A stretch of 64,000 nt of DNA from Flavobacterium kayseriense (GTDB taxonomy: Bacteria > Bacteroidota > Bacteroidia > Flavobacteriales > Flavobacteriaceae): contig NZ_JACRUI010000001.1 in the NCBI RefSeq assembly GCF_014305095.1, positions 791,695-855,694 on the forward strand, given 5' to 3'. The position numbers were made by a program, and so were the translations under genes. How positions within the stretch are numbered: position 1 is the first letter of the stretch; every line of letters begins with the position of its first letter. The notes under the pieces are model-generated. The model did not search any database, had not been told where the DNA came from, and saw nothing but the letters and a program-made list of their open reading frames with translations. This document shows, one piece after another, positions 1-64,000 of this stretch.

Positions 1-139
1 CATGATAGGCAATTGTTTTCTTTAAAAGTTCTTGTCCAGATAGTTCTTGAGCAAATGCTTGCAGACTGCACATAAATAAACAGAGCAATAATAATTTTAC
101 GGTAAATCTTTTGTGTGCTGAAGCTTTTAGTGGTGACAT
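1..139 (-). CDS. Secreted protein, N-terminal part only (DUF6503-like)
   Basis: Forty-six codons are visible before the window edge. They encode a signal peptide with a hydrophobic core (VKLLLLCLFMCSLQAFA) and a probable cleavage site after AFA, then a mature start ELSGQELLKKTIAYH. That start resembles flavobacterial secreted proteins of the DUF6503 kind, which begin with a similar GxELLxKxIxYHD stretch. The assignment comes from memory of the family and is tentative. The gene starts 40 bp after the gpsA stop on the same strand, so the two are probably co-transcribed. Confidence 0.55.
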   Translation of the reverse strand, partial: MSPLKASAHKRFTVKLLLLCLFMCSLQAFAQELSGQELLKKTIAYH

Positions 140-179
140 GTTTTTTTTATTTAGTTAACAATCATTATACTAGCTGCAA

Positions 180-1175
180 TTAGTCTAGTTGGTCTGTTAG
201 TTTCTTAAAGATAGTTTTGGCGTCTTTGCCTTCATAAAGAATTTCGTATACAGCATCGATAATTGGAGTTTTTGCTCCGTAACCTTGGTTGAGTTTATAG
301 GCACTTTTAGTGGCGTAATATCCCTCAGATACCATACTCATTTCCATCATGGCGCTTTTTACTGTGTACCCTTTACCAATCATATTTCCAAACATTCTGT
401 TTCTAGAAAAGACAGAATATCCCGTAACTAATAAATCTCCTAAGTAAGCGGAGTCATTAATATTACGTTTCATCTTATGTACTTTTTTGATGAATTTTTT
501 CATCTCTCTGATACCGTTACTCATCAAAACAGACTGAAAATTATCGCCATAACCTAAGCCATGAGCAATCCCTGCTGCTATTGCATAAATATTTTTTAGC
601 ATAGCTGCATATTCCGTACCTATGATATCATCTGTGATTTTAGTTTTTATGTAATTTCCAGATAGGTGTTCAGCTACAACTTTTGCTTTATTAGCATCAC
701 CACAAGCTATTGTTAAGTAGGACAGTCGCTCAAGAGCAACTTCCTCTGCGTGACACGGACCTGTGATAACTCCAATGTTATAATACGGAATATCATATTG
801 AAAATGAAAATGTTCACCAACAATTAAGCTCGTCTCAGGAACAATCCCTTTTATAGCCGAGAAAATAACTTTATCTTGTAGGGAAACGGTGAGTTTTGAT
901 AATTCATTGCTTAAGAATGCAGATGGAATTGCAAAAATGATATAATCAGCATAAGCTACTGCTTCATTAATATCAGAAGTTAATAGTAATTTGTTGGTAT
1001 CAAATTCTACTGAGCTAAGGTAATTAGGGTTGTGTTTATGTGTTTTGATATGCTCAATAGCAGAGTCATTACGCATATACCACGAAACTTCAGAAAGATT
1101 TACGCACAACATTTTAGTAATAGCTGTTGCCCAACTCCCGCCGCCAATCACTGCGAATTTTATATTTTCAGTCAT
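180..1175 (-). CDS. gpsA: NAD(P)H-dependent glycerol-3-phosphate dehydrogenase
   Basis: GpsA reduces dihydroxyacetone phosphate to sn-glycerol 3-phosphate, the backbone for phospholipid synthesis, in the cytosol. A Rossmann dinucleotide motif (VIGGGSWATA) lies at the N-terminus, followed by FAIPSAFLS and the substrate/catalytic segment GTEYAAMLKNIYAIAAG with the conserved lysine. The 331 residues match the usual length. I chose the ATG at 1175. An in-frame TTG at 1196 would extend the protein by seven residues, but it lies within the -7 promoter box at 1194-1201, so it cannot be the start of the mRNA's coding region. A secreted-protein gene follows closely downstream. Confidence 0.95.
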   Translation of the reverse strand: MTENIKFAVIGGGSWATAITKMLCVNLSEVSWYMRNDSAIEHIKTHKHNPNYLSSVEFDTNKLLLTSDINEAVAYADYIIFAIPSAFLSNELSKLTVSLQDKVIFSAIKGIVPETSLIVGEHFHFQYDIPYYNIGVITGPCHAEEVALERLSYLTIACGDANKAKVVAEHLSGNYIKTKITDDIIGTEYAAMLKNIYAIAAGIAHGLGYGDNFQSVLMSNGIREMKKFIKKVHKMKRNINDSAYLGDLLVTGYSVFSRNRMFGNMIGKGYTVKSAMMEMSMVSEGYYATKSAYKLNQGYGAKTPIIDAVYEILYEGKDAKTIFKKLTDQLD

Positions 1176-1193
1176 TTTTATATTAAGTTTATT

Positions 1194-1201
1194 CAAAAGT
1201 A
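1194..1201 (-). promoter_or_regulatory. gpsA promoter, -7 box TACTTTTG
   Basis: TACTTTTG matches the Bacteroidetes sigma-A -7 consensus TAnnTTTG exactly. A TTG about 21 bp upstream can serve as the -33 element. It puts the transcript start near 1188, about 13 nt before the ATG at 1175. Confidence 0.6.
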
Positions 1202-1405
1202 CTTAAAAATGTATTAATTAAACAAGAAAAAGAATTATTGGTATGCCTTGTCTTTATTAGGAAATCTAAGTTTTCAGCTCCTAATTATATTTTTTTTGTA
1301 AAAAGACACAATATAAATAAATTTTTAACGTTCTAACTTACTATAAATTATCTTTTTATGAAATTAATGAAAGTTGAATTAGTTAATTTTGTTTTTTTAT
1401 CATGA

Positions 1406-1445
1406 AAAAAGGCGTCCAAGAAATCAATTCAAGAACGCCTTTTTG
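1406..1445 (-). terminator. Intrinsic terminator after the yqhD-like gene
   Basis: The inverted repeat AAAAAGGCGT / ACGCCTTTTT has a 19-nt loop and a T-run on the minus strand. It lies just after the stop codon of the alcohol dehydrogenase gene. Confidence 0.75.
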
Positions 1446-1472
1446 TTTTATCATTTGTAAAATAAAATCTGC

Positions 1473-2630
1473 TTAGTAGCTCATTTCTACGATCTCTTTT
1501 ACTTTTTCTAGAGTAACATTTTGTTTCTCTCCAAGTCCTTTCCAACCCCTTTCTTCAAAACGTTTTACGATAAACTCAGCTGTATTGTTGTACTCTTTTG
1601 TATAATCAGAAAGCTTCGTATCCATTCCCATAGTATGGAAGAATTCAACCGTTTTATTGATGGCCTCATTAGCTACTTCCTCTTCTGTTCCCTCTAGATT
1701 AAAGATTCGTTTTCCGTATTGTGCTAGTTTTGCTTTTTTAGTTTCAAACATAACTTTGTACAAGCTTGGCCCAATGATTGCTAAAGTTCGAGCATGATCA
1801 ATTCCGTACATTGCAGTTAACTCATGTCCGATCATATGCGTTGCCCAGTCGCTAGGAACTCCTTTTTGGATTAATCCATTAAGTGCCATTGTGCAAGACC
1901 ACATAAAATTAGATGCTAATTCATAATTAGCAGGGTCTTCTACTACTTTTGGACCTACTTCAATCAAAGTATGTAAAATCCCTTCTGCAATACGATCTTG
2001 TAAATGTCCTTCGTGCGGATAAGTTAAGTACTGCTCCATTACATGAGTGTAAGCATCAACAACACCATTTTGTAATTGTCTTTTTGGTAAAGATTGAATT
2101 ACTGTCGGATCTGTGATTGAAAACTTCGGAAACAATGCTGAACCTCCAAAGGCTAATTTCTCTTTAGTTGATTCGATGGTAACTACTGCTCCAGAATTCA
2201 TTTCGCTTCCTGTAGCTGGTAAGGTTAAAACAGTTCCGAAAGGAACCGCATTTTCTTTAATCAAAATTCGCTTTTGCAAAATTTCAATAGGATCTCCCTG
2301 ATAGTTGACAGCACCCGAAATAAATTTCACACCATCAATTACAGATCCGCCACCTACTGCTAGGATAAAATCTATTTTTTGTTCCTTAACAATTGCAACT
2401 GCTTTCATTAAAGTTTCAAAATGCGGATTTGGCTCTATACCTGAAAATTCTACTATTTCGTGTCCTTTAAGGTTATTGATCACTTGTTCGTGAATTCCGT
2501 TTTTAAAGATACTACCACCACCGTAGGCTAATAAGATTTTTGCACCTTTAGGAACTAAATCGGCTAATTTTTCCATTTGTCCTTTACCAAAAACTAAGTT
2601 GGTAGGATTGTATAATTCGAAGTTTAACAT
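1473..2630 (-). CDS. yqhD: Iron-type alcohol dehydrogenase / NADPH aldehyde reductase (YqhD-like)
   Basis: The 385 residues align along their full length, from memory, with E. coli YqhD, an NADPH-dependent reductase of short-chain and toxic aldehydes. Visible signatures are YGGGSIFKNG, AVGGGSVIDGVKF (nucleotide binding), LPATGSEMNSGAV, and the metal-ligand segments VVDAYTHVMEQ and MIGHELTAMYGIDHARTL, which hold the expected Asp and three His. The gene lies 92 bp downstream of an exported DJ-1/PfpI gene on the same strand, with a hairpin between them, and a LysR regulator diverges beyond. E. coli yqhD is likewise controlled by a neighbouring regulator (YqhC, of a different family). A role in aldehyde detoxification is inferred from homology and context. 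Confidence 0.9.
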   Translation of the reverse strand: MLNFELYNPTNLVFGKGQMEKLADLVPKGAKILLAYGGGSIFKNGIHEQVINNLKGHEIVEFSGIEPNPHFETLMKAVAIVKEQKIDFILAVGGGSVIDGVKFISGAVNYQGDPIEILQKRILIKENAVPFGTVLTLPATGSEMNSGAVVTIESTKEKLAFGGSALFPKFSITDPTVIQSLPKRQLQNGVVDAYTHVMEQYLTYPHEGHLQDRIAEGILHTLIEVGPKVVEDPANYELASNFMWSCTMALNGLIQKGVPSDWATHMIGHELTAMYGIDHARTLAIIGPSLYKVMFETKKAKLAQYGKRIFNLEGTEEEVANEAINKTVEFFHTMGMDTKLSDYTKEYNNTAEFIVKRFEERGWKGLGEKQNVTLEKVKEIVEMSY

Positions 2631-2650
2631 AATGCTCTATTTTTTGTTAT

Positions 2651-2709
2651 TTTAAAAGGCTCTAATTACAATCAATTCTTGTTACCAAATTGCTGAAATT
2701 AAGAGCCTA
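2651..2709 (-). terminator. Hairpin between the DJ-1/PfpI and yqhD-like genes
   Basis: AGGCTC (2657-2662) pairs with GAGCCT (2703-2708), extended by a TAAT/ATTA pairing with one bulge. TTTTAAAA follows on the minus strand. The loop is long and the T-run weak, so it may attenuate expression rather than fully terminate it. Confidence 0.4.
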
Positions 2710-2722
2710 TAAAATCTGTTAA

Positions 2723-3493
2723 TTATTTTTTAGCGTTCAACTGACCTAACAATTTTTCTGCCACTAGTTTAGATGAAGCTGGATTTTGTCCAGTAATCAA
2801 TAAACCATCTTCTACTGCATATGGATTCCAGTCTGAAACTTTAGAGTAGCTAGCTCCATTTGCCTGTAAAGCATCTTCTAATAAAAACGGAACGACATCA
2901 GTTAATCCTACCGCTGCTTCTTCTGTATTAGAAAAACCAGTTACTTTTTTTCCTTTTACTAAAAATTCTCCGTTTACTTTTACGTTTTTCAACACTGCTG
3001 GTGAGTGACATACAAAAGCTACAGGTTTGTTGTTAGTGTAAAAAGAAGTAATTAAAGCACTAGAATTTTCATCTGTCGCTAAATCCCATAATGGTCCGTG
3101 ACCTCCTGGATAGAATACTGCGTCATAATCCGACTCTTTTACGTCAGTTAATTTATGTGTTTTGCTTAATTTAGTTTTAAGCTCGGTGTCTTTGTCAAAA
3201 CGTTTTGTATCCTCCGTCGCTGCAGATGGATCATCACTTTTTGGATCGATTGGCGGTTGTCCTCCTAGTGGAGTTGCAATATCGATTTCCACTCCTTTAT
3301 CTGCTAATTCATAATATGGAGCTGCAAATTCTTCAACCCAAAACCCTGTTTTTTCTCCTGTGTTCCCCAGTTCTGAATGACTTGTTAGAACGAATAATAC
3401 TTTTTTCATCTTAGTTTTTTTTAATTTTTGTGCTGAAGCCGAAAAGCTACCCACAGTTAATAATACTATTGCAAATAATGCGACTTTTTTCAT
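2723..3493 (-). CDS. Exported DJ-1/PfpI-superfamily protein (Hsp31/glyoxalase III type)
   Basis: The protein has 256 residues. The core from residue 29 on (MKKVLFVLTSHSELGNTGEK, GFWVEEFAAPYYEL) is typical of the DJ-1/PfpI subgroup that includes Hsp31-type glyoxalases and chaperones. The nucleophile elbow AFVCHSPAVL carries the catalytic cysteine, and YPGGHGPLWDL is the usual glycine-rich loop. It is odd that a signal peptide (MKKVALFAIV... SFSASAQ) precedes the core, since most relatives are cytosolic. An internal ATG at 3409 would give the ordinary cytosolic form. The gene shares its regulatory region with a divergent LysR gene and precedes the yqhD-like gene, so a role in aldehyde or glyoxal stress is likely but not proven. 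Confidence 0.85.
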   Translation of the reverse strand: MKKVALFAIVLLTVGSFSASAQKLKKTKMKKVLFVLTSHSELGNTGEKTGFWVEEFAAPYYELADKGVEIDIATPLGGQPPIDPKSDDPSAATEDTKRFDKDTELKTKLSKTHKLTDVKESDYDAVFYPGGHGPLWDLATDENSSALITSFYTNNKPVAFVCHSPAVLKNVKVNGEFLVKGKKVTGFSNTEEAAVGLTDVVPFLLEDALQANGASYSKVSDWNPYAVEDGLLITGQNPASSKLVAEKLLGQLNAKK

Positions 3494-3510
3494 TTTGTTA
3501 TTTTATCTTA

Positions 3511-3518
3511 CAAATTTA
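3511..3518 (-). promoter_or_regulatory. DJ-1/PfpI gene promoter, -7 box TAAATTTG
   Basis: TAAATTTG matches TAnnTTTG exactly on the minus strand, with a T-rich -33 region about 20 bp upstream. It predicts a short 5' leader before the ATG at 3493. Confidence 0.55.
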
Positions 3519-3552
3519 CGGCTATTATGTTATTAGTAAAAATAATTTAAAT

Positions 3553-3560
3553 TATGTTTG
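3553..3560 (+). promoter_or_regulatory. lysR-type gene promoter, -7 box TATGTTTG
   Basis: TATGTTTG matches TAnnTTTG exactly and lies 20 bp before the ATG at 3580. No clear -33 box is seen, as is common for regulated promoters. Confidence 0.5.
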
Positions 3561-3562
3561 TG

Positions 3563-3576
3563 ATAAATATATTTAT
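3563..3576. promoter_or_regulatory. Perfect 14-bp palindrome, candidate LysR operator
   Basis: ATAAATATATTTAT is its own reverse complement and sits at the predicted transcript start of the lysR-type gene, where a bound protein would repress. It is purely A/T, so chance is a real possibility. Confidence 0.25.
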
Positions 3577-3579
3577 ATC

Positions 3580-4476
3580 ATGGTAAATTTAGAATGGTAT
3601 CGAACGTTTAAATCGGTTTATAAAAATGGTAACTTTTCTTTGGCCGCGAAAGAGCTTTTTATAAGCCAACCAGCAGTCAGTCAGCAAATGTCAATGCTGG
3701 AGGCACATGTAGGTTATAAGCTGTTTATTAGGAAATCTAAAGGCGTAGAACCAACAGAATACGCTAAGTTACTCAATAATTTAATCATTGAGGCTCTTGA
3801 TCGTTTAGAAAATGTAGAAAGTGGTTTTCGATCTAAAGCTTTGGATGCTAATCGATTAATAACAGTAGGGGTTTCTAAACATTTGTTTACAAGTGTAGGC
3901 AGCGTATTGATCTCAAAGTTTGACTACATTGATTTTAGCTTCCATGAAAACGATGTTTTATTTGAATTAGTAGACACCAAAAAAATTGATTTTGCTATAA
4001 TCACAACCAAATACGACACCTTTGATACTGTTCAAAAAAAGCTTGGGGAGATGAAACAAATAATAGTAGGCTCTACTAATATCGATCCTATTGAAGTGCA
4101 TCGTCACATTAAAAGCAACAATTACGACGCTGTTGAGAATTGGCTAAACGAACAAAAATGGTTCAGCCATGACTCAGGAATCCCTCATATTAAGTTGTTT
4201 TGGTTGCATGTATTTAATAAAAAACGACCATCTATGGTACCCAATTATATTATTCCATCAGAATATGAGATGCTAGAAGTACTTTCGAGAAATACGGGTA
4301 TTGCTGTAACTTGGAATTTAAATGCCAAAAAATTTATTACTGAAAATAAGTTGCTACTACTATGGGAAAGTTCGAATATGCCAACGACAACTGTCTATTT
4401 ACTTTCGGCCAAGAATACTAATTTCAATACGATTGTTCCAGAAATCCAAGCAGAGTTGACAGCCGTTTTTAGTTAA
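3580..4476 (+). CDS. LysR family transcriptional regulator
   Basis: The protein has 298 residues. The N-terminal winged helix (FKSVYKNGNFSLAAKELFISQPAVSQQMSMLE) is a textbook LysR DNA-binding domain; a substrate-binding domain follows from about residue 90. The ATG at 3580 is chosen because it begins directly with the HTH (MVNLEWYRTF) and lies just after a -7 box; the open frame extends upstream to 3430 through the divergent promoter region. The gene diverges from the DJ-1/PfpI and yqhD-like pair, the usual arrangement for a LysR protein and its targets. The stop codon is one base from the stop of the convergent nadD. Confidence 0.9.
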   Translation: MVNLEWYRTFKSVYKNGNFSLAAKELFISQPAVSQQMSMLEAHVGYKLFIRKSKGVEPTEYAKLLNNLIIEALDRLENVESGFRSKALDANRLITVGVSKHLFTSVGSVLISKFDYIDFSFHENDVLFELVDTKKIDFAIITTKYDTFDTVQKKLGEMKQIIVGSTNIDPIEVHRHIKSNNYDAVENWLNEQKWFSHDSGIPHIKLFWLHVFNKKRPSMVPNYIIPSEYEMLEVLSRNTGIAVTWNLNAKKFITENKLLLLWESSNMPTTTVYLLSAKNTNFNTIVPEIQAELTAVFS

Positions 4477-4477
4477 T

Positions 4478-5089
4478 TTATTTCTTGTAAAATAAATTAT
4501 GATCAACATACTCCCAAACTTTATTGGGTAACAACGGTTGAATATTTTTACCTTCTTTGATGTTGTTGCGTATGAATGTTGAAGATATTTCCACGACAGG
4601 TGCATCAATAATGTGAATTCGGGGATGGTTTTTTAATTCTAGATTTTCCTCTTTCGCTGAAATTACTTCGCCTATGTGTCCTTTGGTCTCAAGTCGAGGA
4701 TAAACGTAGATGTCATAATTTTGCAACAATACCTCGTAGTTTTTCCACTTGTGTAAGGATCTTAAATTATCCTCTCCCATGATTAGGGAAAATGTGTGGG
4801 AAGGAAATCGTTCTTCTAGATGAACAAGTGTGTTTACGGTATAATTAGGTTGCGTTAATTTAAACTCAATGTCTGATGGTTTTATTTTAGGGTAATCCTC
4901 GGTGGCGAGGTGCACCATTTGCAAACGATGATGGTCATCAAGCAAGGTGCTTTTCTTTTTATGAGGATTGTGAGGAGTTACTACCATCCATACTTCATCT
5001 AAATCAGAATGTTCAGCCATATGATTGGCAATGATCAAATGACCAACATGTACAGGATTAAATGTTCCAAAGTAGAGTCCGATTTTCAT
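4478..5089 (-). CDS. nadD: Nicotinate-nucleotide adenylyltransferase
   Basis: NadD joins nicotinate mononucleotide and ATP to form deamido-NAD in NAD synthesis. The 203-residue protein carries the nucleotidyltransferase signature GTFNPVHVGHL at the N-terminus and the second motif VVEISSTFIR near the C-terminus. It belongs to the minus-strand run yicC-gmk-(S23 remnant)-nadD. It ends one base from the stop of the convergent lysR-type gene, so no room is left for a separate terminator. Confidence 0.96.
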   Translation of the reverse strand: MKIGLYFGTFNPVHVGHLIIANHMAEHSDLDEVWMVVTPHNPHKKKSTLLDDHHRLQMVHLATEDYPKIKPSDIEFKLTQPNYTVNTLVHLEERFPSHTFSLIMGEDNLRSLHKWKNYEVLLQNYDIYVYPRLETKGHIGEVISAKEENLELKNHPRIHIIDAPVVEISSTFIRNNIKEGKNIQPLLPNKVWEYVDHNLFYKK

Positions 5090-5102
5090 TGTTCTAGTAA
5101 CT

Positions 5103-5119
5103 AGTGATTAGTAAAAAGT
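5103..5119. repeat. Inverted repeat arm, left (17 bp)
   Basis: AGTGATTAGTAAAAAGT here is the perfect reverse complement of 5507-5523. The homology continues inward as AATTAG, after a 7-bp gap relative to the other arm. The two arms bracket the S23-family remnant. Confidence 0.85.
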
Positions 5120-5121
5120 AA

Positions 5122-5486
5122 TTAGTTTTTGAGCGTTTTCGAAAAAGAATTAATCATCTTTGATTCTTCTTCAATTTGTACTAAGACTTCTTTGAATAAA
5201 GGTGATTTGTAATAAAACCAAGTTCATTAGCAATAAGTAACTGAGTTTCAATTTCGAATAATGAGCCTCTGAAAATGTCTAAAAAATGTCTAAATGATTT
5301 CTCTGTATTTCTTCCATAACCCTCAGCATTATTGGACGGAATAAATACTGAAGCTCTTTTTAATTGACTGCTTAGTGCATATAGTTCTTCTTTTTGGAAA
5401 AAACTTTACTAGCTAATAAACTAAAAAGACAATTTTAATTCCCTTTTGCCAAATCAGTAAATCTTTAACGATTTTATTTCTCCCAT
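5122..5486 (-). pseudogene. Decayed four-helix-bundle (S23 / 23S rRNA intervening-sequence) protein gene
   Basis: Reading the minus strand from the ATG at 5486 gives MGEIKSLK, then a frameshift, DLLIWQKGIKIVFLVY, an in-frame TAG, a second shift, and a long clean stretch. That stretch includes EELYALSSQLKRASVFIPSN and AEGYGRNTEKSFRHFLDIF and ends in ITNHLYSKK. A further shift leads to LVQIEEESKMINSFSKTLKN and a stop at 5122. This is the S23 four-helix-bundle family (usually about 115-120 residues), here broken by about three frameshifts and one internal stop. Perfect 17-bp inverted repeats flank it. Such genes are common but dispensable in flavobacteria and their function is unknown. Confidence 0.85.
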
Positions 5487-5506
5487 TTTTAGGCTAATTA
5501 CTAGTC

Positions 5507-5523
5507 ACTTTTTACTAATCACT
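5507..5523. repeat. Inverted repeat arm, right (17 bp)
   Basis: ACTTTTTACTAATCACT is the perfect reverse complement of 5103-5119. It lies three bases from the gmk stop codon. Confidence 0.85.
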
Positions 5524-5526
5524 GTT

Positions 5527-6099
5527 TTACTTACTCACAAAGTCCTTTACCAACTGATAGGCTTCTTCAAGAGCGACCGGTAAATCGTAATTTTTAATAA
5601 TTACATCAAATTGAGGAGCAGTAGCTAATTCTACAGAGGCTTTAGCAATTCGCATATTTATTTTGTCCTCGCTTTCAGTCGAGCGCTCTTTTAAGCGTCT
5701 TTTAAGTTCGTCCACACTGGGTGGTTTTACAAAAACAGCTAAGGTTTCTTCTGGAAATTTAGATTTGATTCGTAATCCTCCTGCGACGTCAATGTCAAAA
5801 ATCACATTTTTACCCAATGCCCAAATACGTTCAACTTCGCTTTTAAGCGTACCATAAAAATTATCACGATACACCTCTTCCCACTCAACAAAATCTTCGT
5901 TTTTGATATGACCTTTAAAGTCTTTTAAAGACATAAAATAATAATCTTTTCCACTTACTTCTTCTCCTCTTGCTTCACGCGTTGCCGCTGATATTGAGAA
6001 TTCAAGATTTAAATCTTGTTGATTTAATAAATGCCTAACTATGGTTGTTTTTCCAGATCCTGATGGTGCCGAGAATACGATCAATTTTCCTTTTTTCAT
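5527..6099 (-). CDS. gmk: Guanylate kinase
   Basis: Gmk phosphorylates GMP to GDP with ATP. The 190-residue protein has the P-loop FSAPSGSGKTT at residues 9-19, the GMP-binding segment SAATREARGEEVSGKDYYF, and FVKPPSVDELKRRLKERSTES of the lid region. The length is normal. It is the second gene of the yicC-gmk-nadD run, 42 bp after the yicC stop. Confidence 0.97.
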   Translation of the reverse strand: MKKGKLIVFSAPSGSGKTTIVRHLLNQQDLNLEFSISAATREARGEEVSGKDYYFMSLKDFKGHIKNEDFVEWEEVYRDNFYGTLKSEVERIWALGKNVIFDIDVAGGLRIKSKFPEETLAVFVKPPSVDELKRRLKERSTESEDKINMRIAKASVELATAPQFDVIIKNYDLPVALEEAYQLVKDFVSK

Positions 6100-6141
6100 T
6101 TTATGCTGAATTTATTCCAGTATATCTTATAAGTTATTCAC

Positions 6142-7002
6142 TTACAGTACATTTAAAACCTGTTCTTTTATTTTTTCCAATTCGTCTTTCATCATCACGA
6201 CTAATTTCTGCATTTGAGCATGATTGGATTTAGAGCCCATGGTGTTTATTTCTCTTCCCATTTCTTGGGTGATGAAACCTAATTTTCTACCATTTGCCTC
6301 TGTTCCATTTATTGTTTCCAAGAAATAATCTAGGTGATTAGTCAAACGAACTTTTTCTTCAGTAATATCTAGTTTTTCTAGATAGTAGATCAATTCTTGT
6401 TCAAAACGATTTTCATCCACATTTACCTTTAACTCTTCGATAGCAGTTTGTAATCGGTCTTTGATCGCTTGCACACGCTCTGGATCAAGTGCCAGTGCAT
6501 CATTCATATATTGACGAATATTACCAATACGCAACTGAAATTCTTTTTCAAGTGACATTCCCTCATCTCTTCTAAAAGCCAACATGTTTTGAACAGCTTC
6601 TTCGATAACGGTTTGGATTTCGGTCCAATCATTTTCATCAATTTCGTCACGTTCGATTTTTAATGCATCTGGCATTCTAATGGCCATTTTCATTAATTCG
6701 GTATCATCACCTCCGTTATAAATTTCTCTAAGCTGATTCATATACGCTTTTACGATTGGCGCATTCACCTTAGTCGATGTTTGTTCGGCAGTGCTTTCGA
6801 TATAAATAGAAAAGTCTACTTTTCCTCTTTCTAATTTAGAAGCTATTTGAGTTCTCAAACCCAATTCCATTTCGCGGTACAGTGATGGCATTCTCACATT
6901 TAGATCTAAACCTTTACTATTCAAAGATTTTACTTCCACTGTTATTTTTTTGGTTGGTAATTGCAAAGTGGCCTTACCAAAACCAGTCATTGATTGTATC
7001 AT
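6142..7002 (-). CDS. yicC: YicC family endoribonuclease
   Basis: The 286 residues start with the family hallmark MIQSMTGFGKA and include EVKSLNSKGLDLNVRMP and the conserved C-terminal stretch KLGFITQEMGREINTMGSKS. E. coli YicC is an endoribonuclease that promotes decay of small RNAs such as RyhB. Coupling of yicC to gmk is widespread in bacteria and is seen here. A TAnnTTTG promoter box lies 20 bp upstream of the ATG. Confidence 0.93.
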   Translation of the reverse strand: MIQSMTGFGKATLQLPTKKITVEVKSLNSKGLDLNVRMPSLYREMELGLRTQIASKLERGKVDFSIYIESTAEQTSTKVNAPIVKAYMNQLREIYNGGDDTELMKMAIRMPDALKIERDEIDENDWTEIQTVIEEAVQNMLAFRRDEGMSLEKEFQLRIGNIRQYMNDALALDPERVQAIKDRLQTAIEELKVNVDENRFEQELIYYLEKLDITEEKVRLTNHLDYFLETINGTEANGRKLGFITQEMGREINTMGSKSNHAQMQKLVVMMKDELEKIKEQVLNVL

Positions 7003-7021
7003 ATTATTTTCTAAAAGTGTT

Positions 7022-7029
7022 CAAAGATA
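7022..7029 (-). promoter_or_regulatory. yicC-gmk-nadD promoter, -7 box TATCTTTG
   Basis: TATCTTTG on the minus strand matches TAnnTTTG exactly in the 54-bp gap after the EamA gene. It suggests that yicC-gmk-nadD has its own promoter. Confidence 0.55.
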
Positions 7030-7056
7030 AGAAAAAAGAGGGGAGTGGTGGGCTAA

Positions 7057-7974
7057 TTACTGCTGAGACTCCTCATCGCTTTTTATTTCAACGTTTTTGT
7101 TCGGCATTGTAACGAGGTAGACACCGCTAAAAATTAAAACTGCCGAAACAATTTTAATTAGGTTTAAGTCGTCCTTACCCAGACCAATAGCAAATACAGT
7201 TGCAAAAACGGGTTGTAAATAAATAAAAACGGCAACTGTTGTTGGTTTTAGTTCTTTCATCGAAAGTAAATTCAATAAATAGGTCAAAAAAGTAGAAAAG
7301 ACCACTACAAACCCTATTTTCCACAGAATATCAACTGGAACATCAGTCCAAGTCACCTGACTAAATTCGCCCCAGCCAAAGGGAATTACCATTAGGAATC
7401 CAAACAAGTAAATCCATTTTACAAAAGTAAATGCATTGTATTGATTCATAAGTTTTTTCACGATAATCAGATAGAAACTATACGAAATAGCATTCATTAA
7501 AACAAGGAAGTTACCATAGCCAGCTTGTGGAGCATTAGCAATCGATTTGCCATACAGGATTAAAAACCCTGTTCCTATGAGCCCAAGCAGTATTCCGCCT
7601 ACCATTCTTTTCTTCATCCGTTCTTTCATAATAATCGCTGAGAGTACTAATACAATCATTGGTGTAGAAACCATAATTACAGAGGCGGAAATAGGGGAAG
7701 TAAGACTTAAGCCTTTAAAAAACGTAAGCATATTGAAAGCTACACCAAAAAAAGCAGCAGCGATAATTCTGGGAAAATCAGTTAGGTCTATTTTTTCTTT
7801 CGGCATAAAGAACCAAGCTAACCAAAACAAAATAGTGGAACCACCCACACGCAAAAAGATAAAACCATAAGCATCGATGTGCTGCGGCATTACATCTTTG
7901 GCAATGGTAAAAGTGAGTCCGTAAATAATGGAGACAACGGTAGCGCCAGCAAGTGCTAGGTTTCTTTTTGACAT
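7057..7974 (-). CDS. EamA/DMT family transporter
   Basis: The 305-residue integral membrane protein has about ten hydrophobic segments in two tandem EamA halves (roughly residues 5-145 and 150-290). This is the drug/metabolite transporter fold. Members export or import small metabolites, and the substrate cannot be read from the sequence. The ATG overlaps the stop of the upstream ArsC-like gene (TAATG), so translation of the two is probably coupled. Confidence 0.9.
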   Translation of the reverse strand: MSKRNLALAGATVVSIIYGLTFTIAKDVMPQHIDAYGFIFLRVGGSTILFWLAWFFMPKEKIDLTDFPRIIAAAFFGVAFNMLTFFKGLSLTSPISASVIMVSTPMIVLVLSAIIMKERMKKRMVGGILLGLIGTGFLILYGKSIANAPQAGYGNFLVLMNAISYSFYLIIVKKLMNQYNAFTFVKWIYLFGFLMVIPFGWGEFSQVTWTDVPVDILWKIGFVVVFSTFLTYLLNLLSMKELKPTTVAVFIYLQPVFATVFAIGLGKDDLNLIKIVSAVLIFSGVYLVTMPNKNVEIKSDEESQQ

Positions 7975-8327
7975 TAACCTATTGCTTTCATTACCTGCAG
8001 CATATTTTGCTGTGTATTGCCAATGTATATTTTGTTCGCAATCACAAATACAGGACGACTCAAAAAGGTATAATGTTCTAGGATGTATTTTTTATAATCT
8101 TCCTCGCCTAAATTTTTATCCTTTAACCCCATCGATTTGTAAAGTTGTGCCTTTTTGCTAAACAGCGCTTCGTAGCTTCCTGCCATTTGGTACATTTCCT
8201 CTAATTGTTCTACCGTGATTGGATCTTGCTTGATATCGTGATAAGCAAGATTTAAACCTTTAGGCAAAGTTTTGATTATTTTTCGACAAGTATCACAGGA
8301 AGCAAGGTAAAATATAGTATCAATCAT
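7974..8327 (-). CDS. ArsC/Spx-family thioredoxin-fold protein
   Basis: The 117-residue protein starts MIDTIFYLASCDTCRKIIKTLP, so its redox site is a CxxC (CDTC) on a thioredoxin fold. YILEHYTFLSRPVFVIANKIYIG matches the ArsC family, including the conserved Arg-Pro pair. Members are called arsenate reductase or Spx-like, but the lone CxxC here fits a thiol reductase of unknown substrate better than a proven arsenate reductase. The start at 8327 is set by homology; upstream in-frame ATG (8360) and TTG (8390) codons would add unconserved residues. It is operonic with the EamA gene. Confidence 0.8.
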   Translation of the reverse strand: MIDTIFYLASCDTCRKIIKTLPKGLNLAYHDIKQDPITVEQLEEMYQMAGSYEALFSKKAQLYKSMGLKDKNLGEEDYKKYILEHYTFLSRPVFVIANKIYIGNTQQNMLQVMKAIG

Positions 8328-8409
8328 AAATTGGGTTTTCTTTATGCAAAGAAAAATCATTTCAAACGGAAAATGATTATTTTTAGCCAAAAATTATAAA
8401 TTCAATCCC

Positions 8410-8865
8410 ATGCAAGAGATTTTAGCCATTACGAAAGCCAGTAGAAATATGGTTACTAAATTGATCGAAGGCTACACAGTAGAACAATTAAACAAAGTGC
8501 CTGAGGGTTTCAACAACAATATTATTTGGAATGTCGCTCATATTATGGTGACCCAACAATTATTAGTTTACAAGTTATCGGGACTACCCATGTTAGTGAC
8601 CGAAGAAATGATCGAAAAATACCGAAAAGGGTCGAAAACGGAACATTTTGCCAGTCAAGACGAAGTGGACGAGATTCTTTCACTAATGACACAAACTATC
8701 GCCAAAACAGAGGTAGATATCCGAAACAACGTATTCACAAATTTTACTGAATATCCCACCTCTGCGGGATATGTACTAACAAGTGCACAGGATGCCATGA
8801 CGTTCAATAATTTTCATGAAGGAATTCATCTTGGCGTAATTTTAGGACTTCGTAAATTAGTGTAA
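8410..8865 (+). CDS. DinB-fold (DinB/YfiT) protein
   Basis: The protein has 151 residues. It shows the four-helix DinB fold with candidate metal-binding histidines in WNVAHIMVTQQ and in FNNFHEGIHLGVI near the C-terminus. Members include metal-dependent thiol-S-transferases and many stress proteins of unknown substrate. It is unrelated to DNA polymerase IV, also called DinB, at 39438. It is transcribed divergently from the ArsC-like gene. Confidence 0.8.
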   Translation: MQEILAITKASRNMVTKLIEGYTVEQLNKVPEGFNNNIIWNVAHIMVTQQLLVYKLSGLPMLVTEEMIEKYRKGSKTEHFASQDEVDEILSLMTQTIAKTEVDIRNNVFTNFTEYPTSAGYVLTSAQDAMTFNNFHEGIHLGVILGLRKLV

Positions 8866-8873
8866 TTTTTTTT

Positions 8874-9017
8874 AGGAGCTATATCCTGCTTTTTTTACAA
8901 CCACTTTTGCTAACCGCTTTTTTTTTCAACAGCAGCTCAGGAGCTTCCGCTGGTCGCTCTAAGCAGCAAGAAAAAAATAGCTTCTAGCTCAAGTGGGTTT
9001 CCACGTCAATCAGGGCT
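8874..9017. repeat. Structured intergenic repeat R1 (flavobacterial REP-like)
   Basis: This stretch starts AGGAGCTATATCCTGCT and ends AATCAGGGCTA, the same ends as repeat R2 (27828-27906). It is noncoding and rich in short inverted repeats (for example AGCAG blocks and AGCTATTTTTTTC-like arms). It is the longest and most divergent of the three copies in the window. Confidence 0.6.
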
Positions 9018-9094
9018 AGGTAATCCCAACTAATAATACTTTGTTTTGCTGCCAAATGCTCTAAAAGTTAAGTAGTGTTAAAACCGAATAGCAT

Positions 9095-9102
9095 TACCTT
9101 TG
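9095..9102 (+). promoter_or_regulatory. Trans-sulfuration gene promoter, -7 box TACCTTTG
   Basis: TACCTTTG matches TAnnTTTG exactly and gives a leader of about 50 nt before the ATG at 9158. I see no SAM riboswitch in that leader. Confidence 0.5.
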
Positions 9103-9157
9103 AGATGAATAGAAAATAATAAAGCATCAAGATATAAGCAATATAAAACCATCAGTT

Positions 9158-10300
9158 ATGAAATTTAATACCAAAGCAATTCACGGCGGACAACGACATG
9201 ATCCCTCTACAGGAGCTGTCATGCCACCTGTTTTTCAAACTTCCACTTTTGCTCAAACTAGTCCAGGGAATCCGGTCGGGGATTATGGTTACAGTCGGTC
9301 TGCTAACCCTACAAGATCTGCTTTAGAGGAGGCGCTAGCAAGTATTGAAAATGGAGTTAGAGGGTTGGCTTTTTCATCAGGACTTGCCGCTACTGATTGT
9401 TTAATGCGTTCTTTTAAAGCGGGTGATGAAATTATTACAATGGATGATTTGTATGGAGGAACGTACCGCATGTTTACTCAAATATATCAAAATTCGGGTA
9501 TTAAGTTCCATTATGTTGATATGAATAATTTGGATAATATTACTGCTGTATTGAACGTAAACACCAAGATGATTTGGGTTGAAACCCCAACTAATCCCTT
9601 AATGAAGTTAGCGGATATCGCTGCCATTGCAAAAATTACGGCCGCCAACAATATAATATTAGCCGTAGACAATACCTTCGCTTCTCCTTATTTACAAAGA
9701 CCATTAGATTTAGGTGCCGATGTAGTTATGCACTCTGCTACGAAGTACCTAGCAGGGCATTCGGATGTTATTGCAGGTGCACTGGTAACTAAATCTGTCG
9801 ACTTAGGTAGGCAATTGCACTTTCAGCAATTTGCTACTGGCGCCACTTTAGGCCCTATGGATAGTTTTTTGGTTTTAAGAGGAATCAAGACACTCCATTT
9901 ACGAATGCAAAGACATTGTGAAAATGGAGAGAAAGTAGCTGCGTACTTAAATGAGCACCCTAAAGTGAAAACAGTCTATTTTCCGGGCTTGACAACTCAT
10001 CCTTATCATGAAATTGCTAAAAAGCAAATGAGTGCTTATGGTGGGATGGTATCTTTTGATTTTGTTTCGGGAGCCAAGCAAGATGCAATAACTTTTTTAG
10101 AAAAATTAAAATTATTCACGTTGGCAGAATCGTTGGGTGGAGTGGAATCATTAGCAAATCATCCTGCATTGATGACCCATGCTTCTATTCCTGAAGAGAA
10201 AAGAAAAGCTGTTGGAATCACAGATGACCTTGTTCGTTTGAGTGTGGGCGTTGAGGATATTGAGGACTTACTAGATGATTTAAAACAAGCTTTAGAATAG
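9158..10300 (+). CDS. metB: Cystathionine gamma-synthase/gamma-lyase family PLP enzyme
   Basis: The 380-residue protein is a Cys/Met-metabolism PLP enzyme. Motifs in order are TKAIHGGQ, PPVFQTSTFAQ, YSRSANPTRSALEEALASIE, FSSGLAATDC, VDNTFASPYLQRPLDLGADV, SATKYLAGHSDVIAGA with the PLP lysine, and SLGGVESLANHPALMTHAS near the C-terminus. Gamma-synthase, gamma-lyase and beta-lyase are hard to tell apart from sequence, so the symbol is provisional. The gene stands alone, with a promoter box upstream and a terminator downstream shared with the convergent outer-membrane protein gene. Confidence 0.85.
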   Translation: MKFNTKAIHGGQRHDPSTGAVMPPVFQTSTFAQTSPGNPVGDYGYSRSANPTRSALEEALASIENGVRGLAFSSGLAATDCLMRSFKAGDEIITMDDLYGGTYRMFTQIYQNSGIKFHYVDMNNLDNITAVLNVNTKMIWVETPTNPLMKLADIAAIAKITAANNIILAVDNTFASPYLQRPLDLGADVVMHSATKYLAGHSDVIAGALVTKSVDLGRQLHFQQFATGATLGPMDSFLVLRGIKTLHLRMQRHCENGEKVAAYLNEHPKVKTVYFPGLTTHPYHEIAKKQMSAYGGMVSFDFVSGAKQDAITFLEKLKLFTLAESLGGVESLANHPALMTHASIPEEKRKAVGITDDLVRLSVGVEDIEDLLDDLKQALE

Positions 10301-10327
10301 AGTAATTAATTTTTGTACTGAATCAAA

Positions 10328-10365
10328 AAAATCCCAATTCTAATTTATTTAGACAATGGGATTTT
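10328..10365. terminator. Bidirectional intrinsic terminator
   Basis: AAAATCCCA (10328-10336) and TGGGATTTT (10357-10365) form a stem flanked by A and T runs, between two convergent genes. Confidence 0.75.
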
Positions 10366-10384
10366 AATATTTATTTGTTAACTG

Positions 10385-11188
10385 CTATTGTAAGTAATAA
10401 ATGTATCCTACGTTAAACCATACAAGCCAGTCATTAGCTTTATTTTCTTTATAAATATCGGGGTTGGGGTTAAGCCCGTCTACCCAATTGGAGAAGTAAT
10501 ACTGAAATCGAAGATCTACCATAAAATCACTCAGTGGACTAATTTTATATCGCGTTCCAACGCTCGAAACAATAGACCAAACAGTGCCTGTTTCCGTAGA
10601 GAAACCATAAGGTCGACCTTCACTAGGTGTTAGGTATTTAGGGAAAGTTGTCAATGGAGTTCCCAGTGGGCCTAAGGTAGAAGACGCTTTGGCATCATAA
10701 TGGCTAAACTGTCCACCTAAACTAACAAAAGGGCCTAGGCTTCCTATTGTTGCTGTAAAGTCTCGAATGCTTAAAGGAAAGTATTCAAGTTGCATTCCTA
10801 TATTTGTTACAGCGGTACTTCCAGTCATGGCTCTTAATTGGTCAGACCCTAAAGAAGTTCTACTTGGTTTCACATATTCACCAAAATGCTGAAGGTTGGT
10901 TTTATTGTATGATAATTCACTTCTTAATTTAAAGTGATCGTTGAAATACGTTTCAGGAGTATAGCAGTTACACTCTGCAGTGTAAGAAAAGTTTAAGTAA
11001 TGAATTATTCCTATTCCTACACCTGTATTTCCTGCATTTGTATTTAAATTGTATCGCTCCCCATAATCAGATTGAAAAGCGACAGGACCAGCTATAATCC
11101 CTACCTCATGAGAAAAACCAAATTGAGCGTAGGAACTGGATGTGAGCCCAATACTGATCAATAAAGCAAAGTAGATTAGTTTCTGCAT
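10385..11188 (-). CDS. THC0290_0291 family outer-membrane protein
   Basis: The 267-residue protein has a clear signal peptide (MQKLIYFALLISIGLTSSSYAQ). The mature part is made of alternating beta-strand-like stretches ending in an aromatic-rich C-terminus (WLVWFNVGYIYYLQ), as in outer-membrane barrels. The segments HEVGIIAGPVAFQSDYGER and YTPETYFNDHFKLRSELSY match the flavobacterial family that NCBI names THC0290_0291. The function is unknown. It has its own promoter box at 11214-11221. Confidence 0.75.
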   Translation of the reverse strand: MQKLIYFALLISIGLTSSSYAQFGFSHEVGIIAGPVAFQSDYGERYNLNTNAGNTGVGIGIIHYLNFSYTAECNCYTPETYFNDHFKLRSELSYNKTNLQHFGEYVKPSRTSLGSDQLRAMTGSTAVTNIGMQLEYFPLSIRDFTATIGSLGPFVSLGGQFSHYDAKASSTLGPLGTPLTTFPKYLTPSEGRPYGFSTETGTVWSIVSSVGTRYKISPLSDFMVDLRFQYYFSNWVDGLNPNPDIYKENKANDWLVWFNVGYIYYLQ

Positions 11189-11213
11189 GTAGAATTATTA
11201 TTTCTTGTCTCGA

Positions 11214-11221
11214 CAAATATA
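11214..11221 (-). promoter_or_regulatory. Outer-membrane protein gene promoter, -7 box TATATTTG
   Basis: TATATTTG on the minus strand matches TAnnTTTG exactly, 25 bp before the ATG at 11188. Confidence 0.5.
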
Positions 11222-11412
11222 TAAAAAACGGACCATTCGATTCCTAAAAATTAAAATTAAAAATAACTAAATAAATACTTATTTACTTAAGAAAATAGCA
11301 AGGTTTTGCTTTAAACTATCATTTTTAAAGCGTCATTTTTAACGATTGTTTAGTGAAAAGGTAATTCTGTTGAGTATAATCAAATAAATATCAAAAAATA
11401 TTTTTTAAGATG

Positions 11413-11420
11413 TATCTTTG
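11413..11420 (+). promoter_or_regulatory. gdhA promoter, -7 box TATCTTTG
   Basis: TATCTTTG matches TAnnTTTG exactly and places the gdhA transcript start near 11425, just before the palindromic operator candidate. Confidence 0.55.
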
Positions 11421-11426
11421 TGCTAT

Positions 11427-11443
11427 CTAACGAAAACGTTTTC
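11427..11443. promoter_or_regulatory. Candidate operator before gdhA
   Basis: The stretch CTAACGAAAACGTTTTC contains the perfect 12-bp palindrome GAAAACGTTTTC (11432-11443). It sits at the predicted +1 region, where a repressor would block transcription. The form resembles LacI/GalR-type operators. The 14-mer CTAACGAAAACGTT recurs at 44065-44078 before the operon of pyk. Confidence 0.45.
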
Positions 11444-11467
11444 TTAAACGTTAATAATCTATTAATC

Positions 11468-12811
11468 ATGTCACAAAGTATAAACGCTTTCATCGCAGAG
11501 GTTACTAAGAAAAACCCTAATGAGCCAGAATTTTTACAAGCAGTACTTGAAGTTGCTGAAACTGTAATTCCTTTTATAGAAGAAAATAAAAAATACCAAA
11601 ACAAAATGCTTTTAGAGCGTATGGTCGAATCTGATCGTATTATCATGTTTAGAGTGGCTTGGATTGATGATAAAGGACAAACACAAGTAAACAGAGGGTA
11701 CCGTATTCAAATGAACTCGGCTATCGGACCATACAAAGGTGGACTTCGTTTTCACCCATCTGTGAACTTAAGTATCTTGAAATTTTTGGCTTTTGAGCAA
11801 ACGTTTAAAAATAGTCTAACTACATTACCAATGGGTGGTGGAAAAGGTGGAGCTGATTTTGATCCGAAAGGAAAATCAGATAATGAAGTAATGCGTTTTT
11901 GCCAAAGCTTTATGACTGAATTATCTAAACATATTGGTGCTAACACTGACGTTCCTGCGGGAGATATTGGAGTTGGAGGAAGAGAAGTTGGATACATGTT
12001 TGGTCAATATAAAAGATTAAGAAACGAATTTACTGGTGTTTTAACTGGAAAAGGAATTTCTTTTGGAGGATCTTTAATCAGACCTGAAGCTACAGGATAC
12101 GGAGCAGTTTATTTTGCACAAAGTATGCTAGAAACTAAAGGTGATAGTTTTAAAGGTAAAACAGTTGTTGTTTCTGGATCAGGAAACGTTGCACAATACG
12201 CAACTCAAAAAGCAACTCAATTAGGAGGTAAAGTGGTTACTATGTCTGACTCTGCTGGATATATCTACGATGCTGACGGAATTGACGCTGATAAACTGGC
12301 TTTTGTAATGGAGCTTAAAAATGAAAAAAGAGGAAGAATCAGCGAGTATGTTGAGAAATATCCAAACGCTAAATATTTTGAAGGAGCACGTCCTTGGGAA
12401 GTAAAATGTGACATCGCATTGCCTTGCGCAACTCAAAATGAGTTGAACGAAGACGAAGCAAAAGCGCTTGTAGCTAACGGTTGTATTTGTGTTGCTGAAG
12501 GAGCTAACATGCCTACTACACCAGAAGCGGTTTTAGTTTTTCAAAATGCTAAATTATTATTCGCTCCAGGAAAAGCATCTAATGCTGGTGGAGTAGCTAC
12601 TTCAGGTCTTGAAATGTCTCAAAACTCATTGAGATTAAGCTGGTCTGCTGAAGAAGTTGATGAAAAATTAAAAGGAATCATGCTTGCTATTCACGCTTCA
12701 TGTGTAGAATACGGTAAAGATTCTTCTGGTTATGTTGACTACGTAAAAGGAGCTAATATTGCCGGTTTCGTTAAAGTAGCTGATGCTATGCTAGCGCAAG
12801 GAGTAGTTTAA
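11468..12811 (+). CDS. gdhA: NADP-specific glutamate dehydrogenase
   Basis: GdhA aminates 2-oxoglutarate to glutamate with NADPH and ammonium. The 447 residues equal the E. coli enzyme's length. Motifs: NRGYRIQMNSAIGPYKGGLRF, LPMGGGKGGADFDPKGKSD with the catalytic lysine region, VPAGDIGVGGREVGYMFGQY, and VVVSGSGNVAQYA for the nucleotide. The ATG at 11468 (MSQSINAFIAEV) fits the family; the frame is open to 11420, but an upstream start would lie inside the promoter. A palindromic operator candidate lies between the promoter box and the start. Confidence 0.97.
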   Translation: MSQSINAFIAEVTKKNPNEPEFLQAVLEVAETVIPFIEENKKYQNKMLLERMVESDRIIMFRVAWIDDKGQTQVNRGYRIQMNSAIGPYKGGLRFHPSVNLSILKFLAFEQTFKNSLTTLPMGGGKGGADFDPKGKSDNEVMRFCQSFMTELSKHIGANTDVPAGDIGVGGREVGYMFGQYKRLRNEFTGVLTGKGISFGGSLIRPEATGYGAVYFAQSMLETKGDSFKGKTVVVSGSGNVAQYATQKATQLGGKVVTMSDSAGYIYDADGIDADKLAFVMELKNEKRGRISEYVEKYPNAKYFEGARPWEVKCDIALPCATQNELNEDEAKALVANGCICVAEGANMPTTPEAVLVFQNAKLLFAPGKASNAGGVATSGLEMSQNSLRLSWSAEEVDEKLKGIMLAIHASCVEYGKDSSGYVDYVKGANIAGFVKVADAMLAQGVV

Positions 12812-12835
12812 ACTACTTTTTAAATTCTTATAATG

Positions 12836-12870
12836 AGCCTTCTGCCGTTTCCGGTTAGAAGGCTTTTTTT
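12836..12870 (+). terminator. gdhA terminator
   Basis: AGCCTTCT (12836-12843) pairs with AGAAGGCT (12857-12864), followed by a run of T. Confidence 0.85.
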
Positions 12871-12871
12871 A

Positions 12872-12902
12872 TTTTGGTAACAACCAAAAACCAATACTTT
12901 TG
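12872..12902 (+). promoter_or_regulatory. porZ promoter
   Basis: TTTTG (12872-12876) and TACTTTTG (12895-12902) are separated by 18 bp, a full match to the Bacteroidetes -33/-7 arrangement. A second TAnnTTTG box occurs at 12909-12916. Confidence 0.6.
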
Positions 12903-12935
12903 TTTGAGTATATTTGTGTTTCAATAGCTCTCATA

Positions 12936-15224
12936 ATGAAAAAAAGATTTTTAAGCATTATGCTTTTTTGTTTTGTGCAAATAGTTTTTCCCCAAAGCAA
13001 TTTGTCTTGGCAGGGCTATTTCTCGTACAATGAAATCAAGGCTATTTCCAGTTCACCAGCTGCCATTTTTGCTGCTTCAGAGAATGCTTTATTTTCTAAA
13101 AACACAGTCGACAATCAAGTTAAAACCATCAATACTGTAGACGGACTGTCTGGTCAAACGATTAGCTCTCTGTATTACAGTACGACCTATAAGAAAACAT
13201 TCGTAGGTTATGAAAACGGACTAATGATCGTAATTGATACTGAATCTGGTAAAATGGTTAGTGTGGTCGATATTATTAATAAGCAACTTTCACCAAGGAT
13301 AAAAAAGATAAATGATTTCATGGAGCAAGGCAAATTTGTCTATGTCTCCTGTGATTTTGGTATTGTACAATTTAACTTAGAAACACTACTTTTTGGAGAC
13401 ACTTATTTTATAGGTGACAATGGTGCTGAAATAGTAGTGAATCAAACTACTGTTTTTAATGGATTTATATATGCAGCTACCAATACCGGTATTCGTAGGG
13501 CTGCTATAAATAATAGTAATTTAAATGATTTTAAGCAATGGGAGTTGGTAGCTGCAGGTGATTGGATGAGCGTCGCTGCTTTTGATTCACAATTGATAGC
13601 GATTAGTAATAACGGGTTTATTCATAGGTACAATACTAATTCGAACTCATTTACAGGCTTCATAAATTTACCCCAGCCCGCTTTAGATGCTAAAAGATCA
13701 GAGGAGTATTTAGTTGTTACTACTGCAAGTAGCATATACATTTACAATGAACAAATGAGTTTGGTGCGGCAAGTTTCAAGTAATCAATTGCTTGTTAATG
13801 GTTTGGTTTTCTCGTGCGCTACTATACTTAATTCAGTCGTTTATATAGGTACTAAAGAAAACGGTTTGTACTCCACCACGCTAGCGAATAGTACTTCTTT
13901 TGATGATTTAACACCTTCCGGGCCTTTACGAAATTCAATTTTTGCCTTGCAAACAACAACAACTTCTCTTTGGACAGTTTATGGCGACTACGATGTTCAA
14001 TACAATCCGTACGATCTGGACAATTATGGTATTAGTAAATACAGTAATGAAGGTTGGCTCAATATTCCCTATGAGAAGGTTTTAGGTGCAAAGTCGATGG
14101 TGCGCCTTACGGTTAATCCAGCAAACGAAAATGAAATATTTGCTAGCTCTTTCTTTTCTGGACTATTAAAGATTGTAGATGATGTTCCTACACTTTTATA
14201 CAATCAGAATAACAGCGGATTAGAAACAATTACATTTTTAGGACCTAATTATTTTGATGTACGAATTAATGGTGTTGTTTTTGACAAATCAGGTAATTTA
14301 TGGGTTACTAATAGTCGTGTTAAAAACGGAATTAAAGTGTTGCGAACCAATGGTCAATGGCAAAAATATTCAACAGATGCTGCGCTTTCCGCTAGTGAAG
14401 ACAATAGTTTTTCACGTATGGTAATCGATAGGAATGGTGTAAAATGGATGGGTACCAATCTCGATGGAGTGCTAGGTTTTAATGAAAACGGAGCTGTTTT
14501 TAAAAAAATTACAGAGGGAGCAGATAGTGGAAATTTACCAATTTCTGATGTGCGTGCAGTAGCTTTAGATACAAGGAACCAACTTTGGATTGGAACCACA
14601 AAAGGCTTACGGGTATTATCTAACGCAGGAAGTTTTCAAGGTCAGGAACAACTCACTACACGGGCAATTATTATTGAAGATGATGGGCTGGAGCAAGAGC
14701 TATTATTTGAACAGTTTATTACTGATATTGTGGTTGATGGTGCTAATAATAAATGGATCGGTACTGCTGATTCGGGTGTTTTTATGGTATCGCCAGATGG
14801 ACAAGAAACTAAATATCATTTTACAGTAAACAATTCGCCTTTGCCTAGTAATGTTATAAATGATATCGATATTAATAGTATCACGGGAGAAGTCTTTATT
14901 GCTACTTCAAAAGGATTAGTCTCTTTTAAAGGTGTTGCGACTAAGGCAAATGACGACCTTGCTAATGTTTACGCCTATCCTAATCCTGTTCGACCTGGTT
15001 ATGCGGGAACGGTAAAAATTGCTGGATTAATAGATAAAGCAACAGTAAAAATCACAGATATAGAAGGCAATTTGGTTTTTGAAACAACATCCGAAGGAGG
15101 AACAATCGAGTGGGATACTACTGCTTTTGGTAAATACAAAGTTGCATCAGGAGTGTACATGATTTTCATATCGGCTCAAGACGGCATCGAAACTACAGTC
15201 AAAAAAGTAATGATAATAAGATAG
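12936..15224 (+). CDS. porZ: Type IX secretion system surface protein PorZ
   Basis: PorZ is a surface component of the type IX secretion attachment complex, which processes cargo and anchors it to lipopolysaccharide. The 762-residue protein has a signal peptide (MKKRFLSIMLFCFVQIVFPQ), then repeated beta-propeller blades of the two-component-regulator type (NLWVTNSRVKNGIKVL, VKWMGTNLDGVLGF, LWIGTTKGLRVLS, NKWIGTADSGVF). The C-terminal domain (VYAYPNPVRPGYAGTVKI ... VASGVYMIFISAQDG) is sorting-signal-like. The ATG at 12936 is chosen because it begins the signal peptide; the TTG at 12900 overlaps the promoter box. PorZ itself carries a type IX targeting domain in studied species. Confidence 0.88.
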   Translation: MKKRFLSIMLFCFVQIVFPQSNLSWQGYFSYNEIKAISSSPAAIFAASENALFSKNTVDNQVKTINTVDGLSGQTISSLYYSTTYKKTFVGYENGLMIVIDTESGKMVSVVDIINKQLSPRIKKINDFMEQGKFVYVSCDFGIVQFNLETLLFGDTYFIGDNGAEIVVNQTTVFNGFIYAATNTGIRRAAINNSNLNDFKQWELVAAGDWMSVAAFDSQLIAISNNGFIHRYNTNSNSFTGFINLPQPALDAKRSEEYLVVTTASSIYIYNEQMSLVRQVSSNQLLVNGLVFSCATILNSVVYIGTKENGLYSTTLANSTSFDDLTPSGPLRNSIFALQTTTTSLWTVYGDYDVQYNPYDLDNYGISKYSNEGWLNIPYEKVLGAKSMVRLTVNPANENEIFASSFFSGLLKIVDDVPTLLYNQNNSGLETITFLGPNYFDVRINGVVFDKSGNLWVTNSRVKNGIKVLRTNGQWQKYSTDAALSASEDNSFSRMVIDRNGVKWMGTNLDGVLGFNENGAVFKKITEGADSGNLPISDVRAVALDTRNQLWIGTTKGLRVLSNAGSFQGQEQLTTRAIIIEDDGLEQELLFEQFITDIVVDGANNKWIGTADSGVFMVSPDGQETKYHFTVNNSPLPSNVINDIDINSITGEVFIATSKGLVSFKGVATKANDDLANVYAYPNPVRPGYAGTVKIAGLIDKATVKITDIEGNLVFETTSEGGTIEWDTTAFGKYKVASGVYMIFISAQDGIETTVKKVMIIR

Positions 15225-15243
15225 ATCAAAGGGAAAAATTCAA

Positions 15244-15275
15244 TTTTTCAATCTTTAAATTTTTCAATCTTTAAA
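15244..15275. repeat. Perfect 16-bp tandem duplication before recO
   Basis: TTTTTCAATCTTTAAA occurs twice head to tail, ending 8 bp before the GTG start of recO. It is probably a replication-slippage product. Confidence 0.8.
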
Positions 15276-15283
15276 TTAAAATC

Positions 15284-15997
15284 GTGCAAGTTAAAACAAA
15301 AGCAATAGTTATATCATCGATCAAATACCAAGAGAAAAGCTTGATTGTAAAATGTTTTACGTTGTCTCATGGCTTGAAGTCCTATTTTGTTCGGAATGCT
15401 TTTGCAGGTCGGAAATCAAATCAAAAAATAGCCTATTTTCAGGCACTCACCATTTTAGAAATTGAGGCGGTACACAAGAACAAAGGCACTCTAGAACATT
15501 TCAAGGAAATTAAAATTAGCAGTCCTTTTCAGTCTATTCACTCAGATGTTTATAAAAGTACGATTGTGATGTTTATATCTGAGATCTTACATCATTCTAT
15601 CCATGAGGAAGAAAAGAACGAAGCCCTTTTTTCGTTTTTAGAAGTCGCTTTATTTTGGCTTGATGCCCACGACGAAATTGCTAATTTTCACTTAATTCTT
15701 CTGCTGGAAGTTTCAAAATATTTAGGCTTTTATCCTGATATTTCTGATATTGATATGCCGTTTTTTGAAATGACCGAAGGTGTTTTTACACCTTTCAGCG
15801 CTATGAGTTCATTAACCCAGCATGAAACGAGTTTGTTCAAAAAACTCCTAGATTTAAAACTAGACAACGATCAAAAAGTCTTTCATGTTATCGAAAGACA
15901 ACTACTTTTAAAAATTCTAATTGATTATTACAGTTACCACCTTGATGGGTTTAGAAAGCCAAAATCATTGGATGTTTTGAAAGAGGTTTTTTCTTAA
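15284..15997 (+). CDS. recO: DNA repair protein RecO
   Basis: RecO helps RecR load RecA on SSB-coated single-stranded DNA. The 237-residue protein has the N-terminal OB-fold (VKTKAIVISSIKYQEKSLIVKCFT, GLKSYFVRNAFAG) and an all-helical C-terminal half. The start is a GTG at 15284, chosen because the OB fold starts right there and no ATG lies near. A 16-bp tandem duplication sits just upstream. It follows porZ by 59 bp on the same strand and may be co-transcribed. Confidence 0.9.
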   Translation: MQVKTKAIVISSIKYQEKSLIVKCFTLSHGLKSYFVRNAFAGRKSNQKIAYFQALTILEIEAVHKNKGTLEHFKEIKISSPFQSIHSDVYKSTIVMFISEILHHSIHEEEKNEALFSFLEVALFWLDAHDEIANFHLILLLEVSKYLGFYPDISDIDMPFFEMTEGVFTPFSAMSSLTQHETSLFKKLLDLKLDNDQKVFHVIERQLLLKILIDYYSYHLDGFRKPKSLDVLKEVFS

Positions 15998-16002
15998 TGA
16001 TT

Positions 16003-16100
16003 GGGGCGTGACCCTACGTAAAAACTTCGGGTCGGGCTTTACGATCCATCTTTTATTCCGCTATCGCTTCAAAAAAGGATGTCACTGCAATCCCTCACGC
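16003..16100. repeat. Structured intergenic repeat R3 (flavobacterial REP-like)
   Basis: The unit starts GGGGCGTGACCC and ends AATCCCTCACGC, so its ends form an imperfect inverted repeat (GCGTGA / TCACGC). Inside, ACCC pairs with GGGT around the first loop. The core CCGCTATCGCTT...GGATGTCACT resembles CCGCTATATCTT...GGATGTCGCT of R2. It is noncoding and sits between recO and ileS. Confidence 0.65.
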
Positions 16101-16175
16101 ACAAAAACTCGCGACTCCTTACTCATAATTGATAACTATTTATTACTTTCGCACCTCGATTAAGAAAAGGATAAA

Positions 16176-19100
16176 ATGAGCACAAAATTTACTGAATACA
16201 AAGGACTTGACTTACCAACGGTAGCGTCAGAAGTACTGGATTTTTGGAAGAAAGAAAATATATTTGAGAAGAGTGTAACCACTCGTGAAGGCAACCAACC
16301 GTTCGTGTTTTTCGAAGGGCCACCTTCAGCAAATGGATTACCAGGAATTCACCATGTAATGGCTCGTGCTATTAAAGATATTTTTTGCAGATATAAAACT
16401 CAAAAAGGATTTCAAGTAAAACGTAAAGCGGGTTGGGATACACATGGTTTACCAGTAGAATTGGGTACGGAAAAAGAACTTGGAATCACAAAAGAAGATA
16501 TTGGTACAAAGATTTCTATCGAAGAATATAACGAAGCGTGTAAAAAAACCGTAATGCGTTATACTGATGTATGGAATGATTTGACCGAAAAAATGGGCTA
16601 CTGGGTAGATATGGAAGATCCGTATGTTACCTACAAACCTAAATACATGGAAACGGTATGGTGGATTTTGAAACAAATCTACAACAAAGATCTGATGTAC
16701 AAAGGCTACACTATTCAGCCGTATTCTCCAAAAGCAGGAACAGGATTATCATCTCACGAAGTAAACCAACCCGGCAGTTACCGTGATGTTACGGATACGA
16801 CAGTAGTGGCGCAGTTTAAAGCAGTCAATGAAACTTTACCAGCTGCTTGGCAAGGATTAGGGGAAATCTTGATCTTAGCTTGGACAACAACACCTTGGAC
16901 ATTGCCATCAAACACGGCTTTGACGGTTGGTCCAAAAATCGATTACGCTGTTGTAAAAACATTCAATCAATACACTTTCTTGCCTACGAATGTGGTTCTG
17001 GCTAAAAATTTAGTTGGAAAACAATTCGGAAAAGGTTTTTTTGCTAGCGAAGATATAACCGATTTTGAGAATTTCAAAGTTGGAGATAAAAAGATACCAT
17101 ACCAAATTATCGCTGAAGCAAAAGGTGCTGACTTAGTCGGAATTAAATACGAACAATTAATGCCATTGGTACTTCCATATCAAAATCCTGAGAATGCTTT
17201 TAGAGTAATTTCAGGTGATTTTGTTACTATCGAAGACGGAACAGGAATTGTACATACATCTCCAACTTTTGGTGCAGATGACGCAAAAGTAGCCAAAGAA
17301 GCTACTCCAGAAGTACCACCAATGTTAGTTCTTGATGCTGATGGAACTCCAGTACCGTTAGTAGATTTACAAGGGAAATTCATCCAAGGTTTAGGTGATT
17401 ATTCTGGTAAGTACGTTAAAAACGAATATTATGACGAGGGTCATGCTCCAGAACGCTCTGTAGATGTGGAGATTGCAATTCAGTTAAAAGAAGAAAATAA
17501 AGCTTTCAAAGTAGAGAAATACGTCCACAGTTACCCACATTGCTGGAGAACAGACAAGCCTATTTTGTACTATCCGCTAGATTCATGGTTTATTAAAATC
17601 ACGGAAGTTAGAGACCGAATGTTCGATCTAAATGAAACCATCAACTGGAAACCAAAATCGACTGGAGAAGGGCGTTTTGGTAACTGGATAAAAAATGCCA
17701 ACGACTGGAACTTATCCCGTTCAAGGTATTGGGGGATTCCGTTGCCTATCTGGAGAACAGAAGACAAACAAGAAGAGATATTGATTGGTTCAGTTGAAGA
17801 ATTATACAACGAGATCGAAAAATCAATCGCGGCTGGTGTTCAAAAAGAGAATCCTTTCAAAGGTTTTGAAATTGGGAACATGGATGATAGCAATTATGAT
17901 TTAATCGATTTACACAAGAATGTCGTTGATGAAATCACCTTAGTTTCTGCTTCTGGAAAACCAATGATTCGTGAAGCTGATTTGATAGATGTTTGGTTTG
18001 ACTCTGGTTCTATGCCTTATGCGCAATGGCACTATCCTTTTGAGAACAGAGAAAAGATTGATGCGAATCAAGATTTTCCTGCTGATTTCATTGCAGAAGG
18101 TGTCGATCAAACACGTGGTTGGTTTTATACTTTACACGCTATCGGAACTTTAGTTTTTGATAAAGTAGCTTATAAAAATGTAGTTTCGAATGGTCTAGTG
18201 CTAGATAAAAACGGTCAAAAAATGTCCAAACGTCTTGGGAATGCTGCAGACCCTTTTGAAACGCTTTCAGAATATGGACCAGATGCAACGCGCTGGTACA
18301 TGATATCAAACGCAAATCCTTGGGATAATCTAAAGTTTGATTTAGAAGGAATCGCTGAGGTGCGTCGTAAATTTTTTGGAACATTATACAACACCTATTC
18401 TTTCTTTAGTTTGTATGCTAATATTGATGGGTTCAAATATGAAGAAGCCGAAATTCCGTTGAACGAAAGACCAGAGATTGACCAATGGATTATCTCTGAG
18501 CTAAATACTTTAATCAAGGACGTCGATGGTTTTTATGCTGACTACGAACCTACAAAAGCAGCTCGTGCAATCTCTGAATTTGTTCAGGAGAATTTGAGTA
18601 ACTGGTACGTTCGTTTGTGTAGAAGACGTTTCTGGAAAGGGGAATATGCTCAAGACAAAATTGCTGCTTATCAAACACTTTATACTTGTTTATTAACGAT
18701 AAGTAAGCTTGGAGCGCCTATTGCACCTTTCTTTATGGATAAACTTTACAGAGACTTAACGGTAGCAACACAGACAGAAAAATTTGAGAGTGTACATTTG
18801 GCTCAGTTTCCAATTTCGGTTGAAAACTATGTTAATAAAATGTTAGAGAGCAAAATGCAGAAAGCGCAGACGATCTCATCACTGGTTTTATCACTGAGAA
18901 AAAAGGAAATGATCAAGGTACGTCAACCGTTACAAAAGGTAATGATTCCGGTACTTGACGAGGATCAGAGAGTTCAAATTGAGGCGGTTTCGGACCTGAT
19001 AAAAGCAGAGGTAAACGTAAAAGAAATCGTTCTTTTAGATGATGCATCTGGAGTTTTAGTAAAGCAAATTAAGCCGAATTTTAAAGCACTAGGACCTCGT

Positions 19101-19577
19101 TTTGGAAAAGATATGGGGTTGATTTCTAAAGAGATACAAGCTTTTACAGCAGATCAAATTAATACCCTAGATAAGGATGGAAGCCTAGAAATTGTAATTG
19201 CAGGAAATACCGTAATTTTATCAATAGAAGATGTAGAGATAACATCACAAGATATCGAGGGATGGTTAGTAGCAAATGCTAATGGAATCACGGTTGCACT
19301 TGATATCACTATCTCAGAAGAATTAAAACAAGAAGGTATTGCAAGAGAATTAGTAAACAGAATTCAGAATATCCGTAAAGATTCTGGATTTGAAGTTACA
19401 GACAAGATTAAAGTTCAATTACAGAGAGACGGGCTTTTAGAACAAGCAATTCTTAAAAACGAAGACTATATTAAGTCAGAAACATTGACCAGCGAATTGG
19501 TTTTTATGGACGAAGTTAGTAATGGTACGGAAATTGAATTTGACGACATAAAAACAATGATTTTAATTTCAAAATAA
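16176..19577 (+). CDS. ileS: Isoleucyl-tRNA synthetase
   Basis: IleS charges tRNA-Ile. The 1133-residue class I enzyme shows the HIGH-type motif in PPSANGLPGIHHVMARAIKD near residue 55, the CP1 editing domain (ILAWTTTPWTLPSNTALTVG; TSPTFGADDAKVA), the WFDSGSMPYAQWHYP and DQTRGWFYTLHAIG segments, and KMSKRLGN. The length and layout fit the longer eukaryote-like IleS that many Bacteroidetes carry. The dksA-like gene starts 7 bp after the stop, so the two are co-transcribed. Confidence 0.97.
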   Translation: MSTKFTEYKGLDLPTVASEVLDFWKKENIFEKSVTTREGNQPFVFFEGPPSANGLPGIHHVMARAIKDIFCRYKTQKGFQVKRKAGWDTHGLPVELGTEKELGITKEDIGTKISIEEYNEACKKTVMRYTDVWNDLTEKMGYWVDMEDPYVTYKPKYMETVWWILKQIYNKDLMYKGYTIQPYSPKAGTGLSSHEVNQPGSYRDVTDTTVVAQFKAVNETLPAAWQGLGEILILAWTTTPWTLPSNTALTVGPKIDYAVVKTFNQYTFLPTNVVLAKNLVGKQFGKGFFASEDITDFENFKVGDKKIPYQIIAEAKGADLVGIKYEQLMPLVLPYQNPENAFRVISGDFVTIEDGTGIVHTSPTFGADDAKVAKEATPEVPPMLVLDADGTPVPLVDLQGKFIQGLGDYSGKYVKNEYYDEGHAPERSVDVEIAIQLKEENKAFKVEKYVHSYPHCWRTDKPILYYPLDSWFIKITEVRDRMFDLNETINWKPKSTGEGRFGNWIKNANDWNLSRSRYWGIPLPIWRTEDKQEEILIGSVEELYNEIEKSIAAGVQKENPFKGFEIGNMDDSNYDLIDLHKNVVDEITLVSASGKPMIREADLIDVWFDSGSMPYAQWHYPFENREKIDANQDFPADFIAEGVDQTRGWFYTLHAIGTLVFDKVAYKNVVSNGLVLDKNGQKMSKRLGNAADPFETLSEYGPDATRWYMISNANPWDNLKFDLEGIAEVRRKFFGTLYNTYSFFSLYANIDGFKYEEAEIPLNERPEIDQWIISELNTLIKDVDGFYADYEPTKAARAISEFVQENLSNWYVRLCRRRFWKGEYAQDKIAAYQTLYTCLLTISKLGAPIAPFFMDKLYRDLTVATQTEKFESVHLAQFPISVENYVNKMLESKMQKAQTISSLVLSLRKKEMIKVRQPLQKVMIPVLDEDQRVQIEAVSDLIKAEVNVKEIVLLDDASGVLVKQIKPNFKALGPRFGKDMGLISKEIQAFTADQINTLDKDGSLEIVIAGNTVILSIEDVEITSQDIEGWLVANANGITVALDITISEELKQEGIARELVNRIQNIRKDSGFEVTDKIKVQLQRDGLLEQAILKNEDYIKSETLTSELVFMDEVSNGTEIEFDDIKTMILISK

Positions 19578-19584
19578 AATAAAG

Positions 19585-19965
19585 ATGGTAGATGAAGCTA
19601 CAAGATACTCTGACGCTGACTTAGCTGAGTTCAAAGAAATAATTCAAAAAAAAATAGATAAAGCACAATCTGATTTAGATTTGATTAAAAGTGCCTACAT
19701 GAATGATTTGAATAATGGGACTGATGATACGTCTCCTACTTTCAAAGCATTTGAAGAAGGTAGTGAAACAATGTCTAAAGAAGCAAACTCGCAATTGGCA
19801 ATTCGTCAAGAAAAGTTTATTCGTGATTTAAAGAATGCGCTATTCCGTGTAGAAAATAAAACGTACGGACTATGTAAAGTAACAGGCAAGTTGATTAGCA
19901 AAGAAAGATTGAAAATCGTTCCTCATGCTACAATGAGTATCGAAGCAAAAAATTTGCAACGATAA
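19585..19965 (+). CDS. TraR/DksA-family protein with degenerate zinc finger
   Basis: The 126-residue protein has an N-terminal coiled-coil hairpin with acidic residues (about 5-75) and a C-terminal segment TYGLCKVTGKLISKERLKIVPHATMSIEAKNLQ. That segment follows the DksA zinc-finger pattern, but only one of the four cysteines remains. DksA proteins enter the RNA polymerase secondary channel and tune stringent-response transcription. Loss of the cysteines implies a fold without zinc. It is translated right after ileS. Confidence 0.85.
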   Translation: MVDEATRYSDADLAEFKEIIQKKIDKAQSDLDLIKSAYMNDLNNGTDDTSPTFKAFEEGSETMSKEANSQLAIRQEKFIRDLKNALFRVENKTYGLCKVTGKLISKERLKIVPHATMSIEAKNLQR

Positions 19966-19989
19966 ATAGCAATCTGCTATTAAAATATT

Positions 19990-20015
19990 AACGCTCCTTT
20001 AGGGGCGTTTTTTTT
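19990..20015 (+). terminator. Terminator after the ileS-dksA-like pair
   Basis: AACGCTCC and GGGGCGTT form an 8-bp stem (one G-T pair) with a short loop, followed by eight T. Confidence 0.8.
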
Positions 20016-20053
20016 GATAAAATTATTACTTTTACGCACTTAAATTATAAAAA

Positions 20054-20659
20054 ATGTCATTACGAAAAGCGTATCTACTTATCTTCATTATATTATTAGT
20101 TGATCAGGTTTCCAAACTATATGTAAAAACTAATTTTGTGTTAGGTGAAGAAGTTGAAGTATTTCGATGGTTCAAGATCTTATTTATCGAGAACGAAGGA
20201 ATGGCTTGGGGTACAAAAATACCAGGGGAATATGGTAAGTTATTTCTAACCTTGTTTAGGCTTTGTGCTGTGGGCGGAATAGGTTATTGGCTTTGGGATG
20301 TTACAGAACGTAAAAAAAGTTCAAATTTTTTAATTGTTTCTATCGCACTGATTTTCGCAGGAGCTGTTGGTAATATTATCGATTCGGTTTTTTACGGAGT
20401 AATTTTTGACGGTAGTCAAGGGCAATTGTCTACTTTATTTGCTGAACAACCTTATGGTAAGTGGTTTCATGGCCAGGTAGTAGATATGTTTTACTTCCCC
20501 TTCTGGCACGGAACCTTACCGGAATGGTTGCCGGTATGGGGCGGGAAAGATTTTACTTTTTTTAATGCTATCTTCAATGTTGCTGATATGGCAATCTCTA
20601 CAGGAGTGGGGATATTAATATTTTTTAATAAAAAAGCATTTCATCAAACAGCATCATAA
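20054..20659 (+). CDS. lspA: Lipoprotein signal peptidase II
   Basis: LspA cleaves the signal peptide of prolipoproteins in the inner membrane. The 201-residue protein has four membrane segments, the N-terminal LLVDQVSKLYVK stretch, and the catalytic aspartates in GAVGNIIDSVFYGV and FNVADMAIS. It is longer than E. coli LspA (164) because of a loop between the last two helices (about residues 118-160), as is usual in Bacteroidetes. Confidence 0.93.
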   Translation: MSLRKAYLLIFIILLVDQVSKLYVKTNFVLGEEVEVFRWFKILFIENEGMAWGTKIPGEYGKLFLTLFRLCAVGGIGYWLWDVTERKKSSNFLIVSIALIFAGAVGNIIDSVFYGVIFDGSQGQLSTLFAEQPYGKWFHGQVVDMFYFPFWHGTLPEWLPVWGGKDFTFFNAIFNVADMAISTGVGILIFFNKKAFHQTAS

Positions 20660-20670
20660 TGTCAAAAATA

Positions 20671-20722
20671 AAAAAATACAGAAGGCCTGTTTCAATTGTG
20701 AAACAGGCCTTCTGTATTTTTT
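20671..20722. terminator. Strong bidirectional terminator
   Basis: A perfect 24-bp stem (20671-20694 with 20699-20722; core GAAGGCCTGTTTCA) and a 4-nt loop, with A and T ends, separate the convergent lspA and cyclo-ligase genes. Confidence 0.92.
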
Positions 20723-20729
20723 AGAAAAA

Positions 20730-21305
20730 TTAAACTTCGAAGCGATGATTAATATGCGGTGTTACACAATAATCGAGTTGTACATCGCCTTCAAAAATAT
20801 CAGAGATCAATTCCTCAGGTTCAAAGAAGGAAAGCCCAATTTTAATTACATCTGGGTTGCACTCTGATAAAAACTTATCATAAAACCCTTTTCCATAACC
20901 CACTCGATTGCCTTTTTTGTCATAAGCAAGAAGCGGAACAAAAACGACCTCTATTTTTTTAGAAGGTACTTCAATACCCTCAACGGGTTCTGGAATATTG
21001 TACTCGTTTTTTGCAATTCGGGTATTATCAGTAAGTAAAAAGTGAATCATCTCTCGGGTTTCAAAATTCGATTTCGAAATTAAAATCTCTTTGTCTTTCC
21101 CGGATAGAAGATGTAAAATCAACTCTGTATCAACCTCTTTTTGTTCAGTTATTGGTAGAAATACTTGAAAATAAGTCTTGTCCCAAATAGGGAGTTGAAT
21201 TAAGTTATTGGTGATTTCGAGGCTTTTTTGCTCTATATCACGTTCAGAGAGTTGCTTTCGTAGACTTTTGTAGATAAGTCGAAGTTCTTTTTTATTTTTA
21301 TCCAT
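20730..21305 (-). CDS. 5-formyltetrahydrofolate cyclo-ligase
   Basis: This enzyme converts 5-formyl-THF to 5,10-methenyl-THF using ATP. The 191-residue protein has the basic N-terminus KKELRLIYKSLRKQLS, the nucleotide-binding tail motif NRVGYGKGFYDKFLSEC and FVPLLAYDKKGNRVGYG. Its ATG overlaps the end of the upstream deacylase gene by 8 bp, so translation is probably coupled. Confidence 0.93.
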   Translation of the reverse strand: MDKNKKELRLIYKSLRKQLSERDIEQKSLEITNNLIQLPIWDKTYFQVFLPITEQKEVDTELILHLLSGKDKEILISKSNFETREMIHFLLTDNTRIAKNEYNIPEPVEGIEVPSKKIEVVFVPLLAYDKKGNRVGYGKGFYDKFLSECNPDVIKIGLSFFEPEELISDIFEGDVQLDYCVTPHINHRFEV

Positions 21306-22269
21306 TTAAAATGGTTTTTGAGATGTGGTAGATCGCGTCTCCTTGGTAGATAATAGGAGAGTGGTTCGCATTTATAATGTATCCGTCATTAGGTGCTTTT
21401 ACAATATGTTCGAATTTCCCAAAAGGGTCTGTTATGGTTGCTAAAACAGTTCCCTTCTTTACAAAAGCACCTATGGTGTTGTGATCATGCAGTAATCCGG
21501 AATACTTAGCTCTAATCCACGTTGATTTTTCGATATAAATAGTTTGTTCCTCTGGCTGCTCCACAATATGTCTTGAATCTAACATATTCAAGTGAGATAA
21601 AAAACGTTTTGCACCTGCGACACCTGCATTTGCGACAGAATCGTTAATATCTAATGATTTACCTCCTTCAAAAAGTAATATTTTTACATTTAACTTCTGA
21701 CTTGCATTTCTAAAAGAGCCTGCGATATTTTTAGAGAATAAAGTAAATGGTGCGTTAAACACATCTGCTAGTTGCTTTAGTTCAGGACTATTTGGTGCTA
21801 ATCGAATTTGCGGTGCATTAAAACGGCTGGCACCACCAGCATGAAAATCCACTGCGTAATCAACAAGTGGCATGATTTCAGTTAAAATATGATAGGCAAA
21901 TCGACCGGCTAAAGATCCTTTTTTAGATCCAGGAAATACACGGTTTAAATCTCTACCGTCGGGAAATTGTCGCGACATATTGATAAAACCAAACATGTTT
22001 ATAATGGGAATACAAATTATAGTTCCTTTTTTAGGTCTGTTGATTTTTTTAGCAATAATTTGACGAACAATTTCAACGCCGTTGATTTCATCTCCATGAA
22101 TTCCTGCTGAGAATAAAACAACGGGTCCTTCAATTTTAGAGCGACATACAATAATTGGAATTTTAAGTTTTGCCGTATTGTGCAATTTTGCAATTTCCAT
22201 ATCGATGGTTTTGCTTTCTCCTGGGAGTATTGATTCCCCCAGTATGCTAATGGCTTTGGTATTTTTCAT
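21298..22269 (-). CDS. Succinylglutamate desuccinylase/aspartoacylase (M14-like) family protein
   Basis: The 323-residue protein has the zinc-binding GIHGDEINGVEIVRQI (His and Glu ligands), MSRQFPDGRDLNRVFPG, and VDYAVDFHAGGASRFN with the third ligand. The C-terminal 80 residues form a barrel-sandwich-like domain (VKKGTVLATITDPFGKFEHIVKAPNDGYI), as in the AGTM-type deacylases. It hydrolyses an N-acyl or related amide bond, but the substrate cannot be told. It overlaps the cyclo-ligase gene by 8 bp. Confidence 0.87.
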   Translation of the reverse strand: MKNTKAISILGESILPGESKTIDMEIAKLHNTAKLKIPIIVCRSKIEGPVVLFSAGIHGDEINGVEIVRQIIAKKINRPKKGTIICIPIINMFGFINMSRQFPDGRDLNRVFPGSKKGSLAGRFAYHILTEIMPLVDYAVDFHAGGASRFNAPQIRLAPNSPELKQLADVFNAPFTLFSKNIAGSFRNASQKLNVKILLFEGGKSLDINDSVANAGVAGAKRFLSHLNMLDSRHIVEQPEEQTIYIEKSTWIRAKYSGLLHDHNTIGAFVKKGTVLATITDPFGKFEHIVKAPNDGYIINANHSPIIYQGDAIYHISKTILNG

Positions 22270-22407
22270 ATAGAATTAAAAGGCTAAATGTAAAGATTAT
22301 TATTTGGAATTCGTAAATTTGAAATCATTTCAGTCAATAACCATCTAAAAATACAATCGCAATCGTTGGCTAAATTTAGCTCTGAGACTTTGTGAAATAG
22401 TAGTACA

Positions 22408-24207
22408 ATGCAAAACCCAACTCTAGCACTTCAAATTCAAACGTTACCAGATGGACCTGGCGTTTATCAATATTATGATAAAGAAGGTAAGATTTTGTAC
22501 GTAGGCAAGGCCAAGAATCTTAAAAAAAGAGTTTCCTCTTATTTTAATAAAATTCATGATGCTGCAAAGACCAATGTGCTGGTAAAAAAAATTGTGACCA
22601 TCAAACACATCGTTGTTCCTACAGAAACCGACGCTCTTTTATTAGAAAATAATCTGATAAAAACATTGCAGCCTCGCTATAATGTGTTGTTGCGTGACGA
22701 TAAAAGTTATCCTTGGCTATGCATAAAAAAGGAGCCTTTTTCTCGGATTTTTGCTACTCGCAGAATGGTCAAGGACGGATCAGAATATTTTGGTCCTTAT
22801 ACTAGTTTCAAAACGGTCAATACAATCTTAGAGTTAATAAAAGAACTATATCCTTTACGAACATGTAATTTTGATTTAAGCCGATCTAATATTAACAGCG
22901 GTAAATTTAAAGTTTGTTTAGAGTATCATATAGGGAACTGTAAGGGACCTTGTGAAGGTTACGAATCCTTAGAGAATTATCAAAAGCAAGTAGATGCTAT
23001 TAGGGAAATTCTAAAAGGAAATTTTAAAGAGAGCATGAAGGATTTTAAGCGAGTAATGACAGAATTAGCGCAAGACATGCACTTTGAAGAAGCACAAAAA
23101 ATCAAAGAAAAAATAGAAGTTTTAGAAAACTATCAGTCGCGTTCGACTATTGTAAATCCAAAAATTACCAATATTGACGTTTTTTCGATTGTATCTGATG
23201 AAAGTGCGGCTTACGTGAATTTTTTACAAATTTCTCATGGATCAATTATTCGCTCCCATACCATGGAAATTAAGAAAAAGCTAGAAGAGACAGATGCCGA
23301 GTTGTTAGAGCTAGCTATAATTGAATTAAGAGAGCGTTTTCAATTGTTGTCTCGAGAAATCATAGTTCCTTTTACTGTAGATTTAGGGGAACAAATTAAA
23401 GTTACGGTGCCACAACTTGGGGATAAAAAACAAATTCTTGATTTGTCTATTCGAAATGCTAAGTTTTATCGCATTGAACAGCTAAAACAATTGCAAATTG
23501 TAGATCCAGATAGGCATACCAATCGTATTATGGCTCAAATGCAAAAAGATTTACGATTGCATGTAGAACCACGCCATATTGAGTGTTTTGATAACTCGAA
23601 TATTCAAGGTACTAATCCGGTGGCGGCTTGTGTAGTTTTTAAAGATGGAAAAGCAAGCAAAAAGGACTACCGACATTTTAATATTAAAACAGTCGAAGGT
23701 CCCGATGATTTTGCTTCTATGGAAGAGGTTGTTTATCGTCGTTACAAACGTCTTTTAGATGAAAAAGAACCACTCCCAGATTTAATCATCATAGATGGAG
23801 GTAAAGGACAGCTGTCTTCAGCATTAAAGAGTTTAGATGCTTTAGGACTGCGAGGCAAAATTGCTATCATTGGGATTGCTAAAAGACTAGAAGAACTTTT
23901 TTATCCTGGCGATTCTGTGCCACTTTATTTGGATAAAAAATCTGAAACGTTAAAAGTGATTCAGCAACTTCGAAACGAAGCGCACCGTTTTGGGATTACG
24001 CATCATAGAGACAAACGTAGTAAAGCAGCCCTTAATTCATCTATCGAATCAATTCCGGGTATTGGTGAGAAGACTATGCTAACGCTAATTCAGCATTTTA
24101 AAAGTGTTAAAAGATTGAAGTTGGCATCTGAAAAAGAAATATCAGGAGTGATTGGATTGTCTAAAGCGAAAAAAATTGTCGACTTTTACAATGCATTGCC
24201 AAAATAA
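22408..24207 (+). CDS. uvrC: Excinuclease ABC subunit C
   Basis: UvrC makes both incisions in nucleotide excision repair. The 599-residue protein has the GIY-YIG nuclease (GPGVYQYYDKEGKILYVGKAKNLKKR), a UVR domain (HFEEAQKIKEKIEVLENYQ, about residue 228), the RNase H-like nuclease (HIECFDNSNIQGTNPVAACV; LIIIDGGKGQLSSA) and C-terminal helix-hairpin-helix motifs (SIPGIGEKTMLTLIQHF; GVIGLSKAKKI). All domains are present at the usual length. A TAAATTTG box at 22314-22321 may be its promoter. Confidence 0.97.
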   Translation: MQNPTLALQIQTLPDGPGVYQYYDKEGKILYVGKAKNLKKRVSSYFNKIHDAAKTNVLVKKIVTIKHIVVPTETDALLLENNLIKTLQPRYNVLLRDDKSYPWLCIKKEPFSRIFATRRMVKDGSEYFGPYTSFKTVNTILELIKELYPLRTCNFDLSRSNINSGKFKVCLEYHIGNCKGPCEGYESLENYQKQVDAIREILKGNFKESMKDFKRVMTELAQDMHFEEAQKIKEKIEVLENYQSRSTIVNPKITNIDVFSIVSDESAAYVNFLQISHGSIIRSHTMEIKKKLEETDAELLELAIIELRERFQLLSREIIVPFTVDLGEQIKVTVPQLGDKKQILDLSIRNAKFYRIEQLKQLQIVDPDRHTNRIMAQMQKDLRLHVEPRHIECFDNSNIQGTNPVAACVVFKDGKASKKDYRHFNIKTVEGPDDFASMEEVVYRRYKRLLDEKEPLPDLIIIDGGKGQLSSALKSLDALGLRGKIAIIGIAKRLEELFYPGDSVPLYLDKKSETLKVIQQLRNEAHRFGITHHRDKRSKAALNSSIESIPGIGEKTMLTLIQHFKSVKRLKLASEKEISGVIGLSKAKKIVDFYNALPK

Positions 24208-24260
24208 TAAAACAATAAAGTTTTAAATTAGGCTACTCTTTTAAACTTCAAAAACAATTT

Positions 24261-26465
24261 ATGAAAAACATCACTTTATCAATATTGGCTTTTCTTAGTT
24301 GCTGGATTTCTTATTCACAGGAGCAAAACAGACCTAAAGTAGGGTTGGTTCTTAGTGGTGGTGGTGCTAAGGGGTTTGCACACATAGGAGTTTTAAAAGT
24401 ATTAGAAGAGGCAGGTGTAAAGATCGATTATATTGGGGGCACAAGCATGGGCTCAGTCATTGGGGGGCTTTATGCGACGGGATACAATGCTGCTCAAATA
24501 GATTCTATTTTTCAATCGACTAATTTTGATGAGTTGATTAATGATTTTATACCTAGATCATCTAAGAATTTTTACGAAAAAAGGAATGATGAGCTGTATG
24601 CTCTAGTGTTGCCATTTAATAAATTCAAAGTGGGTATACCTGAAGCCTTATCTAAGGGTATGTACAATTTTAATTTACTCAGTAGTGTGACGAGAAGCGT
24701 TAGGTACCAACGTGATTTCCGAAATTTACCAACACCTTTTTTATGTATTGGAACTGATATTGAAACAGGAGAACAGGTAGTTTTAAATAAGGGAAATCTA
24801 GCACAAGCTATTATAGCGAGCTCAGCATTTCCATCACTTTTTTCTCCCATAGTAATAGACGGAAGACTTATTGTAGATGGCGGTGTTACTAATAATTATC
24901 CCATTGATGAAGTTAGAAAGTTAGGCGCTGACATTATTATAGGGGTCGACGTTCAGGATGATTTATTAAAAAGAAATTCGCTAAAAGACGCTACTAAGAT
25001 TCTGGTACAAATTAATAATCTCAATACCATTAAAAAGATGAAAGAGAATATTAAAAGAACAGATATTTATATAAAACCAGATATTAGAGATTACGGCGTA
25101 ATATCCTTTGATAAAGGAAAAGAAATTATTAAAAAAGGGGAAGATGCTGCATTTGCAGTTTATGAAAAATTGAAACCTCTAGGCGAAGGAGCTAAGAGAT
25201 ATGAAAAGCCAAAACTAAAATTAGAGGTTGATAGCCTGCAAATTGATAAGATTAATTTAGGCCCGCTATCGAACTATACTAAGGAATATGTGACGGGTAA
25301 GTTAAGGTTTAAGCCTGGGACTAAAATTGCTTACAGCCAACTAATAAAGGGAATTAACAATATAAATGCCACTCAAAATTTTAGCGCAATTGATTATTCA
25401 TTAGACGAAAGGCCTGATGGCAAGGATAATTTAAACCTAAATTTAGTTGAGAATCCTACGCAAACCTACCTTAAATTTGGTTTACATTATGATGGTTTGT
25501 TCAAAAGTGCGGTTTTAGTTAACCTAACGAGAAAGAAAACCCTCTTTAAAAATGACATCGCTTCGCTAGATATCGTTTTAGGAGATAATTTTAGATACAA
25601 TTTTGATTATTACATAGAGAACGGATATAATTTAAGCTTAGGTTTTAAATCTCAGTTCAATCAGTTTAATCGCAACGTGGCGAAAGAGTTAAGCGGATTA
25701 AATTCTATTGACACGAGTGTAAACTCTATCAATATGGATTATTCAGACTTTACAAACCAGCTGTATTTTCAGTCTCTTTTCGTGCAAAAGTTTTTATTGG
25801 GTGCTGGTATTGAGTACAAAGACCTTCGAATTAATTCACCTACGCTCGATGCATCTGGTCAATTTATTGAAAAAAGCCAATACGGAAGTGTATTTGGTTA
25901 TTTGAAATATGACACGCTTGATAATAAATATTTTCCATCTAAAGGATTGTTCTTTTCGGGGGATATACAGTCTTATTTGCTTTCGTCAAATTACACTAAT
26001 AATTTCAATCCATTTTCTATCGCTAAAGCTGATTTTGGAGTCGCTGCAACTATATTTAAGCACGCGACTATAAAAATAGCGACTGAGGCAGGTTTTACTT
26101 TTGGTAGCGACAGTGTTCCTTATCTAAACTTTGTTTTAGGAGGTTATGGTTTTAATACCATCAATAATTTCAGGCATTTTTATGGTTATGATTTTTTAAG
26201 TTTAGCCGGTAATAGCTACATCAAATCTACATTGAATTTTGACTACGAAATCATTAAAAATAATCACTTAAATTTTACAGCTAATTTTGCTAATATAGGC
26301 AATGATATTTATAACTCAGTAGACTGGATTTCAATACCTAAATATTCAGGATACGCAATAGGTTATGGTTTAGAAACCGCAATAGGGCCTCTCGAAATAA
26401 AACATAGTTGGTCTCCAGAAACGGCTAAGGGGTATACTTGGTTTAGTGTGGGATTTGTGTTTTAA
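24261..26465 (+). CDS. Patatin-like phospholipase with C-terminal outer-membrane barrel
   Basis: The 734-residue protein has a signal peptide (ITLSILAFLSCWISYSQ) and a patatin domain with the oxyanion loop GLVLSGGGAKGFAHIGVL, nucleophile serine in GGTSMGSVIGG, and catalytic aspartate in VDGGVTNNYP. A POTRA-like segment follows from about residue 325, and then a BamA/TamA-like beta-barrel that ends GYTWFSVGFVF. This is the patatin-barrel autotransporter architecture (as in PlpD), which displays or releases a lipase at the cell surface. It stands 53 bp after uvrC. Confidence 0.9.
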   Translation: MKNITLSILAFLSCWISYSQEQNRPKVGLVLSGGGAKGFAHIGVLKVLEEAGVKIDYIGGTSMGSVIGGLYATGYNAAQIDSIFQSTNFDELINDFIPRSSKNFYEKRNDELYALVLPFNKFKVGIPEALSKGMYNFNLLSSVTRSVRYQRDFRNLPTPFLCIGTDIETGEQVVLNKGNLAQAIIASSAFPSLFSPIVIDGRLIVDGGVTNNYPIDEVRKLGADIIIGVDVQDDLLKRNSLKDATKILVQINNLNTIKKMKENIKRTDIYIKPDIRDYGVISFDKGKEIIKKGEDAAFAVYEKLKPLGEGAKRYEKPKLKLEVDSLQIDKINLGPLSNYTKEYVTGKLRFKPGTKIAYSQLIKGINNINATQNFSAIDYSLDERPDGKDNLNLNLVENPTQTYLKFGLHYDGLFKSAVLVNLTRKKTLFKNDIASLDIVLGDNFRYNFDYYIENGYNLSLGFKSQFNQFNRNVAKELSGLNSIDTSVNSINMDYSDFTNQLYFQSLFVQKFLLGAGIEYKDLRINSPTLDASGQFIEKSQYGSVFGYLKYDTLDNKYFPSKGLFFSGDIQSYLLSSNYTNNFNPFSIAKADFGVAATIFKHATIKIATEAGFTFGSDSVPYLNFVLGGYGFNTINNFRHFYGYDFLSLAGNSYIKSTLNFDYEIIKNNHLNFTANFANIGNDIYNSVDWISIPKYSGYAIGYGLETAIGPLEIKHSWSPETAKGYTWFSVGFVF

Positions 26466-26647
26466 ATTTAATTTATTTCAATAATAATTCCGATATTTGT
26501 TATAATGAAAACAAATTGGGCAGGTTTACTAGAGTATCTTCAATTCCTTATCAAGAGAAATCCTGAATAAGTCATCTTTTTTTGATTTAGAATAGCAAAT
26601 TTCAAAGCAATCTCGCTTAATTTAGTTACACTTTTAAACAAAAAATT

Positions 26648-27805
26648 ATGCCATTATATCATAAACTAGGGACATTCCCTCAAAAGCGTCACACACAGTT
26701 TGTAAAGCCAGATGGAGGTTTTTACTACGAACAATTATTTGGAACCGAAGGGTTTCATGGTCATGCCTCATTGTCATACCACGTACACAGACCAACACAG
26801 GTCAAAGAAATTCTAAAATCATATTCAGTAGAACCTAAAATTGCCATCGGTAAAAACATTAAATCTTTACTATTAAAAGGTTTTGAATTAAAGCCGGCTG
26901 ACGATTTTTTAGAAAGTCGCAAAGCGATATTAGTCAATAAAGACTGTACCATAGGTCTTGCTGCACCTAGAAAATCACTAACCGAATATTTTTATAAAAA
27001 TGCCGATGCTGATGAGATGATTTTCATCCACAAAGGAAAAGGAAAATTACGTACTATGTTAGGGAATATTCCTTTTGAGTACGGAGATTACTTAATTATA
27101 CCGCGCGGAATTATATATCAAATTCAATTCGACACCGAAGAGAATCGTTTGTTTTATGTCGAGTCATTTGCTCCTTTTTATACGCCAAAACGTTATAAAA
27201 ACGAATCAGGTCAACATTTAGAGCATTCACCGTTTTGTGAACGTGATTTTATCTTACCTAACGAGCTAGAAACACATGACGAAAAAGGAGACTTTTTAAT
27301 CAAAATAAAAAAGGAAGGCATGATTCACGAAGTGGTTTATGCAACGCACCCTTTTGACGTCATTGGTTGGGATGGATACAATTTTCCGTACGGATTTAGT
27401 ATTCACAATTTCGAACCTATAACAGGGCGTGTGCACCAACCGCCACCAGTACACCAAACGTTTGAGACGGCTACCTTTGTAGTGTGTTCATTCGTACCAA
27501 GGCTGTACGATTACCATCCAAAATCTGTTCCGGCACCTTACAATCATAGCAATATTGATAGTGACGAAGTGCTTTATTATGTAGATGGTGACTTTATGAG
27601 CCGCAATAACATAGAGCAAGGACACATCACTTTACACCCCAAAGGGATTCCACACGGACCAGCGCCGGGAGCTATGGAGCGCAGCATTGGTCATACCGGT
27701 ACTGAGGAATTGGCTGTAATGGTTGATACCTTCCGTCCGTTAATGGTTACTGAAGAAGCTATGGGACTTGACGATGGTCAGTACTATAAATCTTGGTTAG
27801 AGTAA
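26648..27805 (+). CDS. hmgA: Homogentisate 1,2-dioxygenase
   Basis: HmgA opens the ring of homogentisate in tyrosine breakdown. The 385-residue cupin protein contains the iron-site segments GRVHQPPPVHQTFETATFV and HITLHPKGIPHGPAPGAMER, and the family stretch DVIGWDGYNFPYGFSIHNFEP. It is upstream of hppD, which makes its substrate, with repeat R2 between them. The enzyme is shorter than human HGD (445), as expected for this bacterial branch. Confidence 0.93.
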   Translation: MPLYHKLGTFPQKRHTQFVKPDGGFYYEQLFGTEGFHGHASLSYHVHRPTQVKEILKSYSVEPKIAIGKNIKSLLLKGFELKPADDFLESRKAILVNKDCTIGLAAPRKSLTEYFYKNADADEMIFIHKGKGKLRTMLGNIPFEYGDYLIIPRGIIYQIQFDTEENRLFYVESFAPFYTPKRYKNESGQHLEHSPFCERDFILPNELETHDEKGDFLIKIKKEGMIHEVVYATHPFDVIGWDGYNFPYGFSIHNFEPITGRVHQPPPVHQTFETATFVVCSFVPRLYDYHPKSVPAPYNHSNIDSDEVLYYVDGDFMSRNNIEQGHITLHPKGIPHGPAPGAMERSIGHTGTEELAVMVDTFRPLMVTEEAMGLDDGQYYKSWLE

Positions 27806-27827
27806 ATTTTAAACGCTAATTGCAGTA

Positions 27828-27906
27828 AGGAGCTGTTTCCTGCTGTCCGCTATATCTTTATGTTTTTAAAGAAAAAACATAAAGGATGTCGCTACCATCA
27901 GGGCTA
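27828..27906. repeat. Structured intergenic repeat R2 (flavobacterial REP-like)
   Basis: The unit runs from AAGGAGCTGTTTCCTGCTG to CATCAGGGCTA. Its centre is a hairpin, CTTTATGTTTTT pairing with AAAAACATAAAG around a short loop. The ends match those of R1, and the core CCGCTAT...GGATGTCGCT resembles R3. It is noncoding and lies between hmgA and hppD. Confidence 0.7.
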
Positions 27907-27976
27907 AAAAAATCAAAATTCAAAGAAATAATTCGGATACATCATCTATATGAGTAACCGACAAAAAATAAACACA

Positions 27977-29137
27977 ATGGCAAAAGAAGTAAAATCAGTA
28001 GAATACGGATTAGAGAAAATATTTGAAGGAGCACAAGATTTCCTTCCATTATTAGGAACAGATTATGTAGAATTCTACGTAGGAAACGCAAAACAGTCGG
28101 CACATTATTACAAAACAGCTTTTGGATATCAATCATTGGCGTATGCTGGTTTAGAAACTGGAGTTCGAGACAGAACTTCTTATGTTTTAAAACAAGATAA
28201 AATACGCATTGTATTAACGACGCCTTTAACACAAGATTCACCTATTCACGAACATCTTAAGAAACATGGAGACGGAGTAAAAGTAGCGGCTTTATGGGTT
28301 GAAGATGCAACAAGTGCTTATGAGGAAACGATGAAACGTGGCGCGCGTTCTTTTATGGAGCCTACTGTAGAGAAAGATGAGCACGGTGAAGTAGTACGTT
28401 CTGGAATTTATACTTATGGTGAAACGGTTCACATATTTGTAGAGCGTAAAAACTACAATGGTGTTTTCTTGCCAGGATATAAAGAATGGAAATCGGATTA
28501 TAATCCAGAGCCTACAGGTTTAAAATACATTGACCACATGGTAGGGAATGTAGGTTGGAATGAGATGAATACGTGGGTGAAGTTCTATGAAGAAGTAATG
28601 GGATTTGTTAACTTTTTGTCTTTTGATGATAAACAAATCACAACAGAGTATTCGGCATTAATGAGTAAAGTGATGTCAAACGGAAACGGAAGAATTAAAT
28701 TCCCAATCAATGAACCAGCCGAAGGAAAGAAAAAATCACAAATCGAAGAATATTTAGACTTCTACGGAGGGCCAGGAATACAGCACATTGCTATTGCTAC
28801 AGATGACATTATTAAAACCGTAAGTCAATTAAGAGCAAGGGGAGTGGAGTTCTTATCAGCGCCGCCGCATACCTACTACCAAGCAATCCCAGAACGTTTG
28901 GGAGCGCACATGGGTATGATGAAAGAAGACATCAATGAAATCGAAAAATTAGCCATTATGGTAGATGCCGATGAAGATGGGTATTTATTGCAAATATTCA
29001 CTAAACCAGTGCAAGATAGACCAACCTTGTTTTTTGAAATAATTCAGAGAATGGGGGCAAAAGGCTTTGGTGCTGGTAACTTTAAAGCACTTTTTGAATC
29101 CATAGAGCGCGAACAGGAATTACGAGGAACACTATAA
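27977..29137 (+). CDS. hppD: 4-hydroxyphenylpyruvate dioxygenase
   Basis: HppD turns 4-hydroxyphenylpyruvate into homogentisate. The 386-residue protein has two VOC domains; iron-ligand segments are YIDHMVGNV, IQHIAIATDD and the C-terminal DRPTLFFEIIQRMGAKGFGAGNFKALFE typical of HPPD. The ATG at 27977 (MAKEVKSVEYGLEKIFEG) fits relatives; an ATG at 27950 would add nine residues and cannot be excluded. It completes, with hmgA, two consecutive steps of tyrosine degradation. Confidence 0.95.
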   Translation: MAKEVKSVEYGLEKIFEGAQDFLPLLGTDYVEFYVGNAKQSAHYYKTAFGYQSLAYAGLETGVRDRTSYVLKQDKIRIVLTTPLTQDSPIHEHLKKHGDGVKVAALWVEDATSAYEETMKRGARSFMEPTVEKDEHGEVVRSGIYTYGETVHIFVERKNYNGVFLPGYKEWKSDYNPEPTGLKYIDHMVGNVGWNEMNTWVKFYEEVMGFVNFLSFDDKQITTEYSALMSKVMSNGNGRIKFPINEPAEGKKKSQIEEYLDFYGGPGIQHIAIATDDIIKTVSQLRARGVEFLSAPPHTYYQAIPERLGAHMGMMKEDINEIEKLAIMVDADEDGYLLQIFTKPVQDRPTLFFEIIQRMGAKGFGAGNFKALFESIEREQELRGTL

Positions 29138-29245
29138 ATTGAGCTTTTTTTTGCATTATGTGAAAAAATAACCATTCAATCGGTTCGGATTTTATTAATG
29201 ATGTGTTAAACTTTTTTTTTAGTTTTCATATCCTGATTTGTTAGC

Positions 29246-29253
29246 TACCTTTG
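29246..29253 (+). promoter_or_regulatory. Promoter of small-RNA candidate, -7 box TACCTTTG
   Basis: TACCTTTG matches TAnnTTTG exactly, with a T-rich -33 region about 20 bp upstream. No coding start follows before the terminator at 29336. Confidence 0.55.
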
Positions 29254-29258
29254 CACTC

Positions 29259-29369
29259 GCAAAATGGAAGGGGTGGTTTCCTTCCGATTTGATATAAATT
29301 TCATAATTTATAGTTTTTTGGTTAGTTAATAGCATAAAAACTCAGTCATTATTTGACTGAGTTTTTTTG
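29259..29369 (+). ncRNA. Candidate small RNA or terminated leader (~110 nt)
   Basis: A perfect -7 box (29246-29253) is followed by a GC-richer stretch holding the hairpin GGAAGG (29266-29271) / CCTTCC (29280-29285), an AT-rich linker, and a strong 13-bp terminator hairpin. The unit lies between hppD and the DUF3108 gene, whose ATG comes 60 bp after the terminator. It may be an independent small RNA or an attenuating leader of the DUF3108-kynA operon. I do not recognise the family. Confidence 0.5.
29336..29369 (+). terminator. Strong intrinsic terminator of the small-RNA candidate
   Basis: AAAAACTCAGTCA (29336-29348) pairs perfectly with TGACTGAGTTTTT (29354-29366), followed by further T. Confidence 0.85.
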
Positions 29370-29427
29370 TTTTAATATATTTGGAACAAAATTTGCAACT
29401 TCCATCAATAAATAGAAAAAGTAAGTT

Positions 29428-30198
29428 ATGAAAAAGATAATACTGATCTTGTTATTGATACTAACCGTTAGTTTTGACTCTCAAAACGATGACGCCTACA
29501 CCTCAGGCGAATGGTTCAAGTTTAGAATTCACTATGGCTTTGTAAATGCAGGTTACGCAACACTAGAAGTCAAAGATGCAGTGATTGATAATAAAAAAGC
29601 TTTTCACGTTGTAGGTAAAGGATACACCACAGGTATGTCCCGTTTTTTCTTTAAGGTTGATGATTTATACGAAAGCTATATTGACAAAGAATCGGGTAAC
29701 CCTACTCAATTTGTTCGAAAAATAAATGAAGGAGGGTATACGAAAAATCAACAAGGTTTTTTTAATCAGTCTGCTAATAAAATCACAGTAAAGGATTATA
29801 AAAACAATACAGAGAAAGCATTTGTTATTCCTAAAAATACACAAGATATTTTATCAGCATTTTACTACCTAAGGAATTATCCCACGATTGATAAAATTAA
29901 TCCTGGCGAGTCAATTGTTATCGACATGTTTTTTGACGATGAAACGACAAAATTTAAGTTAAAATTCATAGGTAGAGAGAATATTACAACTAAATTTGGA
30001 GTTGTATCTGCAATGGTATTTAGACCTTTAGTGCAATCAGGTCGAGTTTTTAAAGAACAAGAGAGTTTAACTGTTTGGGTGTCAGATGATGAAAACAGAT
30101 TACCCATTCGAATTAAAGCTGAATTAGCGGTAGGATCTATAAAAGCAGATCTAGATGCATTCAAAGGATTAAAAAATTCGTTTAAAATTAAAAAATAA
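29428..30198 (+). CDS. DUF3108 domain-containing exported protein
   Basis: The 256-residue protein has a signal peptide (KKIILILLLILTVSFDSQ) and a DUF3108 fold: GEWFKFRIHYGFVNAGYATLEV at the N-terminus, a central SAFYYLRNYPTIDKINPGESIVI and the C-terminal VWVSDDENRLPIRIKAEL. The family is periplasmic or outer-membrane associated and of unknown role. Its stop overlaps the ATG of the tryptophan dioxygenase gene (TAATG), so the two are translated together. Confidence 0.85.
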   Translation: MKKIILILLLILTVSFDSQNDDAYTSGEWFKFRIHYGFVNAGYATLEVKDAVIDNKKAFHVVGKGYTTGMSRFFFKVDDLYESYIDKESGNPTQFVRKINEGGYTKNQQGFFNQSANKITVKDYKNNTEKAFVIPKNTQDILSAFYYLRNYPTIDKINPGESIVIDMFFDDETTKFKLKFIGRENITTKFGVVSAMVFRPLVQSGRVFKEQESLTVWVSDDENRLPIRIKAELAVGSIKADLDAFKGLKNSFKIKK

Positions 30199-31127
30199 TG
30201 AACATTAGTGATAATGCAGAGGCTATTTTAAATGAAATAGAACTTAAATATGAGGCTATAAACCAAAAAACAGAGACACATCTTGAAGGTTTGCTGTGGT
30301 CTAAGCCAATAACATATTGGGATTACATACAGACGGACGCGCTTTTAAGTTTACAAACACAAAGAACCACTCTCCCTGATGAAATGGTCTTTATTATGTA
30401 CCACCAAGTTAATGAGTTGATATTTAAAATGATTCTTTGGGAAATAGACCAAATTTCTAATTCTTCTAAATTAGAGACATCATTTTTTACTGAAAGGGTG
30501 ATGCGTATTAGTCGCTATTTTGATATGCTAACTACATCCTTTAGTATTATGGAAAATGGTATGGAAGTAGAGCAATATATGAAGTTCAGAAATACATTAA
30601 CTCCTGCAAGTGGGTTTCAAAGTGCACAATACCGACTTATTGAATTTTGTTGTACTGATTTAATCAATCTTATTGATTATCGCTTTAGAGCAAATATTGA
30701 CCGTAGTACTCCCTATGAAAATGCATTTGAACATTTGTATTGGCAAGCAGCTGGGAAAGACTATCATACTGGTAAAAAATCGTTCTTATTAGAAGAATTT
30801 GAACGCAAGTACAAAGATCTTTTCATAAGAAAAATGAAGGAGTATAATACGATAAATATTTGGCAAAAATTCAAACAGTTACCTGATGCTGATCAAAATA
30901 ACACCGACTTAAGGAATGCGATGCGTCACTTAGATCATACCGTTAATATAACTTGGGTAATGCAGCACTTAAATGTTGCTATTAAATACATTGATCAAAG
31001 CGGTATTGGAGATGGAGAAGCTACAGGTGGTAGTGAATGGAAAAAGTATTTACACCCAAAGTACCAACGAAGAATATTTTTCCCAGAGTTGTGGACAGTG
31101 CAAGAAATTGCTGATTGGGGAAACTAA
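30198..31127 (+). CDS. kynA: Tryptophan 2,3-dioxygenase
   Basis: This haem enzyme opens the indole ring of tryptophan to N-formylkynurenine. The 309-residue protein has YHQVNELIFKMILWEIDQI, RNTLTPASGFQSAQYRLIE (substrate pocket) and the helix with candidate haem-ligand histidines MRHLDHTVNITWVMQHL. The length suits the family. It is coupled to the DUF3108 gene and lies near hmgA and hppD, so the region handles aromatic amino-acid catabolism. No kynureninase is in the window. Confidence 0.9.
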   Translation: MNISDNAEAILNEIELKYEAINQKTETHLEGLLWSKPITYWDYIQTDALLSLQTQRTTLPDEMVFIMYHQVNELIFKMILWEIDQISNSSKLETSFFTERVMRISRYFDMLTTSFSIMENGMEVEQYMKFRNTLTPASGFQSAQYRLIEFCCTDLINLIDYRFRANIDRSTPYENAFEHLYWQAAGKDYHTGKKSFLLEEFERKYKDLFIRKMKEYNTINIWQKFKQLPDADQNNTDLRNAMRHLDHTVNITWVMQHLNVAIKYIDQSGIGDGEATGGSEWKKYLHPKYQRRIFFPELWTVQEIADWGN

Positions 31128-31158
31128 AATAAAGTACAATTAGAAAAAAACATAAAGT

Positions 31159-32391
31159 TTGAAACAATTATTCATAATCATCATTGTATTACTTACAATA
31201 ATAGCCTGTAATAAATCCAAAGAAGAATCTAATAATAAAAGTAAAGTAAAAGTTGTTAAGCGGATCGACAAGGATTCTGACTTTGGTTTCAATTTTGCAA
31301 ATTTTAACGTGGTACAAGATACCGTTGATAAAGGAGATACATTTGGAACAATTTTGAGTAAACAAAACCTAGGTGATCGTAGAGTTTATGATATTGTCGA
31401 AAAAGTAAAAGACACCTTTAATGTTCGTTCCATCAGGCCTAACAAAGCGTTCACTATCTTAAGGTCAAAGGACAAGAAAAATAAAATTCAGGTATTTATT
31501 TACCAACCCAATTCACTCAGTTATTATGTAATCGATTTTAGAGATTCAGTAGTTTCAGCTTATAAAAAGGTAAGACCTGTTACGATTAGAAGAAGAATGA
31601 TTGGTGGGGTTTTAAAAGGTTCCTTGTCAGAAACATTAGTAAATGCTGGTGTGCAAGCCGCTTTAGCAGGTAAAATGACAAAAGTATATTCTTGGTCAAT
31701 CGATTTTTTTAAATTAAAAAAAGGAGATCGTTTTGGTCTTGTTTTTACTGAAAGGTATATCAATGATTCTATCTATGATGGTGTAGAGGATTTAGAAGCA
31801 TCATTTTTTGAATACAAAGGAAAAATAATTTATGCCTTTCCATTCGAACAAAACCCCTCTTCAGGCAAAGTAGAATATTATGATGACGAAGGAAAAACAC
31901 TTAAGAACTTCTTTCTTAAAACTCCAATTAAATTTAGTAGAATTACTTCGAGATTTACCATGCAACGCTTTCATCCAGTGCAACACAGATGGAAAGCGCA
32001 TAAAGGGACTGACTATGCAGCGCCTACGGGAACTCCTATTACCACTACAGCTTCAGGTGTGGTTGAGCGAACAGGATATACGGCAGGGAATGGAAATTAT
32101 GTTAAAGTAAAACATAACGGTACTTATTCGACGCAGTACTTGCATATGTCCAAAATTTTGGTGCGTCAAGGACAACGTGTCAATCAAGGAGATGTAATAG
32201 GTAGAGTAGGAAGTACAGGTCTTGCTACCGGACCGCATGTTTGCTATCGTTTTTGGAAAAATGGGGTACAAGTAGATGCTCTGAGGCTAAACTTACCTAC
32301 TGGAGAAGCCATGCAAGGGCAGAATAAAGTAAGGTTCTTGGCTGCTATTAAACCTTTAAAAAGAGAATTAGATAGTATAGGTAACTTATAA
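31159..32391 (+). CDS. M23-family metallopeptidase, lipoprotein
   Basis: The 410-residue protein starts at a TTG (31159), chosen because it begins a lipoprotein signal (KQLFIIIIVLLTIIACNKSK) with lipobox cysteine near residue 17. An OapA/LysM-like region (about 50-130) precedes a C-terminal LytM domain: HKGTDYAAPTGTP holds the HxxxD metal site, followed by YVKVKHNGTYSTQYLHMSK. The usual HxH motif reads GPHVCYRFW, so the second zinc-ligand position is Cys. The enzyme should act on peptidoglycan cross-links or, if impaired, activate other hydrolases. A strong terminator follows. Confidence 0.88.
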   Translation: MKQLFIIIIVLLTIIACNKSKEESNNKSKVKVVKRIDKDSDFGFNFANFNVVQDTVDKGDTFGTILSKQNLGDRRVYDIVEKVKDTFNVRSIRPNKAFTILRSKDKKNKIQVFIYQPNSLSYYVIDFRDSVVSAYKKVRPVTIRRRMIGGVLKGSLSETLVNAGVQAALAGKMTKVYSWSIDFFKLKKGDRFGLVFTERYINDSIYDGVEDLEASFFEYKGKIIYAFPFEQNPSSGKVEYYDDEGKTLKNFFLKTPIKFSRITSRFTMQRFHPVQHRWKAHKGTDYAAPTGTPITTTASGVVERTGYTAGNGNYVKVKHNGTYSTQYLHMSKILVRQGQRVNQGDVIGRVGSTGLATGPHVCYRFWKNGVQVDALRLNLPTGEAMQGQNKVRFLAAIKPLKRELDSIGNL

Positions 32392-32428
32392 TTAACTTAG
32401 GTTAAGTCCATGATTATAAAAAACACTC

Positions 32429-32468
32429 AAAAAGGAGCTGTTACTTACTAAGTAATAGCTCCTTTTTT
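32429..32468 (+). terminator. Terminator after the M23 peptidase gene
   Basis: A hairpin of AAAAGGAGCT and AGCTCCTTTT, extended by TTACTT/AAGTAA with one mismatch, is followed by T. Confidence 0.85.
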
Positions 32469-32535
32469 ATTGTAAATAAATAATGCTAAATTGTTATATC
32501 TAACTAATCTATTTATCATTTAGAAGGAATTTAAG

Positions 32536-32543
32536 TATTTTTG
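32536..32543 (+). promoter_or_regulatory. pgi promoter, -7 box TATTTTTG
   Basis: TATTTTTG matches TAnnTTTG exactly, 34 bp before the pgi ATG. Confidence 0.5.
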
Positions 32544-32577
32544 CTGCAAACAGTACTAATCGTAAGAAGTAGAAATA

Positions 32578-34221
32578 ATGGCTTTAAGCACAAATAACCC
32601 AACTGAAACCAATTCGTGGAAAAAATTAGAAGAACATTTTAAAGCAATGAAAGAGGCTTCTATGCAAGAAATGTTCGCTAAGGATAATGCAAGAGCAGAT
32701 AAATTTAATTTGCAATGGAATGATTTTTTAATTGATTACTCTAAGAATATAATAAACCAAGAAACAATTGCTTATTTAATTGAATTAGCAAATGAAATGG
32801 GACTTAAAAGCGCGATCCAAGAATATTTTCAAGGAGGCATTATTAATCAAACTGAAAACAGAGCAGTACTACATACGGCATTGAGGGCAAAGGCAGATTC
32901 CATAGTAGAGGTGAAGGGACAAAATGTTGTTCCAGAAGTGTATGAGGTTAAAGAAAAGATGAAAGCGTTTTCAGCTCAAATTATTTCAGGAACTAAAAAA
33001 GGGTATACAGGAAAGCCATTTACCGATGTGGTAAATATAGGAATTGGAGGATCAGATTTAGGACCTGCAATGGCAGTCGAAGCATTACAATATTATAGTA
33101 ATCATTTAAAAGTTCATTTTGTTTCAAATGTAGATGGAGACCACGTAAATGAAGTCATAAAAAAATTAGATCCAGAGACAACCCTTTTTGTTATTGTATC
33201 CAAAACATTCACAACCCAGGAAACATTAAGTAACTCAGAGACCATTAAAAAATGGTTTTTGACAACCGCTTCTCAAGAAGATATTGCCAAGCATTTTGTT
33301 GCGGTTTCTACGAACCTAGAAAAAGTAACTACTTTTGGTATCGATCCTGATAATGTGTTCCCAATGTGGGATTGGGTAGGAGGTCGTTTTTCACTGTGGA
33401 GTGCAGTTGGTCTTACCATTAGTTTAGCTGTTGGTTACGCTAATTTCGAGGAATTACTATCAGGAGCGAATGACATGGACGAGCATTTTAGAGATACGGA
33501 TTTCGAAAATAATATCCCTGTTGTTTTAGCTCTGCTAAGTATTTGGTATAACAATTTTTTTGGGGCCGAAAGCGAAGCATTAATACCTTACACGCAATAC
33601 CTGCAAAAATTAGCACCTTATTTACAACAAGGTACAATGGAGAGTAATGGGAAAAGTGTAGGGCGAGATGGTAAAGCAGTTAATTATGAAACGGGAACTA
33701 TAATATGGGGAGAGCCGGGTACCAATGCGCAGCACGCTTTTTTTCAATTAATGCATCAAGGAACTAAACTGATTCCTACTGATTTTATAGGTTTTGTAAA
33801 ACCATTACACGGAGATAAGGATCACCATAATAAATTAATGTCTAACTTTTTTGCACAAAGCGAGGCTTTGCTTCATGGCAAATCATCAGAAAAAGTAAAA
33901 GCAGAGTTTGAAAAGCAAGGTTTAGAACCCGAAAACGCAAAAAAATTACTGCCATTTAAAGTTTTTTCAGGTAACAAGCCTACGAATACTATTTTGATTG
34001 ATAAATTGACACCAAAATCCTTAGGTTCATTAATTGCGATGTATGAACATAAAATTTTTGTACAAGGAATTATTTGGAATATATTTAGTTTTGATCAATG
34101 GGGGGTTGAGTTAGGAAAACAATTAGCTAATTCTATTTTAAAAGAAATAGAAGCAAAACAAGTGCAGCAGCATGATAGCTCTACTACCTTCTTAATGAAC
34201 TACTTTATGTCCAAAAACTAA
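32578..34221 (+). CDS. pgi: Glucose-6-phosphate isomerase
   Basis: Pgi interconverts glucose 6-phosphate and fructose 6-phosphate. The 547 residues are close to the E. coli length. Motifs are [34 protein letters not shown], the [15 protein letters not shown] signature, [20 protein letters not shown], and [15 protein letters not shown] with the catalytic histidine. It is a single-gene unit with its own promoter box and terminator. Confidence 0.97.
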
Positions 34222-34246
34222 TAAACAAAATCCATCATTCATAAAG

Positions 34247-34282
34247 AAAGCCAAAATATTTAACAAATTTTGGCTTTTTTTA
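34247..34282 (+). terminator. pgi terminator
   Basis: AAGCCAAAAT (34248-34257) and ATTTTGGCTT (34267-34276) form a 10-bp stem followed by T. Confidence 0.85.
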
Positions 34283-34464
34283 TATTTGATTATTTATTTC
34301 AAAGCAGTGTTTAATCAACGATAGGGTCAAAATTAAGATGAATATTGTAGTAAAATTATTAAAAATATGTAAAATATCTGTATTTGTGATTTTTATGTCC
34401 TAGTATTTTCGATGAAAATATATTTTTCTTAACATTGCGTTAACGTTTCTAGGTAAAATTGTTT

Positions 34465-34472
34465 TAATTTTG
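34465..34472 (+). promoter_or_regulatory. TonB-receptor gene promoter, -7 box TAATTTTG
   Basis: TAATTTTG matches TAnnTTTG exactly, 24 bp before the ATG at 34497. The AT-rich stretch 34283-34464 before it holds no gene that I can see. Confidence 0.55.
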
Positions 34473-34496
34473 CCAAAAATTAATAAACTAAACAAA

Positions 34497-37400
34497 ATGA
34501 AAAAATTTTTAAAGTTGTTTTTTGTACTGGCAGTACTATTATGTGCTAGTCCTCGCATCTTTGCGCAGGGTAATACAAACTCTTCTATTAGGGGAGCTGT
34601 TTACGACAAGGACAAGCAAACATTGCCAGGAGCCTCTATCCTAGCAGTTCACACTCCGTCAGGTACTCGCTACACGGCATCGACTGATGGTACGGGTAAT
34701 TTTAGTATTTCTAACATGAGAGTTGGTGGACCATATAAGGTGACTGTCACTTTCGTTGGTTTTTCAAGTTTTACTGATAGTGAAGTTTATCTTCAATTGG
34801 GAGAAAACAGAACTTTCAGAGTAGTTTTGGCTGAAGAGTCAAACGAATTAAAGGAAGTAGTTGTTAAATCAACTAGAGATAATACTTTTAGTTCTCAACG
34901 AACTGGTGCTCAAACTATCATTAATTCAGAGCAAATCAAAGCATTACCTACTTTGTCTAGAAACATTGCAGATTTTGCAAGATTAACTCCTCAAGCTCAA
35001 TTAAGAGGTGATGACGTTTTATCTATTGGAGGTCAAAATAATAGATTCAACGCAATCTATATTGACGGCGCAGTAAGTAATGACGTTTTTGGATTAGCAG
35101 CAAATGGAACTAATGGTGGTCAAACTGGTGTTAGCCCAATATCGATAGATGCTATCGAGCAGTTCCAAGTAAGTGTTGCTCCATATGATGTAAAGTTATC
35201 AGGATTTGCTGGTGGTGCAATTAGTGCTATTACTCGTTCTGGAACAAACAATTTTGAAGGATCTGCTTATTTTTTAAATAGAGATGAAACTTTAGCTGCA
35301 AAAACGCCACCTTCTTTGGCTGGTACAAATGGTAGACAAAAATTGGCTGATTTCTCTGCTCAAACCTACGGTGTTCGTGCTGGTGGAGCATTAATTAAGG
35401 ATAAATTATTTTATTTCATCAACTACGAGAAACAAGATAATGAGACACCACAACCTTTTGATTTGTCAACTTACACAGGTTTATCAGGAAGTAGATTAGG
35501 TGAGTTAAGAACAAAATTAGCGACTTACGGTTACGATCCAGGTTCTTTTGATAATAATGTTCGTACTTTAGTAAGTGATAAAATTATCGCTAAAATTGAC
35601 TGGAACATGAGTGATAATCATAAGCTGTCTGTTAAACACAGTTATGTTAAAGCGGACCAATTTTCTCCTAGCCGTTCTTCTGCAACTGCTATTAGCTTTA
35701 TTAACGGTAGCCAGTTGTTCAACTCTGTTACAAATTCAACTTCTGTGGAGTTGAACTCAAGATTCGGAAATAAATTTTCTAACAATTTAGTGGTTGCTTA
35801 CACTAATGTAGCCGATGATAGAGATCCATCTGGAGATCCATTCCCGTCAGTTCAGATTTTTGATGGAGCTAACCAAAGTATCTATTTTGGTGCAGAGGCA
35901 TTCTCAACAGCGAATTTATTAGACCAAAATGTTTTAACAATTACAGATAATTTTACTATTAATTCTGGAATAAATAAAATTACAATTGGTACTCATAATG
36001 AGTTTTCTCAATCAAAAAATGTATTTTTTGGTAATAACTTCGGTGGATACAGATACTCTTCGTTAGATGATTTCTTGTTAAATAGAAAACCAAACAGATA
36101 TTTATTAAATTACTCTTTAATTGGAGGAAGTGGAGATGATTCTCAAGGTGCAGCTGAATTTGGAACTAAACAATTTGGAGTTTATGCTCAAAATGATATG
36201 GCTATTTCAGATAAATTTAAATTATCGTATGGTTTAAGAATCGATGTTCCAGTTTGGGAAAACGGTCTATCTAATAATGATTTTAACAGTCGTACTATTC
36301 CATTATTGCAAGCTGCGGGTAAAGATTTACAAGGAGCTTCAGTAGGTACAAGAATCAAAACTTCGCCACATTTTGCACCACGTGTTGGTTTTAACTATGA
36401 CATTAGTGGTGATAAAACAACTCAAATTAGAGGAGGTTTAGGTGTGTTCACTTCAAGATTACCATTAGTTTGGCCTGGAGGAACTTATAACAATAACGGT
36501 CTAACACAAGGAGCGATCCAGATTACTAGTGCAGCAGATATGCCAGTATTTAATCCAAATCCAAGTGTAGATAGTCAAATAGCACCATTACCAGCTTCTT
36601 ACCCACGTCCAGGTTCTGGTCGTACAGGAGGGAACATTGATTTATTTGCAAAAGATTTTAAATTACCACAAGTATTTAAATCAAGTTTTGCAGTAGATCA
36701 AAAATTACCATTAGGTTTTGTGTTTTCATCTGAATTAACATACAACGAAAATATTTCTGCTGTAAAATATGAGAATTTAAATATTGGAAATGCTGTTAGT
36801 AATTTATCAGGTCCAGATACTAGACCTCGTTACAACGGAAATACGAGAGTAGATCAATCTTATTTAGGGGTATATTTAGGTTCAAATACAAGTGTAGGGA
36901 ATTCATATAATGTGTCATTCACATTAACGAAGAACTTTAGATCGGACTTTATTGATGCTAATATTTCTGGTACATTCTCTTATGGTGAATCTAACACATT
37001 GTTAGATGCAACTTCTTCTCAAAACAGTTCTCAATGGAATAATACAGAATCAGTTAATGGTGCAAATTACTTAACTGCTTCTAGATCAGATTTCGATCCA
37101 GGAAGAAGAATCGTTTCTAACGGTAATGCTACTTTAAAGTGGAATAAATTCACAAAAACAAGAATTGGTTTCTTCTACGAAGGAGCTCAAGGAACACCTA
37201 TTAGTTATGTTTATAACGATGCAGGACGTTTATTGCAAGATACATTTAGTAATTCAGCATTAATTTATGTTCCAGCTTCTAGATCAGAAATTAACTTAGT
37301 TAGTACTACAGGTGGTTTAACAGCTGATCAGCAATATGAGGCTTTAAGTGCTTTTATTGATGGTAATGAGTACTTAAGTTCTAGAAAAGGACAGTACGCT

Positions 37401-37736
37401 GAGCGTAATGGTGACCGTTTAAAAACAACTCACGTTGTGGATTTAAAATTCGCTCAAGAGTTTACGTTTACAATTGGTAAAAAGAAACATACAATAGAAT
37501 TTACTGCTGATTGTTTTAACTTCACAAACCTTTTAAACAAAAACTGGGGTAAAAGATATTTTGCTAGTAATGACCAAGTGCAATTACTTCAACAAATCGG
37601 TTTCTTACCAGGAACAAACACTCCAACATTTAGATATAACCCTACAACAGCTACTAACATTAATCAGTTAGATGATGTAGGATTGAATTCTTCAAGATGG
37701 CAAATTCAAACAGGTCTTCGTTATACATTTAACTAA
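34497..37736 (+). CDS. TonB-dependent receptor, Oar-like, with carboxypeptidase-regulatory domain
   Basis: The 1079-residue protein has a signal peptide (KKFLKLFFVLAVLLCASPRIFAQ), a carboxypeptidase-regulatory-like domain (SSIRGAVYDKDKQTLPGASI, about 25-110), a plug domain (LPTLSRNIADFARLTPQ; IDGAVSNDVFGL; FQVSVAPYDVKLSGFAGGAI) and a large barrel to the C-terminus (SSRWQIQTGLRYTFN). This is the Oar-like class of outer-membrane receptors in Bacteroidetes; the ligand (peptide, protein or iron complex) is unknown. No SusD partner gene follows, so a glycan role is not indicated. The start is the ATG before the signal peptide, since the TTG at 34470 lies in the promoter box. Confidence 0.92.
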   Translation: MKKFLKLFFVLAVLLCASPRIFAQGNTNSSIRGAVYDKDKQTLPGASILAVHTPSGTRYTASTDGTGNFSISNMRVGGPYKVTVTFVGFSSFTDSEVYLQLGENRTFRVVLAEESNELKEVVVKSTRDNTFSSQRTGAQTIINSEQIKALPTLSRNIADFARLTPQAQLRGDDVLSIGGQNNRFNAIYIDGAVSNDVFGLAANGTNGGQTGVSPISIDAIEQFQVSVAPYDVKLSGFAGGAISAITRSGTNNFEGSAYFLNRDETLAAKTPPSLAGTNGRQKLADFSAQTYGVRAGGALIKDKLFYFINYEKQDNETPQPFDLSTYTGLSGSRLGELRTKLATYGYDPGSFDNNVRTLVSDKIIAKIDWNMSDNHKLSVKHSYVKADQFSPSRSSATAISFINGSQLFNSVTNSTSVELNSRFGNKFSNNLVVAYTNVADDRDPSGDPFPSVQIFDGANQSIYFGAEAFSTANLLDQNVLTITDNFTINSGINKITIGTHNEFSQSKNVFFGNNFGGYRYSSLDDFLLNRKPNRYLLNYSLIGGSGDDSQGAAEFGTKQFGVYAQNDMAISDKFKLSYGLRIDVPVWENGLSNNDFNSRTIPLLQAAGKDLQGASVGTRIKTSPHFAPRVGFNYDISGDKTTQIRGGLGVFTSRLPLVWPGGTYNNNGLTQGAIQITSAADMPVFNPNPSVDSQIAPLPASYPRPGSGRTGGNIDLFAKDFKLPQVFKSSFAVDQKLPLGFVFSSELTYNENISAVKYENLNIGNAVSNLSGPDTRPRYNGNTRVDQSYLGVYLGSNTSVGNSYNVSFTLTKNFRSDFIDANISGTFSYGESNTLLDATSSQNSSQWNNTESVNGANYLTASRSDFDPGRRIVSNGNATLKWNKFTKTRIGFFYEGAQGTPISYVYNDAGRLLQDTFSNSALIYVPASRSEINLVSTTGGLTADQQYEALSAFIDGNEYLSSRKGQYAERNGDRLKTTHVVDLKFAQEFTFTIGKKKHTIEFTADCFNFTNLLNKNWGKRYFASNDQVQLLQQIGFLPGTNTPTFRYNPTTATNINQLDDVGLNSSRWQIQTGLRYTFN

Positions 37737-37752
37737 TATCCTGTAACAATTT

Positions 37753-37788
37753 AAGCCCCCATTTCTATTGAAATGGGGGCTTTTTTTA
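37753..37788 (+). terminator. TonB-receptor gene terminator
   Basis: AAGCCCCCATTTC pairs with GAAATGGGGGCTT around TATT, followed by seven T. Confidence 0.92.
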
Positions 37789-37800
37789 TACTTTTTTGTT

Positions 37801-37808
37801 TATATTTG
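37801..37808 (+). promoter_or_regulatory. Promoter, -7 box TATATTTG
   Basis: TATATTTG matches TAnnTTTG exactly, 21 bp before the ATG of the four-helix membrane protein at 37830, directly after the preceding terminator. Confidence 0.5.
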
Positions 37809-37829
37809 TTATTCAAAAAAACAAAATCT

Positions 37830-38252
37830 ATGTACCAATTTATTCAAAAATTTCATTCAGGCTGGGCTTACATTGCCTTGTTATTGTTAATTATTGCTAC
37901 TGCTAATGCTTTGATAGGAATGCTGTCTAAAAAAGAATTTACAGCTAGAGATCGTAAGATTGCTCTTTTTGGGCTAATAGGTATACACATTCAATTGTTA
38001 GTTGGTATGATTTTATATTTTGTGTCACCTTTAGGTTTTGCATCATTCGGTCAAATGGCTGATAAGGCTCTACGCTTAACATCATTAGAGCATCCTTTAA
38101 TTAATATTATTGCTATTGCATTAATTACAATTGGTTGGTCTAAGCACAAAAAACTAACAACGAGTGAAACAAAATTTAAGACTTTTACCATTTTTTATGG
38201 TTTAGGATTAGTTTTGATTTTAAGTAGAATTCCATGGTCTATGTGGTTGTAA
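37830..38252 (+). CDS. Small four-helix membrane protein, unknown function
   Basis: The 140-residue protein has four hydrophobic helices (about 10-32, 45-68, 85-105 and 117-137). Histidines at FHSGWAY, GLIGIHIQLL and LEHPLIN could in principle bind haem, but no known motif supports this. Similar proteins are conserved in flavobacteria without an assigned role. The ATG at 37830 is chosen because upstream in-frame sequence overlaps the promoter and the previous terminator. Confidence 0.7.
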   Translation: MYQFIQKFHSGWAYIALLLLIIATANALIGMLSKKEFTARDRKIALFGLIGIHIQLLVGMILYFVSPLGFASFGQMADKALRLTSLEHPLINIIAIALITIGWSKHKKLTTSETKFKTFTIFYGLGLVLILSRIPWSMWL

Positions 38253-38261
38253 ACCTTTTTT

Positions 38262-38287
38262 AAAAGTCCTTTTTTAGGACTTTTTTT
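38262..38287 (+). terminator. Terminator after the small membrane protein gene
   Basis: AAAAGTCCT and AGGACTTTT flank a T-loop and end in T. Confidence 0.8.
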
Positions 38288-38335
38288 ATCGGGGTACGGT
38301 TTTTGTTTTTACTAAGTTGAACTAATAAGTTACTA

Positions 38336-38821
38336 ATGAAAAAATCAATTACGTTACTATTTTTCTTTTTCGCCTTCGCCTTTGTAAGTATACACTCGAA
38401 AGGTTTTGTAGATAAGTCAATAACAGAAATTCAAAAAGATACAGTAAAAAAAAATAAACAAGGAATTGTTATACAAGAAGCCACAAAAGATAGTTTGTGG
38501 GATGGTCGAGGAAAACTTAAATTTTATAAGAGTAAAGCTCATGCGTCCTATTATGCCGATAAATTTCATGGTAAACGTACTGCTAGTGGAGTAGTCTTTG
38601 ATAAAAACAAGTATACAGCAGCTCATAAAAAACTACCATTTGGAACTAAAGTTAAAGTGACAAATGAGGCAAACGGAAAATTTGTAGTGGTCGAAATTAC
38701 AGATCGAGGACCTTTTGTAAAGTCACGAGAAATCGACCTTTCTAAAAAAGCTTTTATGGATATTGTAAACAACAAAGGTGCGGGTTCAATGCTGGTTACC
38801 TTAGAGGTTATAGTTGAGTAG
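38336..38821 (+). CDS. rlpA: RlpA-like double-psi beta-barrel protein
   Basis: The 161-residue protein has a signal peptide (ITLLFFFFAFAFVSIHS) and a DPBB domain (ASYYADKFHGKRTASGVVFD, AAHKKLPFGTKVKVTNEANGK, VVVEITDRGPFVKSREIDLSKKAF). RlpA proteins bind or cut denuded glycan strands of peptidoglycan at the septum. There is no SPOR domain here, so binding to septal glycans would need another partner. The tandem stops of this gene and the convergent CYTH gene lie four bases apart. Confidence 0.88.
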   Translation: MKKSITLLFFFFAFAFVSIHSKGFVDKSITEIQKDTVKKNKQGIVIQEATKDSLWDGRGKLKFYKSKAHASYYADKFHGKRTASGVVFDKNKYTAAHKKLPFGTKVKVTNEANGKFVVVEITDRGPFVKSREIDLSKKAFMDIVNNKGAGSMLVTLEVIVE

Positions 38822-38824
38822 GTA

Positions 38825-39292
38825 TTACCATGATGTAAATGGGTTAGCGCTTACGTAAGAATTATAATATCTCTTATCAGTAGTGACTTCATTTCCCAAC
38901 CAATCTGGTTTTACAAATGATTCGTCTTCAGTCGATAATTCTATTTCTGCGATAACTAGACCTTCATTCTCGTCATAGAATTCATCTACTTCATAAATAT
39001 GATTTCCTATTTTTACTTCAAAGCGCGTCTTGTTTATGATGCCTTTTTCGCATAACAGTAGTAGTTGTTCTGCCTCACTAATTGGTATTTCTTTTTCCCA
39101 TTCAAAACGAGATAAACCACTATCACTCGATACTCCTTTGATGGTAAGATAGGCTTTTTCTCCTTTAGTCCTCACACGTACCGTACGCTCAGGTATTGAG
39201 GATAAGTAACCTTGTTTAATGTTTTTTTTAGAAAAGGCCTCTTTCTTATAATCTTCTGAAACCACTAAAAACTTTCTTTCTATTTCAATCAT
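38825..39292 (-). CDS. CYTH domain protein (triphosphate tunnel metalloenzyme)
   Basis: The 155-residue protein starts with the ExExK signature MIEIERKFLV and has the usual basic tunnel residues (RTVRVRTKGEKAYLTIKG; SRFEWEKEIP). Bacterial CYTH proteins are often inorganic triphosphatases or, more rarely, class IV adenylyl cyclases. The short form here (like NE1496/YgiF N-terminal domain) favours triphosphatase, by inference. Confidence 0.88.
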   Translation of the reverse strand: MIEIERKFLVVSEDYKKEAFSKKNIKQGYLSSIPERTVRVRTKGEKAYLTIKGVSSDSGLSRFEWEKEIPISEAEQLLLLCEKGIINKTRFEVKIGNHIYEVDEFYDENEGLVIAEIELSTEDESFVKPDWLGNEVTTDKRYYNSYVSANPFTSW

Positions 39293-39425
39293 ATTTTTCT
39301 ATTACTTGTTTTGCAATTGTTCAAAAATTCTAAAGCGTTAGTAAAGGCTGCTGCGTGGTAATTGTTGTTAATTCAAATGTATTAATTTTTTATGTTTGGT
39401 CACGAAATTTAAGTTAAAAGCGTCG

Positions 39426-39433
39426 TAAATTTG
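39426..39433 (+). promoter_or_regulatory. dinB promoter, -7 box TAAATTTG, possibly leaderless
   Basis: TAAATTTG matches TAnnTTTG exactly. Only four bases separate its G from the ATG at 39438, so transcription should start at or next to the start codon. Confidence 0.5.
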
Positions 39434-39437
39434 TTTC

Positions 39438-40523
39438 ATGTCTGAGGAACTTCGCAATAGAAAAATAATTCATATTGATATGGATGCATTTTATGCGTCT
39501 GTTGAACAATTGGATAATCCAGCATTAAAGGGCAAACCTATTGCAGTTGGTGGATCAGGAAATAGAGGAGTTGTAGCGGCTGCGAGTTACGAGGCTAGAA
39601 AGTTTGGTGTACGCTCCGCCCTAAGTGGTGCCCTTGCTAAGAAGTACTGTCCTGATATTATTTTTGTAAAACCTCGCTTTGAACGATATAAGGAAATTTC
39701 AAAAAAAATTCATTCCATATTTAGAGATTATACCGACTTAGTCGAGCCCTTGTCATTAGATGAGGCCTACTTAGATGTTACCGTAAATAAAAAAGGCTAT
39801 GTAAGTGCAAGTGCTTTGGCACAAGAAATTAGAGATAGAATCTATACTGAAGTTGGTCTCACTGCCTCTGCTGGAATTTCAGTAAACAAGTTTATAGCTA
39901 AAATTGCAAGTGACATAAATAAACCCAATGGTCAAAAGACAGTTAGTCCAAACGAGGTTTTGTCTTTTTTAGAAGTATTACCAATCAAGAAGTTTTATGG
40001 AGTGGGTAAGGTGACCACTGATAAAATGTATCAATTAGGTGTGTTTACAGGCTTTGATCTTAAGTGCAAGTCACTTGATTTTCTAGAAAAGCATTTTGGT
40101 AAAGCAGGCTCTTTCTACTACGATGTTGTAAGGGGTATACATAATAGTGAAGTTAAATCTGATCGAATAACGAAATCAGTTGCAGCAGAGCACACTTTCG
40201 ACAACAATCTTTCTTCTGAGATTTATATGATGGAACGCCTGGAGTCGATCGCTCAAACTTTGGAAAAAAGATTAAAGAAACACGATCTTTCTGGGAAGAC
40301 AATAACATTGAAAATTAAGTATAGTGATTTTACACAACAAACGAGAAGTAAATCCTTGCCTTATTTTATTTCAGATAAGGGATTGATTCTGGAAACTGTT
40401 AAAGATTTGTTGTACCAAGAGCGTATGAAAGACTCTGTCAGGTTGTTAGGGATTTCGTTAAGCAATCTAAATACTGATGTGAAAAAGGTTTTGGTCTCTG
40501 TGCAGCTGCGTTTTGATTTTTAA
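39438..40523 (+). CDS. dinB: DNA polymerase IV
   Basis: This is a Y-family translesion polymerase. The 361-residue protein has the catalytic motifs IIHIDMDAFYASVEQ and PLSLDEAYLDV, ASAGISVNKFIAKIASDINKP, a thumb with helix-hairpin-helix (LPIKKFYGVGKVTTDKMYQL) and a little-finger domain to the end. The C-terminus lacks an obvious clamp-binding QxxLxLF; it ends VSVQLRFDF, with QLRFDF a possible variant. The mRNA is probably leaderless. No LexA-like box is evident. Confidence 0.95.
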   Translation: MSEELRNRKIIHIDMDAFYASVEQLDNPALKGKPIAVGGSGNRGVVAAASYEARKFGVRSALSGALAKKYCPDIIFVKPRFERYKEISKKIHSIFRDYTDLVEPLSLDEAYLDVTVNKKGYVSASALAQEIRDRIYTEVGLTASAGISVNKFIAKIASDINKPNGQKTVSPNEVLSFLEVLPIKKFYGVGKVTTDKMYQLGVFTGFDLKCKSLDFLEKHFGKAGSFYYDVVRGIHNSEVKSDRITKSVAAEHTFDNNLSSEIYMMERLESIAQTLEKRLKKHDLSGKTITLKIKYSDFTQQTRSKSLPYFISDKGLILETVKDLLYQERMKDSVRLLGISLSNLNTDVKKVLVSVQLRFDF

Positions 40524-40612
40524 TTTTTGATCCGTTCAACAATCGTTAAACTTTGAAAGAAGTTATTTTGTTTTTGTTTTTAAACTTACATTTGATAAAA
40601 ATAAACGAAAAG

Positions 40613-41125
40613 ATGGATTTTTGCCAATACGAAGACGCGGTTATTAAATATCATAACACCTTAGATATAAAGGAGATGCCAATACATGCGTGGCCTTTTC
40701 ATTTTGAATTTTTAAACAGTTTACGATCTATCTTTGATGATGCTAATAAATTATTTAAGCTTTCTATCGTACACAAATGGAGTCAACAGGATTGGGATTT
40801 TGAAAGTAAACTAAAAGAGGAAGTCGTAATTGTTACAGATGCTAAATTAAGGATTGTTTTTGCTTCTAAAAACATCGTTAATATGAACGGCTATAATAAT
40901 GAGGAAGTAATAGGTCAGAGTCCAAAGATGTTTCATGGCGAAGAGACGGATCTTGAGGTATCAAATGAAATTAGACTCGCTATCCAAAACAAAGAACCTT
41001 TTGAGAAGAGGGTTTTAAATTATAAAAAAAATGGAGAAACCTATCAGTGTTTGATAAAAGGCTATCCTGTGTTTAATAGTAAGGGAGATGTTTCTCACTT
41101 TATAGCATTTGAAAAAGTAGCATAG
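40613..41125 (+). CDS. PAS domain protein
   Basis: The 170-residue protein has an uncharacterised N-terminal part (MDFCQYEDAVIKYHNTLDIKEM) and a C-terminal PAS domain (VIVTDAKLRIVFASKNIVNMNGYNNEEVIGQSPKMFHG ... RVLNYKKNGETYQCLIKGYPVFN), without an output domain. The phrase around KMFHG resembles flavin- or haem-binding PAS domains but lacks the LOV cysteine. A stand-alone PAS protein probably acts through a partner. I chose the ATG at 40613; the frame is open up to a TTG at 40553. Confidence 0.8.
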   Translation: MDFCQYEDAVIKYHNTLDIKEMPIHAWPFHFEFLNSLRSIFDDANKLFKLSIVHKWSQQDWDFESKLKEEVVIVTDAKLRIVFASKNIVNMNGYNNEEVIGQSPKMFHGEETDLEVSNEIRLAIQNKEPFEKRVLNYKKNGETYQCLIKGYPVFNSKGDVSHFIAFEKVA

Positions 41126-41132
41126 ATACAAG

Positions 41133-41165
41133 AAAGGCCTTTCGTAACAGAAAGGCCTTTTTTAT
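41133..41165. terminator. Bidirectional terminator
   Basis: AAAGGCCTTTC (41133-41143) and GAAAGGCCTTT (41150-41160) form an 11-bp perfect stem followed by T, between the convergent PAS and BI-1 genes. Confidence 0.88.
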
Positions 41166-41180
41166 CATTTATTATTCAAG

Positions 41181-41948
41181 TTAGTCTTTACTTGATAACT
41201 TGGAGAGTAGTCTAAGGAATTCAATGTACAACCATACTAAAGTTATCATTAAGCCCATAGCACCAAACCATTCCATGAATTTTGGCATTTTTTGTTCTAC
41301 TCCTTTTTCAATGCGATCAAAATCTAAGAATAAATTTAAAGCCGCTATAATGATGACAAAAACACTAATACCAATACTCATCATCGAATTACCATAATGT
41401 ACTGGCTGGAAGCTAGTGAACATGGATACGACCCAAGAAATTAGGTAATAGGTCGCAATTGCTAATGTTGCAGCAACTACAACTGACTTAAATTGCTCTG
41501 TTACTTTTACTATCTTAAATTTATATAGTCCTAAGCAAACTGCAAAAGTTACAAATGTTGCACCTACTGCCTGAATAACTATTCCGGGATATTTAGCCTC
41601 AAAAATAGCTGATATTCCACCTATAAATAATCCTTCAAATAAAGCATAACCAGGTGCTAAAATGGGTGAATACTGGGGTTTAAAAGCAGATATTACTACA
41701 AGTATTAAACCAATAATAGCTCCTCCTATGGCAGGTATGATTGGATTGTAGCCATTAAAAGCCATCCACCAAATCACAATTGCTGACGCAGTTAGAAGTA
41801 AAAATAACAGCAAGGTTTTATTAATAGTTCCGGACAACGTCATTTCATTATCGTAATCAATAACTGTTGCACGGTGTACTTGTTCTACTTTTGAAGTAGC
41901 AGAAAACGATTTATTATTTAAAAAAGGATTTTTAGATTTAAATTCCAT
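41181..41948 (-). CDS. Bax inhibitor-1/YccA family membrane protein
   Basis: The 255-residue protein has a soluble N-terminus (about 1-45) and seven hydrophobic helices, with the family segments PGYALFEGLFIGGISAIFE and SIGISVFVIIIAALNLFLDF, and a C-terminal helix FMEWFGAMGLMITLVWLYIE. BI-1 homologues conduct calcium in a pH-dependent manner; the bacterial role is unclear. A TATCTTTG promoter box lies at 41972-41979. Confidence 0.92.
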   Translation of the reverse strand: MEFKSKNPFLNNKSFSATSKVEQVHRATVIDYDNEMTLSGTINKTLLLFLLLTASAIVIWWMAFNGYNPIIPAIGGAIIGLILVVISAFKPQYSPILAPGYALFEGLFIGGISAIFEAKYPGIVIQAVGATFVTFAVCLGLYKFKIVKVTEQFKSVVVAATLAIATYYLISWVVSMFTSFQPVHYGNSMMSIGISVFVIIIAALNLFLDFDRIEKGVEQKMPKFMEWFGAMGLMITLVWLYIEFLRLLSKLSSKD

Positions 41949-41971
41949 CAGAAATATAGTTTAATTTTTAT

Positions 41972-41979
41972 CAAAGATA
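41972..41979 (-). promoter_or_regulatory. BI-1 gene promoter, -7 box TATCTTTG
   Basis: TATCTTTG on the minus strand matches TAnnTTTG exactly, 23 bp before the ATG at 41948. Confidence 0.5.
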
Positions 41980-41996
41980 AACGAAATTTGGTAGGC

Positions 41997-42037
41997 ATAA
42001 AAAAACCGTCTCGTTAAATTTATGATAAGAGACGGTG
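41997..42037 (-). terminator. pyk terminator
   Basis: CCGTCTC (42006-42012) pairs with GAGACGG (42029-42035), with a T-run on the minus strand. Confidence 0.8.
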
Positions 42038-42057
42038 AATTTTTGATATAAAGAAAA

Positions 42058-43491
42058 TTATTCTATTTCGGAAACTCTCATAGTGTTAACCATTCCTTTT
42101 TCAGTAATTGGCATCGATGCTAGATTGATAATATAATCTCCAGTGTCTACATGTCCTTTTTCTTTTGCGATATCATTTATATCAGTTACAGTTCTGTCTG
42201 TGCTTTCATCTTTATCATAAAAGTATGATTTAACTCCCCATAGCAAACTTAGTTGCGTCAGTATTCTTCTGTTAGATGTAAATACTAAAATATGAGCTGT
42301 AGATGGTCTCCAAGCAGATAGTTGGAACGCAGTGTACCCACTATTAGTCATAGTTGAAATAGCTTTCGCTTCGATAGCATTAGCCATAACCGCAGCATGG
42401 CGACATATCGTTTTAGTGATGAAACGCTTTGTTTTAATTTGTGGTGTATTTTGTGGGACCTGAATTAATGGAGAGTTTTCTACTGCTTCAATAATCTGAG
42501 TCATTTTTTGGATTACTTGAACAGGATAGTTTCCAGCTGCTGTTTCACCAGAAAGCATTACTGCATCAGCACCATCCATTACAGAGTTGGCAACGTCATT
42601 AACTTCGGCTCTTGTAGGTGTTAAGCTAGTAATCATGGTTTCCATCATTTGCGTAGCTACAATAACTGGGATTCTTGCCATTTTTGCTTTACGAATCAAT
42701 TCCTTTTGAACTAAAGGTACTTCATGGGCCGGAAGTTCAACTCCAAGGTCTCCACGAGCAACCATAAGAGCGTCACAATAAGCAACAATCTTATCCATAT
42801 TCTCTAAAGCCTCTGGCATTTCAATTTTTGCAATAATTGGAATTTTATATTCTGCATGCTCAGCAATTAAATCTTGAAGATCTTTTAAATCTTGAGGAGT
42901 TTTCACAAAAGAAAGCGCGATCCAGTCAACTTTTTGACCAATAGCAAATATCGCATCAGCAATATCTTTTTCTGTCATAGCTGGCAGAGATATTTTTGTA
43001 TTAGGTAGGTTAACTCCTTTTTTAGATTTCAGCTCCCCACCTTGAATAACTTTGGCAACTACCTCTGTGTTTTTATCTGTAGATACGATCTCAAAAATAA
43101 GTTTTCCGTCATCAAGTAAAATACGTTCTCCTGCATTTACATCATTTGGAAAATTTTTATATTTCATGAACACTTTCTCAGCAGTACCTAAAATATCCTC
43201 AGCTGTAGTAAAAGTTATTAAGTCTCCGTCGTTAACTACCACTCCTTCGGTCATTACTCCAACACGGAGTTTTGGTCCTTGTAAATCAGCTAATATAGCC
43301 GTAGTGTATCCAAATTCTTCATTAAGGCTTCGTATCATTTTTATTCTTTCCTCAACGTCAGAATAATCAGCGTGCGAAAAGTTTATTCTAAACACATTCA
43401 CACCAGCATCGATCATATCTTTAATGATTTCTCTAGTACTACATGCAGGTCCAAGTGTGGCTACAATTTTCGTTTTTTTGTTTGTATTCAT
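42058..43491 (-). CDS. pyk: Pyruvate kinase
   Basis: Pyk makes pyruvate and ATP from phosphoenolpyruvate. The 477-residue protein has KTKIVATLGPACSTREII, NVFRINFSHADYSDVEERI, ILADLQGPKLRVG, the active-site signature IPIIAKIEMPEALENMD and MVARGDLGVELP, MDGADAVMLSGETAAGNYP, and a C-terminal regulatory domain. The IPExxxVDY-family gene ends 5 bp upstream, so they form one operon, beyond which lies a 14-bp sequence shared with the gdhA operator. Confidence 0.97.
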   Translation of the reverse strand: MNTNKKTKIVATLGPACSTREIIKDMIDAGVNVFRINFSHADYSDVEERIKMIRSLNEEFGYTTAILADLQGPKLRVGVMTEGVVVNDGDLITFTTAEDILGTAEKVFMKYKNFPNDVNAGERILLDDGKLIFEIVSTDKNTEVVAKVIQGGELKSKKGVNLPNTKISLPAMTEKDIADAIFAIGQKVDWIALSFVKTPQDLKDLQDLIAEHAEYKIPIIAKIEMPEALENMDKIVAYCDALMVARGDLGVELPAHEVPLVQKELIRKAKMARIPVIVATQMMETMITSLTPTRAEVNDVANSVMDGADAVMLSGETAAGNYPVQVIQKMTQIIEAVENSPLIQVPQNTPQIKTKRFITKTICRHAAVMANAIEAKAISTMTNSGYTAFQLSAWRPSTAHILVFTSNRRILTQLSLLWGVKSYFYDKDESTDRTVTDINDIAKEKGHVDTGDYIINLASMPITEKGMVNTMRVSEIE

Positions 43492-43496
43492 GGGTA

Positions 43497-43985
43497 TTAA
43501 AAAATTAAATTGTTTTTTGATTTTATTTTATTTGTATCAACACTGTAAACAGTGGAGATACTTTCTATTTTATTTAAAAGCGTCTTTATTTTTAAGGCAT
43601 TCATAGTCTCCTCTGTGTTCTCAATCTTTAAAAAATAGTCTGCTTTTTTAAATTCTGGAAGTAAGTACACTTTTGTTGAAATTTCCATGCATACATTTGA
43701 AAACAAATTTTGTGTAGTATCTATTTTCTTTTGAAGTACCTCGTTTTTATTCTGAATTAAATTCCAGGAAACAGCATTTTCAGTGTCGTAATAATAAAAC
43801 CTGGAAAAATTGGTTTCTCCTTCTTTAATATTGATCTGAACTTCTTCCTTACTTTTACTTAAGTTAATAGGAAGTTGCTGATTGATGAAATAGGCTAATC
43901 TGTAATCTTCTAATGAAGTGTGTATCGCAATAAGATAATAATCTATATCGTCAAAATCACCGAGATCCAGTTTATGAGTTGCCAT
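43497..43985 (-). CDS. IPExxxVDY family protein
   Basis: The 162-residue protein belongs to a Bacteroidetes family named after the motif IPExxxVDY, here LPEFKKADYFLKIE near the C-terminal half. Function is unknown. It precedes pyk with 5 bp between, an arrangement that I recall as common in flavobacteria. The N-terminal HKLDLGDFDDIDYYLIAIHTSLEDYRLAYFINQ is also characteristic. Confidence 0.8.
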   Translation of the reverse strand: MATHKLDLGDFDDIDYYLIAIHTSLEDYRLAYFINQQLPINLSKSKEEVQINIKEGETNFSRFYYYDTENAVSWNLIQNKNEVLQKKIDTTQNLFSNVCMEISTKVYLLPEFKKADYFLKIENTEETMNALKIKTLLNKIESISTVYSVDTNKIKSKNNLIF

Positions 43986-44064
43986 TTCATGATAGAATAA
44001 GTCGTAAAGATAGTGTATCTCTTGAAGTTATGACACACTGATTCTTGATGTTTTCGTAAAATTA

Positions 44065-44078
44065 CTAACGAAAACGTT
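44065..44078. promoter_or_regulatory. Operator-like 14-mer shared with gdhA
   Basis: CTAACGAAAACGTT is identical to 11427-11440 before gdhA. A preceding GTTTTCGT (44050-44057) forms an inverted pair with ACGAAAAC. It lies between rnc and the IPExxxVDY-pyk operon, about 80 bp before the latter's start. Confidence 0.35.
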
Positions 44079-44099
44079 ATAGTTTTCAGTTATTTAGCA

Positions 44100-44840
44100 T
44101 TATTTTTTGTCCATTTTTTCTTGAAATGCAAAATAGGCACGTTGAGATGCTTTTTCCTCAGCTTTCTTTTTTGATGTGGCTCTGGCTTTAGCAATTACTT
44201 TACCATCGATACTTAATTTTACACCAAAAAGTCGTTGGCCATCGATTGCATTGTCTTCAAAAATATCATAATGAAATGTTTTCTTTTCTTTTTGACACCA
44301 CTCAATTACTAAACTTTTATAGCTTATCACTTTTCCTTCTAGTCTAGAAATATCAACATAAGGAATAATTACTTTTTTTTGAATAAAGCTTTCGCAATAC
44401 GTAAATCCTTTGTCTAGGTATATGGCGCCAATTAAGGATTCGAATATGTTGCCATGAATGTTTTCACCAAAATGCTGAACTGGCACTTTGCTTTCGATAA
44501 ATTGTATGAGTTTGTAATCTTTCCCAAGTTCATTGAGATGTTCTCTACTTACGATTTTCGAACGCATTTTAGTTAGATAACCTTCGTCTCCGTTTGGAGC
44601 TTTGTTAAATAAATGGGCTGCAATTACAGCGCTAAGCATAGCGTCTCCTAGAAATTCTAGGCGTTCGTAGTTGATAGGGTTTCCATCTAGACTTAATTTG
44701 TTCGATGAGCGATGAGTAAATGCTTTTCGGTAACAATCTAGGTCTGTTGGAGGGAAGCCAAGGATTTTTTCTATGGCATTAAAAAAAATCCCGTCCTCTT
44801 GAGAACGGGATTTCTTAAATATTTTTTTGATAATATTCAT
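44100..44840 (-). CDS. rnc: Ribonuclease III
   Basis: Rnc cuts double-stranded RNA in rRNA and mRNA processing. The 246-residue protein has the catalytic signature NYERLEFLGDAMLSAVIA, the second metal-binding region GNIFESLIGAIYLDKG and a C-terminal dsRNA-binding domain ending KARATSKKKAEEKASQRAYF. The ATG at 44840 is used; a TTG three bases upstream is less likely. It starts 4 bp after fabF ends, so acpP-fabF-rnc form a run. Confidence 0.96.
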   Translation of the reverse strand: MNIIKKIFKKSRSQEDGIFFNAIEKILGFPPTDLDCYRKAFTHRSSNKLSLDGNPINYERLEFLGDAMLSAVIAAHLFNKAPNGDEGYLTKMRSKIVSREHLNELGKDYKLIQFIESKVPVQHFGENIHGNIFESLIGAIYLDKGFTYCESFIQKKVIIPYVDISRLEGKVISYKSLVIEWCQKEKKTFHYDIFEDNAIDGQRLFGVKLSIDGKVIAKARATSKKKAEEKASQRAYFAFQEKMDKK

Positions 44841-44844
44841 CAAG

Positions 44845-46098
44845 CTAGAAATCTAATTTTTTCACTAGTACACAAGCATTGTGTCCACCAAAACCAAATG
44901 TATTACTCATAACAACGTTCATTTCTCTTTTTTGAGCAACATTAAACGTGAAGTTTAATTTAGAGTCAATACATTCATCATCAGTAAAATGATTTATAGT
45001 AGGAGGAACAATACCATACTTCATTGATAAAATGGTAGAAATAGTTTCAACTGCTCCAGCTGCACCTAATAAGTGACCTGTCATGGATTTTGTTGAGTTT
45101 AAATTCATGCTGTAGGCATGTTCTCCAAAAACATGTTCGATTGCTTTAGATTCAGCAAGATCACCAAGCGGTGTCGATGTTCCGTGCATGTTTACACCAT
45201 CAACATCTGTTGGTTTTAAACCTGCATCTCTTAAACAGTTTAGCATTACGTTTTTAGCTCCTAGTCCTTCTGGATGTGGTGCGGTGATATGATGAGCATC
45301 TGCAGACATACCGCCTCCGCCTATTTCACAATATATTTTAGCTCCACGAGCAATAGCATGTTCGTATTCTTCAAGAACTAATGCACCTGCTCCTTCACCA
45401 AGTACAAATCCATCTCGGTCCTTGTCCATTGGTCTTGAAGCTGTTTTAGGGTCATCATTTCTCGTAGATAAAGCATGCATGGCATTAAATCCACCCATTC
45501 CGGCAATTGTTACTGCAGCTTCTGATCCACCGGTTACCATAACATCTGCATGGCCTAATCTAATATAATTAAATGCATCAATCATCGCATTGGTAGATGA
45601 TGCACAAGCAGATACGGTTGTGAAATTAGGGCCTCTAAATCCGTACTTGATGGAAATGTGACCACCAGCAATATCAGCTATCATTTTCGGGATAAAAAAC
45701 GGATTGAAACGAGGTGTCCCATCTCCAGCAGCAAAGTTTAATACTTCGATTTGAAAAGTTTCTAATCCTCCTATTCCAGATCCCCAGATTACTCCTGCTC
45801 GATCTTTGTCAAGTTTGTCTAAGTTAAAAGCCGCATCTTTTATTGCTTCATCGCTAGAAACCATCGCATATTGAGCATATCGATCCATTTTTCTAGCCTC
45901 TTTTCTGTCAATAAAATCTTCAACATTAAAGTTTTTTAACTCACATGCAAATTGAGTTTTGAATTTTGAGGCATCGAAATAAGTGATGGGAGCAGCTCCA
46001 CTAACACCATTTACAAGACCATTCCAATATTCTTGAATATTATTTCCTATAGGAGTAAGAGCACCTAAACCTGTTACAACAACGCGCTTTAATACCAT
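44845..46098 (-). CDS. fabF: 3-oxoacyl-ACP synthase II
   Basis: FabF condenses acyl-ACP with malonyl-ACP in fatty-acid elongation. The 417-residue protein has the catalytic cysteine in TTVSACASSTNAMIDAF, and histidines in VNMHGTSTPLGDLAES and STKSMTGHLLGAAGAVE. It is downstream of acpP, with two hairpins between, and just upstream of rnc, the widespread acpP-fabF-rnc order. Confidence 0.97.
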   Translation of the reverse strand: MVLKRVVVTGLGALTPIGNNIQEYWNGLVNGVSGAAPITYFDASKFKTQFACELKNFNVEDFIDRKEARKMDRYAQYAMVSSDEAIKDAAFNLDKLDKDRAGVIWGSGIGGLETFQIEVLNFAAGDGTPRFNPFFIPKMIADIAGGHISIKYGFRGPNFTTVSACASSTNAMIDAFNYIRLGHADVMVTGGSEAAVTIAGMGGFNAMHALSTRNDDPKTASRPMDKDRDGFVLGEGAGALVLEEYEHAIARGAKIYCEIGGGGMSADAHHITAPHPEGLGAKNVMLNCLRDAGLKPTDVDGVNMHGTSTPLGDLAESKAIEHVFGEHAYSMNLNSTKSMTGHLLGAAGAVETISTILSMKYGIVPPTINHFTDDECIDSKLNFTFNVAQKREMNVVMSNTFGFGGHNACVLVKKLDF

Positions 46099-46120
46099 AT
46101 CTAGTGTATATTTTTATCTT

Positions 46121-46174
46121 AAAACAAATAAAACCCACGCTTTCTTTACTGTATTATTACAAAAAGCCGTGGGT
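46121..46174 (-). terminator. Second hairpin in the acpP-fabF gap
   Basis: ACCCACG (46133-46139) pairs with CGTGGGT (46168-46174); on the minus strand TTTTATTTGTTTT follows. The long loop makes it weaker than the hairpin before it. Confidence 0.45.
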
Positions 46175-46228
46175 ATTAAATTGTAAATATCTTTATTGAT
46201 TGAATTTCAATCTCGAAATCATAATTTT

Positions 46229-46269
46229 AAAAAATAACAACACCCGCATACATTGAAGCGTGCGGGTGT
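46229..46269 (-). terminator. Terminator or attenuator after acpP
   Basis: ACACCCGCA (46240-46248) pairs with TGCGGGTGT (46261-46269), followed on the minus strand by TGTTATTTTTT. It should terminate most acpP transcripts and let a fraction continue into fabF, consistent with the high level of ACP needed. Confidence 0.75.
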
Positions 46270-46276
46270 ATGTGTA

Positions 46277-46513
46277 TTATTTTTTAGCTTCTTCGATGTA
46301 AGAAATAGCTTGACCAACAGTAGCAATGTTCTCTGCTTGATCATCTGGAATTTGGATATCAAATTCTTTTTCGAACTCCATGATAAGCTCAACAGTGTCT
46401 AATGAGTCAGCTCCTAAATCATTAGTGAAGCTTGCTTCTGTTACAACTTCGTTTTCGTCAACGCCTAATTTGTCTACGATAATCGCTTTTACTCTTGATG
46501 CAATGTCTGACAT
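46277..46513 (-). CDS. acpP: Acyl carrier protein
   Basis: The 78-residue ACP carries acyl chains on phosphopantetheine attached to the serine in [15 protein letters not shown]. The sequence is acidic and of standard length ([18 protein letters not shown]...). It is first in the acpP-fabF-rnc run and has a promoter box at 46544-46551. Confidence 0.98.
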
Positions 46514-46543
46514 AATCTTTAATTTTAGAATTTAATTTGTTGG

Positions 46544-46551
46544 CAAAAATA
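46544..46551 (-). promoter_or_regulatory. acpP promoter, -7 box TATTTTTG
   Basis: TATTTTTG on the minus strand matches TAnnTTTG exactly, with TTG about 17 bp upstream as -33 element. The leader is about 25-30 nt. Confidence 0.6.
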
Positions 46552-46689
46552 AAAAACTTTATTTTAAAACAACGAATAAGTTGATAAATGTGACAACTAA
46601 ATTATAAAATATATTTCAACAAAGAGTTCGGTTTGTTATTTATTTTCACTTTTTATTCTTTTTTTTGCGTGATATAAAGAAGATTTATC

Positions 46690-47250
46690 ATGAGAAAAAT
46701 AGTCGTTTTTGCTTCGGGTTCGGGTACTAATGCTGAAAATATAATAAAGTACTTCAATGAGAAAAGAACAGCAAGTGTCGTATTGGTTTTAACAAACAAT
46801 CCTTTGGCAAAGGTTATTGGTAAGGCACAAAAACTTGGAGTCGAATCACTAGTTTTTGCAAAATCTGAATTAATTGAGGGTAAAATACTACGTAAAATTA
46901 ATGAGATTCAGCCTGATTTAATTGTTTTGGCAGGTTTTTTACTCCAATTCCCCGAATCTATAATTCGCGCTTATCCTAATAAGGTTATAAATATTCATCC
47001 AGCTTTATTGCCTAATTACGGAGGAAAAGGAATGTACGGAATGAATGTTCACAAGGCCGTAGTCGAAAACAAAGAAAAAGAAACCGGAATAACGGTTCAT
47101 ATGGTAAACGAACATTATGATGAGGGTGCCATAATAGCGCAAAAAAAGGTAGTGCTACTGGGAACGGATACGCCTGAGGTGGTAGCTGAAAAAGTGCATG
47201 ACCTAGAACAACGCTTTTTTCCTGAAATAATAGCAAACCTTCTTAAGTAA
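46690..47250 (+). CDS. purN: Phosphoribosylglycinamide formyltransferase
   Basis: PurN transfers a formyl group from 10-formyl-THF to GAR in purine synthesis. The 186-residue protein has VFASGSGTNAENIIKYF at the N-terminus and the catalytic region VINIHPALLPNYGGKGMYGMNVH (Asn and His) with HYDEGAIIAQ (Asp). It diverges from acpP. It is followed by rnhA 35 bp downstream, with purF two genes further along. Confidence 0.95.
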   Translation: MRKIVVFASGSGTNAENIIKYFNEKRTASVVLVLTNNPLAKVIGKAQKLGVESLVFAKSELIEGKILRKINEIQPDLIVLAGFLLQFPESIIRAYPNKVINIHPALLPNYGGKGMYGMNVHKAVVENKEKETGITVHMVNEHYDEGAIIAQKKVVLLGTDTPEVVAEKVHDLEQRFFPEIIANLLK

Positions 47251-47285
47251 TAATAAAGTTTACTACACCGTATAATTTAATTAAT

Positions 47286-47771
47286 ATGAGCCACGAAGTA
47301 CATATTTATACCGATGGAGCTGCCAAAGGAAATCCTGGGCGAGGTGGATATGGCGTCGTGATGGAAACAGCTGTGGCAGGAAAATTGTATAGGAAGGAGT
47401 TTTACGAAGGTTTTCGCCTAACTACAAATAATAGAATGGAGCTTCTTGCAGTCATTGTTGGTTTAGAAAAGTTAAAAAATCCACAAACAAAAGTGCTTGT
47501 AGTTTCTGACTCTAAATATGTGGTCGACTCAGTTCTTAAAAAGTGGGTATTTGGGTGGGAAAAAAAGAAGTTTGTTGATCGAAAAAATGCTGATTTATGG
47601 AAGAGATTGTTAGTTGTTTATCGGAAACATGCAGTAGATTTCAAGTGGATCAAAGGGCATAACAATCATCCTCAAAACGAAAGATGTGATGAATTAGCTG
47701 TAATGGCATCCATGCAAAAAGAATTATCAGTTGATGCCTTTTACGAGAAGGAAGAAGGGAAAATATGGTGA
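47286..47771 (+). CDS. rnhA: Ribonuclease HI
   Basis: RNase HI degrades RNA in RNA:DNA hybrids. The 161-residue protein has the four catalytic acids in IYTDGAAKGNPGRGGYG, TNNRMELLAVI, VVSDSKYVVDSV and HNNHPQNERCDELAV. It sits between purN and a PfkB-family kinase gene and probably shares the purN transcript. Confidence 0.94.
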   Translation: MSHEVHIYTDGAAKGNPGRGGYGVVMETAVAGKLYRKEFYEGFRLTTNNRMELLAVIVGLEKLKNPQTKVLVVSDSKYVVDSVLKKWVFGWEKKKFVDRKNADLWKRLLVVYRKHAVDFKWIKGHNNHPQNERCDELAVMASMQKELSVDAFYEKEEGKIW

Positions 47772-47790
47772 TAATTTTGCGAGTTTCAAC

Positions 47791-47823
47791 TTTTGCAACT
47801 CTGAAACATATAAACTATCTTTG
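47791..47823 (+). promoter_or_regulatory. PfkB-family kinase promoter
   Basis: TTTTG (47791-47795) and TATCTTTG (47816-47823) with a 20-bp spacer match the Bacteroidetes promoter pattern. The ATG follows at 47848. Confidence 0.6.
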
Positions 47824-47847
47824 CAGCTTAATTCGAAACATATATAA

Positions 47848-48771
47848 ATGAATAAATTATTGATTGTTGGAACTGTTGCTTTCGACGCAATTGAAACTCC
47901 ATTTGGGAAAACAGATAAAATTTTAGGTGGAGCAGCAACATACATTGGGCTGTCAGCTTCTTTCTTTAACTTACAATCTGCAATCGTATCGGTAGTTGGT
48001 GACGATTTTCCGCAAGAATATTTAGATTTATTAACGGATAGGAATATTGATATTTCTGGTCTTGAAGTAGTTAAAGGTGGTAAAACGTTCTTTTGGAGTG
48101 GACGCTACCATAACGATTTAAACTCAAGAGATACACTAGATACACAATTGAATGTATTAGCTGATTTTCAGCCAAAAGTTCCTGAGAATTATAAAAATTC
48201 TGATGTGGTTATGTTAGGGAACTTGCACCCATTAGTGCAAAGCGGAGTGTTAGACCAAATGACAACAAAACCAAAGTTAGTTGTGTTAGACACCATGAAT
48301 TTTTGGATGGATTGTGCTTTACCTGAATTATTAGAGGTTATAAAAAGAGTAGATGTAATTACGATCAATGATGAAGAAGCGCGTCAATTATCAGGAGAAT
48401 ATTCTCTTGTTAAGGCTGCTGCCAAAATTCAAGAAATGGGTCCTAAATATGTTGTAATTAAAAAAGGAGAACATGGAGCTTTATTGTTTAATAAAGGAAA
48501 TGTGTTTTTTGCACCAGCATTACCATTAGAAGAAGTATTTGACCCAACTGGAGCAGGGGATACTTTTGCAGGAGGTTTTGCAGGATTTATTACACAAAGC
48601 GAAAATGTTTCATTTGAGAATATGAAAAACGCGATTATATACGGTTCTAACTTAGCTTCTTTCTGCGTGGAGAAATTTGGAACTGAACGAATGGTTAGTT
48701 TAGAAAAAGACGAAGTCGTATCGAGATTGAAACAATTTAAATCATTGACTCAGTTTGATATAGAATTATAA
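47848..48771 (+). CDS. PfkB-family carbohydrate/nucleoside kinase
   Basis: The 307-residue ribokinase-fold protein has GGAATYIGLSASFF at the N-terminus and the ATP-site/catalytic signature DPTGAGDTFAGGFAGFI with the base aspartate. The substrate (a sugar or nucleoside) cannot be told. The neighbours purN and purF hint at nucleoside metabolism, but this is weak. Confidence 0.87.
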   Translation: MNKLLIVGTVAFDAIETPFGKTDKILGGAATYIGLSASFFNLQSAIVSVVGDDFPQEYLDLLTDRNIDISGLEVVKGGKTFFWSGRYHNDLNSRDTLDTQLNVLADFQPKVPENYKNSDVVMLGNLHPLVQSGVLDQMTTKPKLVVLDTMNFWMDCALPELLEVIKRVDVITINDEEARQLSGEYSLVKAAAKIQEMGPKYVVIKKGEHGALLFNKGNVFFAPALPLEEVFDPTGAGDTFAGGFAGFITQSENVSFENMKNAIIYGSNLASFCVEKFGTERMVSLEKDEVVSRLKQFKSLTQFDIEL

Positions 48772-48776
48772 TGCTT

Positions 48777-48803
48777 TAAAGCCTCGGAAACGGGGCTTTT
48801 TTG
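48777..48803 (+). terminator. Terminator after the PfkB kinase gene
   Basis: AAAGCC and GGCTTT form a stem extended through C-G pairs around GGAAAC, followed by T. Confidence 0.75.
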
Positions 48804-48879
48804 ATTTTTAATATACAATACCTGTTCTCTTGCAAAAGGGCACTTTAGATTCAACAACAACACAACAAATAAATACACA

Positions 48880-50778
48880 ATGAGCGACGCTTTAAAACAC
48901 GAGTGTGGTATAGCCTTAGTAAGACTACTTAAACCGCTTGAATTTTACAAAGAGAAATACGGTTCGGCTTTTTACGGAATACAAAAAATGTATCTCCTTA
49001 TGGAGAAGCAGCACAATAGAGGACAAGATGGTGCTGGATTTGCGAGTATAAAGCTAGATGTTGAGCCAGGAGAACGATACATTAGTCGTGTGCGTTCAAA
49101 CCACGCCCAGCCTATACAAGATGTTTTTGCTCAAATTAATGATCGAATCAACGACGAGATGGCTGCTCATCCGGAATATGCTGATGATGTAGCGGCACAA
49201 AAAGCAAATATTCCATACATTGGAGAGTTGTTTTTAGGCCATGTACGTTACGGAACTTTTGGAAAAAACAGTATCGAAAGTGTCCACCCGTTTTTACGTC
49301 AAAACAATTGGATGCATAGAAACTTGATTCTAGCGGGTAATTTCAACATGACTAACGTTAAAGAGCTTTTTCAGAGTCTTGTCGAGTTAGGACAGCATCC
49401 AAAAGAAATGGCGGATACGGTTACAGTAATGGAGAAAATAGGACATTTCTTAGATGATGCAGTGACTGATTTGTATCAAGATTGTAAAAACGAAGGTCTT
49501 AACAAGCGTCAGGCTTCACCTGTGATTGCTGAGCGATTAGATGTAGCAAAAATTCTGACTCGTGCTTCAAAAAATTTAGATGGAGGATATGCTATGGCGG
49601 GACTTTTAGGTCATGGAGATGCATTTGTTTTTAGAGACCCAGCAGGAATTAGACCTGCATACTATTACCAAGACGATGAAATAGTAGTTGTTGCCTCTGA
49701 AAGGCCAGTTATACAAACTGTTTTTAATGTTCCTTTTGAAAGTGTTCACGAGATTGACCCAGGTAAAGCTCTGATCATTAAGAAAAATGGTTCTGTTTCT
49801 ATGAAAGAAATCTTGCCGCCCACCGTGAAGAAATCTTGTTCATTTGAACGAATTTATTTTTCAAGAGGTAGTGATGCCGAAATATATCAAGAAAGAAAAA
49901 AATTAGGAAAACTAATTTTGCCAGCAGTTTTAGATGCGATTGATCAAGATACTGATAATACGGTATTCTCGTATATCCCTAATACTGCCGAAACCTCTTT
50001 TTATGGTTTAGTAGAGCAGGCTCAAGATTTCTTGAACCAAAGAAAAAATAATTTTATTCTAAAAAATAGAGATACGCTTACTGCTGAAAGCTTACAGGAA
50101 TTATTGGCTGTAAAAATCCGCACAGAGAAAGTAGCTATAAAAGATGCTAAGCTTAGAACTTTTATCACTGAGGATAGCAGTCGCGATGATTTAGTTGCAC
50201 ACGTATATGATGTTACTTATGGCGTTATTAAACCTACAGATAATTTAGTAATTATCGACGACAGTATCGTACGAGGGACAACATTAAAAATGAGTATCAT
50301 AAAGATGATGGACCGACTAAATCCAAAGAGGATTGTAATTGTTTCATCAGCTCCTCAAATTAGATATCCAGATTGCTACGGTATCGATATGGCTAAGCTC
50401 GAAGGATTAGTAGCTTTTAGAGCAGCTCTTGAGTTGTTAAAAGAAAGAAACCTATATCATATAGTTGATGACGTGTATGCAAAATGTAAAGCACAAGAGA
50501 ACTATCTTGATCGTGATGTGGTAAATTATGTAACCGCTATTTATGACCCTTTTACTCCACAAGAGGTTTCAGATAAAATAGCTGAAATGTTAAGTTCTCC
50601 AGAAATTAAGGCAGAAGTTAAAATTATATTTCAAACTGTAGAGGATTTACATATTGCATGCCCTAAAAACTTAGGGGATTGGTATTTTACTGGAGATTAT
50701 CCAACTCCAGGAGGTAATAGGGTGGTTAATAGAGCATTCATGAATTTTTACGAAGGGAAAGACGCTAGAGCATACTAG
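48880..50778 (+). CDS. purF: Amidophosphoribosyltransferase
   Basis: PurF makes 5-phosphoribosylamine from PRPP and glutamine, the first step of purine synthesis. The 632-residue protein has the N-terminal nucleophile cysteine at residue 9 (KHECGIALV), which requires removal of an 8-residue leader; glutaminase segments GQDGAGFASI and FLGHVRYGTFG; and the PRPP loop VIIDDSIVRGTTLKMS. It is about 150 residues longer than B. subtilis PurF (476), with inserts and a C-terminal extension typical of flavobacteria. It has no iron-sulfur cysteine pattern that I can see. Confidence 0.92.
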   Translation: MSDALKHECGIALVRLLKPLEFYKEKYGSAFYGIQKMYLLMEKQHNRGQDGAGFASIKLDVEPGERYISRVRSNHAQPIQDVFAQINDRINDEMAAHPEYADDVAAQKANIPYIGELFLGHVRYGTFGKNSIESVHPFLRQNNWMHRNLILAGNFNMTNVKELFQSLVELGQHPKEMADTVTVMEKIGHFLDDAVTDLYQDCKNEGLNKRQASPVIAERLDVAKILTRASKNLDGGYAMAGLLGHGDAFVFRDPAGIRPAYYYQDDEIVVVASERPVIQTVFNVPFESVHEIDPGKALIIKKNGSVSMKEILPPTVKKSCSFERIYFSRGSDAEIYQERKKLGKLILPAVLDAIDQDTDNTVFSYIPNTAETSFYGLVEQAQDFLNQRKNNFILKNRDTLTAESLQELLAVKIRTEKVAIKDAKLRTFITEDSSRDDLVAHVYDVTYGVIKPTDNLVIIDDSIVRGTTLKMSIIKMMDRLNPKRIVIVSSAPQIRYPDCYGIDMAKLEGLVAFRAALELLKERNLYHIVDDVYAKCKAQENYLDRDVVNYVTAIYDPFTPQEVSDKIAEMLSSPEIKAEVKIIFQTVEDLHIACPKNLGDWYFTGDYPTPGGNRVVNRAFMNFYEGKDARAY

Positions 50779-50911
50779 GTGATGGTATAAACAAGTATTT
50801 AAACGATTTTTTAAGTTGTTTAACTAATAAATTAGTTTTAAATAACAAGCAAACATATATTTGACTCACCATAACATTAGTAGGTTAAGTTTATGGTAGA
50901 TTTGGGGCAAA

Positions 50912-50938
50912 AAGGGTGGAAGTAATTCCACCTTTTTT
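50912..50938 (+). terminator. purF terminator
   Basis: GGTGGAA (50915-50921) and TTCCACC (50926-50932) with a four-base loop are followed by six T. It lies 130 bp after the stop. Confidence 0.75.
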
Positions 50939-50975
50939 ATTGGAATAAAGTCAAGAAAAGATCCTATTTAAGCAA

Positions 50976-51016
50976 AAAAAATAGACGCATTAGCTTTGAG
51001 CTATGCGTCTATTTTT
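50976..51016. terminator. Superoxide dismutase gene terminator, bidirectional
   Basis: AAAAATAGACGCA (50976-50988) pairs with TGCGTCTATTTTT (51004-51016), extended inward by TAGCT/AGCTA with a bulge. It lies directly downstream of the minus-strand gene. Confidence 0.88.
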
Positions 51017-51033
51017 ATTATAATGTGTTTATC

Positions 51034-51642
51034 TTATTTCTCTGAGGCAAATCTTCTTGACACTTCTGTCCAGTTGATAACATTAAAGAAAGCTTCAATA
51101 TAATCAGGTCTTCTGTTTTGGTAATGCAAGTAGTAAGCATGTTCCCAAACATCCATTCCTAAAATTGGAGTTCCGCCGCATCCAATACCTGGCATTAATG
51201 GATTGTCTTGATTTGGAGTACCGCAAACGTCTAGTTTACCTCCTTTTTCTACACAAAGCCAAGCCCATCCTGATCCAAATTGAGTGGCTCCTGCTTTGCT
51301 AAATTTAGCTTTAAATTCATCAAAACTCCCAAAACTACTTTCAATTGCTGCAAGTAACTCTCCTGTAGGGAGACCACCGCCGTTTGGTGACATTACTTCC
51401 CAAAAAAGATTATGGTTGTAAAAACCACCACCGTTGTTACGAACAGCAGCATTTTTCATATCTAAGTTAAGCAAGATGTTTTCGATTGTTTTTCCTTCCA
51501 TATCTGTTCCCGTAACGGCAGCATTAAGGTTGGTAGTATAAGCATTATGATGCTTTGAGTGGTGAATTTCCATTGTGCGAGCATCAATGTTTGGTTCTAA
51601 TGCGTCATAAGCATAAGGTAACTGAGGTAATTCAAAAGCCAT
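51034..51642 (-). CDS. Superoxide dismutase, Fe/Mn family (Mn-type signature)
   Basis: The 202-residue enzyme dismutates superoxide. Metal ligands are His in [13 protein letters not shown] and FYNHNLFW, Asp and His in [26 protein letters not shown] carries Gly and [11 protein letters not shown] carries Gln, the pair usual for Mn-type enzymes; Fe-type ones carry the Gln in the N-terminal domain. Metal use in vivo may still be cambialistic. No signal peptide, so cytosolic. Confidence 0.95.
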
Positions 51643-51676
51643 AATATGTGTGTTTAAATATTTATAAAATTTTATT

Positions 51677-51684
51677 CAAATTTA
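51677..51684 (-). promoter_or_regulatory. Superoxide dismutase promoter, -7 box TAAATTTG
   Basis: TAAATTTG on the minus strand matches TAnnTTTG exactly, about 35 bp before the ATG. Confidence 0.5.
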
Positions 51685-51791
51685 AACATTTAACTTTAGA
51701 TTTCGAAATACTAGCTTGTTATAATTTCATTAAAGTTGCTTAATACCCTCATTTTCAGTTTAAATTCTAATTTTTTAGAACCTATTTACGA

Positions 51792-52475
51792 TTAGGACTG
51801 AGCCATTGCCATGCACACGATACTAATTTTAACGTTGGGAATTTTTAATAATGCTCGAGAGCAGGCTTCTAGTGTTGAACCTGTTGTAATTACGTCGTCT
51901 ACCAGTAAAAAATGTTTACCATGATCACTTTCAGTGAAAGTTACATCAAATAAGTTTTCAATTCCCTCTGCTCTACCTATCAAGTTTTTTTTAGATTGCG
52001 TTTTGGAGTAAACCGTTCGTATTAAAAGTTTGCTATTGTAACTGATTGCTAACTCTTTTGAAAGAGCGAGTCCAAAGCTAGTGACTTGGTTGTAACCTCT
52101 TTCTTTATATTTCCTTGAGTGTAATGGAACAGGTATAATTACATCAGGTTTTTGTGAAAGTAATACTTCTTTTAAATCTTGCCCATACCAATGTCCTAAT
52201 AGAGTTCCTATTTCTTCATGTCCTTTGTATTTTAAATTGTGAATTAACTCCTGAACGATTCCTTTTTTATGAAAATACAATAAAGCAGATGCATGCTCAA
52301 CTAGAACTCTACCATAAAACTTTTTGTAAGCTTCATTCTCAGTTGCTAAATGATGATTTGTCAAAGGAAGGTTGTGTCGGCAACTAGTACAGATTACACT
52401 TTCATTTGTCAATAAAATTGTAGTGCAACCAGCGCATATTCTTGGAAAGAATAAATTTATAAGGTGTTTTAGCAT
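51792..52475 (-). CDS. comF: ComF family protein (phosphoribosyltransferase fold)
   Basis: The 227-residue protein has an N-terminal zinc-finger-like double CxxC (ICAGCTTIL ... VICTSCRHNL), and the PRTase motif HFLLVDDVITTGSTLEACSRALL near the C-terminus, with SRKYKERGYNQ in between. ComF proteins take part in DNA uptake in competent bacteria; related proteins are also present in non-competent species. It is a single gene with promoter box at 52519-52526. Confidence 0.9.
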   Translation of the reverse strand: MLKHLINLFFPRICAGCTTILLTNESVICTSCRHNLPLTNHHLATENEAYKKFYGRVLVEHASALLYFHKKGIVQELIHNLKYKGHEEIGTLLGHWYGQDLKEVLLSQKPDVIIPVPLHSRKYKERGYNQVTSFGLALSKELAISYNSKLLIRTVYSKTQSKKNLIGRAEGIENLFDVTFTESDHGKHFLLVDDVITTGSTLEACSRALLKIPNVKISIVCMAMAQS

Positions 52476-52518
52476 ACAAATGGGTTATAATTAGATAAAA
52501 ATATGAAAATCAATGCTT

Positions 52519-52526
52519 CAAACTTA
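52519..52526 (-). promoter_or_regulatory. comF promoter, -7 box TAAGTTTG
   Basis: TAAGTTTG on the minus strand matches TAnnTTTG exactly, 43 bp before the ATG. Confidence 0.45.
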
Positions 52527-52558
52527 GCTTATTTTCTTTTTTTTAAGTTCACTTTTTA

Positions 52559-52566
52559 TATTTTTG
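52559..52566 (+). promoter_or_regulatory. glyS promoter, -7 box TATTTTTG, possibly leaderless
   Basis: TATTTTTG matches TAnnTTTG exactly, with only four bases (CATT) between its G and the ATG at 52571. This is the same arrangement as for dinB. Confidence 0.5.
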
Positions 52567-52570
52567 CATT

Positions 52571-54112
52571 ATGGCAAAACAAGAAGATATATTTAAGAAT
52601 GTAATTTCGCATGCAAAAGAGTATGGATTTATTTTTCCGTCAAGCGAAATTTACGATGGTTTGAGTGCGGTATATGACTATGCGCAAAACGGAGTAGAGT
52701 TAAAAAAGAACATACGGGAATACTGGTGGAAAGCCATGGTTCAAATGAATGAAAATATCGTTGGTTTGGACGCTTCTATATTGATGCATCCAACGACTTG
52801 GAAAGCATCAGGACACGTAGATGCTTTTAATGACCCTTTGATAGATAATAAAGATTCAAAAAGAAGATATAGAGCTGACGTTTTAATTGAAGATTATGCT
52901 GAAAAGCTTAATATAAAAGCGATCAAGGAAATTGAAAAAGCTAAAGTTCGTTTTGGAGACGCTTTCAATGAAGCAGAGTTTGTCTCAACTAACCCTAGAG
53001 TTGTTGAGTATAAAGCTCGTGAGAGAGAAATTTTAGAGCGTTTGGGTCGTTCTTTAGGGAACGAAGATCTAGAAGATGTAAAAGCACTGATTGAAGAGTT
53101 AGAAATTGCTTGTCCAGAAACAGGATCTCGTAATTGGACCGAAGTGAGACAATTTAACCTGATGTTTGGGACAAAATTAGGAGCTTCTGCGGATACTGCC
53201 ATGGATTTATATTTGCGTCCTGAAACGGCACAAGGTATTTTTGTCAATTTCTTGAATGTACAAAAATCAGGACGAATGAAAGTTCCTTTTGGTATCGCGC
53301 AAACAGGTAAGGCGTTTAGGAATGAAATTGTGGCCCGACAATTTATTTTCAGAATGCGTGAATTTGAACAAATGGAAATGCAATTCTTTGTGCGTCCAGG
53401 AGAGGAAATGAAGCACTACGAATTCTGGAAAGATGCCCGATTAAAATGGCACTTATCATTAGGCTTGGGTAAGGAAAATTACCGCTTTCATGATCATGAG
53501 AAATTAGCGCATTATGCAAATGCTGCCGCAGATATTGAATTTAATTTCCCTTTTGGGTTTAAAGAGTTAGAGGGTATTCACTCTCGTACTGATTTTGATT
53601 TAAAAGCGCATGAGCAATTCTCAGGAAGAAAACTACAATATTTTGATGCCGAATTGAATAAAAACTATGTACCTTATGTAGTAGAAACTTCGGTAGGATT
53701 GGATAGAATGTTCTTAGCTGTGTTTGCAACTTCCCTAAAAGAAGAAACCTTAGAAGATGGCTCAACTAGAACGGTATTGCAACTGCCATCAGTATTAGCT
53801 CCAACGAAGGCAGCGGTGTTGCCATTAGTAAAAAAAGATGGCTTACCTGAAATTGCTCATCAAATCATAGCTGATTTGAAATGGGATTTTAGTGTTACGT
53901 ATGATGAGAAAGATGCAGTAGGTCGTCGATACAGAAGACAAGATGCACTAGGGACACCTTTTTGTATAACTGTGGATCATCAAACTATTGAAGACCAAAC
54001 AGTAACGATTAGGCATAGAGATACGATGAAGCAAGATCGTGTTGCAATAGCTGATTTAAAAGAATTAATTGATAACGAGGTATCAATGAAAAATTGGTTA
54101 ATGAAAATGTAA
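52571..54112 (+). CDS. glyS: Glycyl-tRNA synthetase (single-chain type)
   Basis: The 513-residue class II enzyme charges tRNA-Gly and is the one-chain dimeric form found in archaea, eukaryotes and part of bacteria, not the GlyQ/GlyS tetramer. Motifs: YGFIFPSSEIYDGLSAVYDY, LRPETAQGIFVNFLNV, FGIAQTGKAFRNEIVARQFIFRMREF (motif 2), VVETSVGLDRMFLAVF (motif 3) and the anticodon-binding C-terminal domain from about 400. The mRNA may be leaderless. Confidence 0.97.
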   Translation: MAKQEDIFKNVISHAKEYGFIFPSSEIYDGLSAVYDYAQNGVELKKNIREYWWKAMVQMNENIVGLDASILMHPTTWKASGHVDAFNDPLIDNKDSKRRYRADVLIEDYAEKLNIKAIKEIEKAKVRFGDAFNEAEFVSTNPRVVEYKAREREILERLGRSLGNEDLEDVKALIEELEIACPETGSRNWTEVRQFNLMFGTKLGASADTAMDLYLRPETAQGIFVNFLNVQKSGRMKVPFGIAQTGKAFRNEIVARQFIFRMREFEQMEMQFFVRPGEEMKHYEFWKDARLKWHLSLGLGKENYRFHDHEKLAHYANAAADIEFNFPFGFKELEGIHSRTDFDLKAHEQFSGRKLQYFDAELNKNYVPYVVETSVGLDRMFLAVFATSLKEETLEDGSTRTVLQLPSVLAPTKAAVLPLVKKDGLPEIAHQIIADLKWDFSVTYDEKDAVGRRYRRQDALGTPFCITVDHQTIEDQTVTIRHRDTMKQDRVAIADLKELIDNEVSMKNWLMKM

Positions 54113-54130
54113 TACAGTCCACGTAAAATA

Positions 54131-54160
54131 AAAAAAGCTTCTCAATCGAGAAGCTTTTTT
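54131..54160. terminator. Bidirectional terminator
   Basis: AAAAAAGCTTCTC and GAGAAGCTTTTTT form a perfect 13-bp stem with a four-base loop between convergent glyS and the outer-membrane protein gene. Confidence 0.92.
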
Positions 54161-54162
54161 GT

Positions 54163-54690
54163 TTAGAAACGGTAACCTAATGTTATGCCGAGACGCCCTA
54201 CAATTTCTGGGCTATCTTTGCTTAGTAAATTTCGCCCTATGCCCGTATTAATTTCAAAGAGGTAGCCTTTTTTATGTACCCATTTTGAACCTAATCCAAA
54301 GCCTATAGCGAGATCAGTGTAGCGATTTTTGTCAATACGACTAATGTTGTTATTATTGTCGTAGTAGTACGTTTTACTAGCTACTCCTGTATTAAACATA
54401 CTAAACCCCTCTATAAAAAACCCTGCTGCAGTTTTTTTTCCAAAATAAGCACGATAGTACGGGCTAAGTGTAAAATTACTTTCAAAATCATCTTCATTTA
54501 CATAAAAAATGGTCACTCCTAAACCAGTATCTTCATTCAAAATACGTTCATAACTAACTTCTACTGCACCAAGAACTAGAAATAGGGCGTTTCCTTTTAA
54601 TTCATTTTTTTTAAAATCGGGTGCAGTTTTTTCTTGACTATAGGTTGTTAAATAGGAAAAGAAGAAAATTACAATAATCAGTTTTTTCAT
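54163..54690 (-). CDS. Small outer-membrane beta-barrel protein, unknown function
   Basis: The 175-residue protein has a signal peptide (KKLIIVIFFFSYLTTYSQ) and alternating hydrophobic strands (ALFLVLGAVEVSYERIL, LGVTIFYVN, FTLSPYYRAYFG, AGFFIEGFSMFNTG, DLAIGFGLGSKWV) ending in VGRLGITLGYRF, with the terminal Phe typical of outer-membrane barrels. It resembles DUF3575-type proteins. No specific function can be assigned. Confidence 0.75.
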   Translation of the reverse strand: MKKLIIVIFFFSYLTTYSQEKTAPDFKKNELKGNALFLVLGAVEVSYERILNEDTGLGVTIFYVNEDDFESNFTLSPYYRAYFGKKTAAGFFIEGFSMFNTGVASKTYYYDNNNNISRIDKNRYTDLAIGFGLGSKWVHKKGYLFEINTGIGRNLLSKDSPEIVGRLGITLGYRF

Positions 54691-55154
54691 AGTTTAGTTT
54701 TTTTGTAAATGTAAGATAAAGTTGAGAAAAAACAAATGCTTTTTTAGCGATCCAACTTCTTAATAACTAACTGTTTGTTGTCAAATAAAGTCACTACTTA
54801 GTAGTTTTAGTTTACAAGAGACAACGTATGAAATTATTTAGGTAGGTTTTGTAGTACAGCTTGCCAGATGAAAAATTAGTTTTTAAGTAATAACTAAACG
54901 AGAAAAATGTTCTTAATCGGATTTATCTGCAGTTGGGCAAATTCTATTAACATTTATTAAAATTCTATTAACAAGCATTCTTTAAAGGTAGAGTAAATGA
55001 TTATTTTTAAAATGTTAAATTCTTGTTTTATTATAAAAATTGGAATAAGATACTTATCTAGTTTTCCCCAAAGCTACTCAGTAATTTAATTTTTTAAGCA
55101 AAGTTTTGCTTGTAGAGACTAGTGTAAACCTAATAAATTTAGGAAGCATAGTAG
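54691..55154. other. 464-bp AT-rich intergenic region before the LytTR gene
   Basis: No gene or known RNA is apparent. It holds the promoter of the outer-membrane protein gene (minus strand), a perfect 14-bp direct repeat spaced 21 bp apart (54939-54973), and a short hairpin AAGCAAAGTTTTGCTT at 55096-55111. The long region in an otherwise compact genome suggests regulation of the LytTR gene. Confidence 0.6.
54939..54973. promoter_or_regulatory. 21-bp-spaced direct repeats (set A), candidate LytTR site
   Basis: AAATTCTATTAACA occurs at 54939-54952 and 54960-54973, exactly 21 bp apart. On the minus strand the core reads GTTAAT, close to the GTTNRK part of the AgrA consensus. It lies about 180 bp before the LytTR gene, so autoregulation is possible. 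Confidence 0.5.
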
Positions 55155-55979
55155 ATGAATCATTTGTACATTATTATTGACGATAATCAAGAAAGTGTTT
55201 TGAAAACTAAAGCTATAGCTGATAGTTTTTCAGAGCTTCAATTTCTAGCATCTGCGAATAATTACGATGAAGGGCTAAACCTGATATTAGAGCATTCACC
55301 ACAATTGATTTTTCTTGAAATTGATCCTTCGGATAAAAAAAGTAATTTATCATTACGATTAATTAGCGAGCTACATCGGTACTTAAAAGTGATTCCAAAA
55401 ATTATCGTCACAACGTCTAAAAAAGATCTCGCATTCGAGGCTTTACAATATGATGTAGCTGGATATATATTGAAACCCTTAGCGCGAATCGATTTTGTAA
55501 AACTTATACTAAAGATCAAAAAAGAATTTGAGCAAAAGGTAATCCAGCCTGCTCAAGAGGGGGTATTTATAAATTCAGAGGATATAAAATTATCGAGTGC
55601 TATTCGCAATGGTGGTATTTCAAATGAGGAGCCGCTTATTCTATGTGTAAAATCGTATGGCGATTACAGATATATAGATACACGTGACATATGTTATTTG
55701 CAAGCGGATAATAATTCAACAGATATCCACTTAAACAATGGAGAAATGGTTACTGCATTTAAAACGTTAAAGCATTTTGAAGGTGCTTTGACTTTTCCTT
55801 TCGTCCGTATTCATAATAGTTATATCGTTAACACAAGTTATATATCGCGTATTCATACCGGAAATTCGGTTTGTTACATAAAAAACACTGCTGTAAAACT
55901 TCCTTTTTCTAAGTCTTACAAAGGAAATATCGATCTGATTATTTCTGAAATTTCTAGTGGTAATTATCTGGAAATATAA
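55155..55979 (+). CDS. LytTR response regulator with Glu in place of the phospho-acceptor Asp
   Basis: The 274-residue protein has a receiver domain (about 1-125): LYIIIDDN supplies the acidic pair, IVTTSKKD the Thr, YILKPLAR the Lys, but the beta-3 end reads LIFLEIDP, so residue 55 is Glu where Asp should be phosphorylated. Asp57 is two residues further on and is off register. A linker leads to a LytTR DNA-binding domain (about 160-270: GDYRYIDTRDICYLQADNN ... FVRIHNSYIVNTSYISRIH). Such a receiver is expected to be locked or regulated without phosphorylation. It stands alone, without an adjoining LytS-type kinase, just upstream of the repeat-protein gene. Confidence 0.9.
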   Translation: MNHLYIIIDDNQESVLKTKAIADSFSELQFLASANNYDEGLNLILEHSPQLIFLEIDPSDKKSNLSLRLISELHRYLKVIPKIIVTTSKKDLAFEALQYDVAGYILKPLARIDFVKLILKIKKEFEQKVIQPAQEGVFINSEDIKLSSAIRNGGISNEEPLILCVKSYGDYRYIDTRDICYLQADNNSTDIHLNNGEMVTAFKTLKHFEGALTFPFVRIHNSYIVNTSYISRIHTGNSVCYIKNTAVKLPFSKSYKGNIDLIISEISSGNYLEI

Positions 55980-55989
55980 TAAAATAGCC

Positions 55990-56039
55990 ATTCACCAAGA
56001 TTTGAGCATCATTCACTATCAAACGACCGTAATCCACCA
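55990..56039. promoter_or_regulatory. Three 21-bp-spaced direct repeats (set B), candidate LytTR site
   Basis: ATTCACCA (55990), ATTCACTA (56011) and ATCCACCA (56032) start exactly 21 bp apart. On the minus strand the cores are GTGAAT, GTGAAT and GTGGAT, related to GTTAAT of set A. They lie between the LytTR gene and the repeat-protein gene, about 40 bp before a near-consensus -7 box (TAGTTTTA, 56080-56087), a placement that fits activation. Confidence 0.55.
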
Positions 56040-56164
56040 TAAACACCTAAAAACTAAGCTGAAATAAGGAATGACTGTGTAGTTTTACCACATCAAAAGC
56101 ACGTAATTATACCTGTTTTTAGAAAAACGCAAAACATTTATAAAACATAACAAATCCCCTTATT

Positions 56165-56455
56165 ATGAAAAAATCAATCTTAACAGTAGGCCTACTTTCT
56201 TTAGTAATGATCTTAACTTCATTCACAGTTTCTGAAACAAGTATCATTGGAGGTCAAGCTTCAGGAGGAAATATGAAGCTAGATATTATAGGAGGTCAGG
56301 CTTCAGGAGGAAATATGAAATTAGATATCATTGGAGGTCAGGCTTCAGGAGGAAATATGAAATTAGATATCATTGGAGGTCAGGCTTCAGGAGGAAATAT
56401 GAAGTTAGATATCATAGGAGGTCAGGCTTCAGGAGGTAATATGAAATTAGACTGA
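56165..56455 (+). CDS. Exported protein of five identical 14-residue repeats
   Basis: The 96-residue protein has an N-terminal hydrophobic signal (MKKSILTVGLLSLVMILTSF), a short linker TVSETS, and then exactly five copies of IIGGQASGGNMKLD with no other C-terminal sequence. The repeats are Gly-rich, amphipathic and charge-balanced, with one Lys and one Asp each. I know no family for this. It could be a multi-copy peptide precursor or a secreted beta-rich repeat protein. It has its own terminator and lies between a LytTR regulator and a TPR histidine-kinase pair, so it is probably regulated by or sensed by one of them. Confidence 0.8.
   Translation: MKKSILTVGLLSLVMILTSFTVSETSIIGGQASGGNMKLDIIGGQASGGNMKLDIIGGQASGGNMKLDIIGGQASGGNMKLDIIGGQASGGNMKLD
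56243..56452. repeat. Five tandem 42-bp units
   Basis: Five 42-bp units run without spacers through the end of the coding region. The units differ at about seven base positions, all synonymous (ATC/ATT, ATT/ATA, CAA/CAG, GGA/GGT, AAG/AAA, CTA/TTA, GAT/GAC). Each unit contains AGGAGG four bases before an in-frame ATG. Confidence 0.97.
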
Positions 56456-56479
56456 TATAATTATTTTGAAAATTTTATT

Positions 56480-56508
56480 AGGCTATCAAATTTTGATAGC
56501 CTTTTTTT
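56480..56508 (+). terminator. Terminator of the repeat-protein gene
   Basis: GGCTATCAAA and TTTTGATAGCC form a near-perfect stem followed by seven T. It separates the repeat gene from the kinase gene. Confidence 0.88.
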
Positions 56509-56529
56509 ATGATTATAGTTTAATTTCAC

Positions 56530-56537
56530 TATTTTTG
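56530..56537 (+). promoter_or_regulatory. TPR histidine-kinase promoter, -7 box TATTTTTG
   Basis: TATTTTTG matches TAnnTTTG exactly, 19 bp before the TTG start. A single TTTCAC half-site resembling set B overlaps it. Confidence 0.5.
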
Positions 56538-56556
56538 GTACAAACCAATACCTAAA

Positions 56557-58608
56557 TTGAGATCTACACAATACTTTTATTTAACGTTACTTCTAGTTAT
56601 TTTTCTTTCGAGTTGTACTCAAAAGGAATCTAAAAACAATATAGTTGATTCCTCTTCCGATAGTCTAGATATTTATTTTTCACTTGCTAATGATCTTAAT
56701 CTTCCAAGAGATGATAGGCAGACTTACAGTGTTAGAGCCTTAGATGTAGTCTCTAATCTTAAAAATGATTCTATAAATAGAGTTAACCTTTTTAAGGTGG
56801 CTAATCGCTTTTATAACATTAGTAACTGGAAAGATTTTAATAATACTGTAAGACTTGTTTTAGAGAATTCAACTGAGGCAAATGATTCTGTCAGTATAGC
56901 AAAAGCTTTTACCTACCTAGGTAATTATTATGAGTCTAATACTTCGCCTGATAGCGCCTTTATATTTTATAATAAAGCAGAACGTATTTATGATGATCTT
57001 AAGGATAAAATGTCTTTAGGTAAAATCTTATTTAACAAAGCTAATTTGCAATATTATTCAGGTGATTTTCTAGGTGCCGAGAAAGAAGTTTTTCATGTGT
57101 TAAGAACGATTAAGGAAGAAAAGCAAGCTAATAACATTTTATATGACTCATATAATTTATTGGGCATATTGTATGTTGAACTCGGGGAATATGATAATGC
57201 AATTATTTACCATAACAAAGCGTTGGCGATAATTGATGACAGTATCATGCCGGAAGAATTTCAGTCAAGAGCTACATCTTATAATAACCTAGGTTTCCTA
57301 TACCTTAATTCGAAAAAATATTTATTAGCTAAAGAATATTTTCAAAAAGGTTTGGAGCAAAAAAACTTATTGAGTCAAAAACCATATGTTTACTCTATGT
57401 TATTGGATAATTTCGCATACGCTAAGTTTAAATTAGAGGAGTCAAAACAACTTCCAGATCTTTTCTTCGAATCCTTAAATCTTCGAGATAGTTTAAACAT
57501 TGTTTCTGGGATATTTATTAATAAAATTCATTTGTCTGAATTTTATGCGTCCAGAAAAGATACAGTAAAAGCAATACAATATTCTAAAGAAGCACTTCAA
57601 TCAGCTCGCGAAACAAACGTTGCTAGGGATGTATTAGTTGCTTTAAAACAACTTGCCCTCATTGAACCAACAAAAGCAGTAATATACAACAAAGAATACA
57701 TTCGAATCAACGAACAACTACAGAAAGAAGAGCGCAAGATGGGAGATAAGTTCTCTCGTATTGAGTATGAAACAGATCAAATCAAAGACCAAAATTCAAG
57801 CTTAGAACTTCAAAATAAGAATTTAGCATATGCTTTAAGTTTTTTGACCATCCTGGGACTTTCTACTTATATAATTAAAACACAAAAGACCAAAAACAGG
57901 GAGCTTTTATACAAGCAGCAACAGCAAAAAGCAAACGAGGATATATATAATTTGATGATCTCACAGCAAAACACGATTGAGAGTAACAGGGTTCAAGAGA
58001 AAAAAAGAGTTGCTCAAGAGTTACATGATGGTGTATTGGGTAGGATGTTTGGTGTTAGAATGAACTTAGATAGTCTAAATAAATTCCAAGATGAGCAGGC
58101 TATCGATCAACGAAACAGTTATTTATCAGAACTAAAAAATATAGAACAAGATATTCGTGAAATTTCCCATGACTTGAATAGAGAAAAATCAGAATTAATT
58201 AATAACTTCGTCGCAATCGTTGATAATTTGCTAGAAGAGCAGCGTAAAACATTTGAAACGAAACTAGTGTCAACGATTGATTCAAGTATAAAATGGGATA
58301 GGGTAAAGAACTCTTCAAAGATTAATTTATATCGAATTATTCAAGAGTCACTCCAAAATTGCAATAAATATGCTAAAGCCACTACTATTATAGTAGAACT
58401 AAAGAAGAAAGATGATTCGATAGTGCTGCTAATTAAAGACAATGGTGTAGGTTTCAACGCCAAAACAAAAAAGAAAGGAATTGGCTTGCAAAATATGATT
58501 TCACGAACAAATGAATGTAATGGGATATTTGATATCTCCTCTGCTATAGGCCAAGGAAGTACAATATGCGTTACGATACCAATAGAACAAAAACAAATAC
58601 CACTATAA
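56557..58608 (+). CDS. TPR-containing sensor histidine kinase (HisKA_3 type), lipoprotein-like N-terminus
   Basis: The 683-residue protein starts at TTG (56557), directly before a signal with lipobox LSSC (Cys20). Tetratricopeptide repeats fill about residues 60-400 (AFTYLGNYYESNTSPDSAFI; YNLLGILYVELGEYDNAII; NNLGFLYLNSKKYLLAKEYF). One membrane helix lies near 424-442, then a coiled coil, the NarL/DegS-type H box RVAQELHDGVLG with His490, an N box near NLYRIIQESLQNCNKYAKA, and KGIGLQNM of the ATP lid. The TPR part should thus face the periplasm. TPR domains bind peptides in several signalling systems. The response regulator follows 3 bp downstream. Confidence 0.92.
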   Translation: MRSTQYFYLTLLLVIFLSSCTQKESKNNIVDSSSDSLDIYFSLANDLNLPRDDRQTYSVRALDVVSNLKNDSINRVNLFKVANRFYNISNWKDFNNTVRLVLENSTEANDSVSIAKAFTYLGNYYESNTSPDSAFIFYNKAERIYDDLKDKMSLGKILFNKANLQYYSGDFLGAEKEVFHVLRTIKEEKQANNILYDSYNLLGILYVELGEYDNAIIYHNKALAIIDDSIMPEEFQSRATSYNNLGFLYLNSKKYLLAKEYFQKGLEQKNLLSQKPYVYSMLLDNFAYAKFKLEESKQLPDLFFESLNLRDSLNIVSGIFINKIHLSEFYASRKDTVKAIQYSKEALQSARETNVARDVLVALKQLALIEPTKAVIYNKEYIRINEQLQKEERKMGDKFSRIEYETDQIKDQNSSLELQNKNLAYALSFLTILGLSTYIIKTQKTKNRELLYKQQQQKANEDIYNLMISQQNTIESNRVQEKKRVAQELHDGVLGRMFGVRMNLDSLNKFQDEQAIDQRNSYLSELKNIEQDIREISHDLNREKSELINNFVAIVDNLLEEQRKTFETKLVSTIDSSIKWDRVKNSSKINLYRIIQESLQNCNKYAKATTIIVELKKKDDSIVLLIKDNGVGFNAKTKKKGIGLQNMISRTNECNGIFDISSAIGQGSTICVTIPIEQKQIPL

Positions 58609-58611
58609 ATA

Positions 58612-59304
58612 ATGACCGTTGAACCCCAATCTTTAACACGTCTTGAGAATAAAATTTTAATTGTTGACGACCACCCTTTTATAATTCAAGGGTACAAAAA
58701 TGCTATAACACGATATCAGCCTGATAAGTATGAGTTTCAAATTATGGAAGCCAAGGATTGTGAGTCTGCTTACAATTTGATCTTAAATCCAGAAACACCT
58801 AAATTTGATATCGCTTTTTTAGATATTAGCATGCCTCCTTATGAAGAGAAGGGTATTTATTCTGGTGAAGATTTAGCTAAGTTGATTTTAGAAAACATGC
58901 CTAATTGTAAAATTATTTTACTGACCATGTTTACTGAGTTTTTAAAAATTAAAACGATAATCAAAAATATTAATCCTAATGGACTAATAATTAAAAATGA
59001 TTTAACCTTTGACGAACTTATTTTTGCTTTCGATAAAGTTATAAAAAACGAAATGTACTATAGCCAGTCAGTTCTTCAAATGTTAGAATCGCAAGATCAT
59101 AGTATTGAGATTGATTTATTTGATAAACAAATTTTATTTCATTTATCTAAAGGAACCAAAGCAGAAGATATTCCTCAATATATTCCGATATCACTAAATG
59201 CAATAGAGGCAAGGAAGCTAAATCTAAAAGAATTATTAAGCTTGACCGAAGGAACTGATCTAGAATTAGTGCGAGAAGCGAGAAAAATAGGATTATTATT
59301 CTAA
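58612..59304 (+). CDS. Response regulator, LuxR/NarL-like with divergent output domain
   Basis: The 230-residue protein has an intact receiver (KILIVDDHPFIIQGYKNAI; phospho-acceptor Asp in IAFLDISMP; LLTMF; IIKNDLT with the Lys). The C-terminal part FDKQILFHLSKGTKAEDIPQYIPISLNAIEARKLNLKEL follows the LuxR helix-turn-helix pattern but is weakly conserved. The tail DLELVREARKIGLLF matches other flavobacterial regulators of this type. It is co-transcribed with the kinase and is its likely partner. Confidence 0.9.
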   Translation: MTVEPQSLTRLENKILIVDDHPFIIQGYKNAITRYQPDKYEFQIMEAKDCESAYNLILNPETPKFDIAFLDISMPPYEEKGIYSGEDLAKLILENMPNCKIILLTMFTEFLKIKTIIKNINPNGLIIKNDLTFDELIFAFDKVIKNEMYYSQSVLQMLESQDHSIEIDLFDKQILFHLSKGTKAEDIPQYIPISLNAIEARKLNLKELLSLTEGTDLELVREARKIGLLF

Positions 59305-59306
59305 AT

Positions 59307-59342
59307 AAAAACACCCCAAGAATTTCTCCTTGGGGTGTTTTT
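59307..59342. terminator. Bidirectional terminator
   Basis: AAAAACACCCCAAG and CTTGGGGTGTTTTT form a perfect 14-bp stem between the response-regulator gene and convergent thiL. Confidence 0.92.
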
Positions 59343-59360
59343 ATTTAAAAGCCCTTCATT

Positions 59361-60407
59361 TTATTCACTTAAAGCATTCCAGCCACGCGCTTTCAACGCG
59401 ATTTTAGTGTTTGCCCTTGTTACAAGATGGATTCCTTCGCTTTCTTGGGTCATATGACCAATGATTGAAAAGTTAGGATTAGCCTTTATTTTATCAAAAT
59501 CCTCCATGGCAATAGTAAAAAGCAGTTCGTAATCTTCACCACCATTTATTGCTACTGTGGTACTGTCAATATTAAATTCTTCACAAACACTAATTAATTG
59601 CGGATCAAGAGGTAATTTATCTTCGTATAAATTACACCCAACGCTGGATTGTTTGCATAAATGCATAATCTCCGAAGATAATCCATCAGATATGTCTATC
59701 ATGGAAGTTGGTTTTATCTCTAAAGCATGTAATAAAGTACGAACATCTTTTCGCGCTTCTGGTCTCAACTGTCGTTCTATCAAATAAGTATAGGCGTCTA
59801 AATCAGGTTGAGAATTGGGGTTTACTTGGAAAACCTGTTTTTCTCTTTCAAGCACTTGCAATCCCATGTAGGCGGCACCAATATCTCCGGTAACAACTAA
59901 AAGGTCGGTTTGTTTAGCTCCGTTTCTATAAACAAGTTCTTCTTCATCAGCTTCACCAATAGCGGTAATACTTATAATTAATCCTTTTTGCGATGAGGTG
60001 GTGTCTCCACCAATTACATCTACTTTATATTCAGCTGCTGCGTGAGCAATCCCATCAAACAGTTCGTCTAATGCTTCTAGAGGAAAGCGATTAGAAACGG
60101 CTACAGAGACTGTAATTTGAGTAGCCTTTGCGTTCATTGCACATATGTCTGATATGTTCACGACTACCGCTTTATATCCTAAATGTTTTAAGGGCATGTA
60201 TGCCAAATCAAAATGAACGCCTTCTATTAGTAAATCAGTTGAAACTACTATTTTTTTCTCCTTAAAGTCTAGAACAGCGGCATCATCACCAATGCCTTTT
60301 ATTGTTGAGGGTTGGTTTACTTCGAAATTTTTCGTCAAGTGGTCTATCAATCCAAATTCGCCTAATTGACCTATACTAGTACGCTGCTGGTTTTTATCTT
60401 CAATCAT
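59361..60407 (-). CDS. thiL: Thiamine-monophosphate kinase
   Basis: ThiL makes thiamine diphosphate from thiamine monophosphate. The 348-residue protein has GIGDDAAVLDF, VVNISDICAMNAKATQITVS, VIGGDTTSSQKGLIISITAIG and SMIDISDGLSSEIMHLC, the usual AIR-synthase-fold motifs with metal-binding aspartates. Length is normal. No TPP riboswitch is seen upstream; a near-consensus TACCTTTA box lies at 60428-60435. Confidence 0.95.
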   Translation of the reverse strand: MIEDKNQQRTSIGQLGEFGLIDHLTKNFEVNQPSTIKGIGDDAAVLDFKEKKIVVSTDLLIEGVHFDLAYMPLKHLGYKAVVVNISDICAMNAKATQITVSVAVSNRFPLEALDELFDGIAHAAAEYKVDVIGGDTTSSQKGLIISITAIGEADEEELVYRNGAKQTDLLVVTGDIGAAYMGLQVLEREKQVFQVNPNSQPDLDAYTYLIERQLRPEARKDVRTLLHALEIKPTSMIDISDGLSSEIMHLCKQSSVGCNLYEDKLPLDPQLISVCEEFNIDSTTVAINGGEDYELLFTIAMEDFDKIKANPNFSIIGHMTQESEGIHLVTRANTKIALKARGWNALSE

Positions 60408-60472
60408 CCTATTTATTTATAAAGTAGTAAAGGTACGAAGATAACTGAGATTGTAATTTTGACTAGCCATTT

Positions 60473-60499
60473 AAATTGTATTTTGTAAGAATACAATTT
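60473..60499. promoter_or_regulatory. 10-bp inverted repeat before the ABC exporter genes
   Basis: AAATTGTATT (60473-60482) and AATACAATTT (60490-60499) are perfect reverse complements around seven bases. Without a T-run it is unlikely to be a terminator and resembles an operator for a dimeric repressor. Confidence 0.4.
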
Positions 60500-60572
60500 A
60501 TATTGTGTTAAAAATTCTGTAACAAACTAGTGCAACTCACTACTTACTAGTAAACCTCTTAAACTAATAACA

Positions 60573-61457
60573 ATGAAGCTAAAAATAAATAACCTCAGTA
60601 AGACCTATAAAAACGGTGTTAAAGCATTAGATAACCTTAACATCGAGATAGGCACAGGTATGTTTGGACTTTTAGGTCCTAATGGTGCGGGGAAATCGTC
60701 ATTGATGCGAACTATTTCGACTTTGCAAAAACCGGATTCGGGTACTATCGAGTTTGATGGAATAAATGTTTTAGAGGACCAAATGGGTTTGCGTAAAATT
60801 TTAGGCTATTTGCCTCAAGAGTTTGGAGTGTATCCAAATATGTCTGCAGAGAAACTCTTAGATTATTTTGCACAGCTAAAAGGAATTGCTTCAAAGACGG
60901 AACGTGCATCTATAGTTAAACAAGTTTTAGAAGTTACAAATTTATACGAAGTTCGATTAAAAGATGTAAACGGGTATTCCGGAGGAATGAAACAACGATT
61001 TGGTATAGCTCAGTTATTATTAAATAATCCAAAATTAATTATTGTTGACGAACCTACAGCTGGTCTAGATCCTGCTGAAAGGCATCGTTTCCTGAATGTT
61101 TTGCGTGAAATAGGGACCAACCATACCGTTATTTTTTCGACACATATCGTAGATGACGTAAATGAGCTTTGTAATGAAATTGCTATTTTAAATGGAGGAA
61201 AAATTTTGACTCAAGGTACTCCAAAAGCTGTAGTAGAAAAGTTAAATGGATCCATTTGGACAAAAATTATAGAAAGAGAATTTTTAGAGCAAAACGAATT
61301 AGAGTTCAACGTAATTTCTTCTAATTATAATCAAGACAACACTCTTAATATTAGGGTGCATAGTATGGAGAAACCAAATGAAAGTTTTGTTGCGGCAACG
61401 CCTCAACTAGAAGACGTTTATTTTGTAGCACTTAAAAAAGACGCCATATTATGTTAG
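60573..61457 (+). CDS. ABC transporter ATP-binding protein
   Basis: The 294-residue ATPase has Walker A LLGPNGAGKSSLMRTI, signature NGYSGGMKQRFGI, Walker B LIIVDEPTAGLD, and the H-loop STHIVDDV. A C-terminal extension from about residue 220 is usual for ABC-2 exporters. The coding end overlaps the ATG of the large permease gene by 7 bp, so the two form one exporter. Confidence 0.94.
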   Translation: MKLKINNLSKTYKNGVKALDNLNIEIGTGMFGLLGPNGAGKSSLMRTISTLQKPDSGTIEFDGINVLEDQMGLRKILGYLPQEFGVYPNMSAEKLLDYFAQLKGIASKTERASIVKQVLEVTNLYEVRLKDVNGYSGGMKQRFGIAQLLLNNPKLIIVDEPTAGLDPAERHRFLNVLREIGTNHTVIFSTHIVDDVNELCNEIAILNGGKILTQGTPKAVVEKLNGSIWTKIIEREFLEQNELEFNVISSNYNQDNTLNIRVHSMEKPNESFVAATPQLEDVYFVALKKDAILC

Positions 61458-64000
61458 GAACAATTTTTAATTTTGAGCTAAAACGATGGTTTAAAAACCC
61501 TTCTTTTTACATTTATATTGCTATTTTTTTCCTGCTGTCTATGTTTATTATGGCAAGCAGTTTGGGTATTTTTGATAGTTTCTCTGTTACAACGTCTTCA
61601 AATGCATTAGCAAATTCACCAATTGCTCTAAACGATTTGATCAACACCTTGTCTGTGCTAACCTATTTTTTATTACCCTCAATAATTGGGGCCTCAATTT
61701 ATAGGGATTTTAAGTACAATATGCATACGATACTTTTTTCCTATCCCTTTACTAAATTGGATTACCTACTTGGAAAATTCTTCAGCTCGTTATTAGTTGT
61801 AATTTTGGTTGTTTTAGCTATTGGTTTGGGTGCATTTTGCGCAAGTTTTTTACCTTATATCAACCACGATTTATTAGGGCCAGTTTCGATTGTTGCTTAC
61901 TTACAGATTTATTTTATATGGGTAATACCTAACTTGTTTTTTTACGGGGCAATTGTTTTTGCTGTTGTTACTATTACGAGAAATATTTCAGTTGGTTTTA
62001 TAACAGTGATTTTGTTATTGTTTGTCCAAAGTATGGTTAGTAGTTTTACAAATGATACCGATAATCAATACATAGCAGGGCTTTTAGATCCTTTTGGTAG
62101 CGAGGCATTATCTTATTATACTAAGTACTGGACTGTTGCAGAAAGAAACACAAATTTACTTCCGTTTGAGGGTGTACTAGTATACAATAGGTTATTATGG
62201 CTGGGAATCTCATTTTTGGTTATGGTTTTTATGTATCGTTATTTTTCATTTACTCAAAGTGCTTTAACATTTGGAAGAAATAAAAATGAAGAGCGCGTTA
62301 CCAAAAATAATTTTGGTGGGATTACTCGAATCAACTTACCTGAAATTCAGTTTGATTATTCAAATAAACAATACCTTAAAACGGCTTGGAATTTATCTAA
62401 AGTTGACTTCAAGTTTATTGTGAAAAACTGGGTTTTTATAAGCATTGTTATCGTTGGATTGCTTTTTATTCTACTGACCTCATTAAGTGCAGGCGAAATA
62501 TTTGGAACAAAAACCTACCCTGTAACTTGGCAAATGTTGGCTTTACCAGGAAGTGCTTTTAGTCTTTTTATCAATGTGTTGACTTTTCTTTTTGCAGGGA
62601 TTTTGGTCCACAGGGGATTTGCAACTAGAATGAACCATTTAATTGATGTAACGCCAATTCCTAATTGGGTATTGCTGTTTTCAAAATTCCTAGCTTTATT
62701 GCAAATGCAAGTTGTTCTTTTGGCAGTTATCATGATTGGCGGAATCACAATTCAATCTTATAATGGTTTTTTTGATTTTGAAATAGGGCACTATTTGTTT
62801 GAATTATATGCTATTAAATTAGTGCACTTTGTTATTTGGGCATTTTTAGCACTTTTTATACAAACGCTATTCAAAAACTATTTACTTGGTTTTTTTGTAT
62901 TACTTATTCTATCTATTGGTTTGGTTTTTATTCCAGAAATTGGAGTGGAGCAAGACGTTTTTAGGTTTAATAGCGATACTGGGTTTCAATATTCAGACAT
63001 GAATGGTTATGGCAATACGTTGCCTATGTATTACATGTACAAAGGCTATTGGTTTCTATTTGGTTTAGGGATTTTTGGTCTCACACTTTTATTTTGGACA
63101 AGGGGAGTTGGTCAATCTGTACGTTCTAGATTTGTCGATGCTAAAGCGAGATTTAATAGTAAAACAGCCTTGTTAATCACCGTATCATTTATAGGTTTTC
63201 TAGCTCTAGGAAGTACAATTTATTATGAAGATAATATTGTTAACGAATATAGATCACAAAAAGATGCTGAAAAATCTCAAGTAGAATGGGAAAAGAAATA
63301 TAAAAAGTATCAGTTGTATGCGCAACCTAGAATTACAGATGTTAAGGTAGATTTAGACCTGTTTCCAGAGGAACGCAATTTTATTGCTAGGGGAACCTAT
63401 GTTTTAAAAAATAAAAGCGCAGTAGGTATAGATTCGGTTTTTGTTAATTATGTAGACTATGAAACTAAAATCGCTTTTGCAAAAGGAACGCAACTCGTTT
63501 CTAAAGATTCTGTTTATAATTTCAATATCTATAAGTTGGCTAAAACTTTATTGCCAGGCGATTCGATAGTTATGTCTTTTGAGGTCAAAAATAAAGAGAA
63601 TACCTTGTTTAAAAATAACTCGCCAGTTATTTACAATGGAACTTTTATCAATAACAGTTCTTTTCCATCTATCGGATATAGCGAAAATGGAGAGTTAAAT
63701 GATGATGATGTTCGAAAAAAGTATGGTCTTAAGCCTAAGGAAAGAATGGCAAGCCCAATGGATTCTATCGCAAGAAAAAACAATTACATTAGCAATGATG
63801 CTGATTGGTTAACATTTGAAACTACAGTGAGCACCTCAGGTGATCAGACAGCAATTGCGCCAGGTTATTTGCAAAAACAGTGGAAAAAAGAGGGTAGAAA
63901 TTATTTTCACTATAAGATGGACCAAAAAATGCTAAACTTTTATGCTTATAATTCGGCTCAATATGAGGTGAAACGTGACAAATGGAAGAATGTTGCCATC
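61451..64000 (+). CDS. ABC-2 permease fused to an M1-peptidase-like domain, 5' part
   Basis: The frame is open from the ATG at 61451 to the window edge, 850 codons. About 590 residues are multi-pass membrane sequence in two ABC-2-like sets (MLGTIFNFELKRWFKNPSFY; then a second set starting KFIVKNWVFISIVIVGLL). From about residue 600 a soluble part begins (YAQPRITDVKVDLDLFPEE ... GTYVLKNKSAVGIDSVFVN) that resembles the N-terminal beta-sandwich of M1 aminopeptidases. Bacteroidetes have such permease/M1 proteins of about 1200 residues, with HExxH further on. That part is outside the window. The start overlaps the ATPase gene. Confidence 0.85.
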   Translation, partial: MLGTIFNFELKRWFKNPSFYIYIAIFFLLSMFIMASSLGIFDSFSVTTSSNALANSPIALNDLINTLSVLTYFLLPSIIGASIYRDFKYNMHTILFSYPFTKLDYLLGKFFSSLLVVILVVLAIGLGAFCASFLPYINHDLLGPVSIVAYLQIYFIWVIPNLFFYGAIVFAVVTITRNISVGFITVILLLFVQSMVSSFTNDTDNQYIAGLLDPFGSEALSYYTKYWTVAERNTNLLPFEGVLVYNRLLWLGISFLVMVFMYRYFSFTQSALTFGRNKNEERVTKNNFGGITRINLPEIQFDYSNKQYLKTAWNLSKVDFKFIVKNWVFISIVIVGLLFILLTSLSAGEIFGTKTYPVTWQMLALPGSAFSLFINVLTFLFAGILVHRGFATRMNHLIDVTPIPNWVLLFSKFLALLQMQVVLLAVIMIGGITIQSYNGFFDFEIGHYLFELYAIKLVHFVIWAFLALFIQTLFKNYLLGFFVLLILSIGLVFIPEIGVEQDVFRFNSDTGFQYSDMNGYGNTLPMYYMYKGYWFLFGLGIFGLTLLFWTRGVGQSVRSRFVDAKARFNSKTALLITVSFIGFLALGSTIYYEDNIVNEYRSQKDAEKSQVEWEKKYKKYQLYAQPRITDVKVDLDLFPEERNFIARGTYVLKNKSAVGIDSVFVNYVDYETKIAFAKGTQLVSKDSVYNFNIYKLAKTLLPGDSIVMSFEVKNKENTLFKNNSPVIYNGTFINNSSFPSIGYSENGELNDDDVRKKYGLKPKERMASPMDSIARKNNYISNDADWLTFETTVSTSGDQTAIAPGYLQKQWKKEGRNYFHYKMDQKMLNFYAYNSAQYEVKRDKWKNVAI

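Follow-up and report, generated by a model that had tools for sequence, protein, structure and literature searches.

The four-gene locus

The window analyzed here, a stretch of 64,000 nucleotides of Flavobacterium kayseriense DNA, carries four forward-strand open reading frames that encode a LytTR-type regulator, a small repeat protein, a histidine kinase with tetratricopeptide repeats (TPRs), and a response regulator. The same four genes had been called in the original prediction, and open reading frames and Pfam matches confirm them. Also borne out are its descriptions of a 96-residue exported protein with five identical 14-mers and of a cysteine at kinase position 20, a residue found in all 132 kinases of the Flavobacterium set and in 28 of 40 kinases from other genera. 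(The Flavobacterium set comprises the window and the named or same-genus loci; a few of these are metagenome bins that bear a different name.) As had likewise been noted before, no processing protease, exporter, or maturation gene was recognized adjoining the four genes in the window. The neighboring genes are glyS and thiL, both named by eye, and a DUF3575 gene.

Table 1. Features of the locus, numbered from the first nucleotide of the window.
Feature	Position	Strand	Basis
LytTR regulator gene, 274 aa; degenerate receiver (Glu55) and LytTR DNA-binding domain	55155..55979	+	Pfam PF00072, PF04397
First candidate LytTR-type half-site, CATTCACC	55989..55996	+	upstream alignment
Second candidate half-site, CATTCACT, 21 bp downstream of the first	56010..56017	+	upstream alignment
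Third candidate half-site, AATCCACC, 21 bp after the second	56031..56038	+	upstream alignment
Candidate promoter core TGTGTAGTTTTAC with strongly conserved TAGTTTTAC	56076..56088	+	alignment of 76 upstream regions
Peptide precursor gene, 96 aa	56165..56455	+	ORF and tandem repeat
Conserved Sec-type leader (MKKSILTVGLLSLVMILTSFTV)	56165..56230	+	leader identity among loci
Five identical 14-residue units IIGGQASGGNMKLD, candidate signal	about 56242..56452	+	tandem repeat and copy comparison
Terminator-like hairpin, then T run, after the repeat gene	56480..56502	+	3 such sites in region versus shuffle mean of 2.0
TPR sensor histidine kinase gene, 683 aa, TTG start	56557..58608	+	Pfam matches
TPR ectodomain (predicted extracytoplasmic), residues 21-410; candidate receptor half of exchangeable cassette	56617..57786	+	co-divergence, fold, Asn conservation
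Membrane helix, residues 424-442	57826..57882	+	hydrophobic stretch by eye
HisKA_3 (residues 481-541, His490) and HATPase_c (589-677)	57997..58587	+	Pfam
Response regulator gene; intact phospho-acceptor Asp71, NarL-like C-terminal helical domain (predicted)	58612..59304	+	Pfam receiver and fold

The precursor begins with a 26-residue N-terminal part, followed by the five units (tandem repeat of period 42, 5.0 copies, score 364). Summed over the ten pairs of DNA copies in the window, there are 32 synonymous and no nonsynonymous differences, and the same pattern holds within 53 arrays (pS 0.379, pN 0.023, pN/pS 0.06). The copies of one array therefore vary almost only at synonymous sites, yet the units differ from locus to locus. 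The fact that repeat copies differ synonymously only and that the gene order is conserved means that this arrangement exceeds chance. Among 69 loci, mean pairwise identity is 0.70 for the leaders versus 0.36 for the mature part. The units are rich in glycine and polar residues, and a precursor holds up to six copies that are mostly kept identical. In 109 of 145 precursors the C-terminal end is Lys/Arg-x-Asp, while 27 of the 145 end quite otherwise.

The LytTR regulator exceeds the Pfam cut-offs for both of its domains (Response_reg, 31.2 bits versus 30.2; LytTR, 59.5 bits versus 22.6), and its subfamily is found in 133 of 397 Flavobacteriaceae genomes at E<=1e-30, where the weakest matches are possibly other LytTR proteins. 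Its phospho-acceptor position is occupied by Glu in all 81 Flavobacterium-set loci and, among 40 other-genus loci, by Asn (27), Asp (5), Glu (4), His (3), or Cys (1). Because the phospho-acceptor Asp is replaced, mostly by Glu or Asn, the protein probably activates the peptide gene locally and probably is not phosphorylated by the neighboring kinase. The parallel to AgrA and ComE drawn in the original prediction thus does not extend to the mechanism of this regulator.

LytTR operators are direct repeats spaced about 21 bp apart, and three candidate half-sites with this period lie upstream of the precursor gene; similar half-sites appear in the Flavobacterium upstream alignment. The exact pair formed by the first and second half-sites occurs once in its own genome, at the locus before the repeat gene. 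It is present at the locus in five of eight genomes tried (G000, G403, G406, G551, and G587, of which G406 has a 21-bp repeat family) and absent from the locus in G401, G413, and G415. Allowing at most one mismatch, the pair gave 15 matches elsewhere in seven genomes (G406 left out) versus nine for the reversed control, and therefore no wider regulon is claimed. The candidate promoter core resembles the Bacteroidota −7 box, TAnnTTTG. In the other-genus upstream alignment, a CATTTACT-like repeat and a TAGTTTAGC element are seen.

The kinase contains TPR_12, TPR_1, TPR_2, HisKA_3, and HATPase_c domains above the Pfam cut-offs, and His490, Asp491, Asn601, Asp628, Gly630, and Gly632 are present in all 172 aligned kinases. 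Its TPR part lies between a signal or lipobox segment and the membrane helix, ahead of the HisKA_3 and HATPase_c domains, an order from which we infer that it is located outside the cytoplasm. Three asparagines of this part are also well kept: Asn200, Asn244, and Asn285 occur in 124, 132, and 132 of the 132 Flavobacterium-set kinases and in 37, 38, and 35 of the 40 from other genera.

An AlphaFold2 model of the kinase has a mean pLDDT of 82. As would be expected if the ectodomain were to bind a peptide, its predicted fold is like that of peptide-binding TPR proteins, including pheromone receptors (RapI, Z 25.4; NprR, 24.6; RapF-PhrF, 23.9), and a profile match to RapF was obtained at 3.6e-7. 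However, a still better score goes to the eukaryotic adaptor LGN (Z 28.0), and further intracellular TPR proteins equal Rap in score; the fold alone therefore does not indicate a pheromone.

The response regulator matches the receiver model at 41.1 bits (cut-off 30.2), and Asp19, Asp20, Asp71, Thr105, and Lys128 are invariant in an alignment of 27 of these proteins; by motif, the phospho-acceptor Asp is retained in 59 of 62. The predicted structure of the whole protein resembles spr1814, RcsB, and LiaR, with a C-terminal domain that is predicted to be helical, and no Pfam match to the GerE domain was found in this protein.

Conservation and linkage

Strong precursor homologs (E<=1e-10) are present in 145 of 249 Flavobacterium genomes, with 146 matches in all; the other 104 genomes have no precursor match at this threshold. 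If the precursor serves the kinase as a ligand, then the two genes should be linked. Indeed, within 2.6 kb of the 146 strong matches there is a kinase gene in at least 131 cases, a LytTR gene in at least 123, and one or both in at least 142. The kinase gene directly follows in 68 of 75 precursors from named loci, the other seven ending at an edge, and its open frame starts −10 to 123 bp from the precursor. Among the matches listed, genomes lacking a strong precursor match make up 9 of the 148 with the kinase and 7 of the 150 with the LytTR gene. Loci L239 to L338, picked from precursor matches that were nearly all known to be kinase-adjacent, are excluded from these linkage counts. The precursor-kinase pair is missing in 12 of 181 loci, at ends of contigs or fetched pieces or where other genes intervene, and 145 distinct loci provide candidate ligand-receptor pairs.

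The original prediction would have been contradicted by precursor homologs occurring mostly without the LytTR or kinase genes. Such a distribution did not occur, but the association has exceptions: the LytTR gene can be 4 to 20 kb away from a precursor that still adjoins the kinase, and 10 of 78 kinases (from 80 named loci) lack a precursor immediately before them.

The same gene order had also been proposed as something to look for in other Flavobacteriaceae. All four genes (LytTR regulator, small exported ORF, kinase, and response regulator) are present in 40 of 40 loci from other genera, which we chose among places with an E of 4e-57 or better. The response regulator gene lies directly after the kinase in all 40 by profile search, whereas a motif found it in only seven. 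Other-genus precursors were identified by position alone and are mostly lipoprotein-like: of 32 examined, 30 have a Cys among residues 1 to 30. Used as a query, the repeat protein found matches in only 8 of 397 Flavobacteriaceae genomes at E<=0.01, its own included, with best other matches of 1.6e-9 within the genus and 1.2e-5 outside it; this near absence outside the genus arises from the excessive variability of the mature part. With a precursor profile, the matches in other genera had E values no better than 7e-6.

Co-divergence of the mature peptide and the kinase ectodomain

We reasoned that a ligand and its receptor domain should diverge together, and that the rest of the kinase should not follow. 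This expectation held in four comparisons, by disjoint pairs, kinase windows, nearest neighbors, and nucleotide identities, which used 132 of the 145 distinct loci (LytTR within 1 kb). Across 45 disjoint close pairs, which come from a greedy selection and whose paths on a tree are not strictly independent, peptide divergence correlates with ectodomain divergence with a rho of 0.82, versus 0.25 for a rate-matched control; the partial correlation is 0.81, matched by none of 5000 permutations. Along the kinase, windows within residues 21 to 410 give partial correlations of 0.53 to 0.83, and those from residue 401 on give −0.13 to 0.26, so that co-divergence ceases before the membrane helix and is about zero at the helix. 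A more specific pocket at residues 150 to 300 was considered and dropped, as the signal from the 45 disjoint pairs spans the whole ectodomain. Finally, the nearest neighbor by ectodomain has the closer peptide at 69 of 100 loci, with 27 opposite and four ties (p 7e-8).

Nucleotide identities, compared after omitting 7 of the 45 close pairs with intermediate peptide distance, locate the borders of the exchanged segment. In the 21 pairs with a changed peptide, identity is 0.86 for LytTR, 0.85 for the intergenic region, and 0.93 for the leader, then falls to 0.56 for the mature part, 0.72 for the gap, and 0.70 for the ectodomain before returning to 0.87 for the cytoplasmic part and 0.88 downstream. 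The corresponding values in the 17 pairs with an unchanged peptide are 0.87, 0.89, 0.95, 0.85, 0.84, 0.84, 0.88, and 0.88. A reverse mosaic is seen between loci L261 and L068, where LytTR (0.69) and the cytoplasmic part (0.75) are diverged, yet the ectodomain is 0.92 identical and the unit is the same.

Tests over all pairs give weaker support. A Mantel test yields a partial correlation of 0.47 (0/500) but is inflated by relatedness, and therefore our conclusions rest on the disjoint sister pairs. In a rate-matched all-pairs test of 47 arrays, the ectodomain partial correlation is 0.44 with all classes, 0.19 once the KTD class is removed, and 0.10 once KTD and IGG are both removed, each of these two classes being a single clade in both trees; after these removals the control stands above the ectodomain, at 0.42 and 0.51, respectively. 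In addition, the precursor and the ectodomain are adjacent and one recombination tract carries both, such that co-transfer alone could explain part of the correlation.

A candidate peptide-pheromone system

These patterns make it probable, in our judgment, that the locus encodes a peptide-pheromone two-component system of Flavobacteriaceae with exchangeable pherotype cassettes. The core idea of the original prediction, in which the repeat product would act on the outward-facing TPR part of the kinase, is supported by these comparisons. The 96-residue precursor would be exported via the Sec route, and general proteases would free all or part of the repeated unit (IIGGQASGGNMKLD in the window). 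The freed peptide would bind the neighboring membrane kinase in the groove of its TPR ectodomain, and the kinase would then pass phosphate to the adjoining NarL-like response regulator and so reach its target genes, while the LytTR pseudo-receiver protein would bind the 21-bp-spaced repeats upstream of the precursor gene and set signal production. All steps of this scheme, from processing of the precursor and passage of the peptide to other cells through binding and signaling to the direction of control and the target genes, are proposed from sequence patterns. Mature peptide and ectodomain would form one hypervariable recombining cassette, so that relatives differ in pherotype and the leader, LytTR regulator, catalytic part of the kinase, and response regulator stay constant.

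The same ligand-receptor pair might instead serve self-sensing, wherein the exported protein stays with its producer in the periplasm or outer membrane and reports the state of export, the envelope, or proteases with no message between cells. The lipoprotein-like precursors of other genera could be tethered in this way, and the lack of a recognized exporter or maturation gene beside the genes in the window fits as well. We nevertheless regard this alternative as unlikely, since it offers no evident reason for ligand and receptor to diversify and be exchanged jointly, or for one unit to be multiplied within one precursor. Considerably less probable is a narrow-spectrum antimicrobial peptide that the kinase senses to set defense or production, with an arms race driving diversification. 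LytTR and kinase pairs do control bacteriocins in other bacteria, and a hypervariable small exported product beside a regulator set would suit such a role, but none of the four conserved genes resembles an immunity, export, or modification gene, and the units are Gly- and polar-rich and identical within an array.

Slightly less credible still is that the repeat protein has some other role, such as in a surface coat or matrix, and tracks the ectodomain only through a shared recombining tract. The two genes are contiguous, and the gap between them is replaced too (0.72 versus 0.84). However, in the average of the 21 pairs with a changed peptide, the tract is bounded by the junction of leader and mature part on one side and lies within reach of the membrane helix on the other, near which it stops. 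Hitchhiking also leaves the hypervariability of both parts unexplained, and the preservation of one protein sequence among unit copies while synonymous sites diverge, along with the direct succession of precursor and kinase (68/75), argues against it.

The pheromone reading can be set beside known systems. The agr and ComCDE loci hold a peptide precursor, a sensor with a hypervariable sensing half and a constant kinase half, and a LytTR protein, and form exchangeable pherotype blocks. The present locus likewise combines precursor, sensor kinase, and LytTR protein, and its ligand and sensor half are hypervariable and exchanged together while the kinase half is constant, although all-pairs controls are weaker. 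It differs in that a TPR ectodomain takes the place of the multi-helix membrane domain as sensor, no gene resembling AgrB or ComAB was recognized among the four conserved genes or the window neighbors, and the LytTR protein lacks the phospho-acceptor Asp while a separate NarL-like regulator is present. The yeast alpha-factor precursor, a eukaryotic example that uses dedicated proteases and a G-protein-coupled receptor, similarly contains several copies of a short pheromone within one secreted protein.

Rap-Phr and other RRNPPA systems share with this locus a Sec-exported propeptide gene adjoining the receptor gene, and several copies of the (here candidate) pheromone per propeptide; the predicted fold of the candidate TPR receptor resembles theirs, though it is closer to LGN. 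A conserved Asn in Rap anchors the pheromone main chain, and the kinases described here have a conserved Asn ladder. RRNPPA receptors, however, are cytoplasmic proteins of Bacillota that take re-imported peptide, whereas in these Bacteroidota the TPR part would be, by its inferred topology, the outward-facing half of a membrane-bound histidine kinase. Propeptides of Rap-Phr contain one to four pheromone copies (PMC11343458), versus up to six, mostly identical, in these precursors.

The locus also bears an architectural likeness to the FimS-FimR system of Porphyromonas gingivalis, in which FimS has a periplasmic TPR sensor domain, a membrane helix, and a kinase; two of six critical residues are Asn (N180 and N228), and a polypeptide ligand is considered possible by the authors of that study (PMC11053733). 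The window kinase has this FimS-like arrangement of TPRs (predicted to lie outside the cytoplasm), membrane helix, HisKA_3, and HATPase_c. It is not a member of the FimS equivalog family, scoring 24.6 bits against model NF053520 (cut-off 600).

We also lean, with less assurance, toward a family-wide reading: a Flavobacteriaceae peptide language in which LytTR pseudo-receiver, hypervariable exported peptide, TPR receptor kinase, and response regulator form one ancestral unit, pherotype cassettes are exchanged between relatives, and tandem multiplication of the signal has evolved more than once. As an extracellular equivalent of the RRNPPA receptors, which are cytoplasmic, the TPR ectodomain would recognize a peptide whose end is often Lys/Arg-x-Asp. 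Perhaps the ectodomain has a clamp for this terminal Asp; because of the 27 precursors with other ends, an EEVD-like clamp is kept only within the family-wide reading.

Gram-positive bacteria are known to use peptide pheromones with pherotypes, and none described for Bacteroidota emerged from searches of an open-access collection that excludes most subscription papers and all bioRxiv preprints. The system offers a candidate answer to what the extracytoplasmic TPR kinases of Bacteroidota sense, a question left open for FimS (PMC11053733). The 145 loci constitute a candidate natural library of matched peptide-TPR pairs and make specificity directly testable. That the repeat protein and the outer part of the sensor vary together among relatives, in the manner of a signal and its receptor, points to a so far undescribed peptide language of a major bacterial group.

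Gene content and linkage of the locus

The original prediction described four genes, for a LytTR regulator, an exported protein of 96 aa, a histidine kinase with TPRs, and a response regulator, and all four are indeed present on the plus strand. The exported protein, or precursor, consists of a Sec-type leader followed by five identical units of 14 residues, and at the DNA level the copies of the unit differ at synonymous sites only. A hairpin parts the precursor gene from the kinase gene, and the precursor may therefore be produced in excess over its receptor. Proteins that by eye resemble the product of the divergent upstream DUF3575 gene occupy the equivalent position in five other loci (L014, L015, L042, L053, and L071).

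Features adjoining or separating the genes of the locus
Feature	Position	Strand	Remark
DUF3575 gene	54163–54690	−	Upstream of locus, divergent
glyS			Upstream of locus; named by eye
thiL			Downstream of locus; named by eye
Terminator-like hairpin	56480–56502		Between precursor and kinase

From at least 547 relatives matched by a LytTR profile (16 rows), the best 80, nearly all from Flavobacterium, were taken as named loci. Of these 80 loci, 75 contain a small precursor ORF. It starts less than 1 kb from the LytTR gene in 69 of the 75, with a spacing of 170 to 190 bp in 63 of those 69, and is followed at −10 to 123 bp by a kinase frame in 68 of the 75, the remaining seven stopping at the edge of a contig or sequence piece. 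The five loci that lack a precursor are L034, where the contig ends, and L067, L079, L082, and L087, where other genes intervene between LytTR and a kinase. Ten of the 78 kinases have no precursor just upstream, and all ten reside in loci with intervening genes or a second kinase. A second locus type (L064, L066, L067, L069, L072, L074, L079, L082, L087, and L097) carries a single TPR kinase or two, with no precursor adjoining, and has further small ORFs for exported products in the interval from LytTR to the repeat gene, among them a 127-aa family with MKNLLFG or MKNVLFG and a 132-aa family with KGGELLLSGLS.

A precursor profile search conducted independently of LytTR over 249 Flavobacterium genomes yielded matches in 170 genomes at E ≤ 1e-3 and 146 strong matches (E ≤ 1e-10) in 145 genomes; 104 of the 249 gave no strong match to this profile. 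The original prediction held that homologues of the repeat gene found mostly without the LytTR or kinase genes would refute it. Instead, within 2.6 kb of a strong match there is a kinase in at least 131 of the 146 cases, LytTR in at least 123, both in at least 112, and either in at least 142. Among the matches listed, no strong precursor was found in nine of 148 genomes with a kinase match or in seven of 150 genomes with a LytTR match.

The LytTR subfamily (E ≤ 1e-30) extends to 133 of 397 Flavobacteriaceae genomes and to 94 of 237 genera. Fifteen genomes of the same order from other families gave LytTR matches that were only distant (best 1e-20) or absent. The search for the same gene order in other Flavobacteriaceae, proposed originally, was answered by all 40 other-genus loci that we picked (not a random sample). 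Each carries, after LytTR, a related TPR kinase that scores at least 412 bits by profile; a small ORF of 46 to 123 aa for an exported product lies between the two, and a response regulator stands directly 3′ of the kinase. The small-ORF test was positive in 40 of 40 loci for the sense strand versus two of 40 for the antisense strand. A Cys lies within the first 30 residues in 30 of 32 other-genus precursors examined, whose identity is 0.13 over the last 12 residues versus 0.29 over the 18-residue stretch that leads to the Cys. Some other-genus precursors also have arrays of repeated units, with five copies in L224, three in L226 (20 synonymous and 0 non-synonymous differences), and six in L231. 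In L231, a tandem pair of subfamily LytTR genes (G032:C1:3236945 and 3238051) adjoins the precursor, and the cysteines of its six Cys-pair units, CDDCAHDSDDRET, may form disulfides.

Divergence of the peptide together with the kinase ectodomain

Within a precursor the unit is the conserved element, whereas between relatives it is the variable element. Among 76 precursors, one from the window and 75 from the named loci, at least two exact cores are found in 53 and at least three in 45. Between copies in the 53 arrays, 38% of synonymous versus 2.3% of non-synonymous sites differ, with the non-synonymous differences located in part within spacers; in arrays with unequal spacers (L069, L089, L100, and L106) the spacer drifts and the core is kept. 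Leaders compared between 69 loci share a mean identity of 0.70, versus 0.36 in the mature parts; the corresponding figures are 0.52 and 0.68 for the ectodomains and catalytic parts of the kinase and 0.64 for LytTR. In a large Flavobacterium group (L073, L080, L088, L099, L104, and related loci), precursors of the single-copy type each hold two candidate peptides, an internal one of the IDGG...KxD type and a C-terminal one of the NQSxGxxKKVD or SQxTRxTVKVD type.

The addition of 100 loci gave 169 with a precursor-kinase pair, or 145 distinct ones, of which the 132 with LytTR less than 1 kb away were used. Disjoint nearest neighbors by LytTR and the kinase catalytic part (the background) were paired, and pairs with a background distance below 0.2 were considered close. 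Over all 66 pairs, peptide distance correlates with ectodomain distance at a rho of 0.63 versus 0.25 for a rate-matched control built from LytTR and the catalytic part. The 45 close pairs give 0.82 and 0.25 (partial 0.81; 0 of 5000 permutations). When the unit alone is scored, the values are 0.78 and 0.65 for 38 array pairs (partial 0.59, p 0.0004) and 0.81 and 0.53 for the 23 close ones (partial 0.80). The partial correlation is 0.53 to 0.83 in every 30-residue window from kinase residue 21 to 410 and −0.13 to 0.26 in all windows from residue 401 on, so the correlation extends as far as the outer face of the membrane helix. In 100 loci that have different nearest neighbors by ectodomain and by background, the closer peptide belongs to the ectodomain neighbor in 69, the background neighbor in 27, and neither in 4 (ties). 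By these comparisons, peptide and ectodomain change together.

Tests over all pairs are confounded. For all pairs of 47 arrays with the rate-matched control, the ectodomain partial correlation of 0.44 drops to 0.19 or 0.10 when one or two peptide classes are left out, and the control is then higher (0.42 or 0.51). Both of these classes form one clade each in the ectodomain and background trees. Class-level matches, such as that of kinase residues Leu243 and Asp275 with KTD/KSD units (eight loci), are therefore to be taken as single events.

Nucleotide identities in close pairs suggest that a change of peptide is the exchange of a cassette. The 21 pairs whose peptide has changed show an identity of 0.87 in the upstream region, 0.86 in LytTR, 0.85 in the intergenic region, and 0.93 in the leader, then 0.56 in the mature part, 0.72 in the gap, and 0.70 in the ectodomain, and again 0.87 in the catalytic part and 0.88 downstream. 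The corresponding values for 17 unchanged pairs are 0.81, 0.87, 0.89, 0.95, 0.85, 0.84, 0.84, 0.88, and 0.88. The pair L334/L287 is 0.91 to 0.97 identical outside the cassette, with 0.51 in the mature part and 0.69 in the ectodomain, and a named example of exchange is provided by F. daejeonense and F. pokkalii (L036/L037), with 0.97 in LytTR, 0.97 in the cytoplasmic catalytic part, and 0.75 in the ectodomain. The reverse mosaic is seen in L261/L068, where LytTR (0.69) and the catalytic part (0.75) differ, identity inside the cassette is 0.84 to 0.94, and the unit is identical. Part of this pattern may reflect co-transfer of adjoining DNA.

Predicted receptor fold, probable phosphotransfer, and classification

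The predicted kinase structure (mean pLDDT 82) contains about eight TPRs, spanning residues 51 to 369, followed by one long helix that would cross the membrane towards the dimerization helix. A profile search of solved structures matched designed TPR proteins, kinesin light chain, LGN, and RapF, among others; by VIA-align the model resembles LGN (Z 28.0) above RapI (25.4), NprR (24.6), Rap-phi3T (24.1), and RapF-PhrF (23.9). Although the ectodomain is fast-evolving, Asn200, Asn244, and Asn285, which Pfam borders place in helix 1 of consecutive TPRs, are retained in 124, 132, and 132 of 132 Flavobacterium-set kinases and in 37, 38, and 35 of 40 from elsewhere. In Rap, the pheromone main chain is anchored by a conserved Asn, as described in PMC11343458.

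Kinase His490 and the examined ATP-site residues are invariant. Asp19, Asp20, Asp71, Thr105, and Lys128 of the response regulator are all retained (alignment of 27), its C-terminal domain is predicted to be helical, and its predicted structure as a whole matches spr1814, RcsB, and LiaR. The LytTR phospho-acceptor position holds Glu in 81 of 81 Flavobacterium-set loci and Asn in 27 of 40 loci outside this set; in these 40, the acidic pair has mostly lost its second residue as well (Asp in two of 40). By the operator rule for LytTR proteins, three candidate half-sites with a 21-bp period precede the precursor gene, and comparable repeats are seen in the alignment of 76 upstream regions. The exact double half-site occurs once in its own genome, at the precursor gene, and is present at the locus in five of eight genomes tried. 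We infer that LytTR activates the precursor independently of phosphorylation, and the output of the system would be the NarL-like response regulator. In the Flavobacterium genome G406, a 21-bp periodic repeat like CATTCACGATATTGCCATGCA is clustered across the genome, and the operator pattern has 31 matches, including the locus and a few other kinds, versus one in the reversed control.

Judged from sequence, the system appears to work like a pherotype-type peptide two-component system, for which agr, ComCDE, and alpha-factor serve as comparisons. It was not placed in RRNPPA or agr because some features that define each of them were tested and not found. In the open-access literature searched, no peptide signaling system of this kind was found for Bacteroidota. 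PMC10075063 mentions Bacteroidetes once, not as host of such systems, and a term search of PMC9765709 was without match. We regard the system as a new form within the pherotype-type two-component kind, one that would use a new class of receptor and that resides in a phylum for which the literature searched offered no described example.
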